From Verrucomicrobiota bacterium JB022 (GTDB lineage Bacteria; Verrucomicrobiota; Verrucomicrobiia; Opitutales; Oceanipulchritudinaceae), in NCBI GenBank assembly GCA_030673845.1, contig JAUTCQ010000013.1:288001-352000 (forward strand): a stretch of 64,000 nucleotides of DNA. The letters are read 5' to 3'. Positions 1-64,000 of this stretch are shown here, piece by piece (the first letter of the stretch is position 1; each line of letters opens with the position of its first letter). The translations under genes were made by a program, and so were the position numbers. Below the pieces are notes generated by a model, which had not been told where the DNA came from, did not search any database, and saw only the letters and a list, made by a program, of their open reading frames with translations.

Positions 1-171
1 CTACCTGAACAATCTAAGGCTTGAACGAACTAAAACACTATTGTGCTCCAGTTGCCGGAGAGTACAAGCGAAAACGGTACGGAAGTACAACGTTTTTTTA
101 ACGCGATTGTTTCCGACGCCGGAAAATGCATTTTTGCTGACGATCCCACCCGCCCGGCCTTCATTAGCCCC

Positions 172-579
172 ATGCCTGCTCCCGAATGCCGCTTTACCTT
201 CCGCGTGCGCTATGCCGAGACCGACCAGATGGGCACGTTTTACAACGCCCGGGCGCTCGAATGGTTTGAAGTGGGTCGCAGCGAGCTGTCGCGTGCGATG
301 GGCCTGCCCTACCGCGAGTGGGAAGCACGGGGCATCTTCCTGCCCCTGATCGAGGCGCATGTGAAGTTCCGGGGCCGCGCCCAGTACGACGACCTGCTGG
401 AGATGCACGTGACGGTCGTGCCCGAACGCTCGGCGCGCCTGCGCTTCAGCAACCACGTCTGCCACGCCGAAAGCCGCCAGCCCGTGTGCGAAGGCTACAC
501 TATCCACGCGCTGATCAACCCCGAAGGCCGCCCCGTGCGCATCCCGGAGTGGATCCGGGAGGTGTTGGGCGAGGAGTAA
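172..579 (+). CDS. Acyl-CoA thioesterase, YbgC/4HBT hot-dog family
   Basis: A 135-residue cytoplasmic protein with the hot-dog thioesterase pattern. Near the N-terminus it reads RVRYAETDQMGTFYNA, the 4HBT signature whose Asp is the usual catalytic residue (normally Y-x-D-x-x-G), and it ends with a conserved IPEWIRE stretch. Family members hydrolyse short or aromatic acyl-CoA thioesters; the substrate cannot be read here. The frame is open from 43, but the ATG at 172 starts directly at the conserved domain and gives the normal family length, so I chose it. It is a single gene, convergent with the RidA-type gene to its right. Confidence 0.85.
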   Translation: MPAPECRFTFRVRYAETDQMGTFYNARALEWFEVGRSELSRAMGLPYREWEARGIFLPLIEAHVKFRGRAQYDDLLEMHVTVVPERSARLRFSNHVCHAESRQPVCEGYTIHALINPEGRPVRIPEWIREVLGEE

Positions 580-582
580 TAG

Positions 583-723
583 AATTAAGCAGAAAAAGCA
601 GAGAAGGACAGAAAAGCCCGAGTTCAAGATCCCTTGGATTCCAGATTTGGAGAGGAAGCGTTGAATCAGTGCCGAATGTGTTCCTCCATTTGGCGACACC
701 TTTTCTGGCTTCTCTGGCTAATT
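583..723. repeat. Imperfect inverted repeat between convergent genes
   Basis: The left arm (about 583-616, ...gcagagaaggacagaaaag) and right arm (699-723, ccttttctggcttctctgg...) are imperfect reverse complements, with aatta ends. The element fills the gap between the thioesterase stop and the stop of the opposite-strand RidA gene. It could be a small dispersed repeat or a weak bidirectional terminator; no second copy was seen here. Confidence 0.4.
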
Positions 724-729
724 ACATTC

Positions 730-2013
730 TCACTTCCACTTGCTGCTGATGCCGATGAGTTCGATCTCGATCACGCTGGCACCGGGGGTGGCTTCGACCG
801 GGAAGGCCGTGCGGATGGGCTTGGTTGGGTTGAGCTTCGGGTGGTTGAAGAAGCGCCCGTAGGCCTGATTCCACGCGCCGAACTCGCTCCCGAAGTCCTC
901 CTCGATGTCGAGGTAGGCGCGCAGTTGCACGATGTCGCTGGTGGTGACTCCGGCGACGGTCATGCGGTCGGTCAGGGTCAATAGCGCCCCTGCGCCTTGG
1001 CCGTGGTGGCCTTGTCGGCTGGTATCGACCACGCCGGAGAACCACGTTAGCGCGGCCTCGCGCCCGACCAGAGTCGAGCGGCTGAGGAACGAGGCCTCGT
1101 CGCCTTCGCGCTGGGCCGTGGCGCCCGGGCCGGCTGCGGTTGGCAGAGCGGCGTAGAATTCAATCTCCACCAGCATGCCGTTGGCGTTAAAACCGGGGGC
1201 GGCAAATTCGCTCAAGGCCGGGGCGGGCATGCGGCGCGCGGCCCAATACTCCTTCCAGGCGGCGGCAAAGCCCTCGAAATCCACGGGCTGGGCCGGTGCG
1301 CCTTCTGCGGGCAGCGGCGGGGAAAGCATGGCGCGGGCAAAGACGACATCGCGCGGGGAGGCACCCCAATGGGCGAGCGCTTCGGCCAGCTTGTCCATCG
1401 TCGAAAGGCTCTGTGCCTGCATGTCGCCTAGCTGGCCGTCCTTGCCCGGGCTGGCGAGCATGCCAGAGGTGAGGACCAGCGCGCTGAAGGGCTGCACGGC
1501 GGTCAGGCGCGGCGAAAGATCCACCACGCGGCCATTGGAGAGGCGGGGCGACTGTTGCGGCCACTTGTCGGTCGGGAGGGCGACGACCGCGTCGAAGGCC
1601 ACCTTCGCCTGTGCCTCGGGCAGCTTGGTCACGCCAATGGTGGTGCGGGTGGGCGGGAGGCGGTCGCCCTGGCCAAAGTGCTGGTTGAAGGCCCCGTTCC
1701 ATGCGTTCATCGCCCCTTCCATCTGGCTGTCGGCCGGGTCGACCAGCAGGTAGCCGCGGATGTTGACGACATCCGCGAGGGAGCCGCCCGCCTTCTTCAG
1801 GTCGGCCGCGAGGGCGGCGAAGGCGGCGTCGGCCTGGGCTTCGAGCGTGCGACCGCTCGCAGTATAGGTGCCGGTGAAGATCTTGACCGCTTCAGGGGCG
1901 ACCGTGGCGGAGGCGCTGTAGGGCGCGCCGGAGAGCGGGACGATTTCGGCCACCTGGGCGCTGAGAGGCGTCAGCAAGGTGCAGGCGAGGGTCCAAAGAG
2001 CAGGAATGCGCAT
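730..2013 (-). CDS. Secreted protein with three tandem RidA/YjgF-like domains
   Basis: 427 residues from the ATG at 2013, which starts a signal peptide (MRIPALWTLACTLLTPLSAQ); the open frame extends 18 codons further upstream but those lack signal-peptide character. Three RidA-like repeats follow at about 20-150, 160-295 and 305-427. The RidA Arg that binds the carboxylate of imine substrates is recognisable in repeats 1 (PPTRTTIGV) and 3 (KPIRTAFPV), but repeat 2 has PALSEF there. RidA proteins are normally ~130-residue homotrimers that hydrolyse reactive enamines/imines in the cytoplasm; a secreted single chain with three copies is unusual. Substrate unknown. Confidence 0.8.
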   Translation of the reverse strand: MRIPALWTLACTLLTPLSAQVAEIVPLSGAPYSASATVAPEAVKIFTGTYTASGRTLEAQADAAFAALAADLKKAGGSLADVVNIRGYLLVDPADSQMEGAMNAWNGAFNQHFGQGDRLPPTRTTIGVTKLPEAQAKVAFDAVVALPTDKWPQQSPRLSNGRVVDLSPRLTAVQPFSALVLTSGMLASPGKDGQLGDMQAQSLSTMDKLAEALAHWGASPRDVVFARAMLSPPLPAEGAPAQPVDFEGFAAAWKEYWAARRMPAPALSEFAAPGFNANGMLVEIEFYAALPTAAGPGATAQREGDEASFLSRSTLVGREAALTWFSGVVDTSRQGHHGQGAGALLTLTDRMTVAGVTTSDIVQLRAYLDIEEDFGSEFGAWNQAYGRFFNHPKLNPTKPIRTAFPVEATPGASVIEIELIGISSKWK

Positions 2014-2155
2014 GCCCGGCAGTGAGCAGCTTTTATGCAGGGCGGCGGCGTGGCGCGCGAATGCCAAATATTAAGCATCCTGATACGTGCGGCGTACAGT
2101 TTTGGGCATTTTGCGCCCGCATCGGCCCCCGGCACGTCGGCTGCTGAACTTAGGT

Positions 2156-3349
2156 ATGTCCGTCACACTGGCGCGCCGCCGTTTCCTTCAAACTGCCAGT
2201 CTTGGTCTACTTTCGGGTTACGTTGCTCGCTCTTCACTACAAGCTGCTACAGATAATCACTCGCCGAAACGTTCGGCGGCGCGCCAGTCCCTTTCCTACG
2301 CCCCCATTCGCGCCTCGCGCGACCGGGTGATCAAGACGACGGTAGGCCTGCGGCCCTTCCGCCGCTCCGGCCCCAACCTGAGCGTGGAACCGCTCGGCAA
2401 CAAGACGCTCGTGCACAATTACGGCCACGGCGGCTCCGGGTGGTCGCTCTCCTGGGGCTCCAGCCGCGAAGCGGTCGACAAGGCGCTCGAAGCCGGTCGC
2501 GGCGATGCCGTGGCGGTGATCGGCTGCGGGGCTCTCGGGATGACGTCGGCCCTGCTGCTCCAGCGTGCGGGCAAGAAAGTCACGATCTACACCAAAGACC
2601 GGCACCCCAACATCACCTCCAGCGTCGCCACGGGGGTGTGGTCGCCCGATTCGCGGATCTGCCTCAGCTCCGCCGCACCTGCGGGCTTTGGCGATTGGTG
2701 GGAGAAGACTTGCCGCACCTCTTTCAAGCATTACCAAAACCTGCTGGGCCTGCCCGGGCATCCGGTGGAGTGGGTCGATACGCTGGCCGTCTTCAACCGC
2801 CCGCCCGGTGAGGCCCGCGAAGGCGACGCCCGGGCTGACACGCACGAATTCGCCCACTACTACGACCGTGTGCGCGATTTGACCCCGATGGGCGTCGAAC
2901 TGGCGCCGGGCGATCACCCTTTCTCCGAAAAATACGCGATCCAGGGCACGACGATGATCTACAACATCCCGGCCTACGCGCAGTACCTGCTCGGCGAATT
3001 TACCTCCCTCGGCGGCCGCATCGTGGTCAAGGAATTCCATTCGCCGGAAGAAATGAAGGGGCTGGAAGAGCAGATGATCCTCAACTGCACGGGCCTGGGC
3101 GCGCAGACCTTGTTTGACGACCGCGAGATGGTGCCGGTGCGCGGCCAACTATCGTTCCTCATCCCGCAGGAAGAGGTGCGTTACAACTTTTCCAACGAGA
3201 CGGCCTACACTATCGCCCGTCGCGACGGCATCATCATCGGCGACATGGACAATGGGCGCTACGATTCGACCGACCTTAGCGTCGATCCGGCGCAATCAGA
3301 CAACTCCGTCGACGCTATTGCCGCTTCCATGGCGGCGCGACTCCGGTGA
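2156..3349 (+). CDS. Tat-exported FAD oxidoreductase, D-amino-acid-oxidase family, permuted domain order
   Basis: 397 residues from the ATG at 2156. The twin-arginine signal is RRRFLQTASLG (7-17). The segment that ends ordinary D-amino-acid oxidases, GLRPFR (64-69) and HNYGHGGSGWSLSWG (87-101), comes first here. It is followed by the FAD-binding Rossmann motif VIGCGALG (121-128), which normally opens the protein. The chain then continues through the usual middle (TGVWSP, ILNCTGLGA, VPVRGQ) and ends after GDMDNGRY. So it looks like a circularly permuted DAO fold. It probably oxidises a D-amino acid or similar amine outside the cytoplasmic membrane; substrate not readable. Its 3' end overlaps the opposite-strand exosortase gene by 54 bp. 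Confidence 0.85.
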   Translation: MSVTLARRRFLQTASLGLLSGYVARSSLQAATDNHSPKRSAARQSLSYAPIRASRDRVIKTTVGLRPFRRSGPNLSVEPLGNKTLVHNYGHGGSGWSLSWGSSREAVDKALEAGRGDAVAVIGCGALGMTSALLLQRAGKKVTIYTKDRHPNITSSVATGVWSPDSRICLSSAAPAGFGDWWEKTCRTSFKHYQNLLGLPGHPVEWVDTLAVFNRPPGEAREGDARADTHEFAHYYDRVRDLTPMGVELAPGDHPFSEKYAIQGTTMIYNIPAYAQYLLGEFTSLGGRIVVKEFHSPEEMKGLEEQMILNCTGLGAQTLFDDREMVPVRGQLSFLIPQEEVRYNFSNETAYTIARRDGIIIGDMDNGRYDSTDLSVDPAQSDNSVDAIAASMAARLR

Positions 3350-4258
3350 GGGATCGTAACCCGCCTGCAGCTCTTCGGTCATCGGCTTGGGCTTCTGGTA
3401 GCCGCGGATGAACCACCAGATGAGGACGAGGCAGCCGTAGTAGCAGATCGTGCCCACGATCTCGTGCATCAGGTGGTAGTTGTCCATCCCCACCACCGGC
3501 GCGAGCAGGATGATGATGAAGATGCGAACGAGGTTGAAGACGTAGGCCGCGACGCCCGAGAGCCCGACCAGTAACACGCGGTCGATCCACTTCAGGCGCA
3601 GCACGATCACCAGCAGGGTGCTGAGCAACAGGCTGGCGGTGATCACCCCGAACCCGTTACACTCCGGCGCGACGTGAAAGGGAAAACCGTCTACGCGCAG
3701 CAACAGGATCGGCTCACCCGCCTGTTTGGCCAGTTGCAGCGTCGTGTCTTTGCCGAGCAGGCTCAGCAGCCAACCCGCGCCTTGACCCGCAAACGCCCGC
3801 AGCGGCCAATCGAAGAGCGGCATCAACAGGGCGAGCGTGGCAAACACGGCAAAGGCCGAGAGCAGGCCGCGCCCGATCTGCTCCGACTTGCGGCCAAAGA
3901 TGAAGCGCATCAGCGAACCCGTCAGCGCGATCAAGCCGGGCAAAAGCAACAGCCCGTAGCCCAGCAAGGTCGCGGCCGCCACAAAGCCGAGGGAGATCAC
4001 GAGGCTGACCTGCGCCATGCGGTCGAACTGCAGGGAAGGCCGCCAGCGCCCGCGCCGCTCGGTAATCAGGAGGAAGGCGGCCAGCGCGAGCACCAGAAAC
4101 GCGTGCAGCAACTGGGTATGCGCCTGCGTCTGACGGAACAGCCACGACGCCACCGGCCCATAGGCCAGGCCGGCAAACACATACGCCGCCAGCCCCAGAC
4201 CGGCTTCGCTCCAGTTGACCTTGTTGCTGGGTTGAGGCTTTTGCTGCTCCGCTGCCAT
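3296..4258 (-). CDS. Exosortase (PEP-CTERM protein-sorting protease)
   Basis: A 320-residue integral membrane protein with about eight hydrophobic segments. The exosortase catalytic residues are all present: Cys200 in PECNG, Arg245 in NLVRI and His265 in HLMHEIVG, each at a membrane-segment edge as in the family. Exosortases cleave PEP-CTERM tails on surface and exported proteins, in the manner of sortases. Candidate substrates in this window are at 16581-17177 and 34723-35448. No EpsI-like partner or exopolysaccharide cluster lies beside it. The subclass was not assigned. The C-terminus is soluble and polar and overlaps the convergent oxidase gene. Confidence 0.9.
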   Translation of the reverse strand: MAAEQQKPQPSNKVNWSEAGLGLAAYVFAGLAYGPVASWLFRQTQAHTQLLHAFLVLALAAFLLITERRGRWRPSLQFDRMAQVSLVISLGFVAAATLLGYGLLLLPGLIALTGSLMRFIFGRKSEQIGRGLLSAFAVFATLALLMPLFDWPLRAFAGQGAGWLLSLLGKDTTLQLAKQAGEPILLLRVDGFPFHVAPECNGFGVITASLLLSTLLVIVLRLKWIDRVLLVGLSGVAAYVFNLVRIFIIILLAPVVGMDNYHLMHEIVGTICYYGCLVLIWWFIRGYQKPKPMTEELQAGYDPSPESRRHGSGNSVDGVV

Positions 4259-4358
4259 ACGCCCCTATGGATGTCACTATCCCGGCCCGGGGGCAAGCAT
4301 GCTCCGGCGGTAAGTGGCAACGGGATAAATCCGAACTGCGGATGCGGCCCATTGCGCT

Positions 4359-4450
4359 ATGGAGTGCTCGGCTCAGCCGAGATCTGGATTCCTTTGGTGA
4401 TGCGCAGCTCGCTTTCCAATCCAGATCGGTGCAGAGCACCGCACTCCATA
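4359..4450. repeat. REPIN copy R1 (short spacer)
   Basis: Two REP units face each other. The left is ggagtg, hairpin ctcggctcagccgag, then atctggat. The right is atccagat, hairpin cggtgcagagcaccg, then cactcc. The spacer between them is about 30 bases. It belongs to the same family as the copies at 21205, 22002, 51703 and 60825 and lies between the exosortase start and the nuclease stop. Confidence 0.8.
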
Positions 4451-4487
4451 ACCTCTTGAATGCACCTTCTACACCTGCCTCCACAGA

Positions 4488-4516
4488 AACGCCCCGGCTG
4501 CGCGGGCAACCGGGGC
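4488..4516 (-). terminator. Possible terminator of the nuclease gene
   Basis: Stem gccccgg / ccggggc (4491-4497 and 4510-4516). On the minus strand it is followed by gtttctgt, a poor T-tract. It sits about 40 bases past the stop of the minus-strand nuclease gene. Confidence 0.4.
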
Positions 4517-4555
4517 GGGGTGAAGTCACTCTTGATCTACAGTTTCTCTCGGTCG

Positions 4556-6886
4556 CTAAAAGTTGAAGCGGGCTTCGATCGGGTCGTGGTCCGACGAGCG
4601 CAGGGCCGTGGTGGCGTCGGCTTCGAGGTTGCCCGGCCAGGCGGCATTGACGTGCAGGATGTCCTGGCCGCGCAGGTTATCGAGCAAGGCGGGGCTCACG
4701 ATCATGTAGTCGAGCACCTGGGCGTTGCCGACATACATGTAGGTGTAGCGGTCGTGGGCTGGTACCAGCTCGATCAGGTTCGTCAGCTCCACATCGCCAT
4801 TTGCGCCATCGACCACGATACCGACCGGGTCCTGACCTTCACCCGGCTCAGGGAACCAGAAGTCGTTCAGGTCGCCACCGATCACGATGTTGGCGTCGGC
4901 ATCTGCCGCCAGTAGCTGGTTCACGTAGTCGCGGACCACCTGGGCCTGCAGCTTGCGCTGGGCTTCGGTGCTGCGGACGAAGGGCTGGCCGGTGCCCCAG
5001 AGCGCGCCGTCGCCCCCTTTGGACTTGAAGTGGTTGGCGATCACGGTCACTTGCTCGCCGCCCATCTGGAAGATTCCGACGTAGGGCTCGCGACCGGGGC
5101 TTTCCGACGGCGGGCCAAAGGCGGCTTCCGTCCCCGGCACGATGCTCTCGGTGATGAGGAAAGAGTCGAGCAGGTCGACGGTGTCGTCGTTGTAAAGCAG
5201 GGCGCACTCGATGCCGCGGCCGTCGCTGCTGCCGCCGGAGACGGCGACGTAGTTGGTCCCGGCGAGAGCGTTCACGCGGTCGGCGAGGACTTGGAGGATG
5301 GCGGTGTTCTCGGTCTCCTCGATCGTGATGACGTCGGGCAGTTGCAGCTCCTGGATCAGGGCCAGCGTCAGCTTGGAGAGCTTGGTCTCGAGCTCGGCGG
5401 CGGTGGGGGTGCTGCCTTCGTCGTCTTTGGTGGGGTCGTCGACGAGGTCGAAAAGGTTTTCGACGTTGAAGGTCGCGATCTTGTAGTTCCACGGGCCGGA
5501 GTCGGCGCTGCGGCGGGCGACCGGGCTGGTCGGAATCGGGCGGATCGTCGGGGTGATCGTGTCGTAGATGACCTTGTAGTCGCTGAAGGTGTAGTCCATT
5601 ACGCCCACGAGGTTGCGGATGAAGTCACCGGGCTTGACGTTGATCGTGGTGCGGGCGGCGTCGTCGATCAGGATGCGCTCGGGGTTGTAATCGACGCTGT
5701 CGGGGCCGGTCGGCGTCACCATCAGCACCTTGTGCGTCGGGTTGTAACCAGAGCCGAGGGCCATGTCGGCACGGGTCACGACGGCAAACTCGCCGTAGTT
5801 GTTGGTCGGGCTCACCACGTAGCCGAGGGCGAGGCTCACGCGCATACCTTCGAGCGATTCGTAAAACGCGCCGCCGACATCCATGCTGCTGTTTTCCATG
5901 TCGCTCAGGACGATGGGGGCGGGCAGTGGCTGGGCCTTGTCGAGCACTTCGACACTCGCCGGCTGCTCGGTCTCGGTCAGGTTGTAATACTCGGTGATCT
6001 CGGCCACGATTTCGACGAGGTCGCCCACTTCCACCGCGCTGTTGGTGGAGAGACCGCGGTAGACGTAGAGGCCGTCAGACGTGCTGCTGTCGCCGTCGCC
6101 GACCGGATCCTGCACCCAGAAGTTGTTGCCCGCGATCAGCGTGACGACGCCGGAGAAACGCACCACGTCGCCCACGCGCGGGCTGGTGTAGCCGTTGCCC
6201 TGGATCTGCATGATCGTCACCTCGTCGATTTCAGTCGGCGCGAGCGTCGGGTTTTCGGAGTAAGAGACGCTGGTGGCCGCCGGGTTGGCCGCGCCGGGCG
6301 TATTGGCGGCGAGGTTGGAGAAAGCCACAACCGAGTAACCGCCGTCGGCATTGCGCTGGACGGAGCCGGGGACAAAGGAGCCGTCGGGGCCGATGAAGAG
6401 GTCGCCGTACAGGAATTCGCCCGGCATCCCGGCAAAGAGGCCGATGCTGGAGACAATGCTCGTCCACGGCGTCACATCGAGCATCCCATCGTCATCGGTA
6501 TCGAGGTCCTGACCGTTGGAGCCGGTGAAACCGGAGACGAGTAGGTGGGTGAGGTTGTCGCTGTTCTCGAAGTTGAGGTTGGCCACGAGGTCGGGCGTGC
6601 CGAGCGTGAAGGTGCTTTCGGCCGCCACGAAGTAGCCGCTGGCAGGGATCACCTGACCGGCGAGGGAGGTGACGCTTTCAATCACACCGCTGCCGCCGCT
6701 GCCGTCGCCAATTACGAGGTAGGTCAGGCCATCGAGGCTGGCGCCGGGGGTGCCGGCGAGCTCGAAGAACTCGTCGTCGTCGGTGCTGTTCTGGTCGATG
6801 CGCAGTTCGCTGATCACGGCCTGGCCGTGGAGCGGGGCGGCCAGTGCGGCCAACGCCAGCAGGCGGAGAGAGGAGAGGTGCTGCAT
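4556..6886 (-). CDS. Secreted endonuclease/exonuclease/phosphatase-family nuclease with lamin-tail domain
   Basis: 776 residues from the ATG at 6886, which begins a signal peptide (MQHLSSLRLLALAALAAPLHG). Order: lamin-tail-like domain (ISELRIDQN...DDEFFELAG, ~22-200), an OB-like region (~225-450), then an EEP nuclease/phosphatase domain (~480-776). EEP motifs include IATFNVENLFD, VITIEETEN, ANHFKSKGGD, IGGDLNDF and the terminal SSDHDPI. This resembles ExeM/NucH-type extracellular nucleases, which degrade environmental DNA for nutrients or biofilm turnover. The frame extends 37 codons upstream, but the signal peptide fixes the start. It is transcribed alone, divergent from the cupin gene. Confidence 0.88.
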   Translation of the reverse strand: MQHLSSLRLLALAALAAPLHGQAVISELRIDQNSTDDDEFFELAGTPGASLDGLTYLVIGDGSGGSGVIESVTSLAGQVIPASGYFVAAESTFTLGTPDLVANLNFENSDNLTHLLVSGFTGSNGQDLDTDDDGMLDVTPWTSIVSSIGLFAGMPGEFLYGDLFIGPDGSFVPGSVQRNADGGYSVVAFSNLAANTPGAANPAATSVSYSENPTLAPTEIDEVTIMQIQGNGYTSPRVGDVVRFSGVVTLIAGNNFWVQDPVGDGDSSTSDGLYVYRGLSTNSAVEVGDLVEIVAEITEYYNLTETEQPASVEVLDKAQPLPAPIVLSDMENSSMDVGGAFYESLEGMRVSLALGYVVSPTNNYGEFAVVTRADMALGSGYNPTHKVLMVTPTGPDSVDYNPERILIDDAARTTINVKPGDFIRNLVGVMDYTFSDYKVIYDTITPTIRPIPTSPVARRSADSGPWNYKIATFNVENLFDLVDDPTKDDEGSTPTAAELETKLSKLTLALIQELQLPDVITIEETENTAILQVLADRVNALAGTNYVAVSGGSSDGRGIECALLYNDDTVDLLDSFLITESIVPGTEAAFGPPSESPGREPYVGIFQMGGEQVTVIANHFKSKGGDGALWGTGQPFVRSTEAQRKLQAQVVRDYVNQLLAADADANIVIGGDLNDFWFPEPGEGQDPVGIVVDGANGDVELTNLIELVPAHDRYTYMYVGNAQVLDYMIVSPALLDNLRGQDILHVNAAWPGNLEADATTALRSSDHDPIEARFNF

Positions 6887-7098
6887 GGGCAAGAGATAGG
6901 GCTGAGTTTGAATTTTCGACCCCCGAGTGAGAGAGATGGGGCCGGTACCGCCGGGCAACGGGCGGAGCGTGTCCGTTTTCTCATATCCTTGCGGCAAGGG
7001 TTTCGCGAACGGGTAAAGTTTAGGTGAACTACCTTCACGTTTTCGAAAGATAGATTAGGTTGTGAGGCGCCCTGTAATTCGTTTAACTGGTAGTCCTT

Positions 7099-7581
7099 AT
7101 GAAAGTCGGCCACCTCTCCGAAGTCCCTGTCGATGCCGTGCGTTCGCCCAGCGGGCGCTACCAGCTCACGCGGCTGTTGCTCAGCCAGCACCTCGGCGCG
7201 CCCAAGGACGCCCCGCCGAGCAAGGGCGGGCACCCCTTCGAGGTCGAGATTTGCCGGATCCTGCCCGGCGCCTGGAATTGGCCGCTGCACGCCCACTCCA
7301 CGCAGTGGGAGTTCTTTGTCGTCCAAAGCGGCGAGGGCATCGTCGAGACAACCGAGGGGCAGACGCCGATTCGTGCGGGCGACTTCTTCATGCAGCCGCC
7401 GATGCAGGCGCATCACATCCGCAACACCGGCACGGCAGACCTCGAGCTGCTGATCGTCGCCAACAACAGCGAGGCCGACATTGTGCAATACCCCCGCTCC
7501 GGCCGCTTCTTCATCAAGCCCCAACGCATCATGGGCTACCTGCAGCCCGTCGACTTCTACGAAGGCGAAGACGAGGAATAA
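7099..7581 (+). CDS. Cupin-domain protein
   Basis: 160 residues with a single cupin barrel. The metal-ligand pattern is HAHSTQWEFFVVQSGEG in the first motif and HHIRNTG near the second. A short N-terminal segment (about 45 residues) precedes the barrel. Small single-domain cupins can be isomerases, dioxygenases or sugar-binding regulators, and nothing here decides between them. It is divergent from the nuclease gene, with 212 bases between the two starts, and is followed by an inverted repeat. Confidence 0.8.
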   Translation: MKVGHLSEVPVDAVRSPSGRYQLTRLLLSQHLGAPKDAPPSKGGHPFEVEICRILPGAWNWPLHAHSTQWEFFVVQSGEGIVETTEGQTPIRAGDFFMQPPMQAHHIRNTGTADLELLIVANNSEADIVQYPRSGRFFIKPQRIMGYLQPVDFYEGEDEE

Positions 7582-7600
7582 GGAAGGTGAGGTAAGCAGG

Positions 7601-7675
7601 TTCTCTCACCAAGGGCACGAAGACACAAAGAGGAGATCTTCATTCCTTTGTGCCTTTGTGAACTCCGTGAGAGAA
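7601..7675. repeat. 30-bp-armed inverted repeat
   Basis: Arm 1 (7601-7630, ttctctcaccaagggcacga...) and arm 2 (7646-7675, ending aactccgtgagagaa) are imperfect reverse complements around a 15-base loop. Similar ctttgtg/ctctg-type repeats are common in several bacterial phyla (recalled, not checked). It lies between the convergent cupin and PIN-toxin genes and may also end their transcripts. Confidence 0.6.
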
Positions 7676-7680
7676 ATGCC

Positions 7681-8079
7681 CTATTCTTTTTGTTTGGGGC
7701 GACGAGCGCTGTTTCCGGCTACTTGCAGGAGTCGCTTGTCGAAGGTGTAGAGCACGTACCCGAGCCGGTTGGCCAACGCCAAGTAGTGGGCATCGTAGCC
7801 GCTGCAACCGGTTTGCTTCGCAGTCTCAAGGACATCGGCTGCCTCAACGGGATAGATGCGCGTTCCCAGAAGCAGTTGGGCATCATTGTAGGCGATCATG
7901 GCCTGGTCGCGAGATAGCATCCCATTTCGCTCATAGGTTGCCATGACGTTGAGAAACTCGGGCTCCCAGAGTATTGGAGCCGCCCACTCAGGGTCTTGTT
8001 GGTACAGCTCTTCGCATGCGGCGGCGTGTTCGCCTTGGAGCAGAAGATAGATCAGGACATTGACGTCGACGACGATCAT
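7681..8079 (-). CDS. PIN-domain ribonuclease toxin, VapC family
   Basis: A 132-residue PIN domain. Acidic metal-binding residues are visible: Asp5 (VVDVNVLIY), Glu39/Glu41 (EPEF), Asp96 (GCSGYDAHYLALA) and Asp114 (TFDKRLL). VapC toxins are Mg-dependent RNases that cut tRNA or rRNA and are held inactive by the cognate antitoxin. The start overlaps the stop of the upstream antitoxin gene by four bases (ATGA), the usual translationally coupled order. RNA target unknown. Confidence 0.88.
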   Translation of the reverse strand: MIVVDVNVLIYLLLQGEHAAACEELYQQDPEWAAPILWEPEFLNVMATYERNGMLSRDQAMIAYNDAQLLLGTRIYPVEAADVLETAKQTGCSGYDAHYLALANRLGYVLYTFDKRLLQVAGNSARRPKQKE

Positions 8080-8288
8080 CGACGCCCTTCGCGAATAATA
8101 CTTTCCACTTCGCCCTCCCGCAGAAAGATCTGCTGTTGGGCGCGGTGGGAGCGAATGCGCTGAAGCGTCTCTTGCGGGGGACTTAACTCGGCCACGATTT
8201 GCTGGTCAAGCGTTCGCCCGCTCTTCGCCGCGCTTTGCTGCAGGCGGCGAAGTAGTTGATCCGGGAAGTTCTCGATCGTCAGCCTCAT
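8076..8288 (-). CDS. Antitoxin, FitA/VapB-like ribbon-helix-helix
   Basis: 70 residues starting MRLTIENFPDQLLRRLQQSA, a ribbon-helix-helix DNA-binding N-terminus of the Arc/FitA type, then a C-terminal arm (about 40-70) that would wrap the PIN toxin. The ATG at 8288 is used because it starts exactly at the RHH strand; the longer open frame runs antisense to nothing recognisable and into rimO. Antitoxins of this kind autoregulate their own promoter; no clear operator palindrome was identified in the 41 bases to rimO's stop. Confidence 0.8.
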   Translation of the reverse strand: MRLTIENFPDQLLRRLQQSAAKSGRTLDQQIVAELSPPQETLQRIRSHRAQQQIFLREGEVESIIREGRR

Positions 8289-8329
8289 GCTTCTAGAATG
8301 GGAATGCTTGGGCTGTTTGGCAAGCCGCT

Positions 8330-9703
8330 CTACCGCTTGGCGATGAGGTCGTAGCCGCGCCAGTCGGCGATCTCGATATCGGCAAAGGTGCCGACCGGGA
8401 TTTCGGGGTCGACGAACACCATGCCGTCGATGTCGGGGGCGTCCCACTCGGTGCGACCGTGGCCGGGCTTTTCGACCAGCACGCGGCGTTGGCGGCCGAC
8501 CATGCTCTGGTTGCGCTCTTCGGCCAGGCGCTGGAGCACGGCCATGGCGCGGCTGTAGCGGCTCTTCTTGGACGCGTGGTGGACCTGCGGGGCCAGCTTG
8601 TAGGCCTTGGTGCCCTCTTCGCGGGAGTATTGGAAGATGCCGGCGCGCTCGAACTTGAACTCTTCCATGAATTCGAGCAGCTCCTGGAAGTCTTCCTCCA
8701 GCTCGCCGGGGAAGCCGACGATGAAAGTGGTGCGGATGCCGATGTCGGGGATGCCCGCGCGCATGCGGCGGATGAGGTCGCGAATGTAATCACCGCTGGT
8801 CTCGCGCTTCATCGCGGTAAGCATGCGGTCGCTGATGTGTTGCAGCGGGATGTCGACATACTTGACCGTGTGGCGGCTCTCGGCGATGGCCTGGATCAGT
8901 TCGTCGCTCCAGTGGGCCGGGTGGGTGTAGAGCAGGCGGACCCAGAAGTCGCCTTCGATCTCGTCGAGCGCACGCACGAGGGTGGCGAGGCTTTCGCCGC
9001 GGGTGCTGTCGACCTTGCTGCGCGGGTTGGGACGCTCGTCGGTCCAGCGGTCCATGCCGAAATAGGTGGTGTCTTGCGAGATCAGGTTGATCTCCTTCAC
9101 CCCGCTGGCCACGAGTTGCTGGGCTTCGCGCACCACGCTCTCTTGGGAGCGGCTGCGGTGGCGACCGCGGATCTGCGGGATGATGCAGAAGGTGCAGGTG
9201 TGGTTGCAGCCCTCGGCGATCTTGATGTAGGCCGAGTGGGCGGGCGTGAGGCGGAAGCGCGGCGTATCGTAGTCCGGAATATAGACCGGGCGGGCGGTGA
9301 CGAGATTCTGGCCCTGTTCCTCGGGGCTCTCCTTGGTGTAGCCCAGCACGTCGCGCACGACCTTGGGCACATCCTTGAGCTGGTCGAGGCCGATGAAGGC
9401 GTCCACCTCGGGCATCAGGTTGGGCAGCTCCTTGCGGAAGCGCTGGCTGAGGCAGCCGGCCACGACGATCTTCTGGCGCTGGCGGCGGATGTCGGCCGCG
9501 CGGCTGTCGCTCGCCTCGTAGATGGCGTCAATGCTCTCGCGCTTGGCCATGTCGATAAACGAGCAGGTGTTGATGATCAACACGTCTGCATCGCCCGCAT
9601 CGTTGGTCATGGTCATGCCCTCCTGCTGGAGGTGCCCGATCATGATTTCCGAATCGATGAGGTTTTTTGCGCAACCCAAGGATACCAGTCCGACTTTCAC
9701 CAT
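8330..9703 (-). CDS. rimO: Ribosomal protein S12 methylthiotransferase RimO
   Basis: 457 residues with the full MTTase plan. The N-terminal UPF0004 domain has VSLGCAKNLIDSE and NTCSF cysteines. The radical-SAM core has CNHTCTFC, binding the second 4Fe-4S cluster. A C-terminal TRAM-like region follows (VLVEKPGHGRTEWDAPDIDG). The N-terminal sequence GCAKNLIDSE marks it as RimO rather than MiaB. It methylthiolates a conserved Asp of ribosomal protein S12. It is a stand-alone gene followed on the same strand by the toxin-antitoxin pair. Confidence 0.95.
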   Translation of the reverse strand: MVKVGLVSLGCAKNLIDSEIMIGHLQQEGMTMTNDAGDADVLIINTCSFIDMAKRESIDAIYEASDSRAADIRRQRQKIVVAGCLSQRFRKELPNLMPEVDAFIGLDQLKDVPKVVRDVLGYTKESPEEQGQNLVTARPVYIPDYDTPRFRLTPAHSAYIKIAEGCNHTCTFCIIPQIRGRHRSRSQESVVREAQQLVASGVKEINLISQDTTYFGMDRWTDERPNPRSKVDSTRGESLATLVRALDEIEGDFWVRLLYTHPAHWSDELIQAIAESRHTVKYVDIPLQHISDRMLTAMKRETSGDYIRDLIRRMRAGIPDIGIRTTFIVGFPGELEEDFQELLEFMEEFKFERAGIFQYSREEGTKAYKLAPQVHHASKKSRYSRAMAVLQRLAEERNQSMVGRQRRVLVEKPGHGRTEWDAPDIDGMVFVDPEIPVGTFADIEIADWRGYDLIAKR

Positions 9704-9801
9704 CGCTTGTGCTAATTCAGGATAGAAAAACGGTTGTATATGCTCCCGTTTCAGTTCGCCAGCGAGAAAAAAGCGCAGGGACGTGGCGTGAGGGTCTGGA
9801 A

Positions 9802-9838
9802 CCTTGAAAATTTAAAGACCGGCTTTAAATCTTCAAGG
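9802..9838. repeat. AT-rich palindrome upstream of rimO
   Basis: Arms ccttgaa-a-atttaaag (9802-9817) and ctttaaat-c-ttcaagg (9823-9838) pair at 15 of 16 positions around accgg. No T-tract follows on either strand, so it is a poor terminator. It lies about 100 bases upstream of rimO and may be an operator or a mobile-element end. Confidence 0.5.
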
Positions 9839-10064
9839 GTCTTTCGGATTCGGATGTGGTAGTGGACCTTCCTTGATCCGCCATTTTCTTCCCGAATCGT
9901 CTCAAACCGTGCGCGAAATTTTAACACGGAGGGCGTAGGCTGGATGCCGAAAGAAACCATTCTGGCGTGGAATCCGCCACCTGTTTGCGAGTTATGCACA
10001 TTTTCGCACACGATTTACAGGTGGCATGGGTACTGCACTAGAAGGGGCCTAACACAAAACCACT

Positions 10065-10187
10065 ATGCGTCACACATCCTCGATCCTGAACAGTTCCCTC
10101 CGCTTGCTGCACCTGGTGTGGCTTTTGGCGATTGGCTGCTTCCGCGCCATGGCCCCGGTGAGCTGCTCCCAGGTACAGAAGGCGTGA
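10065..10187 (+). CDS. Possible 40-residue hydrophobic small protein
   Basis: An ATG-to-TGA frame of 41 codons in an otherwise gene-free 670-base gap. It encodes a short basic start, a hydrophobic core (LLHLVWLLAIGCF) and a tail with one further Cys, so it could be a secreted or membrane peptide. No convincing ribosome-binding site sits at normal distance (a gaagggg lies about 18 bases upstream). A good terminator follows at 10289. The rest of 9704-10374 shows only the AT-rich palindrome. Confidence 0.25.
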   Translation: MRHTSSILNSSLRLLHLVWLLAIGCFRAMAPVSCSQVQKA

Positions 10188-10288
10188 ACCATACTGGAAA
10201 CACTATGATCGCCCGGGCAAAATGATGCCTGTTGCGGACGTGATTTCATGCGCTTTGCATGAGGTACATGGATGAAATGCACGACACA

Positions 10289-10312
10289 GGGCGCCATTCG
10301 AGCGCCCTTTTT
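10289..10312 (+). terminator. Rho-independent terminator
   Basis: Stem gggcgc / gcgccc (10289-10294 and 10302-10307) with loop cattcga, followed by five Ts. It ends a plus-strand transcript from the upstream gap, where the only candidate is the small ORF at 10065 or an unannotated small RNA. Confidence 0.7.
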
Positions 10313-10374
10313 ACTTTTAAACTGCCGTGCCTGTATGCGTGACATCCTTACCCGGGTGTGACACGCTGGCCCCC

Positions 10375-11862
10375 ATGGCATCGACTGAATCGGCGACGGA
10401 GCCGTCTGAATCGTTGAGAGCTCTCCAGGCTGCGCTACCCGAGTGCGTGCAGACCGCTCAGGCCGAGCGCTACCGCGCCTCGCTGGACAACCTGCGCCTT
10501 TCGCACTTGCCGGAGGCGGTCGTCATCCCGCGCGACGAGGAGGATGTCGCCACGGTGCTCAAGCTGGCTAACCGCATGCGCGTGCCGGTGACTGCGCGCG
10601 GCGCCGGCAGCTCCACCACGGGCTCCGCCACGCCGATCAAGGGCGGCTGGGTGCTCGATTTTGCCGGTTGGAAAAATTTGCACATCGACCGTGCCGCCCG
10701 CATGGCCTACGTCCAGCCGGGCGTAACGGTGGAGGAGCTCGATGCCGCCGCTCGCGCCGAAGGCCTCTTTTATCCGCCCGACCCCGGCTCGAAGAAGCAT
10801 GCCACCATCGGCGGTACGCTTGCCTGCAATGCCGGGGGCCTGCGCGGGGCCAAATACGGCGTCACCCGCGACTACGTCTACGCGCTGGAAGGCTTCCTGC
10901 CCACAGGGGAATTTGTGAAGTGGGGCGGCGACGTGAAAAAATACGTCAGCGGCTACAACATGCGCGACCTCTGGATCGGCAGCGAAGGCACGCTGGGTCT
11001 GATTACGGGGGCGGTGCTCAAGCTGTTGCCCGCCCCGGGTGCGGTGGCGACTTTCCTGGCCTCTTTCCCGGACGACGCGGCCGCGCTCAAGGTCGTGCGC
11101 ACAATGCTGGAAGAGGGCCACAACCCGAGCATCCTGGAGCTGATCGACCGCCAGACGAGCGAGTGCTTCCAGATCTGGGCCCAGCGCCCGGATCGCCCGG
11201 AGCACCTCTTCAAGCACCCCGTCATCAGCCGCTTCATCAGCCAGCCGGGCGCGTATCTGTTGATCGAACTCGACGGCCACCCGGCGGAGGTGGAGGAAGG
11301 CAAGACGCGCCTCGAAGCCCTTTTGCGCGACGAAACCCCGAGCTGGTACCGGGCCGATTCCGCCCAGGAGGCTGCCGCGCTGTGGCAAGTCCGCCGCGCC
11401 AGCAGCCAGAGCATGTTCCGCCTCGGCGACACCAAGCTCAACGAAGACGTGGTCGTGCCGCTGCGCTCCTATGAGGCGCTCTTTGCCTATACGCTGGAGT
11501 TGCGCGACCGGATCGGCCTTGGCACGCCTACCTTTGGCCACGCCGCCGACGGCAACTTCCACGTGCACATCATGTATAACCGGGGAGATGCCGAGCAGGC
11601 GCTGCGGGCGGAGAAGGGCATCCACGAGTTGATGGCCAAGGTGGTGGAGCTGGGCGGCGTCATCACCGGCGAGCACGGGGTCGGCCTGGCCAAGTCGCCC
11701 TTCCTGGAGCTGCAGCACAGCCCGGCCGAGATCCGCGCGATGCGGGCGATCAAAAAGGCGCTCGACCCCTACGACATCATGAACCCCGGCAAGATGTGGG
11801 AGCCCTTCAAGGTCTGGGAACACCCGCGCGAAGAAGTCGACCTCCCCTGGGACCACAAGTAG
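10375..11862 (+). CDS. FAD-linked oxidase, glycolate/D-lactate dehydrogenase (GlcD) type
   Basis: 495 residues. The FAD_binding_4 (PCMH) domain spans about 40-220, with ARGAGSSTTGSATP and GGTLACNAGGLRGAKYG around the pyrophosphate. The FAD-oxidase C-terminal domain has HAADGNFHVHIMYNR and ends GEHGVGLAK...DIMNPGKMW, the typical GlcD/D-LDH tail. It oxidises a 2-hydroxy acid, probably D-lactate or glycolate. No GlcE or GlcF subunit lies next to it, which favours a single-subunit D-lactate-dehydrogenase type. The ATG at 10375 was chosen over an upstream start as family N-termini begin about there. The methyltransferase gene follows two bases after the stop. Confidence 0.88.
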   Translation: MASTESATEPSESLRALQAALPECVQTAQAERYRASLDNLRLSHLPEAVVIPRDEEDVATVLKLANRMRVPVTARGAGSSTTGSATPIKGGWVLDFAGWKNLHIDRAARMAYVQPGVTVEELDAAARAEGLFYPPDPGSKKHATIGGTLACNAGGLRGAKYGVTRDYVYALEGFLPTGEFVKWGGDVKKYVSGYNMRDLWIGSEGTLGLITGAVLKLLPAPGAVATFLASFPDDAAALKVVRTMLEEGHNPSILELIDRQTSECFQIWAQRPDRPEHLFKHPVISRFISQPGAYLLIELDGHPAEVEEGKTRLEALLRDETPSWYRADSAQEAAALWQVRRASSQSMFRLGDTKLNEDVVVPLRSYEALFAYTLELRDRIGLGTPTFGHAADGNFHVHIMYNRGDAEQALRAEKGIHELMAKVVELGGVITGEHGVGLAKSPFLELQHSPAEIRAMRAIKKALDPYDIMNPGKMWEPFKVWEHPREEVDLPWDHK

Positions 11863-11864
11863 GC

Positions 11865-13043
11865 ATGCGTTTCGACCCCGCTCCCGTTTTCCCGCTGCTG
11901 CCCTATGCGGACATGCCGTACGTGCGCACGCACGAGCGGCGCTATGCCGAAACGCTGCCGCAAGTGCCGACGGATGGGCAGCGCATCCTGGAGCTGGGCG
12001 CGAACTGGCCGTATACCTTTGCCAACCTGCTGCGTGCTCGCCAGCCGGGCGTCGACGTGGTGCTGGCCGAGAATCGCGAAGAAAGCCTGGGCCGCCTGCG
12101 TGGCCGTCCGGGCTCCCAGCCGCGCACCTTACCCGCGATCGACGGCTATTGCGGGGAGCAACCTGCGCAGGCGCATTACTTCAACTGCGAGCTGGAGCGC
12201 TGGCCCTTCGCCGACGCCACCTTCGACGGCATCGTGTGCCTGGAGCTGCTGGAGCACTTGCTGGTCGATCCGTTTTTCCTCTGCTGCGAGGCGTCCCGTG
12301 TGCTGCGCCCCGGTGGTTGGTTTGTGCTGACGACGCCCAACATCGCCTCGCTCGAAGGTGTCGCCCGTCTGCTTCACGGTGCGAGCCCCTACCTCTACGG
12401 CCCTTATTCGGGACACGGCCCCTACGGTCGCCACAGCCGGGAATACACGCCCGATGAGGTGAAACGGCTGGGGGAAGCTGCGCACTTCGACACCATCTCG
12501 CTCGACACGTTCAGCCCTTATCCGTCGGAGCCCCGGCCCTCGTGGGTCGAGCAGGTGTTGCATACGGTGGGCGACGATCCGGCCCGGCGCGGCCAAGCCA
12601 TCTGCTGGGTCGGTCGGCGGCGGGAAGAGACTCTGCCGCAGTTCCCCGCCCCGCCGGAGGGTTTGTTCGACTACGACCCCTCCGCCTTCAATTTCCACGC
12701 TGAGTTGACGACCGACGCCCTCCGCCTGAAGACGGGCGAAGCGTCAACGGTCGAGGTGCGCTACCAAAACGTCGGGTCGCAACCCTGGCCTGCGCAGGAG
12801 TCGCGGGCAGTGCTCAGCCTGCTCGACGCCTACGGCAGCCCTTTGAGCCTCTACCATGTCGACCAGCCGCTCGACCACCCGGTGCAGCCCGGCGAAACCC
12901 TCGCGCTACGCCTGTCGCTGCCCGCCCCCGCTCAAGCTGGCGATTACCTCGTGCGGGCCGACCTGATTCTCCCCGGCACCTGGCTCGGCCACACGGTCAA
13001 CCCCCGCAACACTACCGCCTGGGCTCGGTTGCGGGTGGAGTAG
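11865..13043 (+). CDS. SAM-dependent methyltransferase with C-terminal Ig-like domain
   Basis: 392 residues. The N-terminal class I methyltransferase (about 10-250) has motif I as ILELGANWPYTF, lacking the usual G-x-G, then acidic VVLAEN and VCLELLEHLLVDPF...VLRPGGWFVLTTPN, as in Methyltransf_11/23 enzymes of glycan biosynthesis. The C-terminal ~110 residues (EVRYQNVGSQPWPAQ, GDYLVRADLI) look like a beta-sandwich of the NBR1-Ig or Wzt-C kind. It may methylate or recognise a polysaccharide end, though that is inference. It starts two bases after the GlcD-type gene and is probably cotranscribed with it. Confidence 0.75.
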   Translation: MRFDPAPVFPLLPYADMPYVRTHERRYAETLPQVPTDGQRILELGANWPYTFANLLRARQPGVDVVLAENREESLGRLRGRPGSQPRTLPAIDGYCGEQPAQAHYFNCELERWPFADATFDGIVCLELLEHLLVDPFFLCCEASRVLRPGGWFVLTTPNIASLEGVARLLHGASPYLYGPYSGHGPYGRHSREYTPDEVKRLGEAAHFDTISLDTFSPYPSEPRPSWVEQVLHTVGDDPARRGQAICWVGRRREETLPQFPAPPEGLFDYDPSAFNFHAELTTDALRLKTGEASTVEVRYQNVGSQPWPAQESRAVLSLLDAYGSPLSLYHVDQPLDHPVQPGETLALRLSLPAPAQAGDYLVRADLILPGTWLGHTVNPRNTTAWARLRVE

Positions 13044-13050
13044 GGGGTGG

Positions 13051-13224
13051 CTATTCTTTGCTGTTGTAATCGCCCGGGAGGAAGTCACATAGGGGTTCAT
13101 CCATCTCGGCCAACAACTCTTTCAACCGGCTCGGCGAGTAGTCAAAACTGCCGTCGGCGGCCTCCGGGAATATAGGCAACGCTTCTGCAGGTGTTTTGGG
13201 AAATTCATCTGGTCGCGTATGCAC
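13051..13224 (-). CDS. Possible 57-residue small protein or gene remnant
   Basis: A minus-strand frame from a GTG at 13224 (a stop lies two codons upstream) to a TAG at 13051. It encodes an acidic peptide containing FPKTPAEALPIFPEAADG and ending LCDFLPGDYNSKE. Its composition looks protein-like, but no family is recognised and the GTG start is weak. It may be the 3' remnant of a decayed gene. Confidence 0.3.
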   Translation of the reverse strand: MHTRPDEFPKTPAEALPIFPEAADGSFDYSPSRLKELLAEMDEPLCDFLPGDYNSKE

Positions 13225-13354
13225 TGGTCAAGGGTACGCAAATCTACCTGTTCCAGTCAATCTCGCTGCAGTATTAGCTCTCGCGCTACATATTAGCAGC
13301 AGCTCTGGCAGTTCGGGATTTGCTCTTGTGCGGAAATCGCCTAAGTTGGCCGCA

Positions 13355-15403
13355 ATGGCTGGGGAAAAAAACGTCGAAAAATTCGATGTGCTCGTTCTGG
13401 GCGCAGGCTTCGCGGGCGTGAATTGCGCCAAGGAACTGGGTAAATACGCCCGCAAGCATCCCGACTTCAAAGTCGCGCTGGTGGCGGCGGAGAATTACAT
13501 GGTGTTTCAGCCCATGTTGCCCGAGGTGGCGTCGGCGTCGATCTCGCCCCGGCACGTAATCAGCCCGGTGCGGCAGCTCTGCCCCCACGTCACCGTCTTC
13601 AAGGGGACGGTGCGCGACGTAGACGAAAAGGGCAAAGTGGTGCACGTCAACGCCGGCGACTTCACGCCCGATGTGCACCTGCAGTTCGACCAGCTGGTGA
13701 TCGCCCTCGGGGCCACGATCGACCTCAGCCGCGTGCCCGGCATGAGCGAGCACTCGCTGCTGATGCAAAACGTGGGTGACGCCATGAAGCTGCGCACACA
13801 CATCATCAGCCGCTTTGAGGAGGCCAACCTCGTGACGGATCCCGCGACCAAGCGGCGCCTGCTGCGCTTTGTGGTGGTTGGCGGCGGCTACTCCGGGGTC
13901 GAGACCGCTGGCGAAATCGAAGACATGATGCGCAGCATGGTGCGCTATTACGAGTACATCACGCCCGAAGACTATGAGGTGGTGCTGGTGCACTCCCGCG
14001 ACCACCTGCTGCCGACGCTGACGAGCAAGCTGGGCGACTATTGCCAGCGCGCGCTCGAAAAACGGGGCCTGCGCATCATCCTCAACCAGCGCGTAAAGGC
14101 CGTCACCTCCAAGACGGTCATCCTCGACAACGGGGAAGTCATCAACGCCACCACCATCATTTCCACCATCGGCAACTCGCCCCACCCGCACGTGCTCAAG
14201 CTGGGGCGCGAGCTGAATCTGGACGTCGACCACGGACGCCTGAAGGCCGACCGCACCGCGCGCGTGCCTCAAGTCGATTGGCTCTGGGCGGCGGGGGACT
14301 GCGCGGCCATCCCGCTGAAAAATGGAGAAATGAGCCCGCCGACGGCCCAGTTTGCCCAACGCCAGGGCACGCTGGTGGCCAAAAACATTGTCGCGCTGCA
14401 GGAAAAGCGCGAGCCGAAGACCTTCGACTTTGCCGGCCTCGGCGAGCTGGCGGCTATCGGCCACCGTAGCGCCGTGGGTGACGTCATGGGCATCAAGATC
14501 TCCGGCTTCATCGCCTGGTGGATTTGGCGGACGGTCTACCTGAGCAAGCTGCCCGGCTTCCAGAAAAAGCTGCGCGTGATGATCGACTGGTCGTTCGACC
14601 TCTTCTTCCCGCGCGACATCAACATGCTCAGCCCGCAGTATTCCAAGCTGCTCAAGACCATCCACCTCGAGCCGGGCGACGTGCTCTTTTACAAGGACGA
14701 GCCCGCCTTCTCCCTCTACTTCGTCCAGCGTGGCGAGATGGAGCTGAAGGAGGGCGACCACGTGATCAAGACCGTGCCCGAGGGCGACTATTTTGGCGAA
14801 GCGGCCCTGCTCAGCAACCGCATCTGGCGGTATACGGCCACGGCCAAGACGGCGACCAACCTAGTGGCGCTCGGGGCCAAGGAATTTTACGCCATCACCG
14901 CCGGCAGCGACGCCCTGCGCCGCATGTTCCAACGCTCGGCCCAAGCCTACCTGCGGCACGACGAAGTGGAGGCCCTGCGCAGCCGCCTCGGCCAGGAAAC
15001 GCTCCGCAAGCAGGCCCGCGAGGTGATGAATACCAAGATCGACGGTCTCAAACCCGCCATGACCTTGCGGCAAACGATGGAATTCCTCCGCGACCACCGC
15101 CACGGCTCTTATCCGGTGCTGGAGGAGGGCGGCAAGCTGGTCGGTGTGCTCAAGCGCGACGACGTGTTCGACTACCTCAAGGCCGGTGGCAGCCCCGACG
15201 CCTTTATCACCGAGCTATCGTTCAGTCAGCTCCCCACCGCCTCGGCCGAGACCCCCGTCTCCGACCTCGTGGAAATCCTCCTGCGCTCCGGCCGCAACAA
15301 GCTGATCATTGTAGACGAAGAGCGCCGCCTCCAAGGCATCGTCACCCTGCTCGACCTAGTCGCCGGCGTCGCCGTCCACCAGAACGCAGCGGAGATGAGT
15401 TGA
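13355..15403 (+). CDS. Type II NADH dehydrogenase fused to cNMP-binding and CBS domains
   Basis: 682 residues. NDH-2 core (about 5-425): FAD motif VLVLGAGFAGVNCAKEL, NAD motif VVVGGGYSGVETAGEI, GDCAAIP near the second FAD contact, then a membrane-associated tail (GFIAWWIWRTVYL). A cyclic-nucleotide-binding fold follows (about 430-545: LEPGDVLFYKDEPAFSLYFVQRG...PEGDYFGEAALL), then two CBS motifs (about 565-682). NDH-2 passes electrons from NADH to quinone without pumping protons. The added domains suggest control by a nucleotide or energy charge. An ATG at 13355 starts the conserved core; the open frame upstream has no domain. Confidence 0.9.
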   Translation: MAGEKNVEKFDVLVLGAGFAGVNCAKELGKYARKHPDFKVALVAAENYMVFQPMLPEVASASISPRHVISPVRQLCPHVTVFKGTVRDVDEKGKVVHVNAGDFTPDVHLQFDQLVIALGATIDLSRVPGMSEHSLLMQNVGDAMKLRTHIISRFEEANLVTDPATKRRLLRFVVVGGGYSGVETAGEIEDMMRSMVRYYEYITPEDYEVVLVHSRDHLLPTLTSKLGDYCQRALEKRGLRIILNQRVKAVTSKTVILDNGEVINATTIISTIGNSPHPHVLKLGRELNLDVDHGRLKADRTARVPQVDWLWAAGDCAAIPLKNGEMSPPTAQFAQRQGTLVAKNIVALQEKREPKTFDFAGLGELAAIGHRSAVGDVMGIKISGFIAWWIWRTVYLSKLPGFQKKLRVMIDWSFDLFFPRDINMLSPQYSKLLKTIHLEPGDVLFYKDEPAFSLYFVQRGEMELKEGDHVIKTVPEGDYFGEAALLSNRIWRYTATAKTATNLVALGAKEFYAITAGSDALRRMFQRSAQAYLRHDEVEALRSRLGQETLRKQAREVMNTKIDGLKPAMTLRQTMEFLRDHRHGSYPVLEEGGKLVGVLKRDDVFDYLKAGGSPDAFITELSFSQLPTASAETPVSDLVEILLRSGRNKLIIVDEERRLQGIVTLLDLVAGVAVHQNAAEMS

Positions 15404-15501
15404 GGGAGGGGCGGGGTTTCAGTTAATGGTGAGGTGTTACTTGGGAAGCGGGTAAAGTGTCAGGTCATTTATTCGATGCTTAGTCCAAATACTTCGCTGG
15501 T

Positions 15502-16476
15502 ATGAAGGCTGGAGAAAAAGTAAAAACTCAAAAGATCATACAAAAAGTTGAGCAGGGCTCGTTTGATGAAAACGATGTCGACAATATTCTGATGAAGTTG
15601 AGGGATTATGCGCAAAGAAGGCGGGATTCTGTATTTGTCGAAATAGCGGATTTTGTGGCGCATTCAAAGACGAGGAATAGAGGAATTTCAGTCGACGTGA
15701 TGAAGACGATGTATCTGAACGTCAAATTCTTATCTGAATATAAGTTTAAAGGTAGGTTGTTGGATATGTCATCACCTTTTCCGCGCTGGATATTCGATTT
15801 TATGAAACTCCAGTTAGATAGGCCGTTTGCCATTGATTTGGAGGGAGAGTTCGGTGTAAAGCTTTCTAAGTTAAGAACAGACTTATGCCAAGCGTTTACG
15901 ATCAATGGCGATGATGCCAAACTCAAGTCGGGTAGAATCCCAAGTCATGTGTATCCTGCGGTTACCAGGTTGTTGAGTTTTATTGATGGTCGTGCCGCTT
16001 ACTCGCAAGATGCGCTAAAGACCGAGTTTATGCGAATTTTGCGTGAATGCAACATGCAACTAAATGGTGATCTTTTCGAGGAGCAATTCGATAGGATTAC
16101 ACTTTGCGTTTTATTGCTGATACATAATGCAAATGTTGAGTATGGTGGATATAGGCATGGAATCTGTAAAATGTATGCGAAACCCCAAAGCATTTGGGGT
16201 TATGTCGACCCCAGGGGAAGCGTCGTTTATGAAGGAGATTTTGGGTGTCTCGGAATCTCAGCGGAGACTGCCGTCAACTTTGGAGGGCAAGATAGAGTCT
16301 TCATACACGGGCTGATGGAGTCCAATCTCGACCCGAAAGACTACTGTGATCCATCCCTTTTTCTACAAGAGGTATACAAATCTGAAGATCATCAAGTTAA
16401 ACTAAATCTGAAGTTAGATTTATCTCATGAGTTGATGATAAATGCAGATTTTCGCCTCGTTCCTATTGGAAGCTAA
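15502..16476 (+). CDS. Orphan hypothetical protein, AT-rich, probably acquired
   Basis: 324 residues, no family recognised. The base composition differs sharply from neighbours: the 60 bases from 15721 contain 18 G/C by hand count, in a window where most genes exceed 60% G+C, and codons are A/T-ending. The protein is soluble, with no signal peptide or TM segment. It has a Lys/Arg-rich helical N-terminus (to about 60) and a C-terminal half with aromatic beta-like stretches (SIWGYVDPRGSVVYEGDFG). It stands alone between NDH-2 and the terminator of an opposite-strand unit. Likely horizontally acquired; it could be a defence, toxin or regulatory gene, but nothing proves that. Confidence 0.75.
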   Translation: MKAGEKVKTQKIIQKVEQGSFDENDVDNILMKLRDYAQRRRDSVFVEIADFVAHSKTRNRGISVDVMKTMYLNVKFLSEYKFKGRLLDMSSPFPRWIFDFMKLQLDRPFAIDLEGEFGVKLSKLRTDLCQAFTINGDDAKLKSGRIPSHVYPAVTRLLSFIDGRAAYSQDALKTEFMRILRECNMQLNGDLFEEQFDRITLCVLLLIHNANVEYGGYRHGICKMYAKPQSIWGYVDPRGSVVYEGDFGCLGISAETAVNFGGQDRVFIHGLMESNLDPKDYCDPSLFLQEVYKSEDHQVKLNLKLDLSHELMINADFRLVPIGS

Positions 16477-16512
16477 TGGCCACCAGCTGCTAGTTAGTTT
16501 GAGTTCGAGATT

Positions 16513-16545
16513 CAAAAAAAACAGGCCGCATGTGCTGCGGCCTGT
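16513..16545 (-). terminator. Rho-independent terminator of the PEP-CTERM/RG-lyase unit
   Basis: Perfect stem acaggccgca / tgcggcctgt with loop tgtgc (16521-16545). On the minus strand it is followed by eight Ts. It lies 36 bases past the stop of the minus-strand PEP-CTERM gene. Confidence 0.9.
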
Positions 16546-16580
16546 GGAGGTGAATCGTATAACGTCCTGTGCGTGCTAGC

Positions 16581-17177
16581 CTAGCTGCGCTTGCGGCGGT
16601 AGGAGGCGAGGCCGAGGGCGGCGAGGCCGCCGAGGAGGGCGTAGGTGGTGGGCTCGGGTACCACCGTGAGGCTGCCCAGGCCGTTGGCGTCGAAGACGAG
16701 GTATTGGTCGTCGAGCGGGTCGCTGGGGTCGCCGATGCCGATGTAGAACAGGCCCATCAGGCCGGATTCGTCGAATTGGTCGCCGATGAGGCTGATCGAG
16801 CCGGAGCCCATGCCGAGGGCGGTAAACTGCAGGGTGCCGAGGTTGATCGTGACGGTGGTGGCGCCGCCGTCGAGGTCGGCCAGGCCGACGACTTCATCGG
16901 CTTCGAGCGAGCCCGGGAACACTTCGTAGGGGCTGGCGTAGGTGAAGCCGTCGAAGCTGAACAGGGGGGAGGAGGCGACGCGGAAGCCGAACGAGGTCAG
17001 CTCTGCGTCGTAGCCCAGCTCGGCCTGCGCGTCGTAGATCGCGAAGACGTCGACCGTGAAGGTGTCGCCGACATCGACGGTCGTGCTGAGGGGCTGGAGG
17101 ACGATGGCCGGGTCGACGGCGGTCACGGTGGCGGCCGTGCTGCCGAGGAGGGCGAGGGTGGTGATAAGCTTATACAT
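16581..17177 (-). CDS. PEP-CTERM surface protein with cohesin-like domain
   Basis: 198 residues: signal peptide (1-20), one beta-sandwich domain (about 25-165), and a PEP-CTERM tail at 173-198 (VPEPTTYALLGGLAALGLA, then RRKRS). The domain starts VDVGDTFTVDVFA and continues with a FGFRV...LFSFDGF strand pattern and DLDGGATTVTINLGTLQFTALGMGSG, which resembles cohesin and related carbohydrate-binding folds. The exosortase at 3296 could process the tail. It lies 21 bases downstream of a dockerin-bearing RG lyase on the same strand, so the pair may form a surface enzyme-receptor couple. The cohesin assignment is by eye only. Confidence 0.78.
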   Translation of the reverse strand: MYKLITTLALLGSTAATVTAVDPAIVLQPLSTTVDVGDTFTVDVFAIYDAQAELGYDAELTSFGFRVASSPLFSFDGFTYASPYEVFPGSLEADEVVGLADLDGGATTVTINLGTLQFTALGMGSGSISLIGDQFDESGLMGLFYIGIGDPSDPLDDQYLVFDANGLGSLTVVPEPTTYALLGGLAALGLASYRRKRS

Positions 17178-17198
17178 GGAGTGAGTGATCGGAGAGGG

Positions 17199-20100
17199 TT
17201 AGGGTTGGCTTTGGAAGGCGGCGTAGTAGCCGCGCCAGAGGGCGTAGTCGACGTTGTCGACGCAGCCGTTGTCGTCGAGGTCGGCCGCGGGGTTGTAGCC
17301 GGGCTGGCCTTCGCAGCGGCGCAGGCTGGCGAGCAGGAGGTTCCGGTCGGCCACGTCCACGTCGTTATCGCCGTCGAGGTCGCCGGGGATGGAGGTGTCG
17401 ATGGTGAACTCGGTGCTGGAGCTGGCCAGGAGGTTGTCGTCGCCGTCGTAGGTGCGGAACTCCACCGTGTGGGCGCCGTCGCCGTTGACCACAAATGAGC
17501 TGACGTAGTCCGCCCAGGTACCGCCATCGACGCGGTATTCGTTGCGCAGCGGGCTGCGGAGGTTGGCGTTGAGGATCACGCGTACGCCGGTGGTGTAGCT
17601 GCCGCCGTCCATGAGGCCGACGAGCTCGGGCACCGGGTCGGTGAAGATGTCGGGCATGGCGACGGCGGGCATGTCGTGGCCGATGAAGAACGACGGGTGC
17701 GGGGGCTGGTTGTAGGCGCTGTTTTGCCAGGCTACGGCCACGCGGTAGGTCGGGTCGTGCATCAGGGTGGGGATGCGGATGGTGGTGGGGTAGGGCGTGG
17801 AGTAGATGCGCAGCTCGGTGTTGTCGTTGCTGCGGAGCATTACTTCTTCGCGCCAGTCGCCCATCAAGTCGGCCTGGAGTGCGGGGGTGGCCTTGCTGCC
17901 GTTGTTGGAGCTGGCGCCGTCGGCGATGAGCAGGGGCACTTCGGTCTGGTTGACCCAGTCCCACTTGCGCACGGAGTTGCCGTCCATCAGCTCGCTGAGG
18001 GGGTCGCCGTCCCAGTAGATCGAGAAGTTGATCGAGGGGCGCACGGTGCCGATGACTTCGCCGCTGGCGGCCCAGACGTTGAGGTTGGCCGCGCCCCAGG
18101 ACTCGGAGCCGGCGTAGTTCGGGTCGATATCGGCGGAGAGGCCGCGGCCGGTGTCGCTGCCGTTGAAGACGCCCCAGATGGTGGTGCCGGTGGCGGCATC
18201 GGACATGACGGAATGGAACTCCACGCCGCCGGATTCCTTGACGGAGAAGAGCTCCATGCCGGGGCGGCCGGGGATGAGGTCGCCATAATGCATGGCGTCG
18301 CCGTGGCCGAGGCCGCTGCTCCAGAGCACGCTGCCATCGTCGTCGAAGGTAATGGAGCCGTGCATCAGCTCGTCCTTGCCGTCGCCATCGACGTCGCCGA
18401 CGGAGGTCTGGTGGTTGCCTTGAGCGATGTATTGCTGGCCATCCACTTCGGTGTCGAAGACCCAGCGCTCGACGAGCTCGCCGTTGATCAGGTCGAAAGC
18501 GGCGATCACGGTGCGGCCGGGGCCCTGGCCCGATTGGCCGCCGTAGTAGCCGCGGGCAGCGTAAACGCTCGGGCGCACCCCGTCGAAATAGGCGATGCCA
18601 GCGTTGAAGCGGTCGACGCGGTTGCCGTAGGTGTCGCCCCACACGGTGAGGCTGCCGCGCTGGGGTACGTAGTCGATCGTGTCGATGATCGAGCCGTCGG
18701 TGCCGCGGAAGGCGGTGTAGTATTCGGGCCCTTCGAGGATGTAGCCGTCGGTCCTGCGGTAGTCGGCATTGATGTCGCCGATGACGGTGCCCTGGCCGTC
18801 GATGGTGGCGTCGGCCGTCTTGCAGACGACTTCGGCCATGCCATCGCCGTCGAGGTCGTAGACCATGAACTGGGTGTAGTGGGCCCCGGCGCGGATGTTG
18901 CGGCCGAGGTCGATCCGCCACAGCTGGGTGCCGTCGAGCTCGTAGGCGTCGAGGTAGACGTTTCCGGTGTAGCCGTCCTGCGCATTGTCCTTGGCGTTGG
19001 TCGGGTCCCACTTCAGCACGATTTCATATTCGCCGTCGCCGTCGAGGTCGCCCACGCTGGCGTCGTTGGCCACGTAGGAGTAGGGGTCGTTGAGCGGGGT
19101 GGTGCCGCCGGGCGGGGCCTGGATCGGCACGCTGTGGTAGCCGTTTTCGAGCACACGGGCGATTTCGCCCTGCGGGATCTCATAGGCGCCGAGTACAGTG
19201 CGGACCTCGTAGGTGGAGGCGGTGGTGCCGTTGGGGTCGAAGTGATTCGTGGCACCGGTGATGGGCGTGTTGTTGAGGCGCTGACCGTCGCGGTAGATGC
19301 GGAAGCTCGTGGCGTCGCCATCGGTGCCGAGCAGGCGCCAGCTCACGAGCATGCCGCCCGAGCTGGGCACGGCGACCGGGGCGCGCGTGATGTTCTCCAT
19401 CTGCCGGTAGGTGTGCAGGGTCGCATCGACGCCGAAAGTGGCCGAGGCGGCGGAGAGCCCGGCGGCGCCAGCCGTCTTCACTTGGTAGTAATAGGCGTTT
19501 TGCGGCATTACCGCGTAGGTGTCGTTCAGCGAGTTACTCTCGGTGATGCCGACGAGGGTATAGCCGTCGTTCGCACGGGTTGAGCGGTAGACGTAGTAGG
19601 CTTGCGCACCGACCACGGCGTCCCAGCTCAGCTCGGTCGAGTAGAGCGTGTTGCCGACCAGCGAGAGGTTTTGCGGCGCGGCCGGCAGGGTGCCGGAGAC
19701 GAAGCGCGGGCCCACCTCGTGCGTGGCGCTAGCGGCGGAGATGCCGCCGGCGCCGATCGTGCGTACCCGGTAGTAATAGCTACGGTAGCCTTCCACTGCG
19801 CTGTCGGTATAGGCAGGGGCGGCCACGGTATCGACGAGGCTGAAGTCGCGGTCGGGGTGGATGGAGCGGTAGACGTCGTAGAGGAAGGCGCCCGGTGCGG
19901 GGCTCCAGGTGATCTGGACCGTGCTGGGGGTGGCGCTGGCGGTGGCAAAGCCTTGGGGGGCGGGGGGCAGGCCGGCGTTGGTGTCGCGCACTTCCACACG
20001 GTGCTCGGTCGTGGTGACGGAGGTGCCGGCAGAGGTGGTGACGCTTACGGTGTAGAAATAGACGCCGTAGAGCGCGACATCGTCGTCGAAAAAGCTCGTG

Positions 20101-20957
20101 CTGGCAGTCGTGTCGAGGAGCGTGGCTTCCTCTTCATCGGCCGCGCGGCGGTAGACCTGGTAGGAGATGGCGCCGTCGCTCGGGTCCCAGCCGATCGTCA
20201 GCGTCGGGTCGGCTGAATAGTTGATGCCGCTGGTCGAAAGGCCGTCGGGCGGCGAGGGCAGGCTGGCGTCGGAGAAGGCGACCTCAAGTGTCGGGCGCAG
20301 CGTCTCGTCGGTCGTGTAAGTGCCGGAGGCGAGGCTGTAGCTCTTGTCGTTGCTGCCGCCCTGGCTGGGCATGGTGATGAGGAAGGTGACCATGCCGCCC
20401 TCGGCCACGCGGTCTTGCAAAAAGGCCTCCAGTTCGTCGCCGCTGAGGGTGATCGTGTTGCCGGCGATGCTTTCCAGCACGCTGAAGTCGGCCACGTTGC
20501 TGAGGTTGACGGGCGAGGCACCGGGGGTGGAGGCTCCGTCGTTGAACATCGCGGGATCGAACTCGGCCCCATAGGCAAAGGTGCCGGCGGTCCAGTCCTG
20601 GGCGAGGTTGCCGTCTGCATCGAGCAGGCCGAAGATCGCGACGCGTCCTTCGTTGGCGGTATCCCCGCTCACCTTGTTGAAGCGCAGCGAGGCCGTCTGG
20701 ATAATGTCGGTCGTTTCGAGGCTGGAAAGGTCGAAACGCAGATAGGCGACGTTGTTGCGCACGGCGTTGGCCGAAAAGTCGCGCATGCGGATGTAGATCG
20801 TCTCGCCGACGCCGCCGGTGGAGATGGAAGGCGAGCCGTCGTTGCCGGAGATATTGACCGAAGCCTGCTCGATCGGGATGACCGCGAGCGACTCCGCGTG
20901 GAGAGAGGGATAGAGGGTAAGCGGTAGCACAACCACCGCCAGGTGGGTCTTCTTCAT
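17199..20957 (-). CDS. Rhamnogalacturonan lyase, PL11 family, multimodular with C-terminal dockerin
   Basis: 1252 residues from the ATG at 20957 (signal peptide MKKTHLAVVVLPLTLYPSLHA). Order: DNRLRE/CBM-like domain (~25-230), three fibronectin-III repeats (~232-510), PL11 catalytic propeller (~515-1105: MENITRAPVA, VGDLDGDGEYEIVLKWDPTN, YDLDGDGMAEVVCKTAD, SVGDVDGDGKDELMHG), an Ig-like segment (~1110-1185), and a type I dockerin with two Ca-binding loops (GDLDGDNDVDVADRN at ~1190, ADLDDNGCVDNVDYALW). PL11 enzymes cut the rhamnose-galacturonate backbone of pectin RG-I by beta-elimination. It heads a two-gene unit with the cohesin-like PEP-CTERM gene. The repeated DxDxDG loops bind Ca in the family. 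Confidence 0.92.
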   Translation of the reverse strand: MKKTHLAVVVLPLTLYPSLHAESLAVIPIEQASVNISGNDGSPSISTGGVGETIYIRMRDFSANAVRNNVAYLRFDLSSLETTDIIQTASLRFNKVSGDTANEGRVAIFGLLDADGNLAQDWTAGTFAYGAEFDPAMFNDGASTPGASPVNLSNVADFSVLESIAGNTITLSGDELEAFLQDRVAEGGMVTFLITMPSQGGSNDKSYSLASGTYTTDETLRPTLEVAFSDASLPSPPDGLSTSGINYSADPTLTIGWDPSDGAISYQVYRRAADEEEATLLDTTASTSFFDDDVALYGVYFYTVSVTTSAGTSVTTTEHRVEVRDTNAGLPPAPQGFATASATPSTVQITWSPAPGAFLYDVYRSIHPDRDFSLVDTVAAPAYTDSAVEGYRSYYYRVRTIGAGGISAASATHEVGPRFVSGTLPAAPQNLSLVGNTLYSTELSWDAVVGAQAYYVYRSTRANDGYTLVGITESNSLNDTYAVMPQNAYYYQVKTAGAAGLSAASATFGVDATLHTYRQMENITRAPVAVPSSGGMLVSWRLLGTDGDATSFRIYRDGQRLNNTPITGATNHFDPNGTTASTYEVRTVLGAYEIPQGEIARVLENGYHSVPIQAPPGGTTPLNDPYSYVANDASVGDLDGDGEYEIVLKWDPTNAKDNAQDGYTGNVYLDAYELDGTQLWRIDLGRNIRAGAHYTQFMVYDLDGDGMAEVVCKTADATIDGQGTVIGDINADYRRTDGYILEGPEYYTAFRGTDGSIIDTIDYVPQRGSLTVWGDTYGNRVDRFNAGIAYFDGVRPSVYAARGYYGGQSGQGPGRTVIAAFDLINGELVERWVFDTEVDGQQYIAQGNHQTSVGDVDGDGKDELMHGSITFDDDGSVLWSSGLGHGDAMHYGDLIPGRPGMELFSVKESGGVEFHSVMSDAATGTTIWGVFNGSDTGRGLSADIDPNYAGSESWGAANLNVWAASGEVIGTVRPSINFSIYWDGDPLSELMDGNSVRKWDWVNQTEVPLLIADGASSNNGSKATPALQADLMGDWREEVMLRSNDNTELRIYSTPYPTTIRIPTLMHDPTYRVAVAWQNSAYNQPPHPSFFIGHDMPAVAMPDIFTDPVPELVGLMDGGSYTTGVRVILNANLRSPLRNEYRVDGGTWADYVSSFVVNGDGAHTVEFRTYDGDDNLLASSSTEFTIDTSIPGDLDGDNDVDVADRNLLLASLRRCEGQPGYNPAADLDDNGCVDNVDYALWRGYYAAFQSQP

Positions 20958-21204
20958 GAGTAGAGCGGGAGTTCGCGTTTCCGGCATCGAGCGCTGGAAC
21001 GCGAGGAGTGGGGGGTATGATAGGTTGGGTAGGGTAAGAGCGCCGGGCCGAGGCCGCAGGTGCTCCACCGTGCACGCTAACCGCCCCCCCCGCTCACCGA
21101 CAAATCACGCAAAATCGGACAGTATGAGCGAAACCGGTGTCGTAGGTCTTGTACTTTAGCCCGTGCTTGGGAAGGTTTGGCTGGGAGGGGTGAGGCCTCC
21201 CTCT

Positions 21205-21332
21205 CTGGGAGTGCGGCGCTCCGCGCCGATCTGGATATTGAAACCATAGCGGCAAGCAAGGTCCGACTAGCTCAGGCAGGGGCGCGGGCCACGTGCGAAA
21301 AACCAGATCGGTGCGAAGCACCGCACTCCCAG
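21205..21332. repeat. REPIN copy R2, 3' flank of the RAYT gene
   Basis: Left REP: ctgggagtg, hairpin cggcgctccgcgccg, atctggat. Right REP: ccagat, hairpin cggtgcgaagcaccg, cactcccag. The spacer is about 70 bases. It is nearly identical throughout to copy R3 at 22002, differing at only a few positions. The 20958-21204 stretch to its left holds the RG-lyase upstream region, with no other gene seen. Confidence 0.9.
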
Positions 21333-21385
21333 AGCGCCAAATATCGTGGAGGTCTGCAGTTTCGCTTTAGCTATCCCCGAGCGGG

Positions 21386-21942
21386 CTAGAGATCGAAGAC
21401 TTTCAAGCGATCGGTCCTGATCCCGTAGATACTGCGTACAGTGGAGGCTGCACAAGTCGTCTCAAACCAGCGAGCAGAGCACCAACGGTATTCGTTGGCC
21501 ACGCGTACCAGCCCGTGGTGCACGGCATTCTGGTGAACGTAGCAGAGGCGAGCCAGTAGCTGCTCTGGTGGGTGAGGCGCGTCTCCCAGAAGTTGTGCCA
21601 CACTTTTCGTCCGCGCGCTCCGTCTTGCCGATTGACCCAAGCGGCTGATTTTTGGTGCAGCTCGGCCAGGAACACTGCCAGCCCCTCTGCACCGTCGGGC
21701 GGAGAATGGGCAACAAAGTGGTAGTGGTTGGGGAAAACGGCCCAAGCCTCGAGCTGCCATCCGTATTTTCGGGCATATTTCAGCAGGCCGCCCTGAAGTG
21801 CATCCAGATAAGATTCCTGATGGAAGAAGGGCTGCTTCAGGTAGGTTCCACTTGTCACCATATAGGTGCCCGCTTCGCTCACATGGTGGAGAGGGGCGTG
21901 CGGCCAAGGGATTCTTTCTGCAGCGGGAGGCGGATGCGACAT
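21386..21942 (-). pseudogene. REP-associated tyrosine transposase (RAYT), frameshifted
   Basis: The start at 21942 reads through the Y1 transposase HUH motif (FPNHYHFVAH) to ETRLTHQSSY. At about 21555/21556 the frame is lost. The remaining conserved end (LARLCYVHQNAVHHGLV...YRWCSARWFE, to the TAG at 21386) is in the -1 frame, consistent with loss of one base from an original tac-ctg-gct-cgc. The joined product would be about 185 residues, normal for a RAYT. RAYTs bind and move REP sequences; this one lies between two REPINs. Either the gene is dead or the base is a sequencing error. Confidence 0.88.
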
Positions 21943-22001
21943 CGGCAGACGATCCTCTAAGGAGCCCTCTCACGCCTGTCGCTCCCATAATCGAGTGTGC
22001 T

Positions 22002-22129
22002 CTGGGAGTGCGGCGCTCCGCGCCGATCTGGATCTTGAAACCGTAGCGGCAAGCAAGATCCGACTAGCTCAGGCAGGGGCGCGGGCCACGTACGAAAAAC
22101 CAGATCGGTGCGAAGCACCGCATTCCCAG
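22002..22129. repeat. REPIN copy R3, 5' flank of the RAYT gene
   Basis: Same design and orientation as R2. ctgggagtg with hairpin cggcgctccgcgccg on the left; hairpin cggtgcgaagcaccg and cattcccag on the right. It sits 60 bases upstream of the RAYT start, so the transposase is bracketed by R2 and R3. Confidence 0.9.
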
Positions 22130-22162
22130 GGTACGTTAGGTGCTCGTTCAACCGCCCCCCCC

Positions 22163-22747
22163 TTAAATCACTCCCGCGTCGAGAGCGTCCCAGAGGTAGC
22201 GGGCGAGAGTGGTGCGATAGGGGCGGGCGGCTTCCGGGTTGCTGAGGTCGAGCCCATAGCGCTCCTGGCAGAGCTTGAGCGCACGCACCATGGCACCATC
22301 GGTATGGGGAAAGACGTCGGGCAGGCCAAAGTAGAAGATTGCCAGGATATCCGCTGACCAGATGGAAAGTCCCCAGTGTTGCGATACTTCGCGCCGTAGC
22401 TCGTCGATTTCCAGTTGGCGCCAGCCTTCGATGGTCGCTGTGTGCTGCGCGTAATGGCGCCCGAAACGCTGAATGGCATCCGCCTTGCGGCGCGAGAGCC
22501 CGCACGCGAGCATCGTCTCGGTCGGTAGCAGGCAGGGGCGGTTGTGCCCCTCCACTTGCGCGGCCTGTTCGAGTCGGGCAAAAATTTTGTCAGCCGAGGT
22601 GCGGGAGAGCATCTGACCGGTGACGATCCGCGCCACCGAGTCGGCTACCGCTTCATTGCGAATCGGGAGTGGCTCGAGTGGCCCGATGCGGCGCAAGACA
22701 GGCTCCAGCGCGGTGTAGTGATGGAGCAGGTGATTGAACTCGTGCAT
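22163..22747 (-). CDS. DNA-3-methyladenine glycosylase-like HhH-GPD protein
   Basis: 194 residues of the HhH-GPD superfamily, AlkA-like. The N-terminal half has VADSVARIVTGQMLSRTSADKI. The helix-hairpin-helix region is ACGLSRRKADAIQRFG, and the catalytic Asp is probably in PHTDGAMVRAL. Such enzymes remove alkylated bases from DNA in base-excision repair. It is short compared with E. coli AlkA (282), lacking the N-terminal domain, like several bacterial small homologues. It is a single gene between R3 and the divergent symporter gene. Confidence 0.82.
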   Translation of the reverse strand: MHEFNHLLHHYTALEPVLRRIGPLEPLPIRNEAVADSVARIVTGQMLSRTSADKIFARLEQAAQVEGHNRPCLLPTETMLACGLSRRKADAIQRFGRHYAQHTATIEGWRQLEIDELRREVSQHWGLSIWSADILAIFYFGLPDVFPHTDGAMVRALKLCQERYGLDLSNPEAARPYRTTLARYLWDALDAGVI

Positions 22748-22956
22748 GCGTCGAAAAGGGGGGGCAGGTTGCTGACTTAGCTTCCATGGGATTTCATTTG
22801 ACTGTCAAGTGAGATGGGCATTTCCATCAGGAGCGTACCTTTGCAGGCTTCGCGCAGGTCAGGCAGCAGTGGTGGCCAGGCTGCCTGGCACCCCCCTTCG
22901 TTTTTCCGCGCCACCCCTTTTTTCGAACTGTACCCCACTCCACCCAAGGAGACCCC

Positions 22957-24642
22957 ATGCATTGGTTAGACTGGTCAATCATCGCGCTCTATTTCTTTTT
23001 TATAGCGGGCATTACCCTCTGGGCAGGGCGCCAGAACAACAGCACGGAAGACTACTTCCTGGCCGGTCGTCACGCCGGCTTCTTCCTCATCGGTGCTTCG
23101 ATTTTCTCCTCCAACATCGGTTCGGAGCACATCGTGGGCCTCGCCGGTTCGGGCGCCTCGACGGGCCTGGCGATGGCGCACTGGGAGTTGCACGCCTGGG
23201 TACTCGTGATCCTGGCCTACATCTTCGTGCCGTTTTACTACAAGTCGGGCGTTTACACGATGCCCGAGTATCTGGAGCGCCGCTTCGGCCCCACTTCACG
23301 GTGGATCCTGAGCATCGTGTCGCTCACGGCCTACGTGCTGACGAAGGTCAGCGTCACGATTTACGCGGGCGCGCTCGTATTTGAATCGCTGTTGCCGACG
23401 ACCTTCGGTACGCCGGAAAACGCCTTCTGGGTGGGGGCATTCTCGACCGTTATCCTCACCGGTATCTACACCGTCATCGGCGGGATGCGGGCGGTTATCT
23501 ACACCGAGGCCCCGCAGGCCGTGCTGCTGATCATCGGCTCCTGCATCATCACTTTCATTGGCCTGCACCATCTCGGTGGCTGGGGCGAACTCGTGGCCAT
23601 GGCTTCGGAGCGCAAGGAAGAGCTGGCCCTATGGCGCCCGCTCGACGATCCCGACCTGCCCTGGCTGGCCGTGCTGATCGCCTCGCCCATCATCGGTATC
23701 TGGTACTGGTGTACCGACCAATATATCGTGCAGCGCACCCTCACTGGTCGCAACCTGAAGGAAGCCCGTCGCGGTGCGCTCTTCGGCGGCTTGCTCAAGG
23801 TGACCCCCGTGCTGATCTTCCTCATCCCCGGCCTCATCGGCTGGGCGCTGCACCAGAAGGGCATCATCAGCATTGAGACGGTGATGGGTGCGGATGGCTC
23901 CGAAGTGATCGTGGGCGACAAGATTTTCCCGACCATGGTCTCCGAGCTGCTGCCGATCGGCCTGCGCGGCCTGATCATCGCCTGTATGCTGGCGGCCCTC
24001 ATGAGTTCGCTGGCTTCGCTCTTCAACTCGTGCGCCACGCTCTTCACGGTCGACATCTACGAAAAGCTGAAGCCCAACCAGAGCCAGGGCCACTATGTGC
24101 TCGTGGGCCGGCTCGCGACCACCGTGGTGGTGGGCCTCGGCATCCTCTGGATCCCGATCATGCGCGCCATCTCCAGCGGCGGTTTGTATGACTACCTGCA
24201 AGGCGTGCAGGGCTACCTCGCCCCGCCCATCGCCGCCGTGTTCCTGCTCGGCCTCTTCTGGAAGCGCATCAACTCGGCCGGTGCCGCCTGGTGCCTGGGC
24301 CTAGGCTTCACCCTGGGCATGTCCAAGCTGGCGATCGAGAGCATCTTCGGCACGGCAGCGGGCAAGGTCTCCAACCCGGCCTTCCTCGCAGCGATTGGGG
24401 ACTTTAACAAGTTCTACGCCGCCGGTGTGCTCTTCCTGATCAGCATCTTTATCCTGATCGCAGTCTCGTTCATGACGAAGGCCCCCGCCGCGATCAAGAC
24501 CGACAAGCTCACCTACGCCTCTGTCAGCGGCGATCCCGAAGTCAAGGAAAGCTGGGATGTCGGCAACACGATCCTCGCGACCGTGGTGCTCCTGCTGGTG
24601 CTCGGCATGTATGGTTACTTCACCTTCTGGCTTAGCTTCTAG
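22957..24642 (+). CDS. Sodium:solute symporter, SSS family
   Basis: 561 residues with about 13-14 TM segments. The N-terminus has WAGRQNNSTEDYFLAGRHAGF and NIGSEHIVGLAGSGAS, the SSS/SGLT signature regions; LMSSLASLFNSCATLFTVDIY is the conserved TM8-type stretch with the Na2-site Ser/Thr residues. A good Shine-Dalgarno (caaggag) precedes the ATG. Members carry sugars or other small nutrients with Na+. A sugar substrate is plausible because the pectin lyase lies 2 kb away. A strong terminator follows. Confidence 0.9.
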   Translation: MHWLDWSIIALYFFFIAGITLWAGRQNNSTEDYFLAGRHAGFFLIGASIFSSNIGSEHIVGLAGSGASTGLAMAHWELHAWVLVILAYIFVPFYYKSGVYTMPEYLERRFGPTSRWILSIVSLTAYVLTKVSVTIYAGALVFESLLPTTFGTPENAFWVGAFSTVILTGIYTVIGGMRAVIYTEAPQAVLLIIGSCIITFIGLHHLGGWGELVAMASERKEELALWRPLDDPDLPWLAVLIASPIIGIWYWCTDQYIVQRTLTGRNLKEARRGALFGGLLKVTPVLIFLIPGLIGWALHQKGIISIETVMGADGSEVIVGDKIFPTMVSELLPIGLRGLIIACMLAALMSSLASLFNSCATLFTVDIYEKLKPNQSQGHYVLVGRLATTVVVGLGILWIPIMRAISSGGLYDYLQGVQGYLAPPIAAVFLLGLFWKRINSAGAAWCLGLGFTLGMSKLAIESIFGTAAGKVSNPAFLAAIGDFNKFYAAGVLFLISIFILIAVSFMTKAPAAIKTDKLTYASVSGDPEVKESWDVGNTILATVVLLLVLGMYGYFTFWLSF

Positions 24643-24661
24643 CCAAGGTTTATTCCAAAGC

Positions 24662-24696
24662 AAAAGGCACTCCTGTTGATCGGGAGTGCCTTTTTT
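24662..24696 (+). terminator. Rho-independent terminator of the symporter gene
   Basis: Stem aggcactcc / gggagtgcct with loop tgttgatc, preceded by As and followed by six Ts; the best-formed terminator in the window. It lies 20 bases after the symporter stop. Confidence 0.95.
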
Positions 24697-24802
24697 GTCG
24701 GAAAATGGGGGGGAACAGGAGTTGGAGGAGTTTAAGGAGTCAGAAGCAAAAGGATATGCTCTGGGGCTCTAGTAACTTTCTGAATTCCTGTTCCAGAAAC
24801 CT

Positions 24803-25789
24803 CTACTCCGCGTGTCGGTCCAGGAACTTGCGGTAGGGTGGGAAGAAGCGGTCGAAGGCCTCGATGTGGGGCAGGTGGCCGATGCCGTCCAGCTCGACCA
24901 GCTTGGCGTCGGGGATCGCCTTTTTGGCCGCGCGGCCCAGCTTCGGATAATTGCCGAGGTCCTGCTGGTCCTCCTTCGAGGCGCGGCCCTTGCCGATGGC
25001 CGTGCGGTCGCGCTGGCCGATGATCAGCAGGGTAGGGGCCTCGATGTCACCAAATTCGTAGACCACTGGCTGCGTGAAGACCATGTCGGAGGTCAGGGCC
25101 TGGTTCCAGGCCATGCGCGGGTAGTCGTCGCCCTCGATGAACGAGGTGAGCTGCTCGACCCACGGGTCGTAGGCTTCCTTCCACTGGCCGTCATAGTAAA
25201 ACTCGAGCTGGTATTGGCGGATCTGTTCCGGCGTCTTGTTCAGCTCTTCCTGATAGCCCTCGTCGATCGGCTGGTAGGGCACGCCCTTGGCCTTCCAGTC
25301 TTCGAGACCGATCGGGTTCATCAAGGTCAGCGTCACCGTTTCATCCGGGAACATCAGGGCGTAGCGGGTGGCGACCATGCCGCCCATTGAGTGGCCGAGT
25401 ACGTGTGCCTCGTCGACGCCCAACTGCTTCAGCAGCTCGTGCGTATTGGTCGCGAGCTGTTGAAACGAATACTGGTAATGCTCCGGCTTGGTCGACTTGC
25501 CGAAGCCGATCTGGTCGGGGATGACCACGCGGTAGCCCGCCTGGCTCAGCTGCTCGGCCGTCTGCTCGAAGTATGAGCCGGAGAAGTTTTTGCCATGGAG
25601 CAGCAGCACGGTGCCCTGCGGCTCACCCTTGGCCGGCACGTCCATATACACCATTTCGAGCTCTTGTTGCTGGCTCTCAAAGGTATATGTCTGCTCCGGG
25701 AAGGGATAATCGAAGTCTTCCAGCCGGATGTTGGCACTGAGAGCCGACGCCACCGACGCCAGCCCGAGGAGAACAAGGGAACGAACCAT
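24803..25789 (-). CDS. Secreted alpha/beta hydrolase
   Basis: 328 residues from the ATG at 25789, starting a signal peptide (MVRSLVLLGLASVASALSA). The nucleophile elbow is GHSMGG, the oxyanion strand reads LLLHGKNFSGSYF, the acid lies in LLIIGQRDRTA and the catalytic His in GIGHLPHIE. This is the epoxide-hydrolase/esterase type of the fold. The region after the elbow (about 170-245) forms a lid-like cap. The substrate is unknown. It is transcribed alone. Confidence 0.85.
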   Translation of the reverse strand: MVRSLVLLGLASVASALSANIRLEDFDYPFPEQTYTFESQQQELEMVYMDVPAKGEPQGTVLLLHGKNFSGSYFEQTAEQLSQAGYRVVIPDQIGFGKSTKPEHYQYSFQQLATNTHELLKQLGVDEAHVLGHSMGGMVATRYALMFPDETVTLTLMNPIGLEDWKAKGVPYQPIDEGYQEELNKTPEQIRQYQLEFYYDGQWKEAYDPWVEQLTSFIEGDDYPRMAWNQALTSDMVFTQPVVYEFGDIEAPTLLIIGQRDRTAIGKGRASKEDQQDLGNYPKLGRAAKKAIPDAKLVELDGIGHLPHIEAFDRFFPPYRKFLDRHAE

Positions 25790-25855
25790 ACCTACGGGTA
25801 CGGGGCCGCAGGCTTCGCGCAACTGGATGGCGTCAAAATTGCGGCTTGTCGCTCT

Positions 25856-26314
25856 TTAATGAGCCTTCGCCGCCTGCCGTCGTTCGTAGACGAGGCAGGC
25901 ATTTTTCATCCGCCCGAGCACGTAGTAGACAGTTTGCGAACGCTGCCGCACGAGCTGGCCGCCCACAATTTTCGGCACAAAATCCGCCGGTACGTCGCGC
26001 ACCGTCTGCGGGGTTGAGCCGCTGAGGCCCTCGCAGAGGATCGCCGTCATCGCTCGAGTCAGCGTCTGCACCTGCGGCCCGAGGGACACGCGAAAGGTCA
26101 CGCGCCCCTCACCGTCGTCCCGCAGGAAGATGCCGACCGTATCGGTGCATTCCTCGTCCTTGCGCACATCTTCGAGCGCATAGGCTTCGCCTTCCACCGG
26201 CGCGTGGGCTTCCGCCTGGTCGGCATACACGATCAGGTTTTCGCGTTTCTCCGGCTCGCTCAGGTGCTCGAAAAGGTCGATGATTTCCTGCAGTTTTGCG
26301 GGGTAGGCAGCCAT
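25856..26314 (-). CDS. sufE: SufE-family sulfur acceptor
   Basis: 152 residues. The SufE fold is recognised from KLQEIIDLFEHLSEPEKRENLIVYAD, the acceptor-Cys loop (KDEECTDTVGIFL), a TRAMTAILCEGLSG helix and the terminal GRMKNACLVYER. SufE takes persulfide sulfur from a cysteine desulfurase and stimulates Fe-S assembly. It starts four bases after the rhodanese gene on the same strand, so it is cotranscribed with it. No sufS or sufBCD lies in the window. It lacks the textbook GCQS form of the Cys loop, so its partner may differ from SufS. Confidence 0.85.
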   Translation of the reverse strand: MAAYPAKLQEIIDLFEHLSEPEKRENLIVYADQAEAHAPVEGEAYALEDVRKDEECTDTVGIFLRDDGEGRVTFRVSLGPQVQTLTRAMTAILCEGLSGSTPQTVRDVPADFVPKIVGGQLVRQRSQTVYYVLGRMKNACLVYERRQAAKAH

Positions 26315-26318
26315 GGCG

Positions 26319-27197
26319 TTACCTTTCGATGGGGGAGCGCACCATGTTGCCCCACTCGGTCCACGAGCCGTCGTAATTGCGCACCTTCTGGTAGCCGAGC
26401 AGGTATTGCAGGACGAACCAGGTGTGGCTGGACCGCTCGCCGATGCGGCAATAGGCCACAATGTCGTCGTCGGGCTTCAGGTTGAGGTCTTGCGTGTAGA
26501 TCTTTTGCAGCTCTTCGCGGCTTTTGAAGGTGCCGTCATCATTGGCTGCCGTCTTCCACGGCACGCTCTTCGCGCCCGGAATGTGGCCGCCGCGCAGCAC
26601 GCCCTCCTGCGGGTATTCTGGCATGTGGGTGATCTCGCCGCTGAACTCACCGGGCGAGCGCACGTCGATCAAGGGCTTTTTCGCGAGGGAGTGAGCCAGC
26701 GTGTCCGCATAAAATGCCCGGATCTCGTCGTCGCGGCGGCGGTCGGGCACGGGGTAAGAGGTGGCGTCGTAGCGCGGCACCTCACGGGTGATTTCGCGCT
26801 TTTCGGCCAGCCACTTCTGGCGGCCACCATCCATCACGCGCACATCGCGGTGCCCGAACAGGCGGAAGACCCACAAGGCGTAGCAAGCCCACCAGTTGCT
26901 CTTGTCACCATAAAAGACGACCGTCGTCTCGGGCGTGATGCCGTGGCGCTGGCACAGCTCGGCAAAGGCCTGCGGGTCGACATAATCGCGGATCAGGTCG
27001 TCGTTGAGGTCGGCTCGCCAGTCGATGTGGACGGCGCCCGGGATGTGCCCGGTGTCGTAAAGCAGCACGTCTTCGTTGCTCTCGACGAGGCGCACCTGCG
27101 GGTCGTGCAGATGTTTCGCGACCCAGTCCGTGCTCACAAGGGCTTCCGGATGGGCATAGGCAGCAAATTTGCTCTGGGAATCGGCGGCTACTGGCAT
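26319..27197 (-). CDS. Thiosulfate/3-mercaptopyruvate sulfurtransferase (two rhodanese domains)
   Basis: 292 residues with two rhodanese domains (about 18-145 and 165-285). The second has the active-site loop YCRIGERSS with the catalytic Cys; the first has YGDKSNWWA and is inactive, as usual in TST/MST enzymes. CRIGERSS (Cys-Arg-x-Gly-Glu-Arg) resembles the thiosulfate-type loop. It moves sulfane sulfur to cyanide or thiols and, with the downstream sufE, may feed sulfur relay. It is divergent from the autokinase gene, with a TAGAATgATTCTA palindrome in between. Confidence 0.9.
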
Positions 27198-27214
27198 GAT
27201 GGAGTCACAATAAA

Positions 27215-27227
27215 TAGAATGATTCTA
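27215..27227. promoter_or_regulatory. Palindrome in the divergent rhodanese/autokinase promoter region
   Basis: Perfect 6+1+6 palindrome tagaat-g-attcta, 18 bases upstream of the sulfurtransferase start, in an AT-rich patch in otherwise GC-rich DNA. It could be an operator for that gene. No known site is assigned. Confidence 0.4.
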
Positions 27228-27315
27228 AAATGCAACAAGCCATGAGAGAAAAAACGCCCCCTCAGCCAATAGCTTTCGCATTGTGCCGCCGGGCAGGCTG
27301 TATTTGCATGCGCTC

Positions 27316-29442
27316 ATGCCTGCCGCCCGTGCCGAGAGCCAAGTCGATCCCCTGTCGCTGGGGGAGGTGTTGCGTATCTTGCGCGTCCACTGGCTGGTCG
27401 TTTTCACGGTCACGGCCCTGGCGGTATTTGCGGCGGCGGCGTGGACGCAGTTGTTTCTGCAGCCGTGGTATTACGCCGAGTCGACCATCCGGGTGGAGCG
27501 GCCCGACCAGGAAAACGAGGTCTTGCGCCCCGTCGGCTTCGACACGATCGACCGCACCTTCATCAACAACCAGTTCGAGACACTGCAGAGCCGCACTGTG
27601 CTTTTGCCCGTGATCGAGCGGCTGGGGCTGGAGCAGCGGTTGAGTCGCGCCCTCGACCTCAATGGCACGCTCGACCGCGAGCAGACTTACCTGTATCTGA
27701 CGCGCAAGATGCTGGAGGTGCGCGACCGCCCCAATACCTCCGTGCTCGACATCGGCGTATGGGCGCCCGACCGCCAGTTGAGCGCCGACATCGCCAACGA
27801 GATCGCGCGGGTCTACGAGCAGAACCGCATTACCTTTGCCACCGCCACGCAAAACCAGGCGCTGACCAAGCTGCAGGAGCAACTGGCCTTGCAGGATGAC
27901 GAGGTGCGAGCACGCCGCGACAAGGTGGAGGCGCTGCGGCAAGAGCTGGGCCTCGCGGGCTATGATTTGAACCTGCAAGACTCGCAGCCGGAGTTGGAGG
28001 CGCTGCGCCAGCTCGAGCGTACGCTGATCAACCTGCGGGTGGAGGCGCTGGCCCGCAAGACGCGCTGGCAGCAATTTGCCCGTGTGGCCCCGGAAGACCG
28101 CCTCTCGGTGGTCAACAACGAGCTGATTTCCGACCAGAACATCCAGCAACTCGCTCAAGCCTACCTCATCCAGCAACAGGAGGTGGAGCAGCTCCGCAAC
28201 CAGCTTGGCGAAAATCACCCCGACCTCGCCTCCCGCGTCGCCCGTCTGCGGGTGCTGCGCGAACAGCTCGACGGCCTGCTGAAGGGTTATGAGCGGGCCT
28301 TGGAAATCGCTTACCTCGAAGCGCAGGCGCGGGTGACGGCGATGGAGCAGGAGCTGGCGCAGGCGCGCGCGGAGCAGATCAACGTGGCGGGCGAAAAATA
28401 CCGCCTCTTCGACGATGCGGTGAAGGACGTGCGCGAGGCGGAGACGGTCCTGCGCTCGATGCGCCTCCAGCTGCGCCAGCGCGAGATCGAGCTGCAGGTG
28501 CCCAAGCGCACGATCGAGCTGCTCAACCTCGCCGCGCCGCCGCTCAAGGCCGGTCGCCCCAACTGGGCGCTCAACCTTTCCGTGGCCGCCTTCCTCGGCC
28601 TCATCCTGGGCGGGGCAGGGGCCATGCTGCTGGAGTTGATCGACAGCAGCTTTCGCGATCTCGATACGCTGGAAGAGCGCCTCGGGCTGCCCGTGCTAGG
28701 CGTAGTGCCGCGCGAAGATGCGCTCGTTACGCGCGACAATTTTGAATCGCCCACGGCGGAGGTCTACCGCGTGATCGGCGCGCACCTCCAGTTGGCGAAC
28801 AGCGGTGCCGCTCAAATCCTGCTCGTGCAATCCGCGGGCGCCGGGGAGGGTAAATCGACCGTGTTGCGTAACCTCGCGGCCTGTGCGGCCCTGGCAGGCG
28901 AGCGCGTCCTGGTGATCGACAGCGATTTGCGCCGGCCCACGCAGCACCAGCTCTTGCAGACCCCGAACCAGCCGGGCCTGGTCGACTACCTGCTTGGGCA
29001 GCAGCCGGCGGAGGCACTGGTACAAGCGACGCATGTGCCGGGGCTCGATTTGATCCCGGCGGGCAGCGGCGCGCTCCACTCCCTCACCCTGCTGCACCGC
29101 GAAAAGCTGCAACAGCTGCTCGATGGCCTGCGGGGCCGCTACGCGCATATTTTCCTCGATTCGCCTCCCGTGCTGGGGGTCAGCGATGCCTCCGTGCTGC
29201 AGTTGCTGGCCGATGGGGTGTTGCTCATCGTGCAATACGGTCGCCTGCCGCAGCCGACGGTCGCCCGGGCCGCCCGGAGTGTGCAGCAGCGGGCCAAGGC
29301 CGTCGCGGGCGTCGTTTTCAACCAGGTGCCGGAGAGCCAGACGGCCGCTTACGGTTATTACGGCTACACGGCTGAGCGCACGCCCGAAAAGCCCTCGGCG
29401 GGTGAATCGGAAGGCGGCGCGGCCAGTCGTTGGCGAGAGTAG
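27316..29442 (+). CDS. Polysaccharide co-polymerase / tyrosine autokinase, Wzc-like
   Basis: 708 residues. A Wzz domain with TM1 (WLVVFTVTALAVFAAAAW), a periplasmic coiled-coil region rich in Leu/Glu/Gln (about 150-390), TM2 (ALNLSVAAFLGLILGGAGAM), then a BY-kinase: Walker A GAGEGKSTV, Walker A' VLVIDSDLRRP and Walker B IFLDSPP. A C-terminal tyrosine cluster (AAYGYYGYTAE) is the likely autophosphorylation target. Such proteins set chain length and export of capsule or exopolysaccharide. No wza or glycosyltransferase genes are near. The ATG at 27316 was preferred over the GTG at 27283. Confidence 0.9.
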   Translation: MPAARAESQVDPLSLGEVLRILRVHWLVVFTVTALAVFAAAAWTQLFLQPWYYAESTIRVERPDQENEVLRPVGFDTIDRTFINNQFETLQSRTVLLPVIERLGLEQRLSRALDLNGTLDREQTYLYLTRKMLEVRDRPNTSVLDIGVWAPDRQLSADIANEIARVYEQNRITFATATQNQALTKLQEQLALQDDEVRARRDKVEALRQELGLAGYDLNLQDSQPELEALRQLERTLINLRVEALARKTRWQQFARVAPEDRLSVVNNELISDQNIQQLAQAYLIQQQEVEQLRNQLGENHPDLASRVARLRVLREQLDGLLKGYERALEIAYLEAQARVTAMEQELAQARAEQINVAGEKYRLFDDAVKDVREAETVLRSMRLQLRQREIELQVPKRTIELLNLAAPPLKAGRPNWALNLSVAAFLGLILGGAGAMLLELIDSSFRDLDTLEERLGLPVLGVVPREDALVTRDNFESPTAEVYRVIGAHLQLANSGAAQILLVQSAGAGEGKSTVLRNLAACAALAGERVLVIDSDLRRPTQHQLLQTPNQPGLVDYLLGQQPAEALVQATHVPGLDLIPAGSGALHSLTLLHREKLQQLLDGLRGRYAHIFLDSPPVLGVSDASVLQLLADGVLLIVQYGRLPQPTVARAARSVQQRAKAVAGVVFNQVPESQTAAYGYYGYTAERTPEKPSAGESEGGAASRWRE

Positions 29443-29517
29443 CTGCGCGAGGGCTTGCCAATAGGGCGGGTGGCCTTCTAGCGTGCACGCCTACAACCTG
29501 TGCCGATTTTCTTTCCC

Positions 29518-30378
29518 ATGATGCCTACCCTTCGTCTGTTTCTTGCCTCATCCCTTCTCGCCGTCTTGCCGAGCGCCTTCGGCCTGACCATCGCCGGTAG
29601 TGACTTGCTCAAACCCGTGGTCGAGGCTCCGCTGCAGCAGTTCAGCCAGCAGGAGGGCGTGCCCGTGACGCTGAGCCTGGAGGGCAGCCAAAAGGGGCTC
29701 GACGCCGTGACCAGCGGCAAGGCCCCCATCGCACTCATCGCGCTGCCCCGTGGCGAGCAGCCCCCGGCCGATCTCGAATCGACCCCCTGGGCCTTCCTCG
29801 TCACCTCCGTCGTCGTGCACCGCGACAACCCGGTGGAAGACATGACGTACAACGACTTGATCGAAGCCTTCAGCACCGAGGGCGTGGCCGAGTCGTGGGA
29901 AGCCTTCACGTCGAACAGCTCTTGGTCGATCCGCAAGCTCTCGCTGCACACCGTGCGCGGCAACAGCACCGTGGGCCAGGAAATCTTCAAGGTCGAGGTG
30001 CTGGGCGAGCGCGAATTACGCGCCATCGTGCGCCCCCACGATACGCTGGCCACGTTCAACCGCGACGTGCGCGACACCTTCAACGTGCTGGCGATCATGC
30101 CCACCACGCGCCTGCCGGAGAACCTGCGTGCGGTGCCGGTGGGCCGGGGCGGCACCCAGCGCTCCTTCGCCCCCAACCCGCAAAACGTGCTCTTTGGCGA
30201 CTACCCGCTGCAACTGCCCTTCTACCTCGTCTACCGTCGCGACTTTGCCGCCACCGCCGAGGGCAAGAAGCTGCTCACCTACCTCTTGAGCGACGAAATG
30301 GCCGAAAAGCTGAATGCGGCCGATGTGATGCCGCTGGTGGAGTCCGAGCGCGAAGACCGCCTGCGCCGCCTGCAGTAG
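29518..30378 (+). CDS. PstS-like phosphate-type substrate-binding protein
   Basis: 286 residues with a signal peptide (MMPTLRLFLASSLLAVLPSAFG) and a type 2 periplasmic-binding fold of the PBP_like/PstS group (LTIAGSDLL, LSLEGSQKGLDAVTSGKAPIALIALP, TVRGNSTVGQEIF, ...GDYPLQLPFYLVYRRDF). It is more diverged than the PstS of the pst operon and lacks several phosphate-contact motifs, so the ligand may not be phosphate. It lies about 75 bases after the autokinase gene on the same strand and is followed by tRNA-Gly. Confidence 0.72.
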   Translation: MMPTLRLFLASSLLAVLPSAFGLTIAGSDLLKPVVEAPLQQFSQQEGVPVTLSLEGSQKGLDAVTSGKAPIALIALPRGEQPPADLESTPWAFLVTSVVVHRDNPVEDMTYNDLIEAFSTEGVAESWEAFTSNSSWSIRKLSLHTVRGNSTVGQEIFKVEVLGERELRAIVRPHDTLATFNRDVRDTFNVLAIMPTTRLPENLRAVPVGRGGTQRSFAPNPQNVLFGDYPLQLPFYLVYRRDFAATAEGKKLLTYLLSDEMAEKLNAADVMPLVESEREDRLRRLQ

Positions 30379-30450
30379 AAGAAAATTCACTTTTTGAAAA
30401 AATGTCATTGACCAGTAGGATCCGATCTCTACTGTGAAGGACTTTCCCAA

Positions 30451-30526
<76 letters not shown>

Positions 30527-30537
30527 TTTTTCCTTTT

Positions 30538-30570
30538 AAGGCCGACTGACCAGCAGTTGGCCTTTTCTTT
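30538..30570 (+). terminator. Terminator after tRNA-Gly
   Basis: Stem aaggccgactg / cagttggcctt (one G-U pair) with loop accag, then ttcttt. It sits 12 bases after the tRNA. Confidence 0.8.
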
Positions 30571-30614
30571 TGCCCGGTTTTGTGGGTAATGGAGGGCGTT
30601 ATGGGACGGACCTC

Positions 30615-30829
30615 TGGCACCCCTTGCGGGGTGCATTTATATTTTCGGGCTTACCGGAAGTCGTCGCTAGTGCTCCGACATCACGGCTAATCGCTGGCAT
30701 CCCTGAAGGGATGCGGAGGAACAGCCTCCCGCCAAGGTTCAACATCCGTAGGATGTCAGCAATTAGCCGGATTTCGCCGTAGGCGACTTCCGGTTGCTGT
30801 TTTCTACAAAAAGCACCCTTTGGGTGCCA
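30615..30829. repeat. Multi-hairpin dispersed repeat, copy A
   Basis: A 215-base element with nested pairing. It is bounded by hairpins ggcaccccttgcggggtgc and gcaccctttgggtgc. A helix ACCGGAAGTCG (30653-30663) pairs with CGACTTCCGGT (30784-30794), and an inner helix CGGCTAAT (30674) with ATTAGCCG (30762). Small hairpins (gcatccctgaagggatgc, acatccgtaggatgt) lie inside. It is the only content of the 30571-30920 gap. Copies B and C share the plan. Confidence 0.85.
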
Positions 30830-30920
30830 GCCCGATCGCCCTCTGCACTCAGCTGCTATCCCCTCTCCAAACCGCCCTGCGGAGTTGAAGAAGCGGGGGC
30901 TTGAGCCTAGGGTGGCGCGC

Positions 30921-31604
30921 ATGATTGCCGCTGACCTCTTTGACTGGCCGGACTCGCTGCCCTTCGGCCACATCTTCTCGCTCGATCTCGAACCGTGGCG
31001 CTGGCTGCCCCTCATCGCCAAGGCGTTGAAGGAGTTCGACTTTGCTGCGCACCCGCCGCGGACCGACATCCCGCCCGGCCTGCACGTGGAAGGTCCCGTC
31101 TTTATCCACCCCACGGCCGAGCTGCCGCCCTTTGGCTACATCAAGGGCCCGGCCTATATCGGCGAAGGCTGCCAACTACGCCCGGGCGTGTATGTGCGCG
31201 GCAACGTGATCGCGGGCAAGGGCAGCGTGCTCGGCAACTCCTGCGAGTACAAGAACTGCCTGCTGCTCGAAAACGTCGAGACGCCCCACTATAACTACGT
31301 GGGCGATTCGATCCTCGGTAACAAGGCCCACCTCGGCGCCGGCGTGATCTGCGCCAACCTCAAGCTGGCGCGCGACGAGGTGAAGGTGAAGCTGGCGGAC
31401 GACGTGCGCGCGCCCACCGGCCTGCGCAAGCTGGGCGCGATCCTCGGCGACGGCGCGGAGGTAGGCTGCAATGGCGTGCTCCAGCCCGGCTCGATCCTCG
31501 GGCGCCGCGCGGCCGTGATCAGCACCGTCTTCCAAGGCTACCTGCCGGCGGGCAAGCTTTGCATCCCGGAGCTGCGGCACCGGATTGTTGACCGGCCCGA
31601 TTGA
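30921..31604 (+). CDS. Left-handed beta-helix (hexapeptide) sugar-nucleotide acyltransferase-like protein
   Basis: 227 residues. An N-terminal 60-residue helical part (DLFDWPDSLPFGHIFS) is followed by a hexapeptide left-handed beta-helix with repeats such as GPVFIHPTAELP, GPAYIGEGCQLRPGV and GSILGRRAAVIS. It resembles the acetyltransferase half of GlmU-like enzymes without the uridyltransferase half. It may acetylate a sugar nucleotide for envelope or capsule assembly; substrate unknown. The ATG at 30921 starts the fold; the in-frame TTG upstream looks unnecessary. The YceI gene follows 30 bases later. Confidence 0.8.
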   Translation: MIAADLFDWPDSLPFGHIFSLDLEPWRWLPLIAKALKEFDFAAHPPRTDIPPGLHVEGPVFIHPTAELPPFGYIKGPAYIGEGCQLRPGVYVRGNVIAGKGSVLGNSCEYKNCLLLENVETPHYNYVGDSILGNKAHLGAGVICANLKLARDEVKVKLADDVRAPTGLRKLGAILGDGAEVGCNGVLQPGSILGRRAAVISTVFQGYLPAGKLCIPELRHRIVDRPD

Positions 31605-31634
31605 GGCGCGGCGGCTTTGAGCATAGGGTGGCGC

Positions 31635-32552
31635 ATGGCCATCTCTCAGATCACCGCCTCACAACTCACGAAACGTTTGGAGGCGCACCCGTCTCCCGTG
31701 CTGCTCGACGTCAACGACGCCGACGCCTTTGCCGCCCAGCACCTGCCGGGTGCGGTCAACGCCAGCGTTTACGAGATGGCGTTTCTCGACCACGTGAAGG
31801 ACAAGCTGGGCCTCCAGCCCTCCCAGCCCGTAATCGTCTATGGCACCGATGCACGTTCTTACGCCTCGCGGGTGGCCGCGCAAAAGCTGGCGGCGGCTGG
31901 CTTTGCCGAAGTGGAGGAGTTCCGGGGCGGGCTCGAAGCTGCACGCGAGGCTGGCCTGCCGCTGGAGGGCGATACCAAGGCCGCGCAATCCCCCGCCTCC
32001 GCCCAAGGTCAGTTGCAGGTAGACGCCGGGCAGAGCGAAGTGCGCTGGATTGGCCGCAACCTCGCCAACCAGCACCGTGGGCTGATGCCCATCCAGTCTG
32101 GCTACGTCAACCTCGTCGATGGTGTGCTCAAGGGCGGCGAACTGGTGTTCGACCTCGAAGCCCTCTCTTGTGAAGACATCGAGGACGACAAGGCAAACAA
32201 GATGCTGCTCCAGCACTTCCGCGACTGGGAGTTTTTCAACATCGGCGAGCACCCCACCGCCAAGGTGCAGCTCGAGCACGTCGCACACGATCCCCTCGCC
32301 CCGGTGGGCAGCCCCAACTACGAGGTGGCCGCCAGCCTCACGCTGCGCGGCGTCACCGCCCCCGTGCGAGGCCGGTTGGTCGGCGGCTGCAAGGACGGCA
32401 GCACCTGGGCCTGCCAGGGCACGGTGGAGTTTGACCGCACCCGTTGGAACGTGATCTACGGCAGCGGCAAGTTCTTCACCGGGCTCGGCATGCACGCCGT
32501 CAACGACCTCATCACGGTCGACCTGCGGCTGATCTTTGGCGGCAAACGGTAG
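31635..32552 (+). CDS. Rhodanese (Cys-less) fused to YceI-like lipocalin domain
   Basis: 305 residues. Rhodanese-like domain about 5-105 (VLLDVNDADAFAAQHLPGA, VIVYG-TDARSYASR): the catalytic Cys position holds Gly70, so it is probably not a sulfurtransferase. The YceI-like domain is about 120-300 (DAGQSEVRWIGRNL, HFRDWEFFNIGEHPTAKVQ, ASLTLRGVTAPVRGRL). YceI proteins bind polyisoprenoid lipids in a beta-barrel. There is no signal peptide in the chosen start, so it appears cytoplasmic, unlike most YceI proteins. Downstream lies a short gap and the DUF2959 lipoprotein gene. Confidence 0.82.
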   Translation: MAISQITASQLTKRLEAHPSPVLLDVNDADAFAAQHLPGAVNASVYEMAFLDHVKDKLGLQPSQPVIVYGTDARSYASRVAAQKLAAAGFAEVEEFRGGLEAAREAGLPLEGDTKAAQSPASAQGQLQVDAGQSEVRWIGRNLANQHRGLMPIQSGYVNLVDGVLKGGELVFDLEALSCEDIEDDKANKMLLQHFRDWEFFNIGEHPTAKVQLEHVAHDPLAPVGSPNYEVAASLTLRGVTAPVRGRLVGGCKDGSTWACQGTVEFDRTRWNVIYGSGKFFTGLGMHAVNDLITVDLRLIFGGKR

Positions 32553-32788
32553 GAGCAGGGGCCTTTAGCCCACCGATTCGCGGCATTGAGGGGTTGCTGT
32601 TCCCCGTTTCGACGGTACAAATGGAACCTTTTATGCGGCGGACTGACGACATCGCGTTGGGGGAGCGGCGGCTGGAGAGGAAAGACCAGCCCGGCTTCCG
32701 TGGGCGCCGGTGCCCGGAAAAACTGCGCCCGCAACTGGCAGGATGGGGTGGTTTGGCGCATTTTAACGCCTCACTACCCGCCCGCCCG

Positions 32789-33436
32789 ATGAAGAATTAC
32801 CTGTTGCGCCTCCTCCCGCTGTGCCTGGGGCTCTGCCTCACCGGTTGCAGCACCGTTTATTACAACACGCTCGAAAAGTTCGGCTACGAGAAGCGTGAAA
32901 TCCTGGTCGACCGCGTGGATGACGCGCGCGACAGCCAACAAGAGGCGAAGGAGGAGTTCCGCGACGCGCTGGAGGCCTTCATGTCGGTCGTGGAAGTGGA
33001 CGCGACGGAGCTGGAGCGCGCCTACCGCCGCCTCGACAGCGATTACACCCGTCTCAACCGCCGCGCCGAAGAAGTCAAAACCCGCATCGACAAGGTGGAG
33101 GAAGTCTCGCGCGCCCTCTTTGCCGAGTGGGAGCGCGAGCTGGAGAAATACCAGCGCGACGACCTCCGCCGCTCCAGTGAGCAGACCCTGCGCGAGACCC
33201 GCCACCGCGCCGAAGACCTCATCCGCACCATGCGCCGCGCCGAGTCGCGCATGTATCCTGTGCTCGACGCCTTCCAGGACCAGGTGTTATTCCTGAAGCA
33301 CAACCTCAATGCGCGCGCCATCGCCTCTCTCCAGGCGGAGGCCACCCGCGTGCAAGGCGAAGTCGACGTTCTCGTGCAGGAAATGGAACGCGCGATTGAC
33401 GAGGCCGAGCGGTTTATTGAAGAAATGCAGCTTTAA
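32789..33436 (+). CDS. DUF2959-family lipoprotein
   Basis: 215 residues. A lipoprotein signal ending in LTGC (lipobox) gives a lipid-anchored protein; the rest is almost all helical, charged and rich in Arg/Glu, with long coiled coils (REILVDRVDDARDSQQEAKE, ERAYRRLDSDYTRLNRR). The N-terminal STVYYNTLEKFGYEKREIL matches DUF2959. Function unknown. The ATG at 32789 gives the lipoprotein start; the longer open frame has no signal. KdgK-like kinase follows 20 bases later. Confidence 0.85.
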   Translation: MKNYLLRLLPLCLGLCLTGCSTVYYNTLEKFGYEKREILVDRVDDARDSQQEAKEEFRDALEAFMSVVEVDATELERAYRRLDSDYTRLNRRAEEVKTRIDKVEEVSRALFAEWERELEKYQRDDLRRSSEQTLRETRHRAEDLIRTMRRAESRMYPVLDAFQDQVLFLKHNLNARAIASLQAEATRVQGEVDVLVQEMERAIDEAERFIEEMQL

Positions 33437-33456
33437 TCCCCACCCTATACTCTACC

Positions 33457-34554
33457 ATGTCGCTTAACATCAAAGCTTCCTCCGAATGCTTCTACGATTG
33501 CGTCTCGCTCGGCGAGATCATGCTGCGCCTCGACCCGGGCGAAGGTCGTGTGCGTACCGCACGCCAATTCACGGCCTGGGAAGGGGGCGGCGAGTATAAC
33601 GTCTCCCGTGGCCTGCGCCGCTGCTTCGGCCTGCGCACCGCAGTCGTGACCGCTTTTGCCGATAACGAAGTCGGCCGCCTGATCGAAGACTTCGTCCTCC
33701 AGGGCGGCGTCGACACGCGCTTCATCCAGTGGAAGCCCTACGACGGCATTGGCCGCGACGTGCGCAACGGCCTCAACTTCACCGAGCGCGGCTTCGGCAT
33801 CCGCGGCGCTGTGGGTGTGCCCGACCGCGCCAACACGGCCGCCAGCCAGATGAAGCCCGGCGACATCGACTGGGATTACATTTTTGGCAAGCTCGGTGCC
33901 CGCTGGTTCCACACGGGCGGCATCTACGCCGCGCTGAGCGAGTCGACCGCCGAAGTGACGCTGGAAGCCGTCAAGGCCGCCCAGAAGCACGGCACCATCG
34001 TCTCCTACGACCTCAACTACCGCCCCAGCCTCTGGAAGAGCATCGGCGGCCACGCCAAGGCCCAGGAAGTCAACCGCGAGATCGCGAAGTATGTCGATGT
34101 GATGATCGGCAACGAAGAAGACTTCACCGCCTGCCTCGGCTTCGAGATCGAAGGCGTCGATGAAAACCTCTCCGAGCTGCCCATCGAGAGCTTCAAGCGC
34201 ATGATCAACGAGGCCACCAAGGCTTTCCCGAACTTCAAGGCCACCGCCACCACCCTGCGTGGCGTGAAGACCGCCACCGTCAACGACTGGGCCGCGATGG
34301 CCTGGATGGGCGGCGAGTTCTTCCAGAGCCGTGAATTCCCGGGCCTGGAGATCATGGACCGCGTGGGCGGCGGCGACAGCTTCGCCAGCGGCTTCATCTT
34401 CGGCCTGCTCGAAACGGGCGACGCCGGCAAGGCCGTCAACTACGGCGCGGCCCACGGTGCCCACGCCATGACGACCCCGGGCGACACCTCGATGGCCACC
34501 CGCGGCGAAATCGAAAAGTTGATGAAGGGCGGCAGCGCCCGCGTCGTGCGTTAA
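33457..34554 (+). CDS. PfkB-family sugar kinase, KDG kinase-like
   Basis: 365 residues. PfkB-type kinase: DCVSLGEIMLRLDPGEGR at the N-terminus, EGGGEYNVSRGLRRCFG near the substrate, DLNYRPSLW in the middle and the GGGDSFASGF catalytic motif near the C-terminus. Such kinases phosphorylate ribose, fructose or 2-keto-3-deoxygluconate; the overall pattern and the nearby pectin lyase suggest KDG, but this is inference. It follows the lipoprotein gene and is ended by a strong terminator. Confidence 0.88.
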   Translation: MSLNIKASSECFYDCVSLGEIMLRLDPGEGRVRTARQFTAWEGGGEYNVSRGLRRCFGLRTAVVTAFADNEVGRLIEDFVLQGGVDTRFIQWKPYDGIGRDVRNGLNFTERGFGIRGAVGVPDRANTAASQMKPGDIDWDYIFGKLGARWFHTGGIYAALSESTAEVTLEAVKAAQKHGTIVSYDLNYRPSLWKSIGGHAKAQEVNREIAKYVDVMIGNEEDFTACLGFEIEGVDENLSELPIESFKRMINEATKAFPNFKATATTLRGVKTATVNDWAAMAWMGGEFFQSREFPGLEIMDRVGGGDSFASGFIFGLLETGDAGKAVNYGAAHGAHAMTTPGDTSMATRGEIEKLMKGGSARVVR

Positions 34555-34618
34555 GGCTGTGCCGCGAAAGCGCCCACCCGGTCACGCCGGGTGACGCTCG
34601 CGTGACATCTCTTTGGAC

Positions 34619-34657
34619 AAGCCGGCTTTCGCTTGAGCGAGGGCCGGCTTTCTTTTT
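34619..34657 (+). terminator. Rho-independent terminator of the PfkB kinase
   Basis: Stem aagccggc / gccggctt with a tail of tctttttg. A second hairpin, cacccgg-tcacg-ccgggtg (34575-34593), lies between the stop and the terminator. Confidence 0.85.
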
Positions 34658-34722
34658 GATCGGTGGGCGCGCCGGCTACTCTCAGGCTGGCGAGGCATTC
34701 TGTCTTAACACCTTCGCCCACC

Positions 34723-35448
34723 ATGAAACTTGCCTTCTCTCTCGCGGCTTTGGCTGCGCTTGCCCCCATCGTTACAGCCCAGAACTTCAGCTATGAAATG
34801 GGCCTCGACGGCTGGACCACCGGCGGCAACGCCTATCAGGAGAGCGCCGCCTCCTTCGGCCCCTCCGCTACCGATGGCGACTTCTACGCCGTGATCGACT
34901 CCGGCGACCGCCCGCTCAATAACGACTTCTTCAACCCTACGACCAACCCGACTGGCGTCAGCGCCGATGACCTGACTTCGCTCGTCGGTCAGGACAAAGC
35001 CTCCCTCGACAGCGCCTTCGGCATCGACTCGTTCGATATCTCCTACCTCGCCTTCGAGTTCACCGTCACTGCGGGCGACGTGATCAGCTTCGACTGGAAG
35101 TTCCTCACCAACGAGTTTCCCGGTACCGAGATCCTCGACACCGCCTTCGTTGCCACCAGCCAAGGGGACCTGATCAGCCTGGCCAATGTCGACACCGCCA
35201 CTTACCTCGACTTCCCGGATGCGGTCATGAGCTTCGAGACGGGCTGGACCCGCAGCTCGATCACCGCCCAGACGTCCGGGAGCCTCACGGTGCTGTTCGG
35301 GATCGCCGACGACTTCAGCACCGACATGGGCAGCGCGCTCGCGCTCGACAACGTAACGGTGACGCCCGTGCCCGAGCCATCGACCTACGCGGCCCTCGCC
35401 GGCCTGGGCGTGCTCGGCCTCGTAGCCCTGCGCCGCCGCCGCGCGTAA
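34723..35448 (+). CDS. PEP-CTERM surface protein
   Basis: 241 residues: signal peptide (1-19), a beta-rich extracellular domain (about 20-210), and the PEP-CTERM tail VPEPSTYAALAGLGVLGLVA with RRRRA end (216-241). The domain shows the jelly-roll choice-of-anchor style: an early SYEMGLDGWTTGG, a FEFTVTAGDVISFDWKFLTNE strand and a late ALALDNVTVTPV. It is presumably tethered or secreted through the exosortase route. Function unknown. It is monocistronic, after the kinase terminator. Confidence 0.85.
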   Translation: MKLAFSLAALAALAPIVTAQNFSYEMGLDGWTTGGNAYQESAASFGPSATDGDFYAVIDSGDRPLNNDFFNPTTNPTGVSADDLTSLVGQDKASLDSAFGIDSFDISYLAFEFTVTAGDVISFDWKFLTNEFPGTEILDTAFVATSQGDLISLANVDTATYLDFPDAVMSFETGWTRSSITAQTSGSLTVLFGIADDFSTDMGSALALDNVTVTPVPEPSTYAALAGLGVLGLVALRRRRA

Positions 35449-35468
35449 AATGCGCTTTTTAGAGTATT

Positions 35469-35629
35469 AGAGCATTTCAAAAACCTGTTGCCGCGCTTGC
35501 TTGGTCCTTTGAACAGGTCGCTGCGTTGCGAAGCCTCGACGTGCTTCAGCACGCCTTCTGCTCCGCAGCCTTGCGCTGCTGTCCAAATGACTGAGCGCAG
35601 AACGCGGCCACTTGCTCTTGAACTGCTCT
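35469..35629. repeat. Nested inverted-repeat element
   Basis: The outer arms are imperfect (agagcatttcaa... at 35469 against ...ttgaactgctct ending 35629), extending to gttgccgcg / cgcggccac. A central perfect hairpin cgtgc-ttca-gcacg (35540-35553) lies inside. It sits between the PEP-CTERM stop and repeat copy B. Only one copy is in the window. Confidence 0.6.
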
Positions 35630-35695
35630 AGGGGTAGGGGTGCCTGCTGGGAAGCGGTACCCCTTTTTCGTCGCCAAATCGGCAGGCCGGCCAAG

Positions 35696-35915
35696 GTGGC
35701 ACCCGCTCCGGGGTGCTTCGGTTTTTATGCTCTACCGGAAGTCGTCGCTGAAGCTCCGACATCCGGCTATGTCGCTGGCATCCTGCGGATGCTCTGCGTC
35801 TTCGCGGGAAGAGGTTCCCCTGCATCCCGCTTGGGATGCCAGCAGCTAGCCGTGATGTCGCCATAGGCGACTTCCGGTAATCGTTCCCCCGCGAAAAGCA
35901 CCCTTTGGGTGCCAC
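35696..35915. repeat. Multi-hairpin dispersed repeat, copy B
   Basis: 220 bases with the copy A plan. Outer hairpins gcacccgctccggggtgc and gcaccctttgggtgc; helix ACCGGAAGTCG (35734) with CGACTTCCGGT (35868-35878); inner helix CGGCTA (35764) with TAGCCG (35847); small hairpins around gcatcc...ggatgc and gcatcccgcttgggatgc. With the element at 35469 it fills the gap between the PEP-CTERM and MFS genes. Confidence 0.85.
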
Positions 35916-35935
35916 CCCCTTCCTTGCCCTGATGC

Positions 35936-37141
35936 TTACACCCTCACCGGCGCGACGGCCCGTTGAGCGCTCCAGAAGATGATGCCGCCCGAGACGATGA
36001 GCAGCAGCAGGGCGAAGGGCAGGCCGATCAATCCGCTGAGGCTGGCGATGATGGGCGGCCCGATCAGAAAGCCCCCGAACCCCATTGTCGTGACCGTCGC
36101 GATGCCCGGGCCCGCCCCGGCGATGGGATCCTTCCCGGCGGCGCTGAAGAGTACCGGCACGAGGTTGGACACACCCAGCCCGGCGCTGATGATGCCAAGC
36201 ACGATCCCCACCGGGCTGCCGAAGGCCACGCCCGCGACGACTGCCGCCGTGATGCCCAGCGCGATCAACGACCCACCGAGTCGCAAGACGTTGACCGGGC
36301 CCAGGCGGTCGATCGCCCAGTCTCCCGTAAAGCGCCCGATCGTCATGGCCAGCGCGAAGGAGGTAAAGCCCAGCGCCGAGGCCGCCGTCGACACCTCACC
36401 CGCTTCGCGCAGGTAGACGGAGGCCCAGTCGGCCATCACCCCCTCCGAGAACAGGGCGAGCATGGCCAGCAGGCCCAGCGTACGCAGGTGTGGGCTGTCG
36501 CGCAGGGCCTTCAGCACGTTGCTCTTGGGCGCGTCGCTGGCGTGGTTGTGGCGGTCGTCGACCAGGCCGGTGTGCGCCGCAAACCCCATCCCCACGAGCA
36601 GGAAGCTGGTGAAGATCAGGAACGGGATGATCAGCGCCTCCTGCCGCGAAATGAGCACCACCAGCCCGCCGCCCGTGAGGCCTCCAAGGCTCCAGCAGGC
36701 CTGGCAAAAGGCGTTGACCGGACGCTGCCGGGCTTGTTCCAGCAACACCGCTTGCGTATTGACGGCCACGTCGAGCAGGCCCTTGCTCGCGCCAAAGCTG
36801 AAGGCCGCGAGGGTGAACAGCAGCGATACCTGTGCCCACGACGACCATGTGATCGCGCCCAGCGCCAGCGCAAACAGGACCGAGGCAGGAGCCCCGAGCG
36901 TCGCGCTGCCCCGGTGGGCGACATAGCTGCCCGCCAGCGGCATGCTGATGATCGCACCGAGCACCAGGGCGAGCAGTGGCACCCCCAGCTCTGGGTGGCT
37001 CAGGCCCAGTTGCTCCTGAAAATGCGGGATGAAGCCCGCCCATACGCCGAAGCCCAAGCCGTTGACGGCGAAGAGCACGGCGACGGGCCAGCGAGGCTGG
37101 AGCGCGGCGGTAGAGCGAATGGGCTTGGCGGCTAAGAGCAT
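35936..37141 (-). CDS. MFS transporter
   Basis: 401 residues, about 12 TM segments, with the MFS pattern. The first TM region has VLFAVNGLGFGVWAGFIPHFQEQL and there is a loop SYVAHRGSA (a degenerate motif A) and an ISRQEAL middle. It resembles the YbjJ/inner-membrane group, the fucose/sugar-efflux-like half of MFS. The substrate is unknown. It is divergent from a DeoR-type regulator gene 139 bases away, so it is a likely target of that regulator. Confidence 0.85.
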   Translation of the reverse strand: MLLAAKPIRSTAALQPRWPVAVLFAVNGLGFGVWAGFIPHFQEQLGLSHPELGVPLLALVLGAIISMPLAGSYVAHRGSATLGAPASVLFALALGAITWSSWAQVSLLFTLAAFSFGASKGLLDVAVNTQAVLLEQARQRPVNAFCQACWSLGGLTGGGLVVLISRQEALIIPFLIFTSFLLVGMGFAAHTGLVDDRHNHASDAPKSNVLKALRDSPHLRTLGLLAMLALFSEGVMADWASVYLREAGEVSTAASALGFTSFALAMTIGRFTGDWAIDRLGPVNVLRLGGSLIALGITAAVVAGVAFGSPVGIVLGIISAGLGVSNLVPVLFSAAGKDPIAGAGPGIATVTTMGFGGFLIGPPIIASLSGLIGLPFALLLLIVSGGIIFWSAQRAVAPVRV

Positions 37142-37279
37142 GGCAGAAACGCGAACAAACAGGCAAAAACGTGCAGGATCAAGCGTGATCGCAGGCAAAT
37201 TCGCAGTTTCAGGCAGGATTGTGCATTGCCAAGCGCGCCCTTACGCCTCCACTATACCGCCACCTCTCCGCCTTTCGCT

Positions 37280-38038
37280 ATGTTGACCGCTGAACGCAAA
37301 CGCCTGATCCTGAACCAGCTCAAAGCCGAAGGACAGGTGCGGGCCGATGCCTTGGCCAAGCGCTTCAAGGTCTCCGAAGACACGATCCGCCGCGACCTTC
37401 GCCAGCTCGACCAGGATGGCTTGCTGGAGCGCGTGCATGGAGGTGCGCTGCTCCGCCCCGCTGTGTCGGTCCACTATGCCAGCCGGCAACACCAGTCGCC
37501 CGACCTGAAACGTGCCATCGGTGCCGCCGCCGTGCAACTGCTGAAGGCAGGGCAGACGGTGTTGATCGATGCCGGGACGACGCCCCTGTGTGTGGCCGAA
37601 GCCATCCCGCCCAGCCTGCCGCTCTCGGTGGTCACGCACAGCCTGCCGGTAGGGCTGGCGTTGAGCGAGCATGCGAGCGTCGAGACGCTGATGGTGGGCG
37701 GCACGCTCTCCAAGCCCGCCCGCGCCGCCATGGGGGCCCAAGTGGTCGAGGACTACCGCCAAGTGCGGGCCGATATCTGTATCCTTGGGGTGGCGGGCCT
37801 ACACGTCGAGGCCGGTGCCACCGCCATCGACCCGGAGGAAGCGTTTGTAAAACGCGCGATGATCCAGCACGCGGCGGCGGTGGTGGCCGTCGCCGCCCCG
37901 GAAAAGCTCGGCACCATCGCGCCGCACCTGCTGTGTTCCGCCCAGGCGCTGACGCATCTCGTAACGGGTCCGGCCCCCTGCGAACGCCTCCAGCCCTTCC
38001 GCGACGTCGGCATCGAGGTGATCGTAGCGGAAGGGTAG
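37280..38038 (+). CDS. DeoR/GlpR-family transcriptional regulator
   Basis: 252 residues. The N-terminal DeoR helix-turn-helix (ERKRLILNQLKAEGQVRADALAKRFKVSEDTIRRDL) is followed by the DeoR sugar-phosphate-sensing domain with VLIDAGTTPLCVAEAI and GGTLSKPARAAMG, ending in a GTI-type loop. Family members repress sugar or nucleoside operons until a sugar phosphate binds. The divergent MFS gene is the obvious candidate target. The start at 37280 begins the HTH directly. Confidence 0.9.
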   Translation: MLTAERKRLILNQLKAEGQVRADALAKRFKVSEDTIRRDLRQLDQDGLLERVHGGALLRPAVSVHYASRQHQSPDLKRAIGAAAVQLLKAGQTVLIDAGTTPLCVAEAIPPSLPLSVVTHSLPVGLALSEHASVETLMVGGTLSKPARAAMGAQVVEDYRQVRADICILGVAGLHVEAGATAIDPEEAFVKRAMIQHAAAVVAVAAPEKLGTIAPHLLCSAQALTHLVTGPAPCERLQPFRDVGIEVIVAEG

Positions 38039-38047
38039 GGGAGGGCA

Positions 38048-38854
38048 CTACACGGTCGGGACCGTTCCCCCGTCGACCACGAATTCGCTGCCGGTGACGG
38101 CGGAGGCGGCATCGGAGGCGAGGAACGCGACCACGGCTGCGACTTCCTCCGGTTCGGCGGGGCGACCGAGCGGTATGCCGCCGAGCGCGGCCATCAACTG
38201 TTGACGCGCGGTATCTTCGTCGACGCTTTCCGCCTGGGCGAGGCGCGTGACCATGTGCTGAGACGCCAGCGTATTGATCCAGCCGGGCGAGACGGTGTTG
38301 ATGCGGATGCCGTGGGGGCCGAATTCGTTGGCGAGGCCCTTGCTGTAGGTGCTGAGAGCGGCCTTGGCGGCGGCGTAGGCGAGGGTGCTTTCGTAGAGGG
38401 GCAGGCGGCGTTGGATCGACGACACGTGCACGATCGACCCCCGACGCCGCTCCTTCATCGCGGGCAGCAAGGCGCGGTCGAGACGTACGACGGGCCAGAA
38501 GTTGAGGTCGAAGTCGCGCTGCCACAGTTCGTCCGTCAGGGCCAGCGCACCGCCGCCGGGGGAAGACGAACCGCCGAGGTTGTGCACGATCACGTCCAGC
38601 GCGGGCGTTTCGGCAGTGATGGCCTGCACGACCTTTTCCACGCCTTCCGGCTTGGTGAGGTCGCCCGCGATGAAATGTACCCCCGCAGGCAGGGTTTCCG
38701 GCTCTTCGCGGGCGGTCGTATAAACGGTCGCACCCGCGGCGGCAAGGTGGGCGACAATCGCGGCGCCGAGGCCCTTGGTGCCGCCGGTCACGAGGGCGTG
38801 GCGCCCGGCGAAAGCGTTGCTGTGGGAGAGGTTTTGCAGATGTGTTGTGTTCAT
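38048..38854 (-). CDS. SDR-family oxidoreductase
   Basis: 268 residues of the classical SDR type. NAD(P) motif TGGTKGLG, acidic-strand partner DLTKPEG, active-site Ser in HVSSIQRR, and Tyr-Lys in YAAAKAAL; the C-terminal VTGSEFVVDGG is also typical. Several such enzymes reduce sugars or 3-oxoacyl compounds; the substrate is unknown. The start at 38854 precedes the Rossmann motif by about 20 residues. It is convergent with the DeoR regulator, 9 bases apart, and lies downstream of the WYL regulator on the same strand. Confidence 0.88.
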   Translation of the reverse strand: MNTTHLQNLSHSNAFAGRHALVTGGTKGLGAAIVAHLAAAGATVYTTAREEPETLPAGVHFIAGDLTKPEGVEKVVQAITAETPALDVIVHNLGGSSSPGGGALALTDELWQRDFDLNFWPVVRLDRALLPAMKERRRGSIVHVSSIQRRLPLYESTLAYAAAKAALSTYSKGLANEFGPHGIRINTVSPGWINTLASQHMVTRLAQAESVDEDTARQQLMAALGGIPLGRPAEPEEVAAVVAFLASDAASAVTGSEFVVDGGTVPTV

Positions 38855-38891
38855 GCCGCGCATTCTACCCCAAGCGACTGTCAACCCTATG

Positions 38892-39842
38892 TCAGGAGCC
38901 TGGGGAGGCCGGTGACGAATCGTGATGGGCGACGAGTGCCCGTGCGGTGGCGGCCAGTTGCAGGCGCAGTTCTGCGGGCTCCAAAACCGCAACTGTAGGG
39001 CCAAAGGACAGCAGCCAGCCGATCACCCGTTCCCAGTCCACCACGGCCAGCTCCAGAATCGCGCCCTCCGCCGTCTCGGCCTCGCTGCGGATGCCCTGCC
39101 ACCATTCGCGCCGCGCACGGTCCAGTTGCGTCGCAGGAAAATGGACCCTTGCCGTCAGCTCCGGCTTGGGCATCGAGCGCAGGTAGTCCTCCACCGTGAA
39201 ACCCTCGCGTCGCCGGAAGGTCTCGGGCAAGGCTTGCACCTCCCGCATCCGATCCGTCCGGAAATCGCGGAACCCCTCCCGTTCGCGACACCACGCGATC
39301 AGGTGCCAGCGGTCGAGGTAGTAGATCAGCGCGTGGGGCTCGACATGGCGGACGCTCGGGGCGGCATTCCACCCTTGGTAGGCAAACTTCAGCACCCGCT
39401 GCTGGCCCAGCGCCTCCTGCAGCTCGGCGAGTGCGGCTTCCGCGGGGCGTTTTGGTTGGGCGGTGGCAGCCAGCTGGGCTTCCAGCCGGATCAGGCGCTC
39501 CCGGTCTGCCATGGGCAGGGCGGCCTTGATTTTGCGCAGGGCCGACGCCATTTCGGCTACCAGCGAGGGGTCGCTGAACTGGTGGACGAGCAGCCCCACC
39601 GTTGCGAGCGCATTGGCCTCCTTGGGCGTAAAGTGGATCGGCGGGAGGCTGAACCCCTTGACCAGCGAATATCCCACGCCCGCCTCCGCCACCAGCGGGA
39701 TCCCTGCTTCGCTCAGCGCGGCGAGGTCGCGGTAGACCGTGCGCACGCTCAACTCGAAGTGGGCGGCCAGCTCTTCCGCCGTCACCACCCGCTTCTGCTG
39801 CAGCCACAACACCAGCGCGAAAAGCCGATCCACACGGTTCAT
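38892..39842 (-). CDS. WYL-domain transcriptional regulator, YafY type
   Basis: 316 residues. N-terminal winged HTH (RLFALVLWLQQKRVVTAEELAAHFELSVRTVYRDLAAL), then the WYL region (ALIYYLDRWHLIAWCRER...FRDFRTDRM) and a C-terminal extension. WYL proteins sense ligands, in some cases nucleic acids, and control stress or metabolic genes. It lies 37 bases upstream of the SDR gene on the same strand, so both may form one unit. Confidence 0.88.
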   Translation of the reverse strand: MNRVDRLFALVLWLQQKRVVTAEELAAHFELSVRTVYRDLAALSEAGIPLVAEAGVGYSLVKGFSLPPIHFTPKEANALATVGLLVHQFSDPSLVAEMASALRKIKAALPMADRERLIRLEAQLAATAQPKRPAEAALAELQEALGQQRVLKFAYQGWNAAPSVRHVEPHALIYYLDRWHLIAWCREREGFRDFRTDRMREVQALPETFRRREGFTVEDYLRSMPKPELTARVHFPATQLDRARREWWQGIRSEAETAEGAILELAVVDWERVIGWLLSFGPTVAVLEPAELRLQLAATARALVAHHDSSPASPGS

Positions 39843-39981
39843 CGTTGATATTTAACTGCGGGCGTGTTCGGGCGTCAATTGAACGGGGATCCGATTTGTT
39901 CCACGTGGAGCAATTTCGTAACTACCAGCCCCGCAAGGCCTCGAAACGTTTTGCACATGAAGCTGGCTTAAACAGTCAACT

Positions 39982-40200
39982 GTGGCACCCCTTCAGGGTG
40001 CACTCCTACTTCTGAATGAACCCGGGGTGTCGGTCCGCAGTAGCGGACCTCAACTGCAGGCTAAGAGGTGGCAAGCCTTTGGCTTGCTGGATGATCCAGC
40101 ATCCTGAAGGGATGCCATCACGTAGCCGGTGGTTGAGGACGCAAGGCGTCCGACACCACCGGACAAAACCGGGCCAGTCTGCACCCTGGAGGGGTGCCAC
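39982..40200. repeat. Multi-hairpin dispersed repeat, copy C (diverged)
   Basis: 219 bases; the outer 10-mer gtggcacccc (39982) exactly complements ggggtgccac (40191-40200). The helix held in A/B by ACCGGAAGTCG is here GGTGTCGG (40026) with CCGACACC (40150): different bases, pairing kept. The inner helix is GGCTA (40059) with TAGCC (40123). Hairpins ggtccgc/gcggacc, gcaagcc/ggcttgc, gcatcc/ggatgc and ggacgc/gcgtcc sit inside. It fills most of the WYL-dnaE gap. Confidence 0.85.
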
Positions 40201-40257
40201 TGCAAAGAGGTTCGCTCAATGAGACGCTAAAGCGCCGTGCTTTATCCTCCCCTCTCC

Positions 40258-43200
40258 CTAATTCCGTTCCCAGCGGGGGCGGGGGGCTTCGGGGGGCGGG
40301 ACTTTGAGCAGCACGTCGCGTACGGCGGGGTGGCGGCGCAGGCGACCGAATTGCTGCTGATTGAGGTTCCAGCCGAGCGAGCCGGCGATGTCGGCCACGG
40401 CCATCTGGTCGGGGCTGAAGAGCACGCCCACCTTCACGCTGGTCTGGCCGCTTTGGGGCTCCAGCTCTTCGCGCAGGTGGCGCAGGAAGTCGACCGCGAC
40501 GCCGTCGCCCTCGATCACGAAGGTGAGCTCCTTCACCATGTCGCGCACCGATTTATCCAGCGGCTGGAGGCGTTCGGCCAGCAGTTGCACCTCGTCCGGG
40601 CGGCGTGCGACCGTGCCTTCGAGCATCACCAGCGCACCATCTTCGATCAGGTCCTTGTTGCGCTCAAACGAGTCGGCGTAGCAGTTGATCGTGTAGGTGC
40701 TCTCGCGGGTGGAGAGCGAGATGATGGCCCACGGGCGGTTGTCTTTGCGCGACAGCTTCTTGGCGACGCCGGTGATGACGCCGCAGAGGCGGTACGGCTC
40801 CCGGTTTTCCATCTTCTCGAAATCCCGGCCCTGGAAGGTGTCCATGTGCTCGCAGATGCCCTGGAAGTCGTTCAGCGGGTGTCCGCTCACGTAAAAGCCG
40901 AGCAGCTCTTTCTCGAACTGCAGCTTCTCCATCATCGGCATGATGGGGCCTTCGGGCTCGGCGTGACCATTGCCGTTGCGGCTGGGCGCGGGCTCCGGCT
41001 CATCCATGCCAAACATGTCGAAGAGGTTGGTCTGGCCGCGTTCCTTGTCGCGCTGGAGGTCCTTGATTTCGTTGAGGATACCGTCGAGCAGGTGAAGGAT
41101 GGTGCCGCGGTCCTGGCCGAGGTTGTCGAAGGCCCCGGCCTTGATCAGCGCTTCCATCACGCGGCGGTTGGCATGGGCGGAGTCGATGCGCTGGGCGAAG
41201 TCCTTGAAGCTGGTAAACGGCCCGTTGGCCTCGCGCTCGGAAATGATCGCGTGGGCAGGGGCCTCGCCTACGCCCTTGATCGCGGCCAGCCCGAAGCGGA
41301 TCGAGCCCGTCTTGCTGTTGTGCGCCGTCATGACGGGTGTAAACGACTCGCGGGACTCGTTGACATCCGGGCCGAGCACAGGGACGTCGATCGCCTGACA
41401 CTCTTCGAGGAAGCCGGCCAGCTTTTCCGCGTTGCCCATTTCGCAGCCGAGCACCGCCGCCATGAACTGGACGGGGTAGTTGGCTTTGAGGTAGGCCGTG
41501 CGGTAGCTGAGCATCGCGTAGGCGGCCGAGTGCGACTTGTTGAAGCCGTACTGTGCGAACTTCTCCAGAATGCCGAAAATTTCCTCCGCCTTGGAGGCGT
41601 TGATGTCGTTCGTCTCCTTGGCGCCCTTGACGAAGATGTCCTTCTGCTCGGCCATGACCGACGCGATCTTCTTGCCCATCGCGCGGCGGAGAATGTCCGC
41701 ATTGCCGAGGGTGTAGCCGGCGACGATCTGCGCCACCTTCATCACCTGCTCCTGATAGACGAGGATGCCGTAGGTCTCCTGCACCAGTTCGTCGAGCAGA
41801 GGGTGGGGGCTCTTGATCTTGGAGGCGTCCTTCTTGCCCTCGATGTATTGCGGGATGAACTGCATCGGGCCCGGGCGGTAGAGCGCGATCAAGGCGATGA
41901 TCTCCTCGAAGGTGCTCAGGCCGAGTTGGCGACACAGCGCCTGCATCCCGCCGGATTCGAGCTGGAACACGCCCTTGGTCTTGCCCTCGTTCAGCAGTTG
42001 GTAAGAGGCTTCGTCCTCCAGCGTGACTTTTTCGATGTCGAACTGCTTGAGGTCGGTCGTGCGGCGGATGTGGTCCTGCGCGTCGCTGATCACGGTGAGA
42101 GTCTTCAGGCCCAGGAAGTCTGCCTTGAGCATGCCGAGGTCTTCGACCGGGCCCTTGGCATACTGGGTGGTGAGGTCGCCTTCCTGCAAGGTCACGGGCA
42201 CGAGATTCGTCAGCGGCTGGTCGCCGATGATGATGCCGCAGGCGTGTTTGCCGGTGTTGCGGACCATGCCTTCGATGACCTTCCCCTGGCGGATGATCTC
42301 GCGCACCGTCTGGTTGATCCCCATCTCGGCCTGCAGCTCGCCGCTCTTGGCCACGGCGTCGTCGAGGGAGATGTTGAGGTCGTCGGGCACCATCTTGGCG
42401 ATGCGGTTGGCCTCGGCAAAGGGCAGGTCGAGCACGCGGGCGAGGTCGCGCACCACCATCTTTGCCCCGAAGGTGCCGTAGGTGATGATGTTGGCCACGC
42501 GGTCCTTGCCATACTTGTCGCGCACGTAGTTGACCACCTCGTCGCGGCGGCGCATGCAAAAGTCGACGTCGAAGTCGGGCGGGCTCACGCGTTCGAGGGA
42601 GAGCATCCGCTCGAAGAGCAGGCCGAAGCGCAGCGGGTCGATGTCGGTAATTTTGATCAGGTAGGCCACCATACAGCCCGCACCCGAACCCCGACCGGGG
42701 CCGACGGGGATGCCTTGCTCGCGGGCCCAGTTGATGAAGTCCCACGTGATAAGGAAGTAGTCGACGAAGCCCGCGCCGGTGATGATCGCCAGCTCGTACT
42801 CCAGTTGCTTGCACACTTCGCTGGCGCGCTGGAGGTCGTAGCCCTCGGGCAGCTCGCCGGTGGGGTTGTCGCGCCCCAGTTGCTGCCACTGGTCGTAATC
42901 CACCCCGTAGCGTTCCTTGAGGCCGCCCTTGCACAGCTCAAGCAGGTAGGTGCCGTTGGTCGAGAGCCGGGTGCGCTCTTCGGGCGTCAGGGAGATCAGC
43001 GGCTTGCCGTCGCGCGAGAGCACCTTGTTCTTTTCCTCCACGTAGATGTCGAGGATGCGGGCGAAGGCGGGCCTGTCTTCCGGGAAGGTGACTTCGATCG
43101 GGCGCTCGTAGACGGGGTAATGGTCTTCGCCGAACTTGATCTTGAGGTCGACCATCTCGGCCACGCGCAAGGTGTTGTCGAGCGACTCGGGCACCTCGCG

Positions 43201-44040
43201 GAACACCTGGAGCATCTCGTCGTAGCTCTTCAGGTAAAACTCGCGGCTCGGGTACTTCATCCGCTTCTCGTCCTTCACCAGCTTGCCCGTCTGGATGCAA
43301 AGGAGCGCGTCGTGCGGCTCGCTGTCTTCCTTGTAGACGTAGTGCACGTCGTTGGCGGCGATCACGGGCAGGTCGAACTCCTTGGCCAGCTTGAGCAGGC
43401 CGGGGATGATGCGGCGCTGCACGGGCATCCCGTGGTCCTGGATCTCGACGAAGTAGTTTTCCTTGCCGAAGATGTCGATAAACTGGCCCATCGCTTCACG
43501 GGCGCCGGCGTAATCGTTGTAGATCAGCTTCTGCGAGGCCACGCCGTTCATGCAGCCGCTGAGGCCGATGATGCCCTTGCTGTAGCGCGCGAGCGTCTCC
43601 ATGTCGCAGCGCGGGCGGTAGTAGACGCCGTTGACGTGGGCGTCGGAGACCAGCTTGACCAGGTTCTGGTAGCCCTCGAAGTTTTGCGCGATGAGCGTCT
43701 TGTGGTGGATCTGATGCTTCGGGTAGCTCTCCGGCCCCAGCTCGTCTTCGGGGATGTCGTTGATGTCGTCGCTGCGCTGGCGGTCGCGCTTGGGGCGGTC
43801 GACCTGTTTGTGGTCGTAGACAAGGTAGATTTCGCACCCGATGAGCGGCTTGACCCCTGCCTTGGTCGCGGCCTTGTAAAAATTCATCGCGCCAAAGAGG
43901 TTGCCGTGGTCGGTCATGGCCAGAGCCGGCATCCCCAGCTCCTTGCAGCGTTGCATGTAGCGGCTGACCTTGGCGCAGCCGTCCAGCAGCGAGTAATCGG
44001 TGTGGCAGTGCAGGTGGACGATGTTCTTTGCGTCGCTCAT
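40258..44040 (-). CDS. dnaE: DNA polymerase III subunit alpha DnaE
   Basis: 1260 residues, near the usual DnaE length. N-terminal PHP domain [16 protein letters not shown] and [16 protein letters not shown]; palm with [15 protein letters not shown] and the metal-binding [14 protein letters not shown]; fingers with [14 protein letters not shown]; helix-hairpin-helix and OB-fold C-terminal regions ([11 protein letters not shown]). It is the replicative polymerase catalytic subunit. The start at 44040 gives the PHP directly; 44058 is the alternative. It is a single gene. Confidence 0.97.
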
Positions 44041-44405
44041 AGGGTGGGGATAGCTCATCGCGAAGCGGGGGTAGAGGCAAGCGCGACTTTGGCCCCGGAT
44101 GCGTATGCAGCTGGTGTAGCGGTAGATCGCATACTGGTGGGGTTACGGCCGCAAAAAAAGTTTGCGGGCAACTGGGGATTACACCTTACTGCGGGGGCGT
44201 GCTGATTCATGAGGATCATTTATCGGCGGGGGATTTGCAGGGGCGCCGCGCGGAGATCTGGGCCTGTTGGGCCGGTGGCGGAGCGCTTTCCCGCCCCTCT
44301 TTCACCTTTTTTTCACTTGTCCTGCGGGTCAGTCCGCTGCCATGCTGCTGCCCAACTTCTGCGCTGGGCGACTAACGAACCCCGGTATTCTGTCGCGTGT
44401 CTGCC

Positions 44406-45080
44406 ATGAGCCTCAAGGAATATTCACTTTACAAGCTCCTCAGCGAATCCAAGAGCGAGCATCACGCCAACATTCGGGTGATGTGGGCCAACCCCGACAA
44501 CCACTACCTCGTGCTCTTCGAAGATGCGGGCGGCAGTGAAAAGGCGGTCATGACGGTGGGCCCCACGCTGGATTACACCTCGCTGGAAGAGGTGGACGGG
44601 ATCGAAGTGGGCTCCCTCAAGCCCAAGGCGTTTGTGCGCTGCCGCCATTGCCCTCGCGCCAGCGAAGGCCCGATCAGCACCGGCTTCACCCGGGTGCCCT
44701 TCGGCAACGTCGACGCCACCGCATCCCGCAGCCCGTTTAGCGGCAGCCGTGCCGGTTTTCCCCGCCGCTTCACCAATGCGCCGGTGCCGACGCCGGCCAA
44801 GCCCGAGCCTTCTCCGCTCTCCGAAGAGCGGCTGCAGGAGCTGAAGCGACTGGAGAAAAAAGTCCAGGAAGAGCGGGCAGAGCTCGAAAACCTGCGCGAA
44901 GAGCTGAAGGCGCGCGAAGCCTATCTCACCAAGTCCGAAAATCGCCTTTCCACCCTGGCCGACCAACTGATCGAGAAGGAAACCGAGCTGGCAGAGTGGG
45001 AAGACCGCCTGACCGCGCGCGACAAGCAGAGGCCCAGGCAGATCGAAGAAGAGGTAGAGCCGGAAGAGTCGGCCTCGTAA
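44406..45080 (+). CDS. Conserved-looking hypothetical protein with coiled-coil tail
   Basis: 224 residues, no family recognised. The N-terminal ~80 residues are compact (SLKEYSLYKLLSESKSEHHANIRVMW...YLVLFEDAGG) with a CRHC pair. A low-complexity Pro/Ser segment follows, then a long acidic coiled coil (about 130-215, LKRLEKKVQEERAELENLRE). No signal or TM. It lies 140 bases upstream of pstS on the same strand. The 346 bases between dnaE and this gene (44041-44405) hold no gene I can defend, only a possible promoter region. Confidence 0.6.
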   Translation: MSLKEYSLYKLLSESKSEHHANIRVMWANPDNHYLVLFEDAGGSEKAVMTVGPTLDYTSLEEVDGIEVGSLKPKAFVRCRHCPRASEGPISTGFTRVPFGNVDATASRSPFSGSRAGFPRRFTNAPVPTPAKPEPSPLSEERLQELKRLEKKVQEERAELENLREELKAREAYLTKSENRLSTLADQLIEKETELAEWEDRLTARDKQRPRQIEEEVEPEESAS

Positions 45081-45220
45081 AACTTTCCCGCAATGGGGCA
45101 TTAACCTCTGCGGAAGTCACACGATTGTTGCAGAACCGGGCTTGCGCACCGTCAGCCCCGGAACTTACAACCTTGCCTCGATTCAACCCTCGCTCCACCC
45201 GGAGCGGCTCCATTAGTGCC

Positions 45221-46192
45221 ATGACTCATAAAACTTTGCTGTCGATGCTTGCCTGCGTGATCGCGCTGCCCCTTTCCTGGGCAGTCGGGCCGGTGCAAGT
45301 GGATGAAGACCTCCCCGTGTATGAGAAGGTAACCGGCGTTTCGGGCACGTTGTCGTCCGTGGGCTCCGACACCCTCAACAACATGATGTCGCTTTGGGCC
45401 GAGGCCTTTCAGGCCATCTACCCCAACGTGAAGATCCAGGTGGAAGGCAAGGGCTCTTCGACTGCGCCGCCCGCGCTGATCGAAGGCACTTCCCAGCTCG
45501 GGCCGATGAGCCGCGAGATGAAGAGCACGGAAATCGACGAATTTCAGAAGCGCTTTGGCTACAAGCCCACGCAAGTCCCTGTTTCGATCGACGCCCTCGC
45601 GGTGTTCACCAACAAGGACAACCCGATCAAGGGCATGACGCTGCAGCAGGTCGACAGCGTGTTCTCCAGCACCTACCTGCGCAACGGCTCCCCCGCCCGC
45701 ACCTGGGGCGATCTGGGCCTCGAAGGCGCCTTCGCCTCCCGCCCGATCAGCCTCTATGGCCGTAATTCGGCCTCCGGCACCTACGGCTTCTTCAAGGAAG
45801 TGGGCCTTGAGGGCGGCGACTACAGCCCGCGGGTCAAGGAGCAGCCCGGCTCTTCTGCCGTGGTGCAAGGCGTTGCCAGCGACCTTTACGGCATCGGCTA
45901 CTCCGGCATCGGTTACAAGACCTCCGGCGTCAATGCGATCTCGATCGAAGGCCCCGACGGTGTGATGTACGAGCCGACGTTCGAAAACTGCGTTACCGGC
46001 GATTACCCGCTCTCGCGCTTCCTCTACGTCTACGTCAACAAGTCGCCCCGTCAGGAGCTGGACACCTTGACGAAGGAGTTCCTCAAGTTCGTGCTCTCCA
46101 AGCAAGGCCAGGAAGTCGTGGTCCGCGACGGCTACTACCCGCTGCCCGCCTTCGTGGTGGAAGAGATCCGCGCAAACTGGCTCGGCGAGTAG
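45221..46192 (+). CDS. pstS: Phosphate-binding protein PstS
   Basis: 323 residues with signal peptide (MTHKTLLSMLACVIALPLSWA). Phosphate-binding motifs: GTLSSVGSDTL, GKGSSTAPPALIEG, GPMSREMK, GRNSASGTYGFFKE and the GYSGIGYKT region. It captures phosphate for the PstCAB importer. It is the first gene of the pstSCAB operon; no Pho-box-like direct repeats were recognised in the 140 bases upstream. The GSDTLNNMM and SASGTYGFF segments recur in the tandem PstS lipoprotein at 51927. Confidence 0.93.
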   Translation: MTHKTLLSMLACVIALPLSWAVGPVQVDEDLPVYEKVTGVSGTLSSVGSDTLNNMMSLWAEAFQAIYPNVKIQVEGKGSSTAPPALIEGTSQLGPMSREMKSTEIDEFQKRFGYKPTQVPVSIDALAVFTNKDNPIKGMTLQQVDSVFSSTYLRNGSPARTWGDLGLEGAFASRPISLYGRNSASGTYGFFKEVGLEGGDYSPRVKEQPGSSAVVQGVASDLYGIGYSGIGYKTSGVNAISIEGPDGVMYEPTFENCVTGDYPLSRFLYVYVNKSPRQELDTLTKEFLKFVLSKQGQEVVVRDGYYPLPAFVVEEIRANWLGE

Positions 46193-46261
46193 GTTTTTGT
46201 CTATCTTTGATCGCCCACCGTTGCGCCTACGCACGGTGGGCGCTTCTATCCGCCCCTTCGT

Positions 46262-48577
46262 ATGGCCGAACCAGATCTTTTTGACAGTCGTTACGCCGTT
46301 TCCAAGCGAGTCCTTCGCATGGACGCGTTCATGAACTACTTCATCAGGGCGGGGGGCATCGGCATCATCGTTGCCGTCTTCGGTATCTTCCTCTTTATCC
46401 TGTTCGAAGTCATCCCGCTCTTCCAGGGCGCGAAGGTGAAGCTCGAACGCGAAATCGCCACCGGCGTGGTCGACCCCATCGTGTTGGGCGTCGACGGCTG
46501 GAGCGAATTGCCCTTCCTGCTCGACCGGGAGGGCACCCTGCACTTTGTCGACCTGGGCTCGGAAACCGAAGCTGCCGACCCGGAAACGCAGCTCGGCCCG
46601 CGCGGCCTCTTTACCGAGCAACTGGGCCTGCCCGAGGGCTTTGAAATCTCGGCCTGGCGCTACCGCCAGAACGGCAACCAGATCCTGCTCGGCTCCACCG
46701 ATGGCCGCCTCGCGCTCGCCACGGTGGAATATACGCCCGATTTCAGCGACCCGGAGCACCGCGTGATCCGCCCCGAGGTGACGCTCGACGTGATCGACCA
46801 GCTCGGCCGCCCGGGCAAACCGATCGAAGCGCTCGACTTTTTTGACGGTTCCAGTGGCCGCCTCATTGCGGTCGTCCAGACCGATGGCGACGAGCACCCG
46901 CTCAACGTCGTGGCCTTCAACCGCCGCCGCTCGCTCTTTGGCCCGGGCAAGCTGACCCCGGTGGGCGAGTACGACCTCACGAGCGAAGTCTCGGGCGGCG
47001 TCGCTCAAGTGCTCGTCGGTGGCTCCGGCGATACGCTGCTGGCGGTCGGCACCACGGGCGAAGTCAGTTACTTCCGCCTGCAAAACCGCGAGCTGCTTCA
47101 CGAGCAGACTTTTGCGCCCTTTGGCGAGTTGAAGGAGTCGCACGTCAGCACGGCAGACTGGCTGCTCGGCAGCACTTCGGTGGTGTTTACCAGCCCGGCC
47201 GGTGCCATGCGCATCTTCTCCGTCGCCCGCGACGAGGAGGCAGGCGTGCTGCGCTACCAGCAGTTCCACGAGTTGAAGGACTTGGAGGGCGCGGCCGACG
47301 TCTTTGCCCGCAGCCCGCGCAACCGGGCCTTCCTCGTCACTCACGGCAACGAAGTCTCCCTGCGCTACGCTACCACGGCGACGACCCGGTGGTCCAAGCA
47401 ACTGGAATTTGCGCCCGAGCGCGGCGTGGTCGGCTCCGGCTACGACAGCTTTTTCGTCAGCGGCCAGGACGGCCGCCTGCTGGTCTTCGACGTGAACGAC
47501 CCGCACCCCGAGGCCGGTTTCAACGCCTTTTTCGGCAAGATCTGGTACGAGGGCCAGCCGGAGGCGCAATACCGCTGGGAATCGAGCGGCGCGGGCGACG
47601 AGTTCGAGCCCAAGCTCTCGATGATGCCGCTGATCTTCGGCTCGCTCAAGGGCACGTTTTACGCGATGCTCTTTGCCGTGCCCATCGCGCTGCTGGCGGC
47701 CTTTTACACCAGCCAGTTCCTCAAGCCGCGCTTCCGCCGCGTGGTGAAGCCGATGATGGAGATCATGGCCTCGCTGCCGTCCGTCGTACTCGGCTTCCTC
47801 GGCGCGCTGTTCTTCGCCCCGCTGCTGGAATACCGCTTCCCCTCGGTGCTGATGATCCTCGTGCTGCTGCCCACGGTGGCGTTTGCCATCGGCATCCTCT
47901 GGGGCTACCTGCCGCTACGCTTCCGCATCCTGATCCCTCAGGGCAGCGAATTCTTTTACTACATCCCCATCCTGCTCGTGGTGGCCGTCGTCGGCTGGTA
48001 CCTCGGGCCGGTGGTGGAAGACCTGCTTTTTGTGGTCAAAGACCCGCAGACGGGCCAGATGGTGGGCGACTTCACCCGCTGGTGGCCTGCTGTGACCGGG
48101 CTCGAATACAACCAGCGCAACAGTCTCATCGTGGGCTTCATGATGGGCTTCGCCGTCATCCCGATCATCTTCACGATTTCGGAAGACGCGATGTCGAGCG
48201 TGCCTCCGCTGCTCAAGAGCGCCGCCCTCGCCTTGGGGGCCAGCCGCTGGCAGACAGCCGCGCGCGTCATCCTGCCCGCGGCATCCCCCGCCATCTTCTC
48301 CTCGCTCATGATCGGCCTTGGCCGCGCGGTGGGTGAGACGATGATCGTGGTGATGGCGACCGGCAACACGGCGCTGATCGACCCGAATATCTTCAACGGT
48401 TTCCGCGCCCTCTCCGCCAACATCGCGGTGGAGCTGCCGGAGGCCCCGCAAGAGAGCACGCTCTACCGCACCCTGTTCCTGGGCGCGATGGTGCTCTTCC
48501 TCCTCACCTTTATCATCAACACGGTGGCGGAAATCACGCGGGTGCGCCTGCGTCGCCGCTACAAGAACATCAGCTAG
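46262..48577 (+). CDS. pstC: Phosphate ABC permease PstC, long form
   Basis: 771 residues. TM1 (about 28-53), then a large extracytoplasmic domain (about 55-460) with beta-propeller-like repeats (LLGSTDGRLALATVEYT, LLAVGTTGEVSYFRL, FFVSGQDGRLLVFDVN), then the permease core of five or so TM segments with the ABC-contact EAA loop (LALGASRWQTAARVILPAASPAI). Long PstC proteins with an insert after TM1 are known in proteobacteria. It moves phosphate across the inner membrane with PstA and PstB. Confidence 0.92.
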   Translation: MAEPDLFDSRYAVSKRVLRMDAFMNYFIRAGGIGIIVAVFGIFLFILFEVIPLFQGAKVKLEREIATGVVDPIVLGVDGWSELPFLLDREGTLHFVDLGSETEAADPETQLGPRGLFTEQLGLPEGFEISAWRYRQNGNQILLGSTDGRLALATVEYTPDFSDPEHRVIRPEVTLDVIDQLGRPGKPIEALDFFDGSSGRLIAVVQTDGDEHPLNVVAFNRRRSLFGPGKLTPVGEYDLTSEVSGGVAQVLVGGSGDTLLAVGTTGEVSYFRLQNRELLHEQTFAPFGELKESHVSTADWLLGSTSVVFTSPAGAMRIFSVARDEEAGVLRYQQFHELKDLEGAADVFARSPRNRAFLVTHGNEVSLRYATTATTRWSKQLEFAPERGVVGSGYDSFFVSGQDGRLLVFDVNDPHPEAGFNAFFGKIWYEGQPEAQYRWESSGAGDEFEPKLSMMPLIFGSLKGTFYAMLFAVPIALLAAFYTSQFLKPRFRRVVKPMMEIMASLPSVVLGFLGALFFAPLLEYRFPSVLMILVLLPTVAFAIGILWGYLPLRFRILIPQGSEFFYYIPILLVVAVVGWYLGPVVEDLLFVVKDPQTGQMVGDFTRWWPAVTGLEYNQRNSLIVGFMMGFAVIPIIFTISEDAMSSVPPLLKSAALALGASRWQTAARVILPAASPAIFSSLMIGLGRAVGETMIVVMATGNTALIDPNIFNGFRALSANIAVELPEAPQESTLYRTLFLGAMVLFLLTFIINTVAEITRVRLRRRYKNIS

Positions 48578-48582
48578 CCGCC

Positions 48583-50292
48583 ATGTCTGCGACGCCTGAA
48601 GTTTCCGCCGTCCCGCACCCGCCCTCGCAAGCTACGAACGAGCGGCGCCACGTGAAGCCGCCCGCTGGGGAAGGCTTTGTCTGGCTCACGGCCATGGGCC
48701 TGGGGGTGGGCATCATCATGATTCTCGGCCTGCTCGCGCTGATCCTCTTCAAGGGGGTGCAGACGTTCTGGCCGCGCGACATCCACGTCGTGCACGTGGC
48801 CGAAGAGTCGCCCTTCACCCTGGGGGGGCGCACGACCTTTGCCGGCTCCATCGCCGACGAGCGTTACAAGCGCCTCGCCTCGCCGGAGGGCGAAGAGCAG
48901 GCGCGCGAATACCAGTTTTTCGTGGGCAACCGCGACACCTTCGGCCTCAGCTTCTTTTACGTCGACGAAGACGCGATCGTGAGCTGGGAGCAGCCCCAGG
49001 AGCTGATGCAGGCCGAGCGCCTGAGCTGGGGCGACGCGATTTTTTACCCCGTCAGCATCACCAAGGCCGACGGCAGCGTGATCGGGGTCGAGGAAACGGG
49101 CTTCCCCACGACGCTGCGTCACATCATGAAGGATGCGCACGAGCGGCGGGAGCAGATCCGCGAGATCAATCGCAACGAGATCGGCCCCATCAGCCACGAG
49201 ATCGTCGAAACAGAGCGCCGCATCCGCCTGCTCAAGGAAGAGGGCGCCACGGCCGAAGACCCTCGCATCCAGAGCCTCCAGACCGGGATTGCGAAGTTGC
49301 AGGCCGAGAGCCGCCACCTGCAGGAAAAGGTGACGCAGCTCCGCGCCCGCAACGAGGTGGAGCAGTTCACTACCCGCCTCGTCAGTGGCGAGGAAAAGAC
49401 GGAGCCGGTCAGTAACTTTGTCAAGATATGGCAGCCCAACGAGATGGGCTTCTTCGCCAAGCTCGGCTGGTTCTTCGGCGACTTCTGGAGCTTTATCTCC
49501 GAAGAGCCCCGCGAGGCCAATACCGAGGGCGGCATCTTCCCCACGATTTTCGGCACCGTGGTGCTCGTCATGATGATGAGTGCCGCCGTGATGCCCTTTG
49601 GGGTGATCGCCGCGATCTACCTGCGTGAATACGCCACTCAAGGGCCCTTCGTGCAGATGGTGCGCATCTCGATCAACAACCTGGCGGGCGTGCCCTCCAT
49701 CGTCTACGGCGTGTTCGGCCTCGGCTTTTTCGTCTACTTCCTCGGTGGCACGATCGACGAGCTGTTCTTCCCCAACCACGAAAGCGCCGTCTTCAAATCC
49801 GGCGGGGTGCTCTGGGCGGCCCTCACGCTCGCGCTGATGACTGTGCCCGTGGTGGTCGTCGCGACCGAAGAAGCCTTTGCGGCCGTGCCGGCGGGCCTGC
49901 GCGAAGCCTCCCTCGCCTGCGGCGCCTCCAAGTGGCAGACGATCCAGCGCGTGGTGCTGCCTGCCGCCGCCCCCGGAATGCTCACGGGCCTGATCCTCGC
50001 CATTGCGCGTGGGGCCGGTGAAGTCGCGCCGCTGATGCTCGTGGGCGTGGTCAAGCTCGCTCCCAGCCTCCCGCTCGACGGTCAGGCGCCGTTTGTACAC
50101 TTCGAGCGCAAGTTCATGCACCTCGGTTTCCACATTTTCGACCTCGGCTTTCAGTCGCCCGACTCCGAGGCCGCCAAGCCGATGGTATTTGCCACCACGT
50201 TCCTGCTCATCATGCTGGTCGTCGTGCTGAACCTCGGTGCGATCCTCATTCGCGAACGCCTCCGCAAAAAGTACGCCTACGGCAGCTTCTAA
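48583..50292 (+). CDS. pstA: Phosphate ABC permease PstA, long form
   Basis: 569 residues. TM1 (about 26-52), an extracytoplasmic insert (about 55-310) with a coiled coil (HERREQIREINRNEIGPISH, RLLKEEGATAEDPRIQSLQT), then the permease core (VLVMMMSAAVMPFGVIAAIYL) with EAA loop LACGASKWQTIQRVVLPAAAPGM. It starts 5 bases after pstC, so it is translationally close-coupled. Like PstC, it is longer than the E. coli protein (296). Confidence 0.92.
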   Translation: MSATPEVSAVPHPPSQATNERRHVKPPAGEGFVWLTAMGLGVGIIMILGLLALILFKGVQTFWPRDIHVVHVAEESPFTLGGRTTFAGSIADERYKRLASPEGEEQAREYQFFVGNRDTFGLSFFYVDEDAIVSWEQPQELMQAERLSWGDAIFYPVSITKADGSVIGVEETGFPTTLRHIMKDAHERREQIREINRNEIGPISHEIVETERRIRLLKEEGATAEDPRIQSLQTGIAKLQAESRHLQEKVTQLRARNEVEQFTTRLVSGEEKTEPVSNFVKIWQPNEMGFFAKLGWFFGDFWSFISEEPREANTEGGIFPTIFGTVVLVMMMSAAVMPFGVIAAIYLREYATQGPFVQMVRISINNLAGVPSIVYGVFGLGFFVYFLGGTIDELFFPNHESAVFKSGGVLWAALTLALMTVPVVVVATEEAFAAVPAGLREASLACGASKWQTIQRVVLPAAAPGMLTGLILAIARGAGEVAPLMLVGVVKLAPSLPLDGQAPFVHFERKFMHLGFHIFDLGFQSPDSEAAKPMVFATTFLLIMLVVVLNLGAILIRERLRKKYAYGSF

Positions 50293-50313
50293 CCCCCTTT
50301 CCCGCCCGCGCAC

Positions 50314-51144
50314 ATGGCCCAAGTCCCGCACATTCAGATGCCGCACCGCTCCCAGGAGGAAGTGGCGGCCAGCCGCAAGCCCTCGCCGGATGAGAAGTTT
50401 ATCCAGGTGAAGGACCTCTCTTTCTGGTACGGCGAAAAGCAGGTGCTCTTCGACCTGAACCTCGACATCCCCAAGCACCGCGTCACGGCCTTCATCGGCC
50501 CCTCCGGTTGCGGCAAGTCGACCCTGCTGCGCAACTTCAACCGCCTCAATGACCTCGTGGAAGGCGTGCGCCACACGGGCGACATCACCATCGGCGGCAA
50601 CAGCATTTACGACGAAAAGCTCGACGTCATCACCCTGCGCAAGCGCGTGGGCATGGTCTTCCAGAAGTACAACCCCTTCCCGAAGTCGATCTACGAAAAC
50701 GTCATTTTCAGCAAGCGCATCGCTGGCGTCACCAAGAAGAGCGAGCTGGACGAAGTCGTCGTGCGCAGCCTGCAAGGCGCCGCCCTCTGGGACGAGGTGA
50801 AGGACCGCCTGCACGACAGCGCGCTCGGCCTCTCCGGCGGCCAGATGCAGCGCCTCTGCATCGCCCGCGCCATCGCCAACGACCCGCCCGTGCTGTTGAT
50901 GGACGAGCCCTGCTCGGCGCTCGACCCCATCGCCTCCAGCAAGATCGAGGAGCTGATCCACCAGCTCAAGGACCGCTACACCATCGTCATCGTGACGCAC
51001 AACATGCAGCAGGCCGCTCGGGTGAGCGACCGCACGGCCTTCTTCTACCTCGGCAAGCTGATCGAATACGACGAGACCGAGAGCATTTTCCTCCACCCGC
51101 AAAACCCGCAGACGGAGGCCTACGTCTCCGGCAGCATCGGTTAA
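50314..51144 (+). CDS. pstB: Phosphate ABC ATPase PstB
   Basis: 276 residues. Walker [11 protein letters not shown]-loop [16 protein letters not shown], signature LSGGQMQRL, Walker [14 protein letters not shown] and H-loop VTHNMQQA. The PstB-type insert [18 protein letters not shown] is present (here NFNRLND). It powers phosphate import through PstCA. The operon ends with the terminator at 51170; no phoU follows. Confidence 0.95.
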
Positions 51145-51169
51145 GCGAGGCCGGCCGGCTTCACCTTTC

Positions 51170-51197
51170 AAGCTGCTCCCATGTGGGCAGCTTTTTT
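51170..51197 (+). terminator. Rho-independent terminator of the pst operon
   Basis: Stem aagctgc / gcagctt with loop tcccatgtgg, followed by ttttt. It sits 26 bases after the pstB stop. Confidence 0.9.
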
Positions 51198-51291
51198 GGT
51201 GTGATATAAGTGCTTATTTGTTCACGCCTGTTGTTGACCGACTTGTTCGCAGCTCCTAGCCTGCGTGTAAACATATTCACGCATTGCTCAC

Positions 51292-51669
51292 ATGAAGATT
51301 CTTGGCACGGACTTTTTCTCCTACGAGGTTTCCGACCTCGCTCGCTCGATTGAATTTTACCGAGACCTCTTGGGCTTGAAGCTGACGGAAGACGGCTCCG
51401 AGCATGGCTTCGTCGAATTCGACGTGCCGCCCAGCAGCCTCGCGCTGATCGCGGCTCCCATTATCATGAACCGCCCTCCGCAACCGGGCGGCAGCATGAT
51501 CTGGCTCGCGGTGCCCGACATGGCGGCAGCCGTCGCCGAGCTGAAGGAGCGCGGGGTGACCGTCGTGATGGAACCGATGGAGACGCCCGTCTGCTTCATG
51601 TGCGGCTTCCTCGACCCCGACGGCAACACCATCGGCCTCCACCAACGCAAAGACGGCACCGCGGGGTGA
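51292..51669 (+). CDS. VOC (glyoxalase/dioxygenase) superfamily protein
   Basis: 125 residues with two beta-alpha-beta-beta-beta modules (FFSYEVSDLARSIEFYRDLL and the late CGFLDPDGNTIGLHQ), the typical single-chain VOC fold. VOC proteins can be glyoxalases, resistance proteins or dioxygenases. His/Glu ligands of a glyoxalase I are not all clear, so the activity is open. It is convergent with the tandem PstS gene. Confidence 0.85.
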   Translation: MKILGTDFFSYEVSDLARSIEFYRDLLGLKLTEDGSEHGFVEFDVPPSSLALIAAPIIMNRPPQPGGSMIWLAVPDMAAAVAELKERGVTVVMEPMETPVCFMCGFLDPDGNTIGLHQRKDGTAG

Positions 51670-51702
51670 GGCTCATTCAGGTCCCTTTTCGCCTACCGCG
51701 CT

Positions 51703-51818
51703 TTGAAGTGCCGCGCTCTGCGCCGATCTGGATCTTCGTCTTCGATGGGGATGGGAGCTGGTTCAACTATTGGATGCGACTCGAAAAACCAGATCTGGGC
51801 GGAGCCCAGCACTCCCAG
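51703..51818. repeat. REPIN copy R4
   Basis: The left REP is partly diverged (gaagtg, hairpin cgcgctctgcgccg, atctggat); the right is ccagat, hairpin tgggcggagccca, cactcccag. The hairpin bases differ from R2/R3 but still pair. It sits between the convergent VOC and tandem PstS genes. Confidence 0.8.
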
Positions 51819-51867
51819 AGCGCCATAGAATAAGCGATTTCGTATTTTATTTATCGCTACCAAGCAG

Positions 51868-51897
51868 AAACGCCAGTCCTGGGGAGGACTGGCGTTT
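51868..51897 (-). terminator. Terminator of the tandem-PstS operon (possibly bidirectional)
   Basis: Stem cgccagtcct / aggactggcg with loop gggg, flanked by aaa and ttt so that it reads as a terminator on either strand. It lies about 30 bases past the stop of the minus-strand PstS lipoprotein gene. Confidence 0.8.
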
Positions 51898-51926
51898 GGG
51901 GTGGAGTGTGAACGTACAGAGAAGTC

Positions 51927-53993
51927 TTAGAGGCCGACTTTCTTCAGTTCGGTGGCCTTCATCGTGGCATTGACGGGGTAGTAGCCGTCTTTCATCACGA
52001 GGGCCTGGCCTTCGGCGCTGTAAATAAAGCGCAGGAATTCGCGCGTCAGAGGTGAGAGGCCTTCTTGCTGGTTGTAGTTAATAACCAAATACAAGGCGCG
52101 GGCGAGGGGATAAGTGCCACTGAAGGCAGTTTCTTCGCTCGGGGCGATGGCTGAGGCTCCGGTGCGACCCGAGACAGGCAGGGCGGCGACATTGGGCGTG
52201 CGGTAGCCGATACCGCTGTAGCCGATGGCAAATTTGTCGGCCCCGACGGCTTCGACCACCGCCTCGGAGGAGGCCAGCTCGCTGTTGCTCGGCTTGAAGT
52301 CGCCGGCGGCGAGCACCTGATCCTTGAACATGCCGTAAGTGCCGGAGGCGCGGTTGCGGCTGTAGACGCGGATGGGTGCGTTGGCCCACTCGCCGGTCAG
52401 GCCCAGCTGGCCCCAGGTGGTGATGTCTTCTTCGCCACCGCGTGCGCGGGTGCTGGAAAAAATGGCGTCGAGCTGTTCAAGCGTGAGGCCGCGCTGCAAC
52501 AGCGGGTTGCTCGGGTGCACGTAGAGCGCGAGAGCGTCGACGGCCACGCGCAGCTGGGTGGGCTCGTAACCAAAGCGCTGCTTGAAGGCGGCGATCTCGT
52601 CGGCCTTGAGCGGGCGCGACATGGGGCCGACCTCGGCGGAGCCTTCCATCAGCGCGGGCACGGCGGTGGACGAGCCGCGGCCTTGGTGCAGTACGCGCAG
52701 GCCTTGGTGGTAGCCGCGGAAGGTGGCCTCCCACAGGCCCATCATGTTATCCATCGTGTCTGAGCCGACGGAGCGCAGGCGGCCTTGCAGATCGGCCTCC
52801 GGCTCATAGGCGCCGAGAGCGGCAATTGCCGGGGGCAGGGGCTTGGCTTCGGCCACTTGCAGGCCCAGCTTGGCCAGTTGCTCGGCGGCCTGCTTGGGGG
52901 TCAGCGGGTAGTAACCGTCTTGCGTGACGAGCTGCTGCCCCTCGCGGCTGAGAATAAAGGTCACGAACTCGCGCTGGAGGTCGCTCGGGGGCGTATTGGG
53001 CGCGATGTTGAGCGCAAGGTTGAGGAAGCGGGCCAGCGCGTAGTTGCCGGAGGCGGCATCCTCTTCGGTGGGCTGGTAGGCACGGCTGGCGGCATTGGCC
53101 TTCAGCGGTACGGTGGCGACGGCGGGCGTGCGGTAGCCGATGCCGGAGTAACCGATGCCGTAGCGGTCGTTGCCGACGGCATCGACGACTTCGGCCGAGC
53201 CGACCTGCTCGCGCACGCCGGGGCGGTATTCCCCGCGTTGCAGGGCCTCGTCGCGGAAAAAGCCGTAGGTGCCGGAAGCGTTATTGCGGCCGTAGGGGTT
53301 GATGGGCGCGTTGGCCCACTCGCCGGTCAGCCCCAGCTGGCCCCAGGTGGTGATGGCTTCGCCGTGGCCGCGGGCGCGGGTGCTGGAGAAAATGGCGTCG
53401 AGCTCGGCCAAAGTCAGGCCGCGCTGGGCGATGGGGTTGCTGGGGTGCACGTAGATGCCGAGGGCGTCGAGGGCCACGCGGATCTGGGTAGGCGGGTAGC
53501 CGTAGCGTTGCTGGAAGGCGGCGATCTCGTCCTGTTTCAGCTCGCGCGACATGGGCCCGACTTCGGCGGAGCCTTCCATCAGTGCGGGGATGGCGGTAGA
53601 GGAGCCGCGGCCTTGGTGCAATACGTTGAGCCGGCGGTGGTACTGGCGGAAGAGGCCTTCCCACAGCTCCATCATCTTGTCCATCGTATCGGAGCCGACC
53701 GAGCGCAGGCGGCCGCTGACGGCGACTTGCGGCTGGTAGCTGGGCAGCATCGGCTTGGGCGCTTCGGCGGCGGGCGCGGGAGCCGGGGGCGGCGTAACGG
53801 GGGCCGGTGCCGGAGTGGGGGCAGGCGCGATCGGGGCCGGGCGTGGTGTGGTTCCCGTTTGGCTGGCGGGAGTCGCACGGGCCGGCGTGGAGGTGGCGGG
53901 CCCGTCGGTCTGGCAACCGGAGAAGGCGGCGAGCAGGGCAAAGAGGGAAAGCGCCCGTACGCGCCCGGAGAGAGGCGAGGCAGAGTTCGTCAT
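51927..53993 (-). CDS. Lipoprotein with two tandem PstS domains
   Basis: 688 residues. A lipoprotein-like signal with SGC near residue 26, then a Pro/Ala-rich linker (about 30-85), then two PstS modules at about 92-370 and 400-680. Both carry GRLRSVGSDTM, GRGSSTA, MEGSAEVGPMSR and GYSGIGYRTP, and are roughly two-thirds identical by eye, so the duplication is recent. Both resemble the single PstS at 45221. It could bind two phosphates or hand them on. It is the last gene of the operon with the SUMF1 protein (46 bases) and the Roadblock-like protein. Confidence 0.88.
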   Translation of the reverse strand: MTNSASPLSGRVRALSLFALLAAFSGCQTDGPATSTPARATPASQTGTTPRPAPIAPAPTPAPAPVTPPPAPAPAAEAPKPMLPSYQPQVAVSGRLRSVGSDTMDKMMELWEGLFRQYHRRLNVLHQGRGSSTAIPALMEGSAEVGPMSRELKQDEIAAFQQRYGYPPTQIRVALDALGIYVHPSNPIAQRGLTLAELDAIFSSTRARGHGEAITTWGQLGLTGEWANAPINPYGRNNASGTYGFFRDEALQRGEYRPGVREQVGSAEVVDAVGNDRYGIGYSGIGYRTPAVATVPLKANAASRAYQPTEEDAASGNYALARFLNLALNIAPNTPPSDLQREFVTFILSREGQQLVTQDGYYPLTPKQAAEQLAKLGLQVAEAKPLPPAIAALGAYEPEADLQGRLRSVGSDTMDNMMGLWEATFRGYHQGLRVLHQGRGSSTAVPALMEGSAEVGPMSRPLKADEIAAFKQRFGYEPTQLRVAVDALALYVHPSNPLLQRGLTLEQLDAIFSSTRARGGEEDITTWGQLGLTGEWANAPIRVYSRNRASGTYGMFKDQVLAAGDFKPSNSELASSEAVVEAVGADKFAIGYSGIGYRTPNVAALPVSGRTGASAIAPSEETAFSGTYPLARALYLVINYNQQEGLSPLTREFLRFIYSAEGQALVMKDGYYPVNATMKATELKKVGL

Positions 53994-54039
53994 GGCAGCG
54001 GTCGAGATAAGGTGGCGACAGTCGGGAAACGCGGAGGCC

Positions 54040-56049
54040 TTACGGGGCTTCCGGAGCATAGGGATCAACATCGCGCACCACGCGGAAGCCGATGTAGTTG
54101 GCGCCCGCGCTGGGCGAGCTGCCCCAGCGGTTGGCGCTGCGGGCCTTGTCGGCCTCGTCGTACCAGGAGCCGCCGCGCAGCGCTTTCAGCGCGAGGTCGA
54201 TCCGCGAAAAGCTGTCTTGCGTGGCGCCGGTCGGGTTTTCGACCGCTTCACTCGCGTAGGGGCCAAACCAGTCGGCCGTCCACTCCCACACGTTGCCATG
54301 CAGGTCGTAGAGGCCCCAGGCGTTGGGGGTAAAGCTGCCGACCGGGGCGGGCGCGTTGGCCGGGTTACGCTCCTGGTCGTAGACTTGTGCCTGCGTGCCA
54401 TCGAGAGCGGGGCCAGAGCTGAAGGCGCTCTTCGAGCCTGCGCGGGCGGCGTATTCCCACTCGGCTTCGGTCGGCAGGCGGTAGCGGTGGCCTTCCAGCT
54501 CGCTCAGCTTGTCGGCAAAGGCCTTGGCCTGTTCCCAACTAACGGAATGGACCGGCAGGTCGGGCCCGGCGAAACCTTCGTCGTTCACGGCAACGCCTTC
54601 GCCCATCACGGCGCGCCATTGGGCCTGCGTCACCTCCGTCGTGCCCATGAAGAAGGGCTCGGTGAGGGTGACTTCGTGCACGATTTCGTCGGCATCGCGG
54701 CGGGCTTCGCTGGTCGGCGAGCCCATCGTAAAGGTACCGGCGGGGATGAGCGCGAGCTGCATGCCCACGCTGTTTTCGATCGTGGTGCCCGGCTCGGCGG
54801 CAAAGCGATGGAGAAAGGCGGCGGCCTCGGCGTTTTTGGGGTCGAGGCGGAGCAGGTCGCGGTAAAAGATCTCGGCGGTGGCGGTCTCCCGGGTGGTGGC
54901 GGCGGTCCGGGCCAGGCCCAGGATTTCGCGCTGCAGGGCGGCGGGCAGGCGTTCCATGCCTTCGGCGGCAGTGCGGGTCAGCCGCACGGCTTCGCGAAAG
55001 TCCTGACGATCGCGGGCCTGCAGGGCACCTTCCATGTTTTGCTGGATCTCTCCCCAGGTCTGTTGCGCATAGTTTTCCGGGTTGCGGATGGCGACGGCCT
55101 GCTCGGCGTGGTTGAGGCGGGCTTCGGCACTTTGCAGGGCCGCTTGGCCATAGGCGTCGCGCGCTTCCGTCCAGCGGCGGAGGGCTTCCTCGTGCTGGCC
55201 GTTGCTGCTGGCGGCCTCGGCGGCGCTGGCGGCGGCAAAGCCTTTCGCGACGAGAGGGGCGGAGTTGACTCCGGACGGGGCGGGCTGGCGGGCGAGCTGG
55301 CCCAGCTCGGTGGCCTCGGCGCGCATGCGGGCGGCCTGGGCGGCAAAATCGACGGGTACGGCCGGTTCCGGGGTCGGCTGGACGACCGGAGCGGCGGGCA
55401 CTGGCTCGGGGGCCGACTTGCTACCCATCGCAAAAAAGATGGCTCCGCCCATCGCGAGCAGGGCTACAACGGCTGCACCGCCGATCAGGATCAGCGGGGT
55501 GGAGTTGCTGCGCTTGGCGGCACGGGTCGGGGTGGCGGTTGCCGGTTGCGTGCCGGAGCGGCTGGCGGCGGGCGCCCCGGCGGGGGCGGTGCCCGAGTCG
55601 TCGCTGATCTTGAGAAATACGGTTTCCGAGCGCTTGACCGGGGCGGCCCCTCCGGCGGCGGGCGTGGCGGAGCGCAGGCGCGAGGCGAGGCGCTTCAGGC
55701 GTTCGCCACTCAGCAGGTCGTTAAACGCCTTCAGCTCGTAGCTCGGGTCGAGCACCGCGATGGCGATCAGCTCGTGCGCACGGCAGAGGATCACGTTGTA
55801 GTCCTGAAAGCGCAGAAAGACTTCGCTCGACTCCGGATAATAGGCGTCGATGGCGTGGTAGGCATTCTGGACCCAGGTGGAGGCCGTTTCGAGGTCCACG
55901 CCGTCCGGCAGGTCACGCGTCTTTTCGCTCAGGATGCCGCCCTGCGGGTCGAGCACGGCGTAGCCGAGCACGGCAGGCGACTCCGCCAGCGCGGCCTCGT
56001 AGTGCTGCAGCCATTCGGCCTGCTCGGGGGTGTTCGGGTCAGTTTTCAA
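54040..56049 (-). CDS. Roadblock-like, single-TM, SUMF1/formylglycine-domain protein
   Basis: 669 residues. N-terminal ~120 residues (SPAVLGYAVLDPQGGIL, VILCRAHELIAIAVLD) look like a Roadblock/LC7 fold. One TM segment follows (about 190-212, LILIGGAAVVALLAMGGAIFF), then a helical TPR-like region (about 230-420), then a SUMF1 domain (about 430-660: LIPAGTFTMGSPTSE, TTEVTQAQWRAVMG, RLPTEAEWEYAARAG, GLYDLHGNVWEW, RGGSWYDEADKARSANRW). The two catalytic Cys of formylglycine-generating enzymes are absent, so it is probably a binding or scaffold domain. Middle gene of the operon. Confidence 0.8.
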   Translation of the reverse strand: MKTDPNTPEQAEWLQHYEAALAESPAVLGYAVLDPQGGILSEKTRDLPDGVDLETASTWVQNAYHAIDAYYPESSEVFLRFQDYNVILCRAHELIAIAVLDPSYELKAFNDLLSGERLKRLASRLRSATPAAGGAAPVKRSETVFLKISDDSGTAPAGAPAASRSGTQPATATPTRAAKRSNSTPLILIGGAAVVALLAMGGAIFFAMGSKSAPEPVPAAPVVQPTPEPAVPVDFAAQAARMRAEATELGQLARQPAPSGVNSAPLVAKGFAAASAAEAASSNGQHEEALRRWTEARDAYGQAALQSAEARLNHAEQAVAIRNPENYAQQTWGEIQQNMEGALQARDRQDFREAVRLTRTAAEGMERLPAALQREILGLARTAATTRETATAEIFYRDLLRLDPKNAEAAAFLHRFAAEPGTTIENSVGMQLALIPAGTFTMGSPTSEARRDADEIVHEVTLTEPFFMGTTEVTQAQWRAVMGEGVAVNDEGFAGPDLPVHSVSWEQAKAFADKLSELEGHRYRLPTEAEWEYAARAGSKSAFSSGPALDGTQAQVYDQERNPANAPAPVGSFTPNAWGLYDLHGNVWEWTADWFGPYASEAVENPTGATQDSFSRIDLALKALRGGSWYDEADKARSANRWGSSPSAGANYIGFRVVRDVDPYAPEAP

Positions 56050-56320
56050 GGTACTCGACTCCGATGTTTTTCTTGTTGCCGGGTACGAAGAGCGCGCGGT
56101 GGTCGGGCCCCGCTACCATTACATCCACGAGACCCTTGAGGCCCAGGCTCTGGCCGATCGCTTGCCCGATCTCGATGAAGCTGTTGGTGATCATGGGCAG
56201 CTCATCGTTTTCCTGCCCATCGCCAGCGAGGATCTCGCCCTGCGCATCGCACTCCACATAAGAGATCATCCCGGGAGCGTTGCGCCATTCTTCGTTCGAA
56301 CGGTTGCGGATAAAGGACAT
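56039..56320 (-). CDS. Small Roadblock/LC7-like protein
   Basis: 93 residues. ISYVECDAQGEILAGDG, NSFIEIGQAIGQSLGL and KGLVDVMVAGPDHRALFVPGN fit a Roadblock/LC7 alpha-beta fold, as in MglB-like regulators, but no signature is decisive. It is soluble. Its end overlaps the start of the downstream SUMF1 gene by 11 bases. The frame upstream of 56320 has no domain. It would be the first gene of the Roadblock-SUMF1-PstS operon. Confidence 0.62.
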   Translation of the reverse strand: MSFIRNRSNEEWRNAPGMISYVECDAQGEILAGDGQENDELPMITNSFIEIGQAIGQSLGLKGLVDVMVAGPDHRALFVPGNKKNIGVEYLEN

Positions 56321-56611
56321 GGCTTTCGCAGCTGAATGAAAGCGGCGCGAGGGAAACCCCAGCCAGGAGCCCCTGCCCACCATGCCGCATTAAGCCCCCC
56401 GCCTTGGGCATTGTCTACCCTTTTACCCCTAGGGGCGAAGAGTTTACACAACCGTAAATTACCCACCCCAAAACGACACGGGATTTTCACCTTCGGCCCT
56501 CGCAGGTTCTTCCTCGGGCCCTTATAAGCGGTACGCGTACGGCTCGACATTTGCGAACGGCTGTGGTTGATTGGGCGTCTGGACTTGATCCTTAACCGAC
56601 AGGTACCAACC

Positions 56612-56662
56612 ATGAAATACCGGACGATAGACACACGCCGGAGCGAAGGAGGGGCTGCGTGA
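56612..56662 (+). CDS. Possible 16-codon leader ORF coupled to panB
   Basis: An ATG at 56612 opens a 16-residue peptide (MKYRTIDTRRSEGGAA) whose TGA overlaps the panB GTG start (GTGA). Translation through it would deliver ribosomes to panB. It has no regulatory codon run. The rest of the 338-base gap upstream (56321-56658) holds the divergent promoter region; no gene seen. Confidence 0.3.
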   Translation: MKYRTIDTRRSEGGAA

Positions 56663-57450
56663 AGCGCATCACCGATTTTGCCACCTACCGGCGGGAAGGG
56701 CGGCGCATTTGCGTGGCCACCTGTTATGATGCAGCCAGCGCCCAACTGGTGCGCGAGACGGCCGTAGACGCCTTGTTGGTCGGCGATTCGCTGGCGATGG
56801 TCGTGCACGGCTTTCCCAGTACCGTCCATGCCGACGTGCCGATGATGGCGCTGCATACGGCGGCCGTGGCCCGGGGAGCCCCCAAACAGCCCATCGTGGC
56901 CGATTTGCCCTTCCTCAGCTACCGGCAGGGGCTCGCCCCCGCGATGCTGGCCGCAGATGCCCTGATGAAAGCGGGTGCCCATGCGGTGAAGCTCGAAGGC
57001 GTGCGCGGCCACGAAGACATCGTGCGCCACCTCGTGGAGAGCGGCGTGCCGGTGATGGGCCACCTCGGCCTCACTCCGCAGCACGTCAACCAGATCGGCG
57101 GCTACAAGGTGCAGGGGCGCGAACCCGCCGTGGCCCAGGCCCTGCGCGAAGATGCTCTGCGCCTGCAAGAGCTTGGTTGCTTCTCCGTGGTGCTGGAGCT
57201 CGTTCCCGCCGCGCTCGCGGCTGAAGTGACGGCCAGCCTCCAGATCCCGACCATCGGGATCGGCTCCGGCCCCGAGTGCAGCGGTCAAGTGCTGGTTTGG
57301 CACGACCTGCTGGGCCTCAACGACGGCTTCAAGCCCCGCTTTCTGCGTCACTTTGCCCATGGGGCGGCGGACACCAAGGCCGCGCTCAACGCCTACGCCG
57401 CCGCCGTGCACGAAGGCTCTTACCCCAGCGCCGAGGAGAGCTTTGCCTGA
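56659..57450 (+). CDS. panB: 3-methyl-2-oxobutanoate hydroxymethyltransferase PanB
   Basis: 263 residues from a GTG start with a strong aaggagg Shine-Dalgarno six bases before it. Motifs: VATCYDAASAQL, LLVGDSLAMVVHGF (Mg-binding Asp), ADLPFLSY, AVKLEG, GHLGLTPQHVNQIGGYKVQG and TIGIGSGPECSGQVLVWHD. It makes ketopantoate from 2-oxoisovalerate and methylene-tetrahydrofolate. It is the first gene of panB-panC-coaX-panD; its TGA overlaps the panC ATG. Confidence 0.97.
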   Translation: MKRITDFATYRREGRRICVATCYDAASAQLVRETAVDALLVGDSLAMVVHGFPSTVHADVPMMALHTAAVARGAPKQPIVADLPFLSYRQGLAPAMLAADALMKAGAHAVKLEGVRGHEDIVRHLVESGVPVMGHLGLTPQHVNQIGGYKVQGREPAVAQALREDALRLQELGCFSVVLELVPAALAAEVTASLQIPTIGIGSGPECSGQVLVWHDLLGLNDGFKPRFLRHFAHGAADTKAALNAYAAAVHEGSYPSAEESFA

Positions 57451-58235
57451 TGCGCCAACTCAAGGACCTTTCCGAACTCCAGCAGTGGCGGCAGACTGTG
57501 GAGCCGCGCCAGCGCGTCGGCTTTGTGCCCACGATGGGCGCGCTGCACGCCGGGCACCGCGAGCTGATCCGCCGGGCCCGTGAGGCCTGCGACCTCGTCG
57601 TGGTGTCGATCTTCGTCAACCCCACCCAGTTCAACGACCCGAAGGACTTCGAGCGCTACCCGCAGCCGCTGGAGAGCGACTTGCAGCAGTGCCACGACGA
57701 AGGCGTCGACGCCGTCTTCCTGCCGGTGAAGCCCGACATGTATCCAGACGGGTACCGCTATGTCGTGACCGAGCGCGAAGACTCCGCCGTGCTGGAAGGC
57801 GCGCACCGCCCCGGCCACTTCGACGGCGTGTTGACGGTTGTGTTGAAGTTGCTCAACCTCGTGCGCCCGCACCGCGCCTACTTTGGCGAGAAGGACTGGC
57901 AGCAGCTTCAACTGGTGCAAGACATGACGCGCGCACTCTTTTTGCCCCTCGAAATCGTGCCGGTGCCCACCGTGCGCGAGCCCGACGGCCTCGCCATGAG
58001 CTCCCGCAACGTGCGCCTCTCGCCCGAGGCCCGGGCGCAGGCCCCGCAGTTTGCCGCCGCCATGCGCGAGTGCGCCACGCCGGAGGAGGCCACGGCCCGT
58101 CTGGAGCAGGCCGGTTTTACGGTAGAATACGTTGCCGACCGCTGGGGCCGCCGTCTCGGTGCGGTCCAGCTGGGCGGCGTACGCCTGATCGACAACATGC
58201 CGCTGCGTGAGACGGCGGCAGGAGGTGAAGCCTGA
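57450..58235 (+). CDS. panC: Pantothenate synthetase PanC
   Basis: 261 residues. Nucleotidyltransferase motifs PTMGALHAGHREL (HIGH-like), SIFVNPTQFNDPKDFERYP, GHFDGVLTVVLKL, YFGEKDWQQLQL and MSSRNVRLS. It joins pantoate and beta-alanine using ATP. The C-terminal domain is short. It overlaps panB by one base and coaX by one base, so the genes are translationally coupled. Confidence 0.97.
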   Translation: MRQLKDLSELQQWRQTVEPRQRVGFVPTMGALHAGHRELIRRAREACDLVVVSIFVNPTQFNDPKDFERYPQPLESDLQQCHDEGVDAVFLPVKPDMYPDGYRYVVTEREDSAVLEGAHRPGHFDGVLTVVLKLLNLVRPHRAYFGEKDWQQLQLVQDMTRALFLPLEIVPVPTVREPDGLAMSSRNVRLSPEARAQAPQFAAAMRECATPEEATARLEQAGFTVEYVADRWGRRLGAVQLGGVRLIDNMPLRETAAGGEA

Positions 58236-59029
58236 TGCTGTTGTGTTTCGACATCGGTAATACCGACATCTACGGCGGGGTGTTCGAGGGGACTGAGGTC
58301 CGCTACGAGTTCCGCAAGAGCAACCAGTCGCGCCCCAGTGCGGACGAGTTTGGGGTGTTCATGCTGCACTGGATGCAGGCGCGCGGGATCGACCCCAAGG
58401 CGATCGACGCCGTCGGCATCGCCAGCGTGGTGCCCGACAGCCTTCCGAGCGTCGTCAACGCCTGCCGCACCTATCTGGACCTCGAGCCGCTGGTGCTGGA
58501 GGTGGGCGTGAAGACCGGCCTCAAGATCCAGGTGCACGACCCGCGCGAGGTCGGGGCCGACCGCATCGCCAACGCCATTGCCGCCGTGCAGATGTTCCCC
58601 GGGCGCGACCTGCTGGTTGTGGACATGGGAACGGCCACCACCGTTTGCGCGATCACCCGCGATAAGGTATACTTGGGTGGTGCGATCATCGCAGGCTTGC
58701 GCCTGTGCATGAACGCCCTCGGCAGAGGCACGGCCAAGCTGCCGCTGGTCGACATCATCCGCCCCACGCAAGCCCTCGGCAAGACGACCATCGACAATAT
58801 CCAGAGCGGCCTTTATTTTGGCCACATTGGGACGTTGAAGGAAATCTTCGCCCGCCTGCGCCAGGAAGCCTTTGCCGGTCGCGAGCCGCTGATCATTGGG
58901 ACCGGCGGCTTCTCCCGGCTCTTCCGCGAAGAAGGGCTGTTCGACGAGATTATTCCAGGACTGGTCTTGCAGGGGCTGCGTCTGGCTGTAGAGATGAACC
59001 CTGCTCCCCTCCGTCAAGCCGACCGATGA
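58235..59029 (+). CDS. coaX: Type III pantothenate kinase CoaX
   Basis: 264 residues of the ASKHA fold: [12 protein letters not shown] (phosphate-1 motif), [25 protein letters not shown] (phosphate-2) and [11 protein letters not shown]. It phosphorylates pantothenate, the first CoA-biosynthesis step. Type III kinases replace the CoaA type in many bacteria and are not feedback-inhibited by CoA. The stop overlaps the panD start by four bases. Confidence 0.96.
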
Positions 59030-59388
59030 AGCGTACACTGCTCAAAAGCAAGATCCACCGGGCCACCGTCACCGGGGCCGACCTCGATTACGAGGGCTCG
59101 ATCTCCATCGACCCTACCCTCATCGAAGCTGCCGACCTGATGCTCTTCGAGCGGGTGGAGATCTACAACTGCAACAACGGCGAGCGCTTCGCGACCTACG
59201 TGATCGAGGGCAAGCCGGGTGAGATCTGCCTCAACGGCGCGGCGGCCCGCAAGGCCCACCGCGGCGACATCGTGATCATCGCCTCCTACGCCGAATACGA
59301 AGACGGCCAGGAAGCCAAATCCCACGCGCCCAAGCTCGTCTTCGTCGACGGGCAAAACGCGATGAAGGCGCCCACCAGCAAGTTTTAG
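59026..59388 (+). CDS. panD: Aspartate 1-decarboxylase PanD
   Basis: 120 residues. The self-cleavage site YEGSISID has the Gly-Ser at which the pyruvoyl group forms; the N-terminus [10 protein letters not shown] and [12 protein letters not shown] are conserved. It makes beta-alanine from aspartate, the second precursor of PanC. It closes the pan operon, 130 bases before rpsU. Confidence 0.96.
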
Positions 59389-59451
59389 CCGACGTTGGGG
59401 TGCTTGTTCGCCAAGGATGTGAATAAGATGGTGCCGGGCCGTGCTTTGGCG

Positions 59452-59481
59452 TTGACGTACCTACACCCGGTTTGCAATGAT
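59452..59481 (+). promoter_or_regulatory. Candidate promoter of rpsU
   Basis: A -35-like TTGACG (59452-59457) and a -10-like AATGAT (59476-59481), spaced 18 bases apart, lie 38 bases upstream of the rpsU ATG. The -10 matches consensus at 4 of 6 positions. Confidence 0.35.
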
Positions 59482-59518
59482 TGGCCCCTTTCTCTGATTT
59501 TAACCGCCCACTGAATTT

Positions 59519-59719
59519 ATGCCCGTAGAAGTCAAGATCCGCAAAGGCGAACCCATGGAGCGTGCTCTCCGCCGCCTGAAGAAGAAGCTGGACCGTGAAG
59601 GTGTGATCCGCGATGTGCGCGCCAAGCGCTACTTTGAGAAGCCGAGCGAAGTGAAGCGCCGCAAGAAGAAGGTTGCTGCTTTTTCGGCCATGCTGCGCGC
59701 TCGGTACGAGAATCGCTAG
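59519..59719 (+). CDS. rpsU: 30S ribosomal protein S21
   Basis: 66 residues, basic, with [20 protein letters not shown] and a Lys/Arg-rich helix ([15 protein letters not shown]) typical of S21. It sits at the 30S platform near the anti-Shine-Dalgarno. A hairpin gcgcc-ggtt-ggcgc (59736-59749) follows but has no T-tract. Confidence 0.95.
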
Positions 59720-59830
59720 CAGTTCTTTCGCAGATGCGCCGGTTGGCGCTTGCCCATCGGCTGCTCCTGGATTAAAACAGGAGCACCAAGTTTCCCGCAG
59801 ATCGTGCCCTCTGGCACGGTGTGTCCTCTT

Positions 59831-60796
59831 ATGAAGCTCGCTCTCTCAAGTTGCTGGAACTCCGGGCGCCATAGCGAAGGTTATGCTATGGTGCAGGAAG
59901 CTGTAAACTTGGGATTCGAGTATATGGAGCTGTCGCACGGCATCCGGCTCTCGCTGGTGCCCGGGATCTTGCAGGCAGTCGACGAAGGACTGATCAAAAT
60001 CAGCAGCGTGCATAATTTTTGCCCGCTGCCGCCCGGCGTCTTTGGCGCCGCGCCCAACCTTTACCAGCCCACCGCCAACACCCAGGCGGAGCAGGCGCTG
60101 TGGTTTCGCCATACCCTGCGCACGATCGACTTTGCCGCCCGCGTCGGTGCCGGCCTCGTCGTCGTCCACTGTGGCAGTATCCGCTATCTCTGGCGCGATG
60201 CCGCCAAAGACCTTGAAGAAAAGGCCGACCTGCTGCCGGTGGAAGACCGCCGCACCTCGTCGGACTATCAAGGTCAGCTCTCGCGCTGCCTGCGCCGGAT
60301 GAAGCGCAAGCAAAAGGGCGCTTACAACCGCCTGGTGGAAAACCTGCAGCGCATCGTGCCCTTTGCCCGGGAGAAGGGCGTGCGCCTCGGCCTCGAAAAT
60401 CGTGAAGATTTCAACGAGCTGCCGATGGACACCGAAATGCCGCGCCTCTTGGCCGACGTCGGCGACCCCGAAGTGGTCGGCTATTGGCACGACTGCGGGC
60501 ACGCCCAGATCAAGGAGCAGCTCCAGATCACCACGCAACGCCAGTTGCTGGAGGAGAACCACGCGCGCCAGTTCGGCTTTCACCTGCACGATGTCGATGC
60601 CGACGAGCACGACCACCAGCCCATTGGCACGGGGGTAATCGACTGGCAATTTATTCGCAGCTGCATTCGCCCCGAGCACCTCCTCGTGCTGGAGCTGAGC
60701 CCCAAGCTGCGTTCCCGTCAGGTATTGGACTCCAAGGAGTTCATGCTCAAGCTCCTCGCCGAAGACGCCCAAGCCCCCGCCGCGGCGGGTAAGTAG
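59831..60796 (+). CDS. Sugar phosphate isomerase/epimerase-like TIM-barrel protein
   Basis: 321 residues. AP-endonuclease-2/xylose-isomerase-like TIM barrel: LSSCWNSGRHSEGY, AVNLGFEYMELSHG, GAGLVVVHCGSIRYLW, RLGLENREDFNELP, YWHDCGHAQIKEQL and FHLHDVDADEHDHQPIGTG. These contain His, Asp and Glu positions used for divalent-metal binding in the family. It could isomerise a keto-sugar; the substrate is unknown. The start at 59831 drops an upstream stretch without domain. It is convergent with mutY, separated by REPIN R5. Confidence 0.82.
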   Translation: MKLALSSCWNSGRHSEGYAMVQEAVNLGFEYMELSHGIRLSLVPGILQAVDEGLIKISSVHNFCPLPPGVFGAAPNLYQPTANTQAEQALWFRHTLRTIDFAARVGAGLVVVHCGSIRYLWRDAAKDLEEKADLLPVEDRRTSSDYQGQLSRCLRRMKRKQKGAYNRLVENLQRIVPFAREKGVRLGLENREDFNELPMDTEMPRLLADVGDPEVVGYWHDCGHAQIKEQLQITTQRQLLEENHARQFGFHLHDVDADEHDHQPIGTGVIDWQFIRSCIRPEHLLVLELSPKLRSRQVLDSKEFMLKLLAEDAQAPAAAGK

Positions 60797-60824
60797 CGGA
60801 TTTTGCAGCATCCGCCCGACGCGC

Positions 60825-60950
60825 TTTGGGAGTGCGGTGCTCCGCACCGATTTGGTTTCTGAAGTAGCGTGGGAGTTGTTAAGGGGGCGTGATGGCCATA
60901 TGAGGCCTGGCTTTCCCATCCAGATCTGCGCAGAGCGCAGCACTCCCAAA
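60825..60950. repeat. REPIN copy R5
   Basis: Left REP tttgggagtg with hairpin cggtgctccgcaccg, gatttgg; right REP atccagat with hairpin tgcgcagagcgca, cactcccaaa. It lies between the convergent isomerase-like gene and mutY. Confidence 0.85.
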
Positions 60951-60970
60951 TCGCGTTGGATGGGCCGTTG

Positions 60971-62005
60971 CTACTTCCCCCAATACTCGCCGATCCAACG
61001 GCGATGCGGGCCCGAAAGGGCCAGGCGTTCCAGTTCTTCGGCGGAAACCCACACGAGGTGTCCGTTGAGGGCGGTCTCCACGGGTAGCGTCACACGATAC
61101 ACGCGCTCGGTGATGCGCTGGTTGCTGATACCGCGCTGCTTCTGGAAATGTAGTGCACCCTGTTTCGCCCCTTTGGGCAGATCCGCCAGGCGCGGCAGCT
61201 CAAACATGTCGGCCAGACGCACGGAATCGGTCGCCCCGCGCTCCAACAACAGCTTGCCCTCCTGCACCGCCCACGCGCGGTCGATCGTCACCTTTTCCGT
61301 CGCCTTGCGCTGCACGCGCGGGTAGGCCTCAGGCGCGCCCTCAGCGTAAGCCGCGCACCAGGTCCGCAGCGGGCAGAGCAGGCAATCCGGTCGCGCCTTG
61401 CGGCAACGCGTCGCCCCCAGCTCCATCACCGCCTGATTGTAGTCGCCCGGCCTTTGGGGATCGAGCAACCGCGTGGCCAGCGGCCCCAGCTCCTTTTGCG
61501 CCTGCTGGCTCGACTTCCAGAGCGTCGGGTTGGCGGTCAGGCGCGAGAGCACGCGGATGACGTTGCCGTCGATCACCGGGATGGGCTCGGCGAAGTTGAT
61601 GCTCGCAATCGCCGCCGCCGTGTAGGGTCCGATGCCCGAGAGCGCCTGCCAGTCGGCTGCGGTTGAGGGCAGAGCCGCCTGCGCCGCCACCTCCTTGGCC
61701 AGCTTGTGCAGGTTGCGTGCGCGCCGGTAATAGCCGAGGCCCTCCCACTGCTTCACGACCGCCTCTTCGGAGGCCTCCGCCAGCGCCTCAAAGCTCGGGA
61801 AGAGCCGCATCCAGCGATCGAAGTAGGGCAGCACGGTGTCGATTTGGGTCTGCTGCGCCATAAATTCCGACACCACGGTACGGTAGACGCTCACCTCCGT
61901 GCGCCACGGCAGCGGGCGGTGCTCCGCGTCATACCACGCCAGCAAGGCGGCGCGCAGGGCAGGGAGGGCAGAGTCGGGCAGGGAAGCAGGCAGCGTGTTT
62001 TTCAA
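60971..62005 (-). CDS. mutY: A/G-specific adenine glycosylase MutY
   Basis: 344 residues. HhH-GPD core with the catalytic Glu47 (VSEFMAQQTQID), HhH LSGIGPYTAAAI and the catalytic Asp in PVIDGNVIRVLSR; a C-terminal 4Fe-4S cluster with CRKARPDCLLCPLRTWC, and a NUDIX-like C-terminal domain (about 230-344). It removes adenine opposite 8-oxoguanine. It is transcribed alone, with about 60 bases to the divergent rnhC. Confidence 0.95.
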   Translation of the reverse strand: MKNTLPASLPDSALPALRAALLAWYDAEHRPLPWRTEVSVYRTVVSEFMAQQTQIDTVLPYFDRWMRLFPSFEALAEASEEAVVKQWEGLGYYRRARNLHKLAKEVAAQAALPSTAADWQALSGIGPYTAAAIASINFAEPIPVIDGNVIRVLSRLTANPTLWKSSQQAQKELGPLATRLLDPQRPGDYNQAVMELGATRCRKARPDCLLCPLRTWCAAYAEGAPEAYPRVQRKATEKVTIDRAWAVQEGKLLLERGATDSVRLADMFELPRLADLPKGAKQGALHFQKQRGISNQRITERVYRVTLPVETALNGHLVWVSAEELERLALSGPHRRWIGEYWGK

Positions 62006-62066
62006 TCGACGATCCGGGTCAGGTTTGGTGAATTCATCATTTGACCATCCCGACCGGCGTCAAACC

Positions 62067-63059
62067 ATGGCTCGCAAACGCGTCACCAACACCGAAGATG
62101 AAGGGCCCAAGCCCATCACGTCCTACACCGTAAAGCTCGACGAGGCCCAGATGGAGGCGCTCGAGCAAATCTGCGACGAGCGCGTCTATGGCTTCAAGGA
62201 CGTGCCGCACTCCCTCTTTGCCTTCGAGGCCCCGCTGGAGTACTTTAACCTCACGGCCTACAAGAGCGGCAAGCTCGTCGTGCAGGGCAAGGGCACGCAG
62301 GCCTTTGTGCAAAACATCCTCGAGCCGCGTGTGCTGAAGGAGGCCCGCCTGGGCTACGAAGAGGTGCACCACCCCGAGTGGTACGAGCCGCACGCCGGTC
62401 TCGACGAAGCGGGCAAGGGCGACCTCTTTGGTCCGCTCGTGAGCTGCTGCGTGATTGCCGATGGCGACATGGTACGCGAGTGGCGCGAAAAGGGCGTCAA
62501 GGACTCCAAGGCGCTGACCGACCGCTCGATCCTCGCGTTGGAGAAGATCATCCTCAAGACCAAGGGCGTGGTGGTGAAGAAGATGTTCGCCGGCATGCCG
62601 AAGTACAACGAGATGATGTCGAAGCCCAACGCGAACCTCAACACCCTCCTCGCCTGGTACCACGCCAAGTGCCTGCAGAAGGCCCTCGAAGAGCGCATGG
62701 TGCCGTGGGGCCTCGTCGACCAGTTCTCGAAGCAGCCCCTGACGCAGCGCCAGTTGAAGAAAGATGGGGTGGAGTTCGACCTGCAGATGCGCACCAAGGC
62801 GGAAGACGACCCGGTGGTCGCGGCGGCCTCGATCTGTGCGCGCGCCGAGTTCGTGCGTCAGCTGGACAAGCTGAGCGTGGAGTTTGGCGAGCCGCTGAAG
62901 AAGGGTGCCAGTGCTGGCGTGAAAAAGCAGGCCAAGGAGCTGGTCGAAAAGCTCGGGCCGCACCGCCTGAAAGACTTCGCCAAGGTGCACTTCAAGACCG
63001 CTTACGAGGTGCTGGGCCTGCCCGTGCCGGAGAAACCCCGCTTTTACGGCCGCAAATGA
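62067..63059 (+). CDS. rnhC: Ribonuclease HIII
   Basis: 330 residues. The N-terminal TBP-like RNase HIII domain (about 15-95: SYTVKLDEAQMEALEQ, FEAPLEYFNLTAYKSGKLVVQG) is followed by the RNase H core with GLDEAGKGDLFGPLVSCCV, KDSKALTD and AAASICARAEFV. It cleaves RNA in RNA-DNA hybrids. The start at 62067 gives the TBP-like domain; the longer open frame has none. Its TGA overlaps the rnhB ATG (ATGA). Confidence 0.93.
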   Translation: MARKRVTNTEDEGPKPITSYTVKLDEAQMEALEQICDERVYGFKDVPHSLFAFEAPLEYFNLTAYKSGKLVVQGKGTQAFVQNILEPRVLKEARLGYEEVHHPEWYEPHAGLDEAGKGDLFGPLVSCCVIADGDMVREWREKGVKDSKALTDRSILALEKIILKTKGVVVKKMFAGMPKYNEMMSKPNANLNTLLAWYHAKCLQKALEERMVPWGLVDQFSKQPLTQRQLKKDGVEFDLQMRTKAEDDPVVAAASICARAEFVRQLDKLSVEFGEPLKKGASAGVKKQAKELVEKLGPHRLKDFAKVHFKTAYEVLGLPVPEKPRFYGRK

Positions 63060-63733
63060 GCGTGTTGAAGCGACACGACCGCAGCCGCCTGAAGATCTGC
63101 GCCGCCCTGGTGGGCGTCGATGAGGCCGGGCGGGGCGCGCTCGCCGGTCCCGTGGTGGCCGGCGCGGTACTGGTCGATGGTGCCTTCCTTGACGGCCCGT
63201 GGTGTCGCCAATATGGCAAGCACATCAACGACAGCAAGCAGCTGACCCCGGCCTTGCGCGACGAGCTGTTCGACGCGATGGAGGCGGAGCGCCTGGCAGG
63301 GCGGATCGTCTACGCTCCCGGCATTGCCTCAGTGGCCGAAATCGCCGCGCTCAACATCCTCGGGGCCACCCGCCTGGCCATGCAGCGCGCGCTGGAGGCT
63401 GTGTTGCCCCGCGCGCCCGTCGGCCACGTCATCCTGCTCGACGGCAAGCCGATGCGCCCCTTCCCCTATGCTCACGAGGCACTGGTCAAGGGTGACGGGC
63501 GCTGCCTCGCCATCGCGCTCGGCTCCATCGTGGCCAAGGTCACACGAGACCGCGAGATGATCGCCCTGCACGCCGACTTCCCGCACTACGGCTGGAACGT
63601 GCACAAAGGCTATGCCGTCCCCGCTCATCGCGAAGCCATCCGCGCCCACGGCCCCTGCGCGCACCACCGCGAGCTCTTCCTCCGCAAACTCCTCGCCGAG
63701 CCCGAACAGGTGGAGTTTGACTTGGCAGGGTAA
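63056..63733 (+). CDS. rnhB: Ribonuclease HII
   Basis: 225 residues with the RNase HII motifs: LVGVDEAGRGALAGPVVAGA, HINDSKQLTPALRDEL, LLDGKPMRPF and SIVAKVTRDREMIALHAD, and a C-terminal HYGWNVHKGYAVPAHREAI. It removes single ribonucleotides and primers from DNA. It is translationally coupled to rnhC; both type 2 RNases H in one operon is an uncommon arrangement. Confidence 0.95.
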   Translation: MSVLKRHDRSRLKICAALVGVDEAGRGALAGPVVAGAVLVDGAFLDGPWCRQYGKHINDSKQLTPALRDELFDAMEAERLAGRIVYAPGIASVAEIAALNILGATRLAMQRALEAVLPRAPVGHVILLDGKPMRPFPYAHEALVKGDGRCLAIALGSIVAKVTRDREMIALHADFPHYGWNVHKGYAVPAHREAIRAHGPCAHHRELFLRKLLAEPEQVEFDLAG

Positions 63734-63841
63734 GGGAGGGGCTTGATTCTCGGCGAGGTCACTTGATTTTTGCCTACGTTTTCGAGTATATGTCTCTTTA
63801 CTCAGTGGTGCTGATGGACGTTTTACTCAGGAACGGTCGCT

Positions 63842-64000
63842 ATGGAAAAAATCCCAACAAAAGCAGACAAGATCGCCGACTTCTTTCTCACTTACGCACG
63901 TGAGCATGGAGATTACCTGACGAATCTTAAGCTGCAGAAATTACTTTACTACGCTCAGGCATGGCATTTGGCGCTTTTTGATAAAGAGCTTTTTGCAGAT
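63842..64000 (+). CDS. Panacea (SocA/DUF4065) domain antitoxin-like protein, N-terminal part
   Basis: 53 codons are seen; the gene runs off the window end. ADKIADFFLTYAREHGD, LTNLKLQKLLYYAQAWHLAL is the start of the Panacea (DUF4065) domain of toxin-antitoxin and phage-related loci. The DNA is lower in G+C than rnhB before it. Panacea antitoxins pair with many unrelated toxins; the partner, if any, lies past the window. Confidence 0.8.
   Translation, partial: MEKIPTKADKIADFFLTYAREHGDYLTNLKLQKLLYYAQAWHLALFDKELFAD

Follow-up and report, generated by a model that had tools for sequence, protein, structure and literature searches.

We describe here a gene whose product, designated P0001, is on the evidence of its sequence a circularly permuted variant of the D-amino-acid oxidase (DAO) branch of flavoenzymes rather than a standard member of it. 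The gene lies in the window, by which we mean the whole 64,000-nucleotide stretch of Verrucomicrobiota bacterium JB022 DNA that was analyzed. The segment that closes a classical DAO chain opens the enzyme part of P0001, behind a Tat-type signal, and the FAD-binding Rossmann segment follows it. We consider it likely that P0001 is exported by the Tat pathway and acts outside the cytoplasm to oxidize D-amino acids or amino carboxylates like them and that, in this lineage, a Rid protein encoded next door aids it in doing so.

The features of the gene and of its divergent neighbor are listed in the table below. An in-frame GTG codon at position 2087 offers an alternative start that would add 23 residues; however, we prefer the ATG at position 2156, because a relative from the same genus (L013; 76% identical to P0001; N-terminus MSAMLARRRF) begins at the same place. 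In the translation, RRRFLQ is found at residues 7 to 12, GLRPFR at residues 64 to 69, HNYGHGGSGWSLSWG at residues 87 to 101, and VIGCGALG at residues 121 to 128, and hence the two DAO tail motifs stand ahead of the Rossmann motif, as the first-pass annotation of this DNA had read it. In the classical linear order, the Rossmann segment comes first and the HNYGHGG segment comes last; in P0001, this order is rotated.

Features of the permuted DAO gene and its divergent neighbor (positions are those of the window)
Feature	Position	Strand	Basis or remark
427-aa single chain of the 3x-Rid type, with three Ribonuc_L-PSP (Rid) stretches	730..2013	-	PF01042; Sec-type signal by eye; divergent from the DAO gene
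Circularly permuted DAO-type flavoenzyme P0001, 397 aa	2156..3349	+	ATG start
Tat-type signal, residues 1-31 (ARRRFLQTASLGLLSGYVARSSLQA), without lipobox; end of signal guessed	2156..2248	+	Sequence; R7 and R8 invariant in alignment A1
Former DAO C-terminal segment, now N-terminal; residues 56-107 = human DAO 273-327	2321..2476	+	Sequence alignment
R66, equivalent of human DAO Arg283 (substrate-carboxylate binding)	2351..2353	+	41/41 permuted, 18/18 canonical
HNYGHGG motif at residues 87-93, its last Gly (G93) matching human Gly313 by position within the motif	2414..2434	+	
Residues 108-117, joint from old C-terminal helix to first Rossmann strand	2477..2506	+	Model: helix 99-113, strand 118-122
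Main body, residues 117-394 = DAO 1-269; Rossmann GxGxxG at 123-128	2504..3337	+	Superposition and Pfam

The claim that a circular permutation is visible in the primary sequence is now backed by profile alignments, a rotation scan, homologues with the same order, and a tree. The Pfam DAO profile (PF01266) matched P0001 with 100.6 bits against a curated cutoff of 27.9 and did so in two stretches, the best of which aligned residues 119 to 390 with profile positions 2 to 295 of 353. In a six-frame search of the organism's own genome, profile positions 289 to 352 were matched at G000:C13:290276-290479, upstream of the body at 290510-291337 and in the same frame, with a score of 25.1 bits that by itself is below the cutoff. 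In phmmer searches against PDB sequences, residues 118 to 333 of P0001 aligned with the N-terminal part of 7ct4_A, and residues 58 to 113 aligned with its C-terminal part (positions 320 to 375; i-Evalue, 1.4e-7). Residues 56 to 107 aligned with positions 273 to 327 of 2du8_A, and altogether, residues 51 to 113 matched the C-terminal regions of several DAOs and D-aspartate oxidases (7ct4, 2du8, 6rkf, and 9vpf), the tail pieces matched to 1c0i being weak when taken alone (i-Evalues, 48 and 9.4). A profile search of the PDB returned 26 sequences past 1e-6, with 6rkf_A as the best (3.8e-45). Judged by the stretches that matched, a permuted order was not apparent in any of 17 DAO-type PDB sequences, each of which had its body match near the chain start or its tail match near the chain end.

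For the rotation scan, P0001 was opened at every fourth residue (residues 46 to 397) and each rotated chain was aligned locally with 11 canonical bacterial DAOs, chosen from 17, and scored. For all 11 of them, residue 114 or 118 was the best place to open the chain (with ties at 110 to 114), and for one (L045), the score was 343 for the rotated chain versus 252 for the unrotated one. Searched in rotated form, P0001 aligned with 7ct4_A in a single stretch (residues 6 to 351 versus 26 to 374), and both this search and phmmer with the native chain place the N-terminal motif at the DAO C-terminus. Rotation improved the E-value for 1c0i from 3.1e-15 to 3.3e-17, while the values for the others barely moved and that for 9vpf became slightly worse.

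An AlphaFold2 model of P0001, built with 12 alignment rows, reached a pLDDT of 81.4 and a pTM of 0.81; residues 1 to 45 fell below a pLDDT of 50, and ten-residue blocks between residues 51 and 110 averaged about 85 to 96. With VIA-align, the main body superimposed on mammalian DAO and DDO with Z scores of 21.1 to 22.3 and rmsd values of 2.2 to 2.4 over 243 to 252 residues, the Z scores being 21.1 to 21.4 for mammalian DAO and 22.3 for human D-aspartate oxidase. VIA-align is a sequential aligner and left residues 46 to 113 unplaced in three dimensions. Since the body ends at human DAO residue 269 and the N-terminal piece begins at residue 273, the cut lies at about residues 270 to 272. By sequence and model, then, complementary segments are rotated, the new termini lie at a loop, and the old termini are joined, which is how a natural permutation is recognized. 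The DAO chain would have been opened in the loop that runs from about human residue 269 to about residue 273, with some ten residues coming to link the old C-terminal helix to the first Rossmann strand.

The same matches could also be read without any permutation, as a small separate N-terminal domain that resembles the DAO tail, fused to a DAO-like domain lacking a tail of its own, and it is true that both Pfam and phmmer match the two pieces as separate stretches. However, the pieces are complementary in human DAO numbering, the DAO-site residues of both are conserved together, and none of the 41 permuted proteins that we collected has the tail motif twice. Furthermore, residues 46 to 113 folded alone were poorly predicted (pLDDT, 53.6; pTM, 0.34), and because the same piece is predicted well within the full chain, it does not look like an independent domain. 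The same contrast lends indirect support to the view that the moved segment may occupy the equivalent place in the three-dimensional fold. We rejected the separate-domain reading after this fold and regard it as very improbable.

The first-pass annotation mentioned similar Tat-type oxidoreductases in other genomes, and the order is indeed shared: we found 40 further genes with the same segment order. After duplicates from overlapping samples had been removed, the collection comprised 41 permuted and 18 canonical proteins, the permuted genes coming from Pseudomonadota, Bacteroidota, Actinomycetota, and the window genome's own phylum. Dropped before counting were four duplicates (L017 to L020, equal to L003, L007, L006, and L002, respectively), L058 (Rossmann part not found in frame), L022 and L024 (tail motif not found), and L041 (an in-frame TAG, with the tail motif out of frame). 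None of the 59 proteins carries the tail motif at both ends, as an intermediate would. A pattern search of contigs gave 56 matching stretches, of which 11 encode a relative, all permuted: one from Novosphingobium, three from Dyadobacter, one from a Woeseiaceae MAG, four from Alteromonas, and one each from Paraglaciecola and Pseudoalteromonas. Within the window's phylum, 5 of 194 genomes had a match (four permuted and one canonical, L016); within its family, 5 of 17 did, and the three classified there were all permuted (G793 and G800 were left out). In the phylum of Novosphingobium, at least 20 of 398 genomes have a match (E <= 1e-12), a lower bound because four candidates were scored per genome; 19 of these are permuted with all three segments, and one carries an in-frame TAG. 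For the phylum of Dyadobacter, 26 of 198 genomes matched, and the 20 classified comprise 3 permuted (G195, G784, and G738), 16 canonical, and 1 partial. Nine plasmid records matched as well; of the six classified, those from Niveispirillum, Kozakia, Rhizobium, Bradyrhizobium, and Nonomuraea are permuted and that from Tsukamurella is canonical.

A few single loci are of note. The permuted-type match in L041 (G407:C7:147743-148798) has one in-frame TAG, so that either the gene is damaged or the sequence contains an error. The Woeseiaceae MAG (G196) has two permuted genes, L006 and L021. L057, from the phylum of Dyadobacter, is a 461-amino-acid frame (847-2232, minus strand) that is very divergent, with an end branch of 2.97, and that retains both the permuted order and a signal resembling that of a Tat lipoprotein.

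The distribution of the two orders can be explained by one event. Our careful tree held 60 rows, namely, the rotated permuted sequences, the canonical ones, and two DadA-like outgroup rows (L023 and a second frame of L095), with L057 left out for its long branch. In it, the 40 permuted rows form one clade nested among canonical DAOs (support, 97/89), the canonical proteins L060 to L062 are sister to this clade (joint branch, 100/98), and a single change of state suffices in 97% of 200 bootstrap trees. For the proteins sampled here, the classical order is ancestral, and a single permutation is enough. A repeated origin might be suspected from the deep split between the main Tat-type subclade and a subclade of five mostly non-Tat proteins and from the extreme divergence of L057, which is absent from the careful tree. 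Yet a quick tree that includes L057 places all 41 permuted proteins in one clade (support, 91), and every permuted protein has the tail segment first and the body last, so that we judge more than one origin to be unlikely.

The presence of a Tat signal, likewise proposed on the first pass, is borne out by comparison with the relatives. P0001 has an RR motif followed by an uncharged stretch, and its genome contains a TatC gene; the export itself is a prediction. A signal of this type ahead of the enzyme was seen in 37 of the 41 permuted proteins versus none of the 18 canonical ones, and in 26 of the 37, a rough pattern, which overlooks some cases, also picked up a lipobox-like Cys. In one protein (L015), the scan took a second RR, and the actual N-terminus, MAMNRRRSLSLALG, was read by eye. 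The four permuted proteins without a Tat signal (L042, L092, L093, and L096) form one subclade together with the Tat-type L043. Two limits apply to this contrast: since in 17 of the 18 canonical proteins the Rossmann segment is preceded by no more than 10 residues (by 78 in L059, which shows no RR signal), it is a contrast with proteins that have no N-terminal extension at all, and since the permuted genes form one clade, the count reflects a few evolutionary events and not 37. The canonical set consists of the weaker matches of permuted queries, and exported canonical DAOs may exist outside the sample.

The residues that define the DAO active site are largely retained. In human DAO, according to PMC6279847, the substrate carboxylate is bound by Arg283 and Tyr228 and the amine is bound by Gly313. 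The equivalents of Arg283 and Gly313 in P0001, R66 and G93, are invariant in all 59 proteins, as are Y89, G90, H91, and G92, and the GxGxxG glycines (G123, G125, and G128) are present in every permuted and every canonical protein. The Tyr228 equivalent, Y351 in P0001, is Tyr in all 18 canonical proteins versus 25 of the 41 permuted ones, and hence substrate or chemistry may differ across the permuted family. The fold, the FAD site, and the substrate-carboxylate-binding Arg are thus probably retained in P0001, and the conserved residues support an amino-carboxylate substrate for it, with some divergence elsewhere in the family. P0001 fell far short of the NCBIfam models for glycine oxidase ThiO (TIGR02352; 34 versus a cutoff of 250.8) and for D-amino acid dehydrogenase (NF001933; 29.9 versus 383).

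Compared with the DAOs of known structure (human/pig 2du8/1kif, 1c0i, and Rasamsonia 7ct4), P0001 has all of their segments, the FAD Rossmann motif, a motif of the HNYGHGG type, and the equivalents of Arg283, Tyr228, and Gly313, and it superimposes on them with Z scores of 19.8 to 21.4 over residues of about 112 to 397. The identity in the superposed part is 20 to 21% (26% for 1c0k). P0001 differs from them in its order, rotated by about 270 residues, and in its Tat-type signal. The top superposition was with the D-aspartate oxidase chain 6rkf_B (Z score, 22.3; rmsd, 2.3; 252 residues), the next rows being within 1 of it; unlike P0001, 6rkf and 9vpf keep the classical order. The same is true of the canonical bacterial proteins L060 to L062, from the phylum of Dyadobacter, and L016, from the window's class, which share the motifs of P0001 but have no Tat-type signal.

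The gene that diverges from that of P0001 encodes the three-domain Rid protein listed above. By eye, its middle domain seems to be without the Arg seen in domains 1 and 3, at a position that we take to be the catalytic place. The divergent arrangement of a three-domain Rid gene and a permuted DAO gene recurs in two further genomes of the window's family (G134 and G158), and in one genome from the phylum of Dyadobacter (G784), a single-domain Rid gene, its product having a signal by eye, occupies the same divergent position. Altogether, a gene for a putatively exported Rid protein (imine deaminase type) divergently adjoins the permuted DAO gene in 4 of 29 genomes, three of them from the window's family, and a Rid gene is not directly beside it in the other 25. 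Three genomes (G417, G272, and G546) have a Rid gene 5 to 12 kb away, and none was found within that distance on the same contig in the other 22 of the 29. By similarity to the window's Rid protein, such a gene was seen at 4 of 40 loci of relatives (L063, L064, L077, and L085), in the stretch covered at each. A pairing of DAO with Rid is plausible, though restricted to few lineages. The 3x-RidA proteins described in PMC4433059 likewise have three Rid stretches in one chain; the Sec-type signal seen by eye and the seemingly Arg-less middle domain set the window's protein apart from them. Rid2 and Rid3, and not RidA or Rid1, deaminate the iminoarginine formed by D-arginine dehydrogenase (PMC5619798). 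A second multi-Rid frame is present elsewhere in the window's genome, at G000:C17:293132-294310.

For 40 loci, we also clustered the open reading frames lying up to 4.5 kb from the gene. As a guide to function, a conserved neighborhood was discarded, as only small sets of three or four loci recur. They include the Rid gene at three loci of the window's family, joined by L085 only under a looser threshold; a gene for a TPP-dependent enzyme at L092, L093, and L096; an hslU-like gene at four loci, recognized by eye and probably a housekeeping site; and sets common to close relatives in Alteromonas. In Rhizobium, Bradyrhizobium, and Nonomuraea (L093 3488-7714, L096 3363-7690, and L092 around 5857-7020), it is a non-Tat permuted DAO gene that adjoins the TPP-dependent enzyme gene, preceded in L093 and L096 by a gene for an FAD-binding oxidoreductase; these sets perhaps represent a cytoplasmic pathway. 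In Kozakia (L095 4869-6529), a cytochrome c gene comes after the permuted one, an arrangement that would suit a dehydrogenase better than an oxidase.

The activity, substrate, and electron acceptor given here for P0001 are predictions, and another reaction on the permuted DAO fold is a possibility that we take seriously without favoring it. P0001 might be a periplasmic dehydrogenase that passes electrons to a quinone or a cytochrome, or it might be an oxidase acting on a different amine, such as an opine, an iminodiacid, or a modified amino acid. The cytochrome c gene beside the Kozakia member, the TPP-enzyme gene beside the non-Tat relatives, and the 16 of 41 permuted proteins in which the Tyr228 equivalent is not Tyr would all suit such a change of chemistry. 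On the other hand, P0001 itself keeps all three DAO active-site equivalents, the closest solved proteins are D-amino-acid and D-aspartate oxidases, and a Rid neighbor fits an imine product. We therefore prefer to think of P0001 as a probable D-amino-acid oxidase. In this scheme, the preprotein would fold around FAD in the cytoplasm and then be exported by Tat; outside the cytoplasm, it would turn D-amino acids or related amino carboxylates into imines, and the exported three-domain Rid protein would, in this lineage, speed imine hydrolysis to keto acid and ammonia.

Natural circular permutations are a known type of change. In the titles and abstract openings of the open-licence literature, searched for circular permutation together with D-amino acid oxidase, glycine oxidase, flavoproteins, or twin-arginine and for DAO together with twin-arginine, a permuted or Tat-exported DAO was not found, which hints that the permuted DAO order is new. 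Hits bear only the name FAD-dependent oxidoreductase, and annotation that pays no attention to the order of segments conceals the permutation. DAO is a textbook flavoenzyme, and its natural permutation, apparently of single origin and spread across several phyla, amounts to a natural experiment in which the effects of new termini on folding, FAD loading, and export can be studied; for biotechnology, it supplies a DAO scaffold whose free N-terminus lies close to DAO residue 270. It also points to extracytoplasmic D-amino-acid oxidation in marine, plant-associated, and other bacteria. A bolder proposal, which we put forward only tentatively and think rather doubtful as a whole, is that one ancient permutation moved the DAO N-terminus from the first Rossmann strand to the loop near residue 270 and so let a Tat signal, often of the lipoprotein type, attach to a folded, FAD-loaded oxidase. 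The result would be an unreported module for extracytoplasmic D-amino-acid oxidation, accompanied in some lineages by an exported Rid imine deaminase, here three in one.

A role in defense was also considered and set aside, the PADLOC matches being weak only and lying mostly within residues 85 to 149. On the downstream side, an Exosortase_EpsH gene (3296-4258, minus strand) meets the permuted DAO gene tail to tail, its end overlapping the final 54 bases of the latter.
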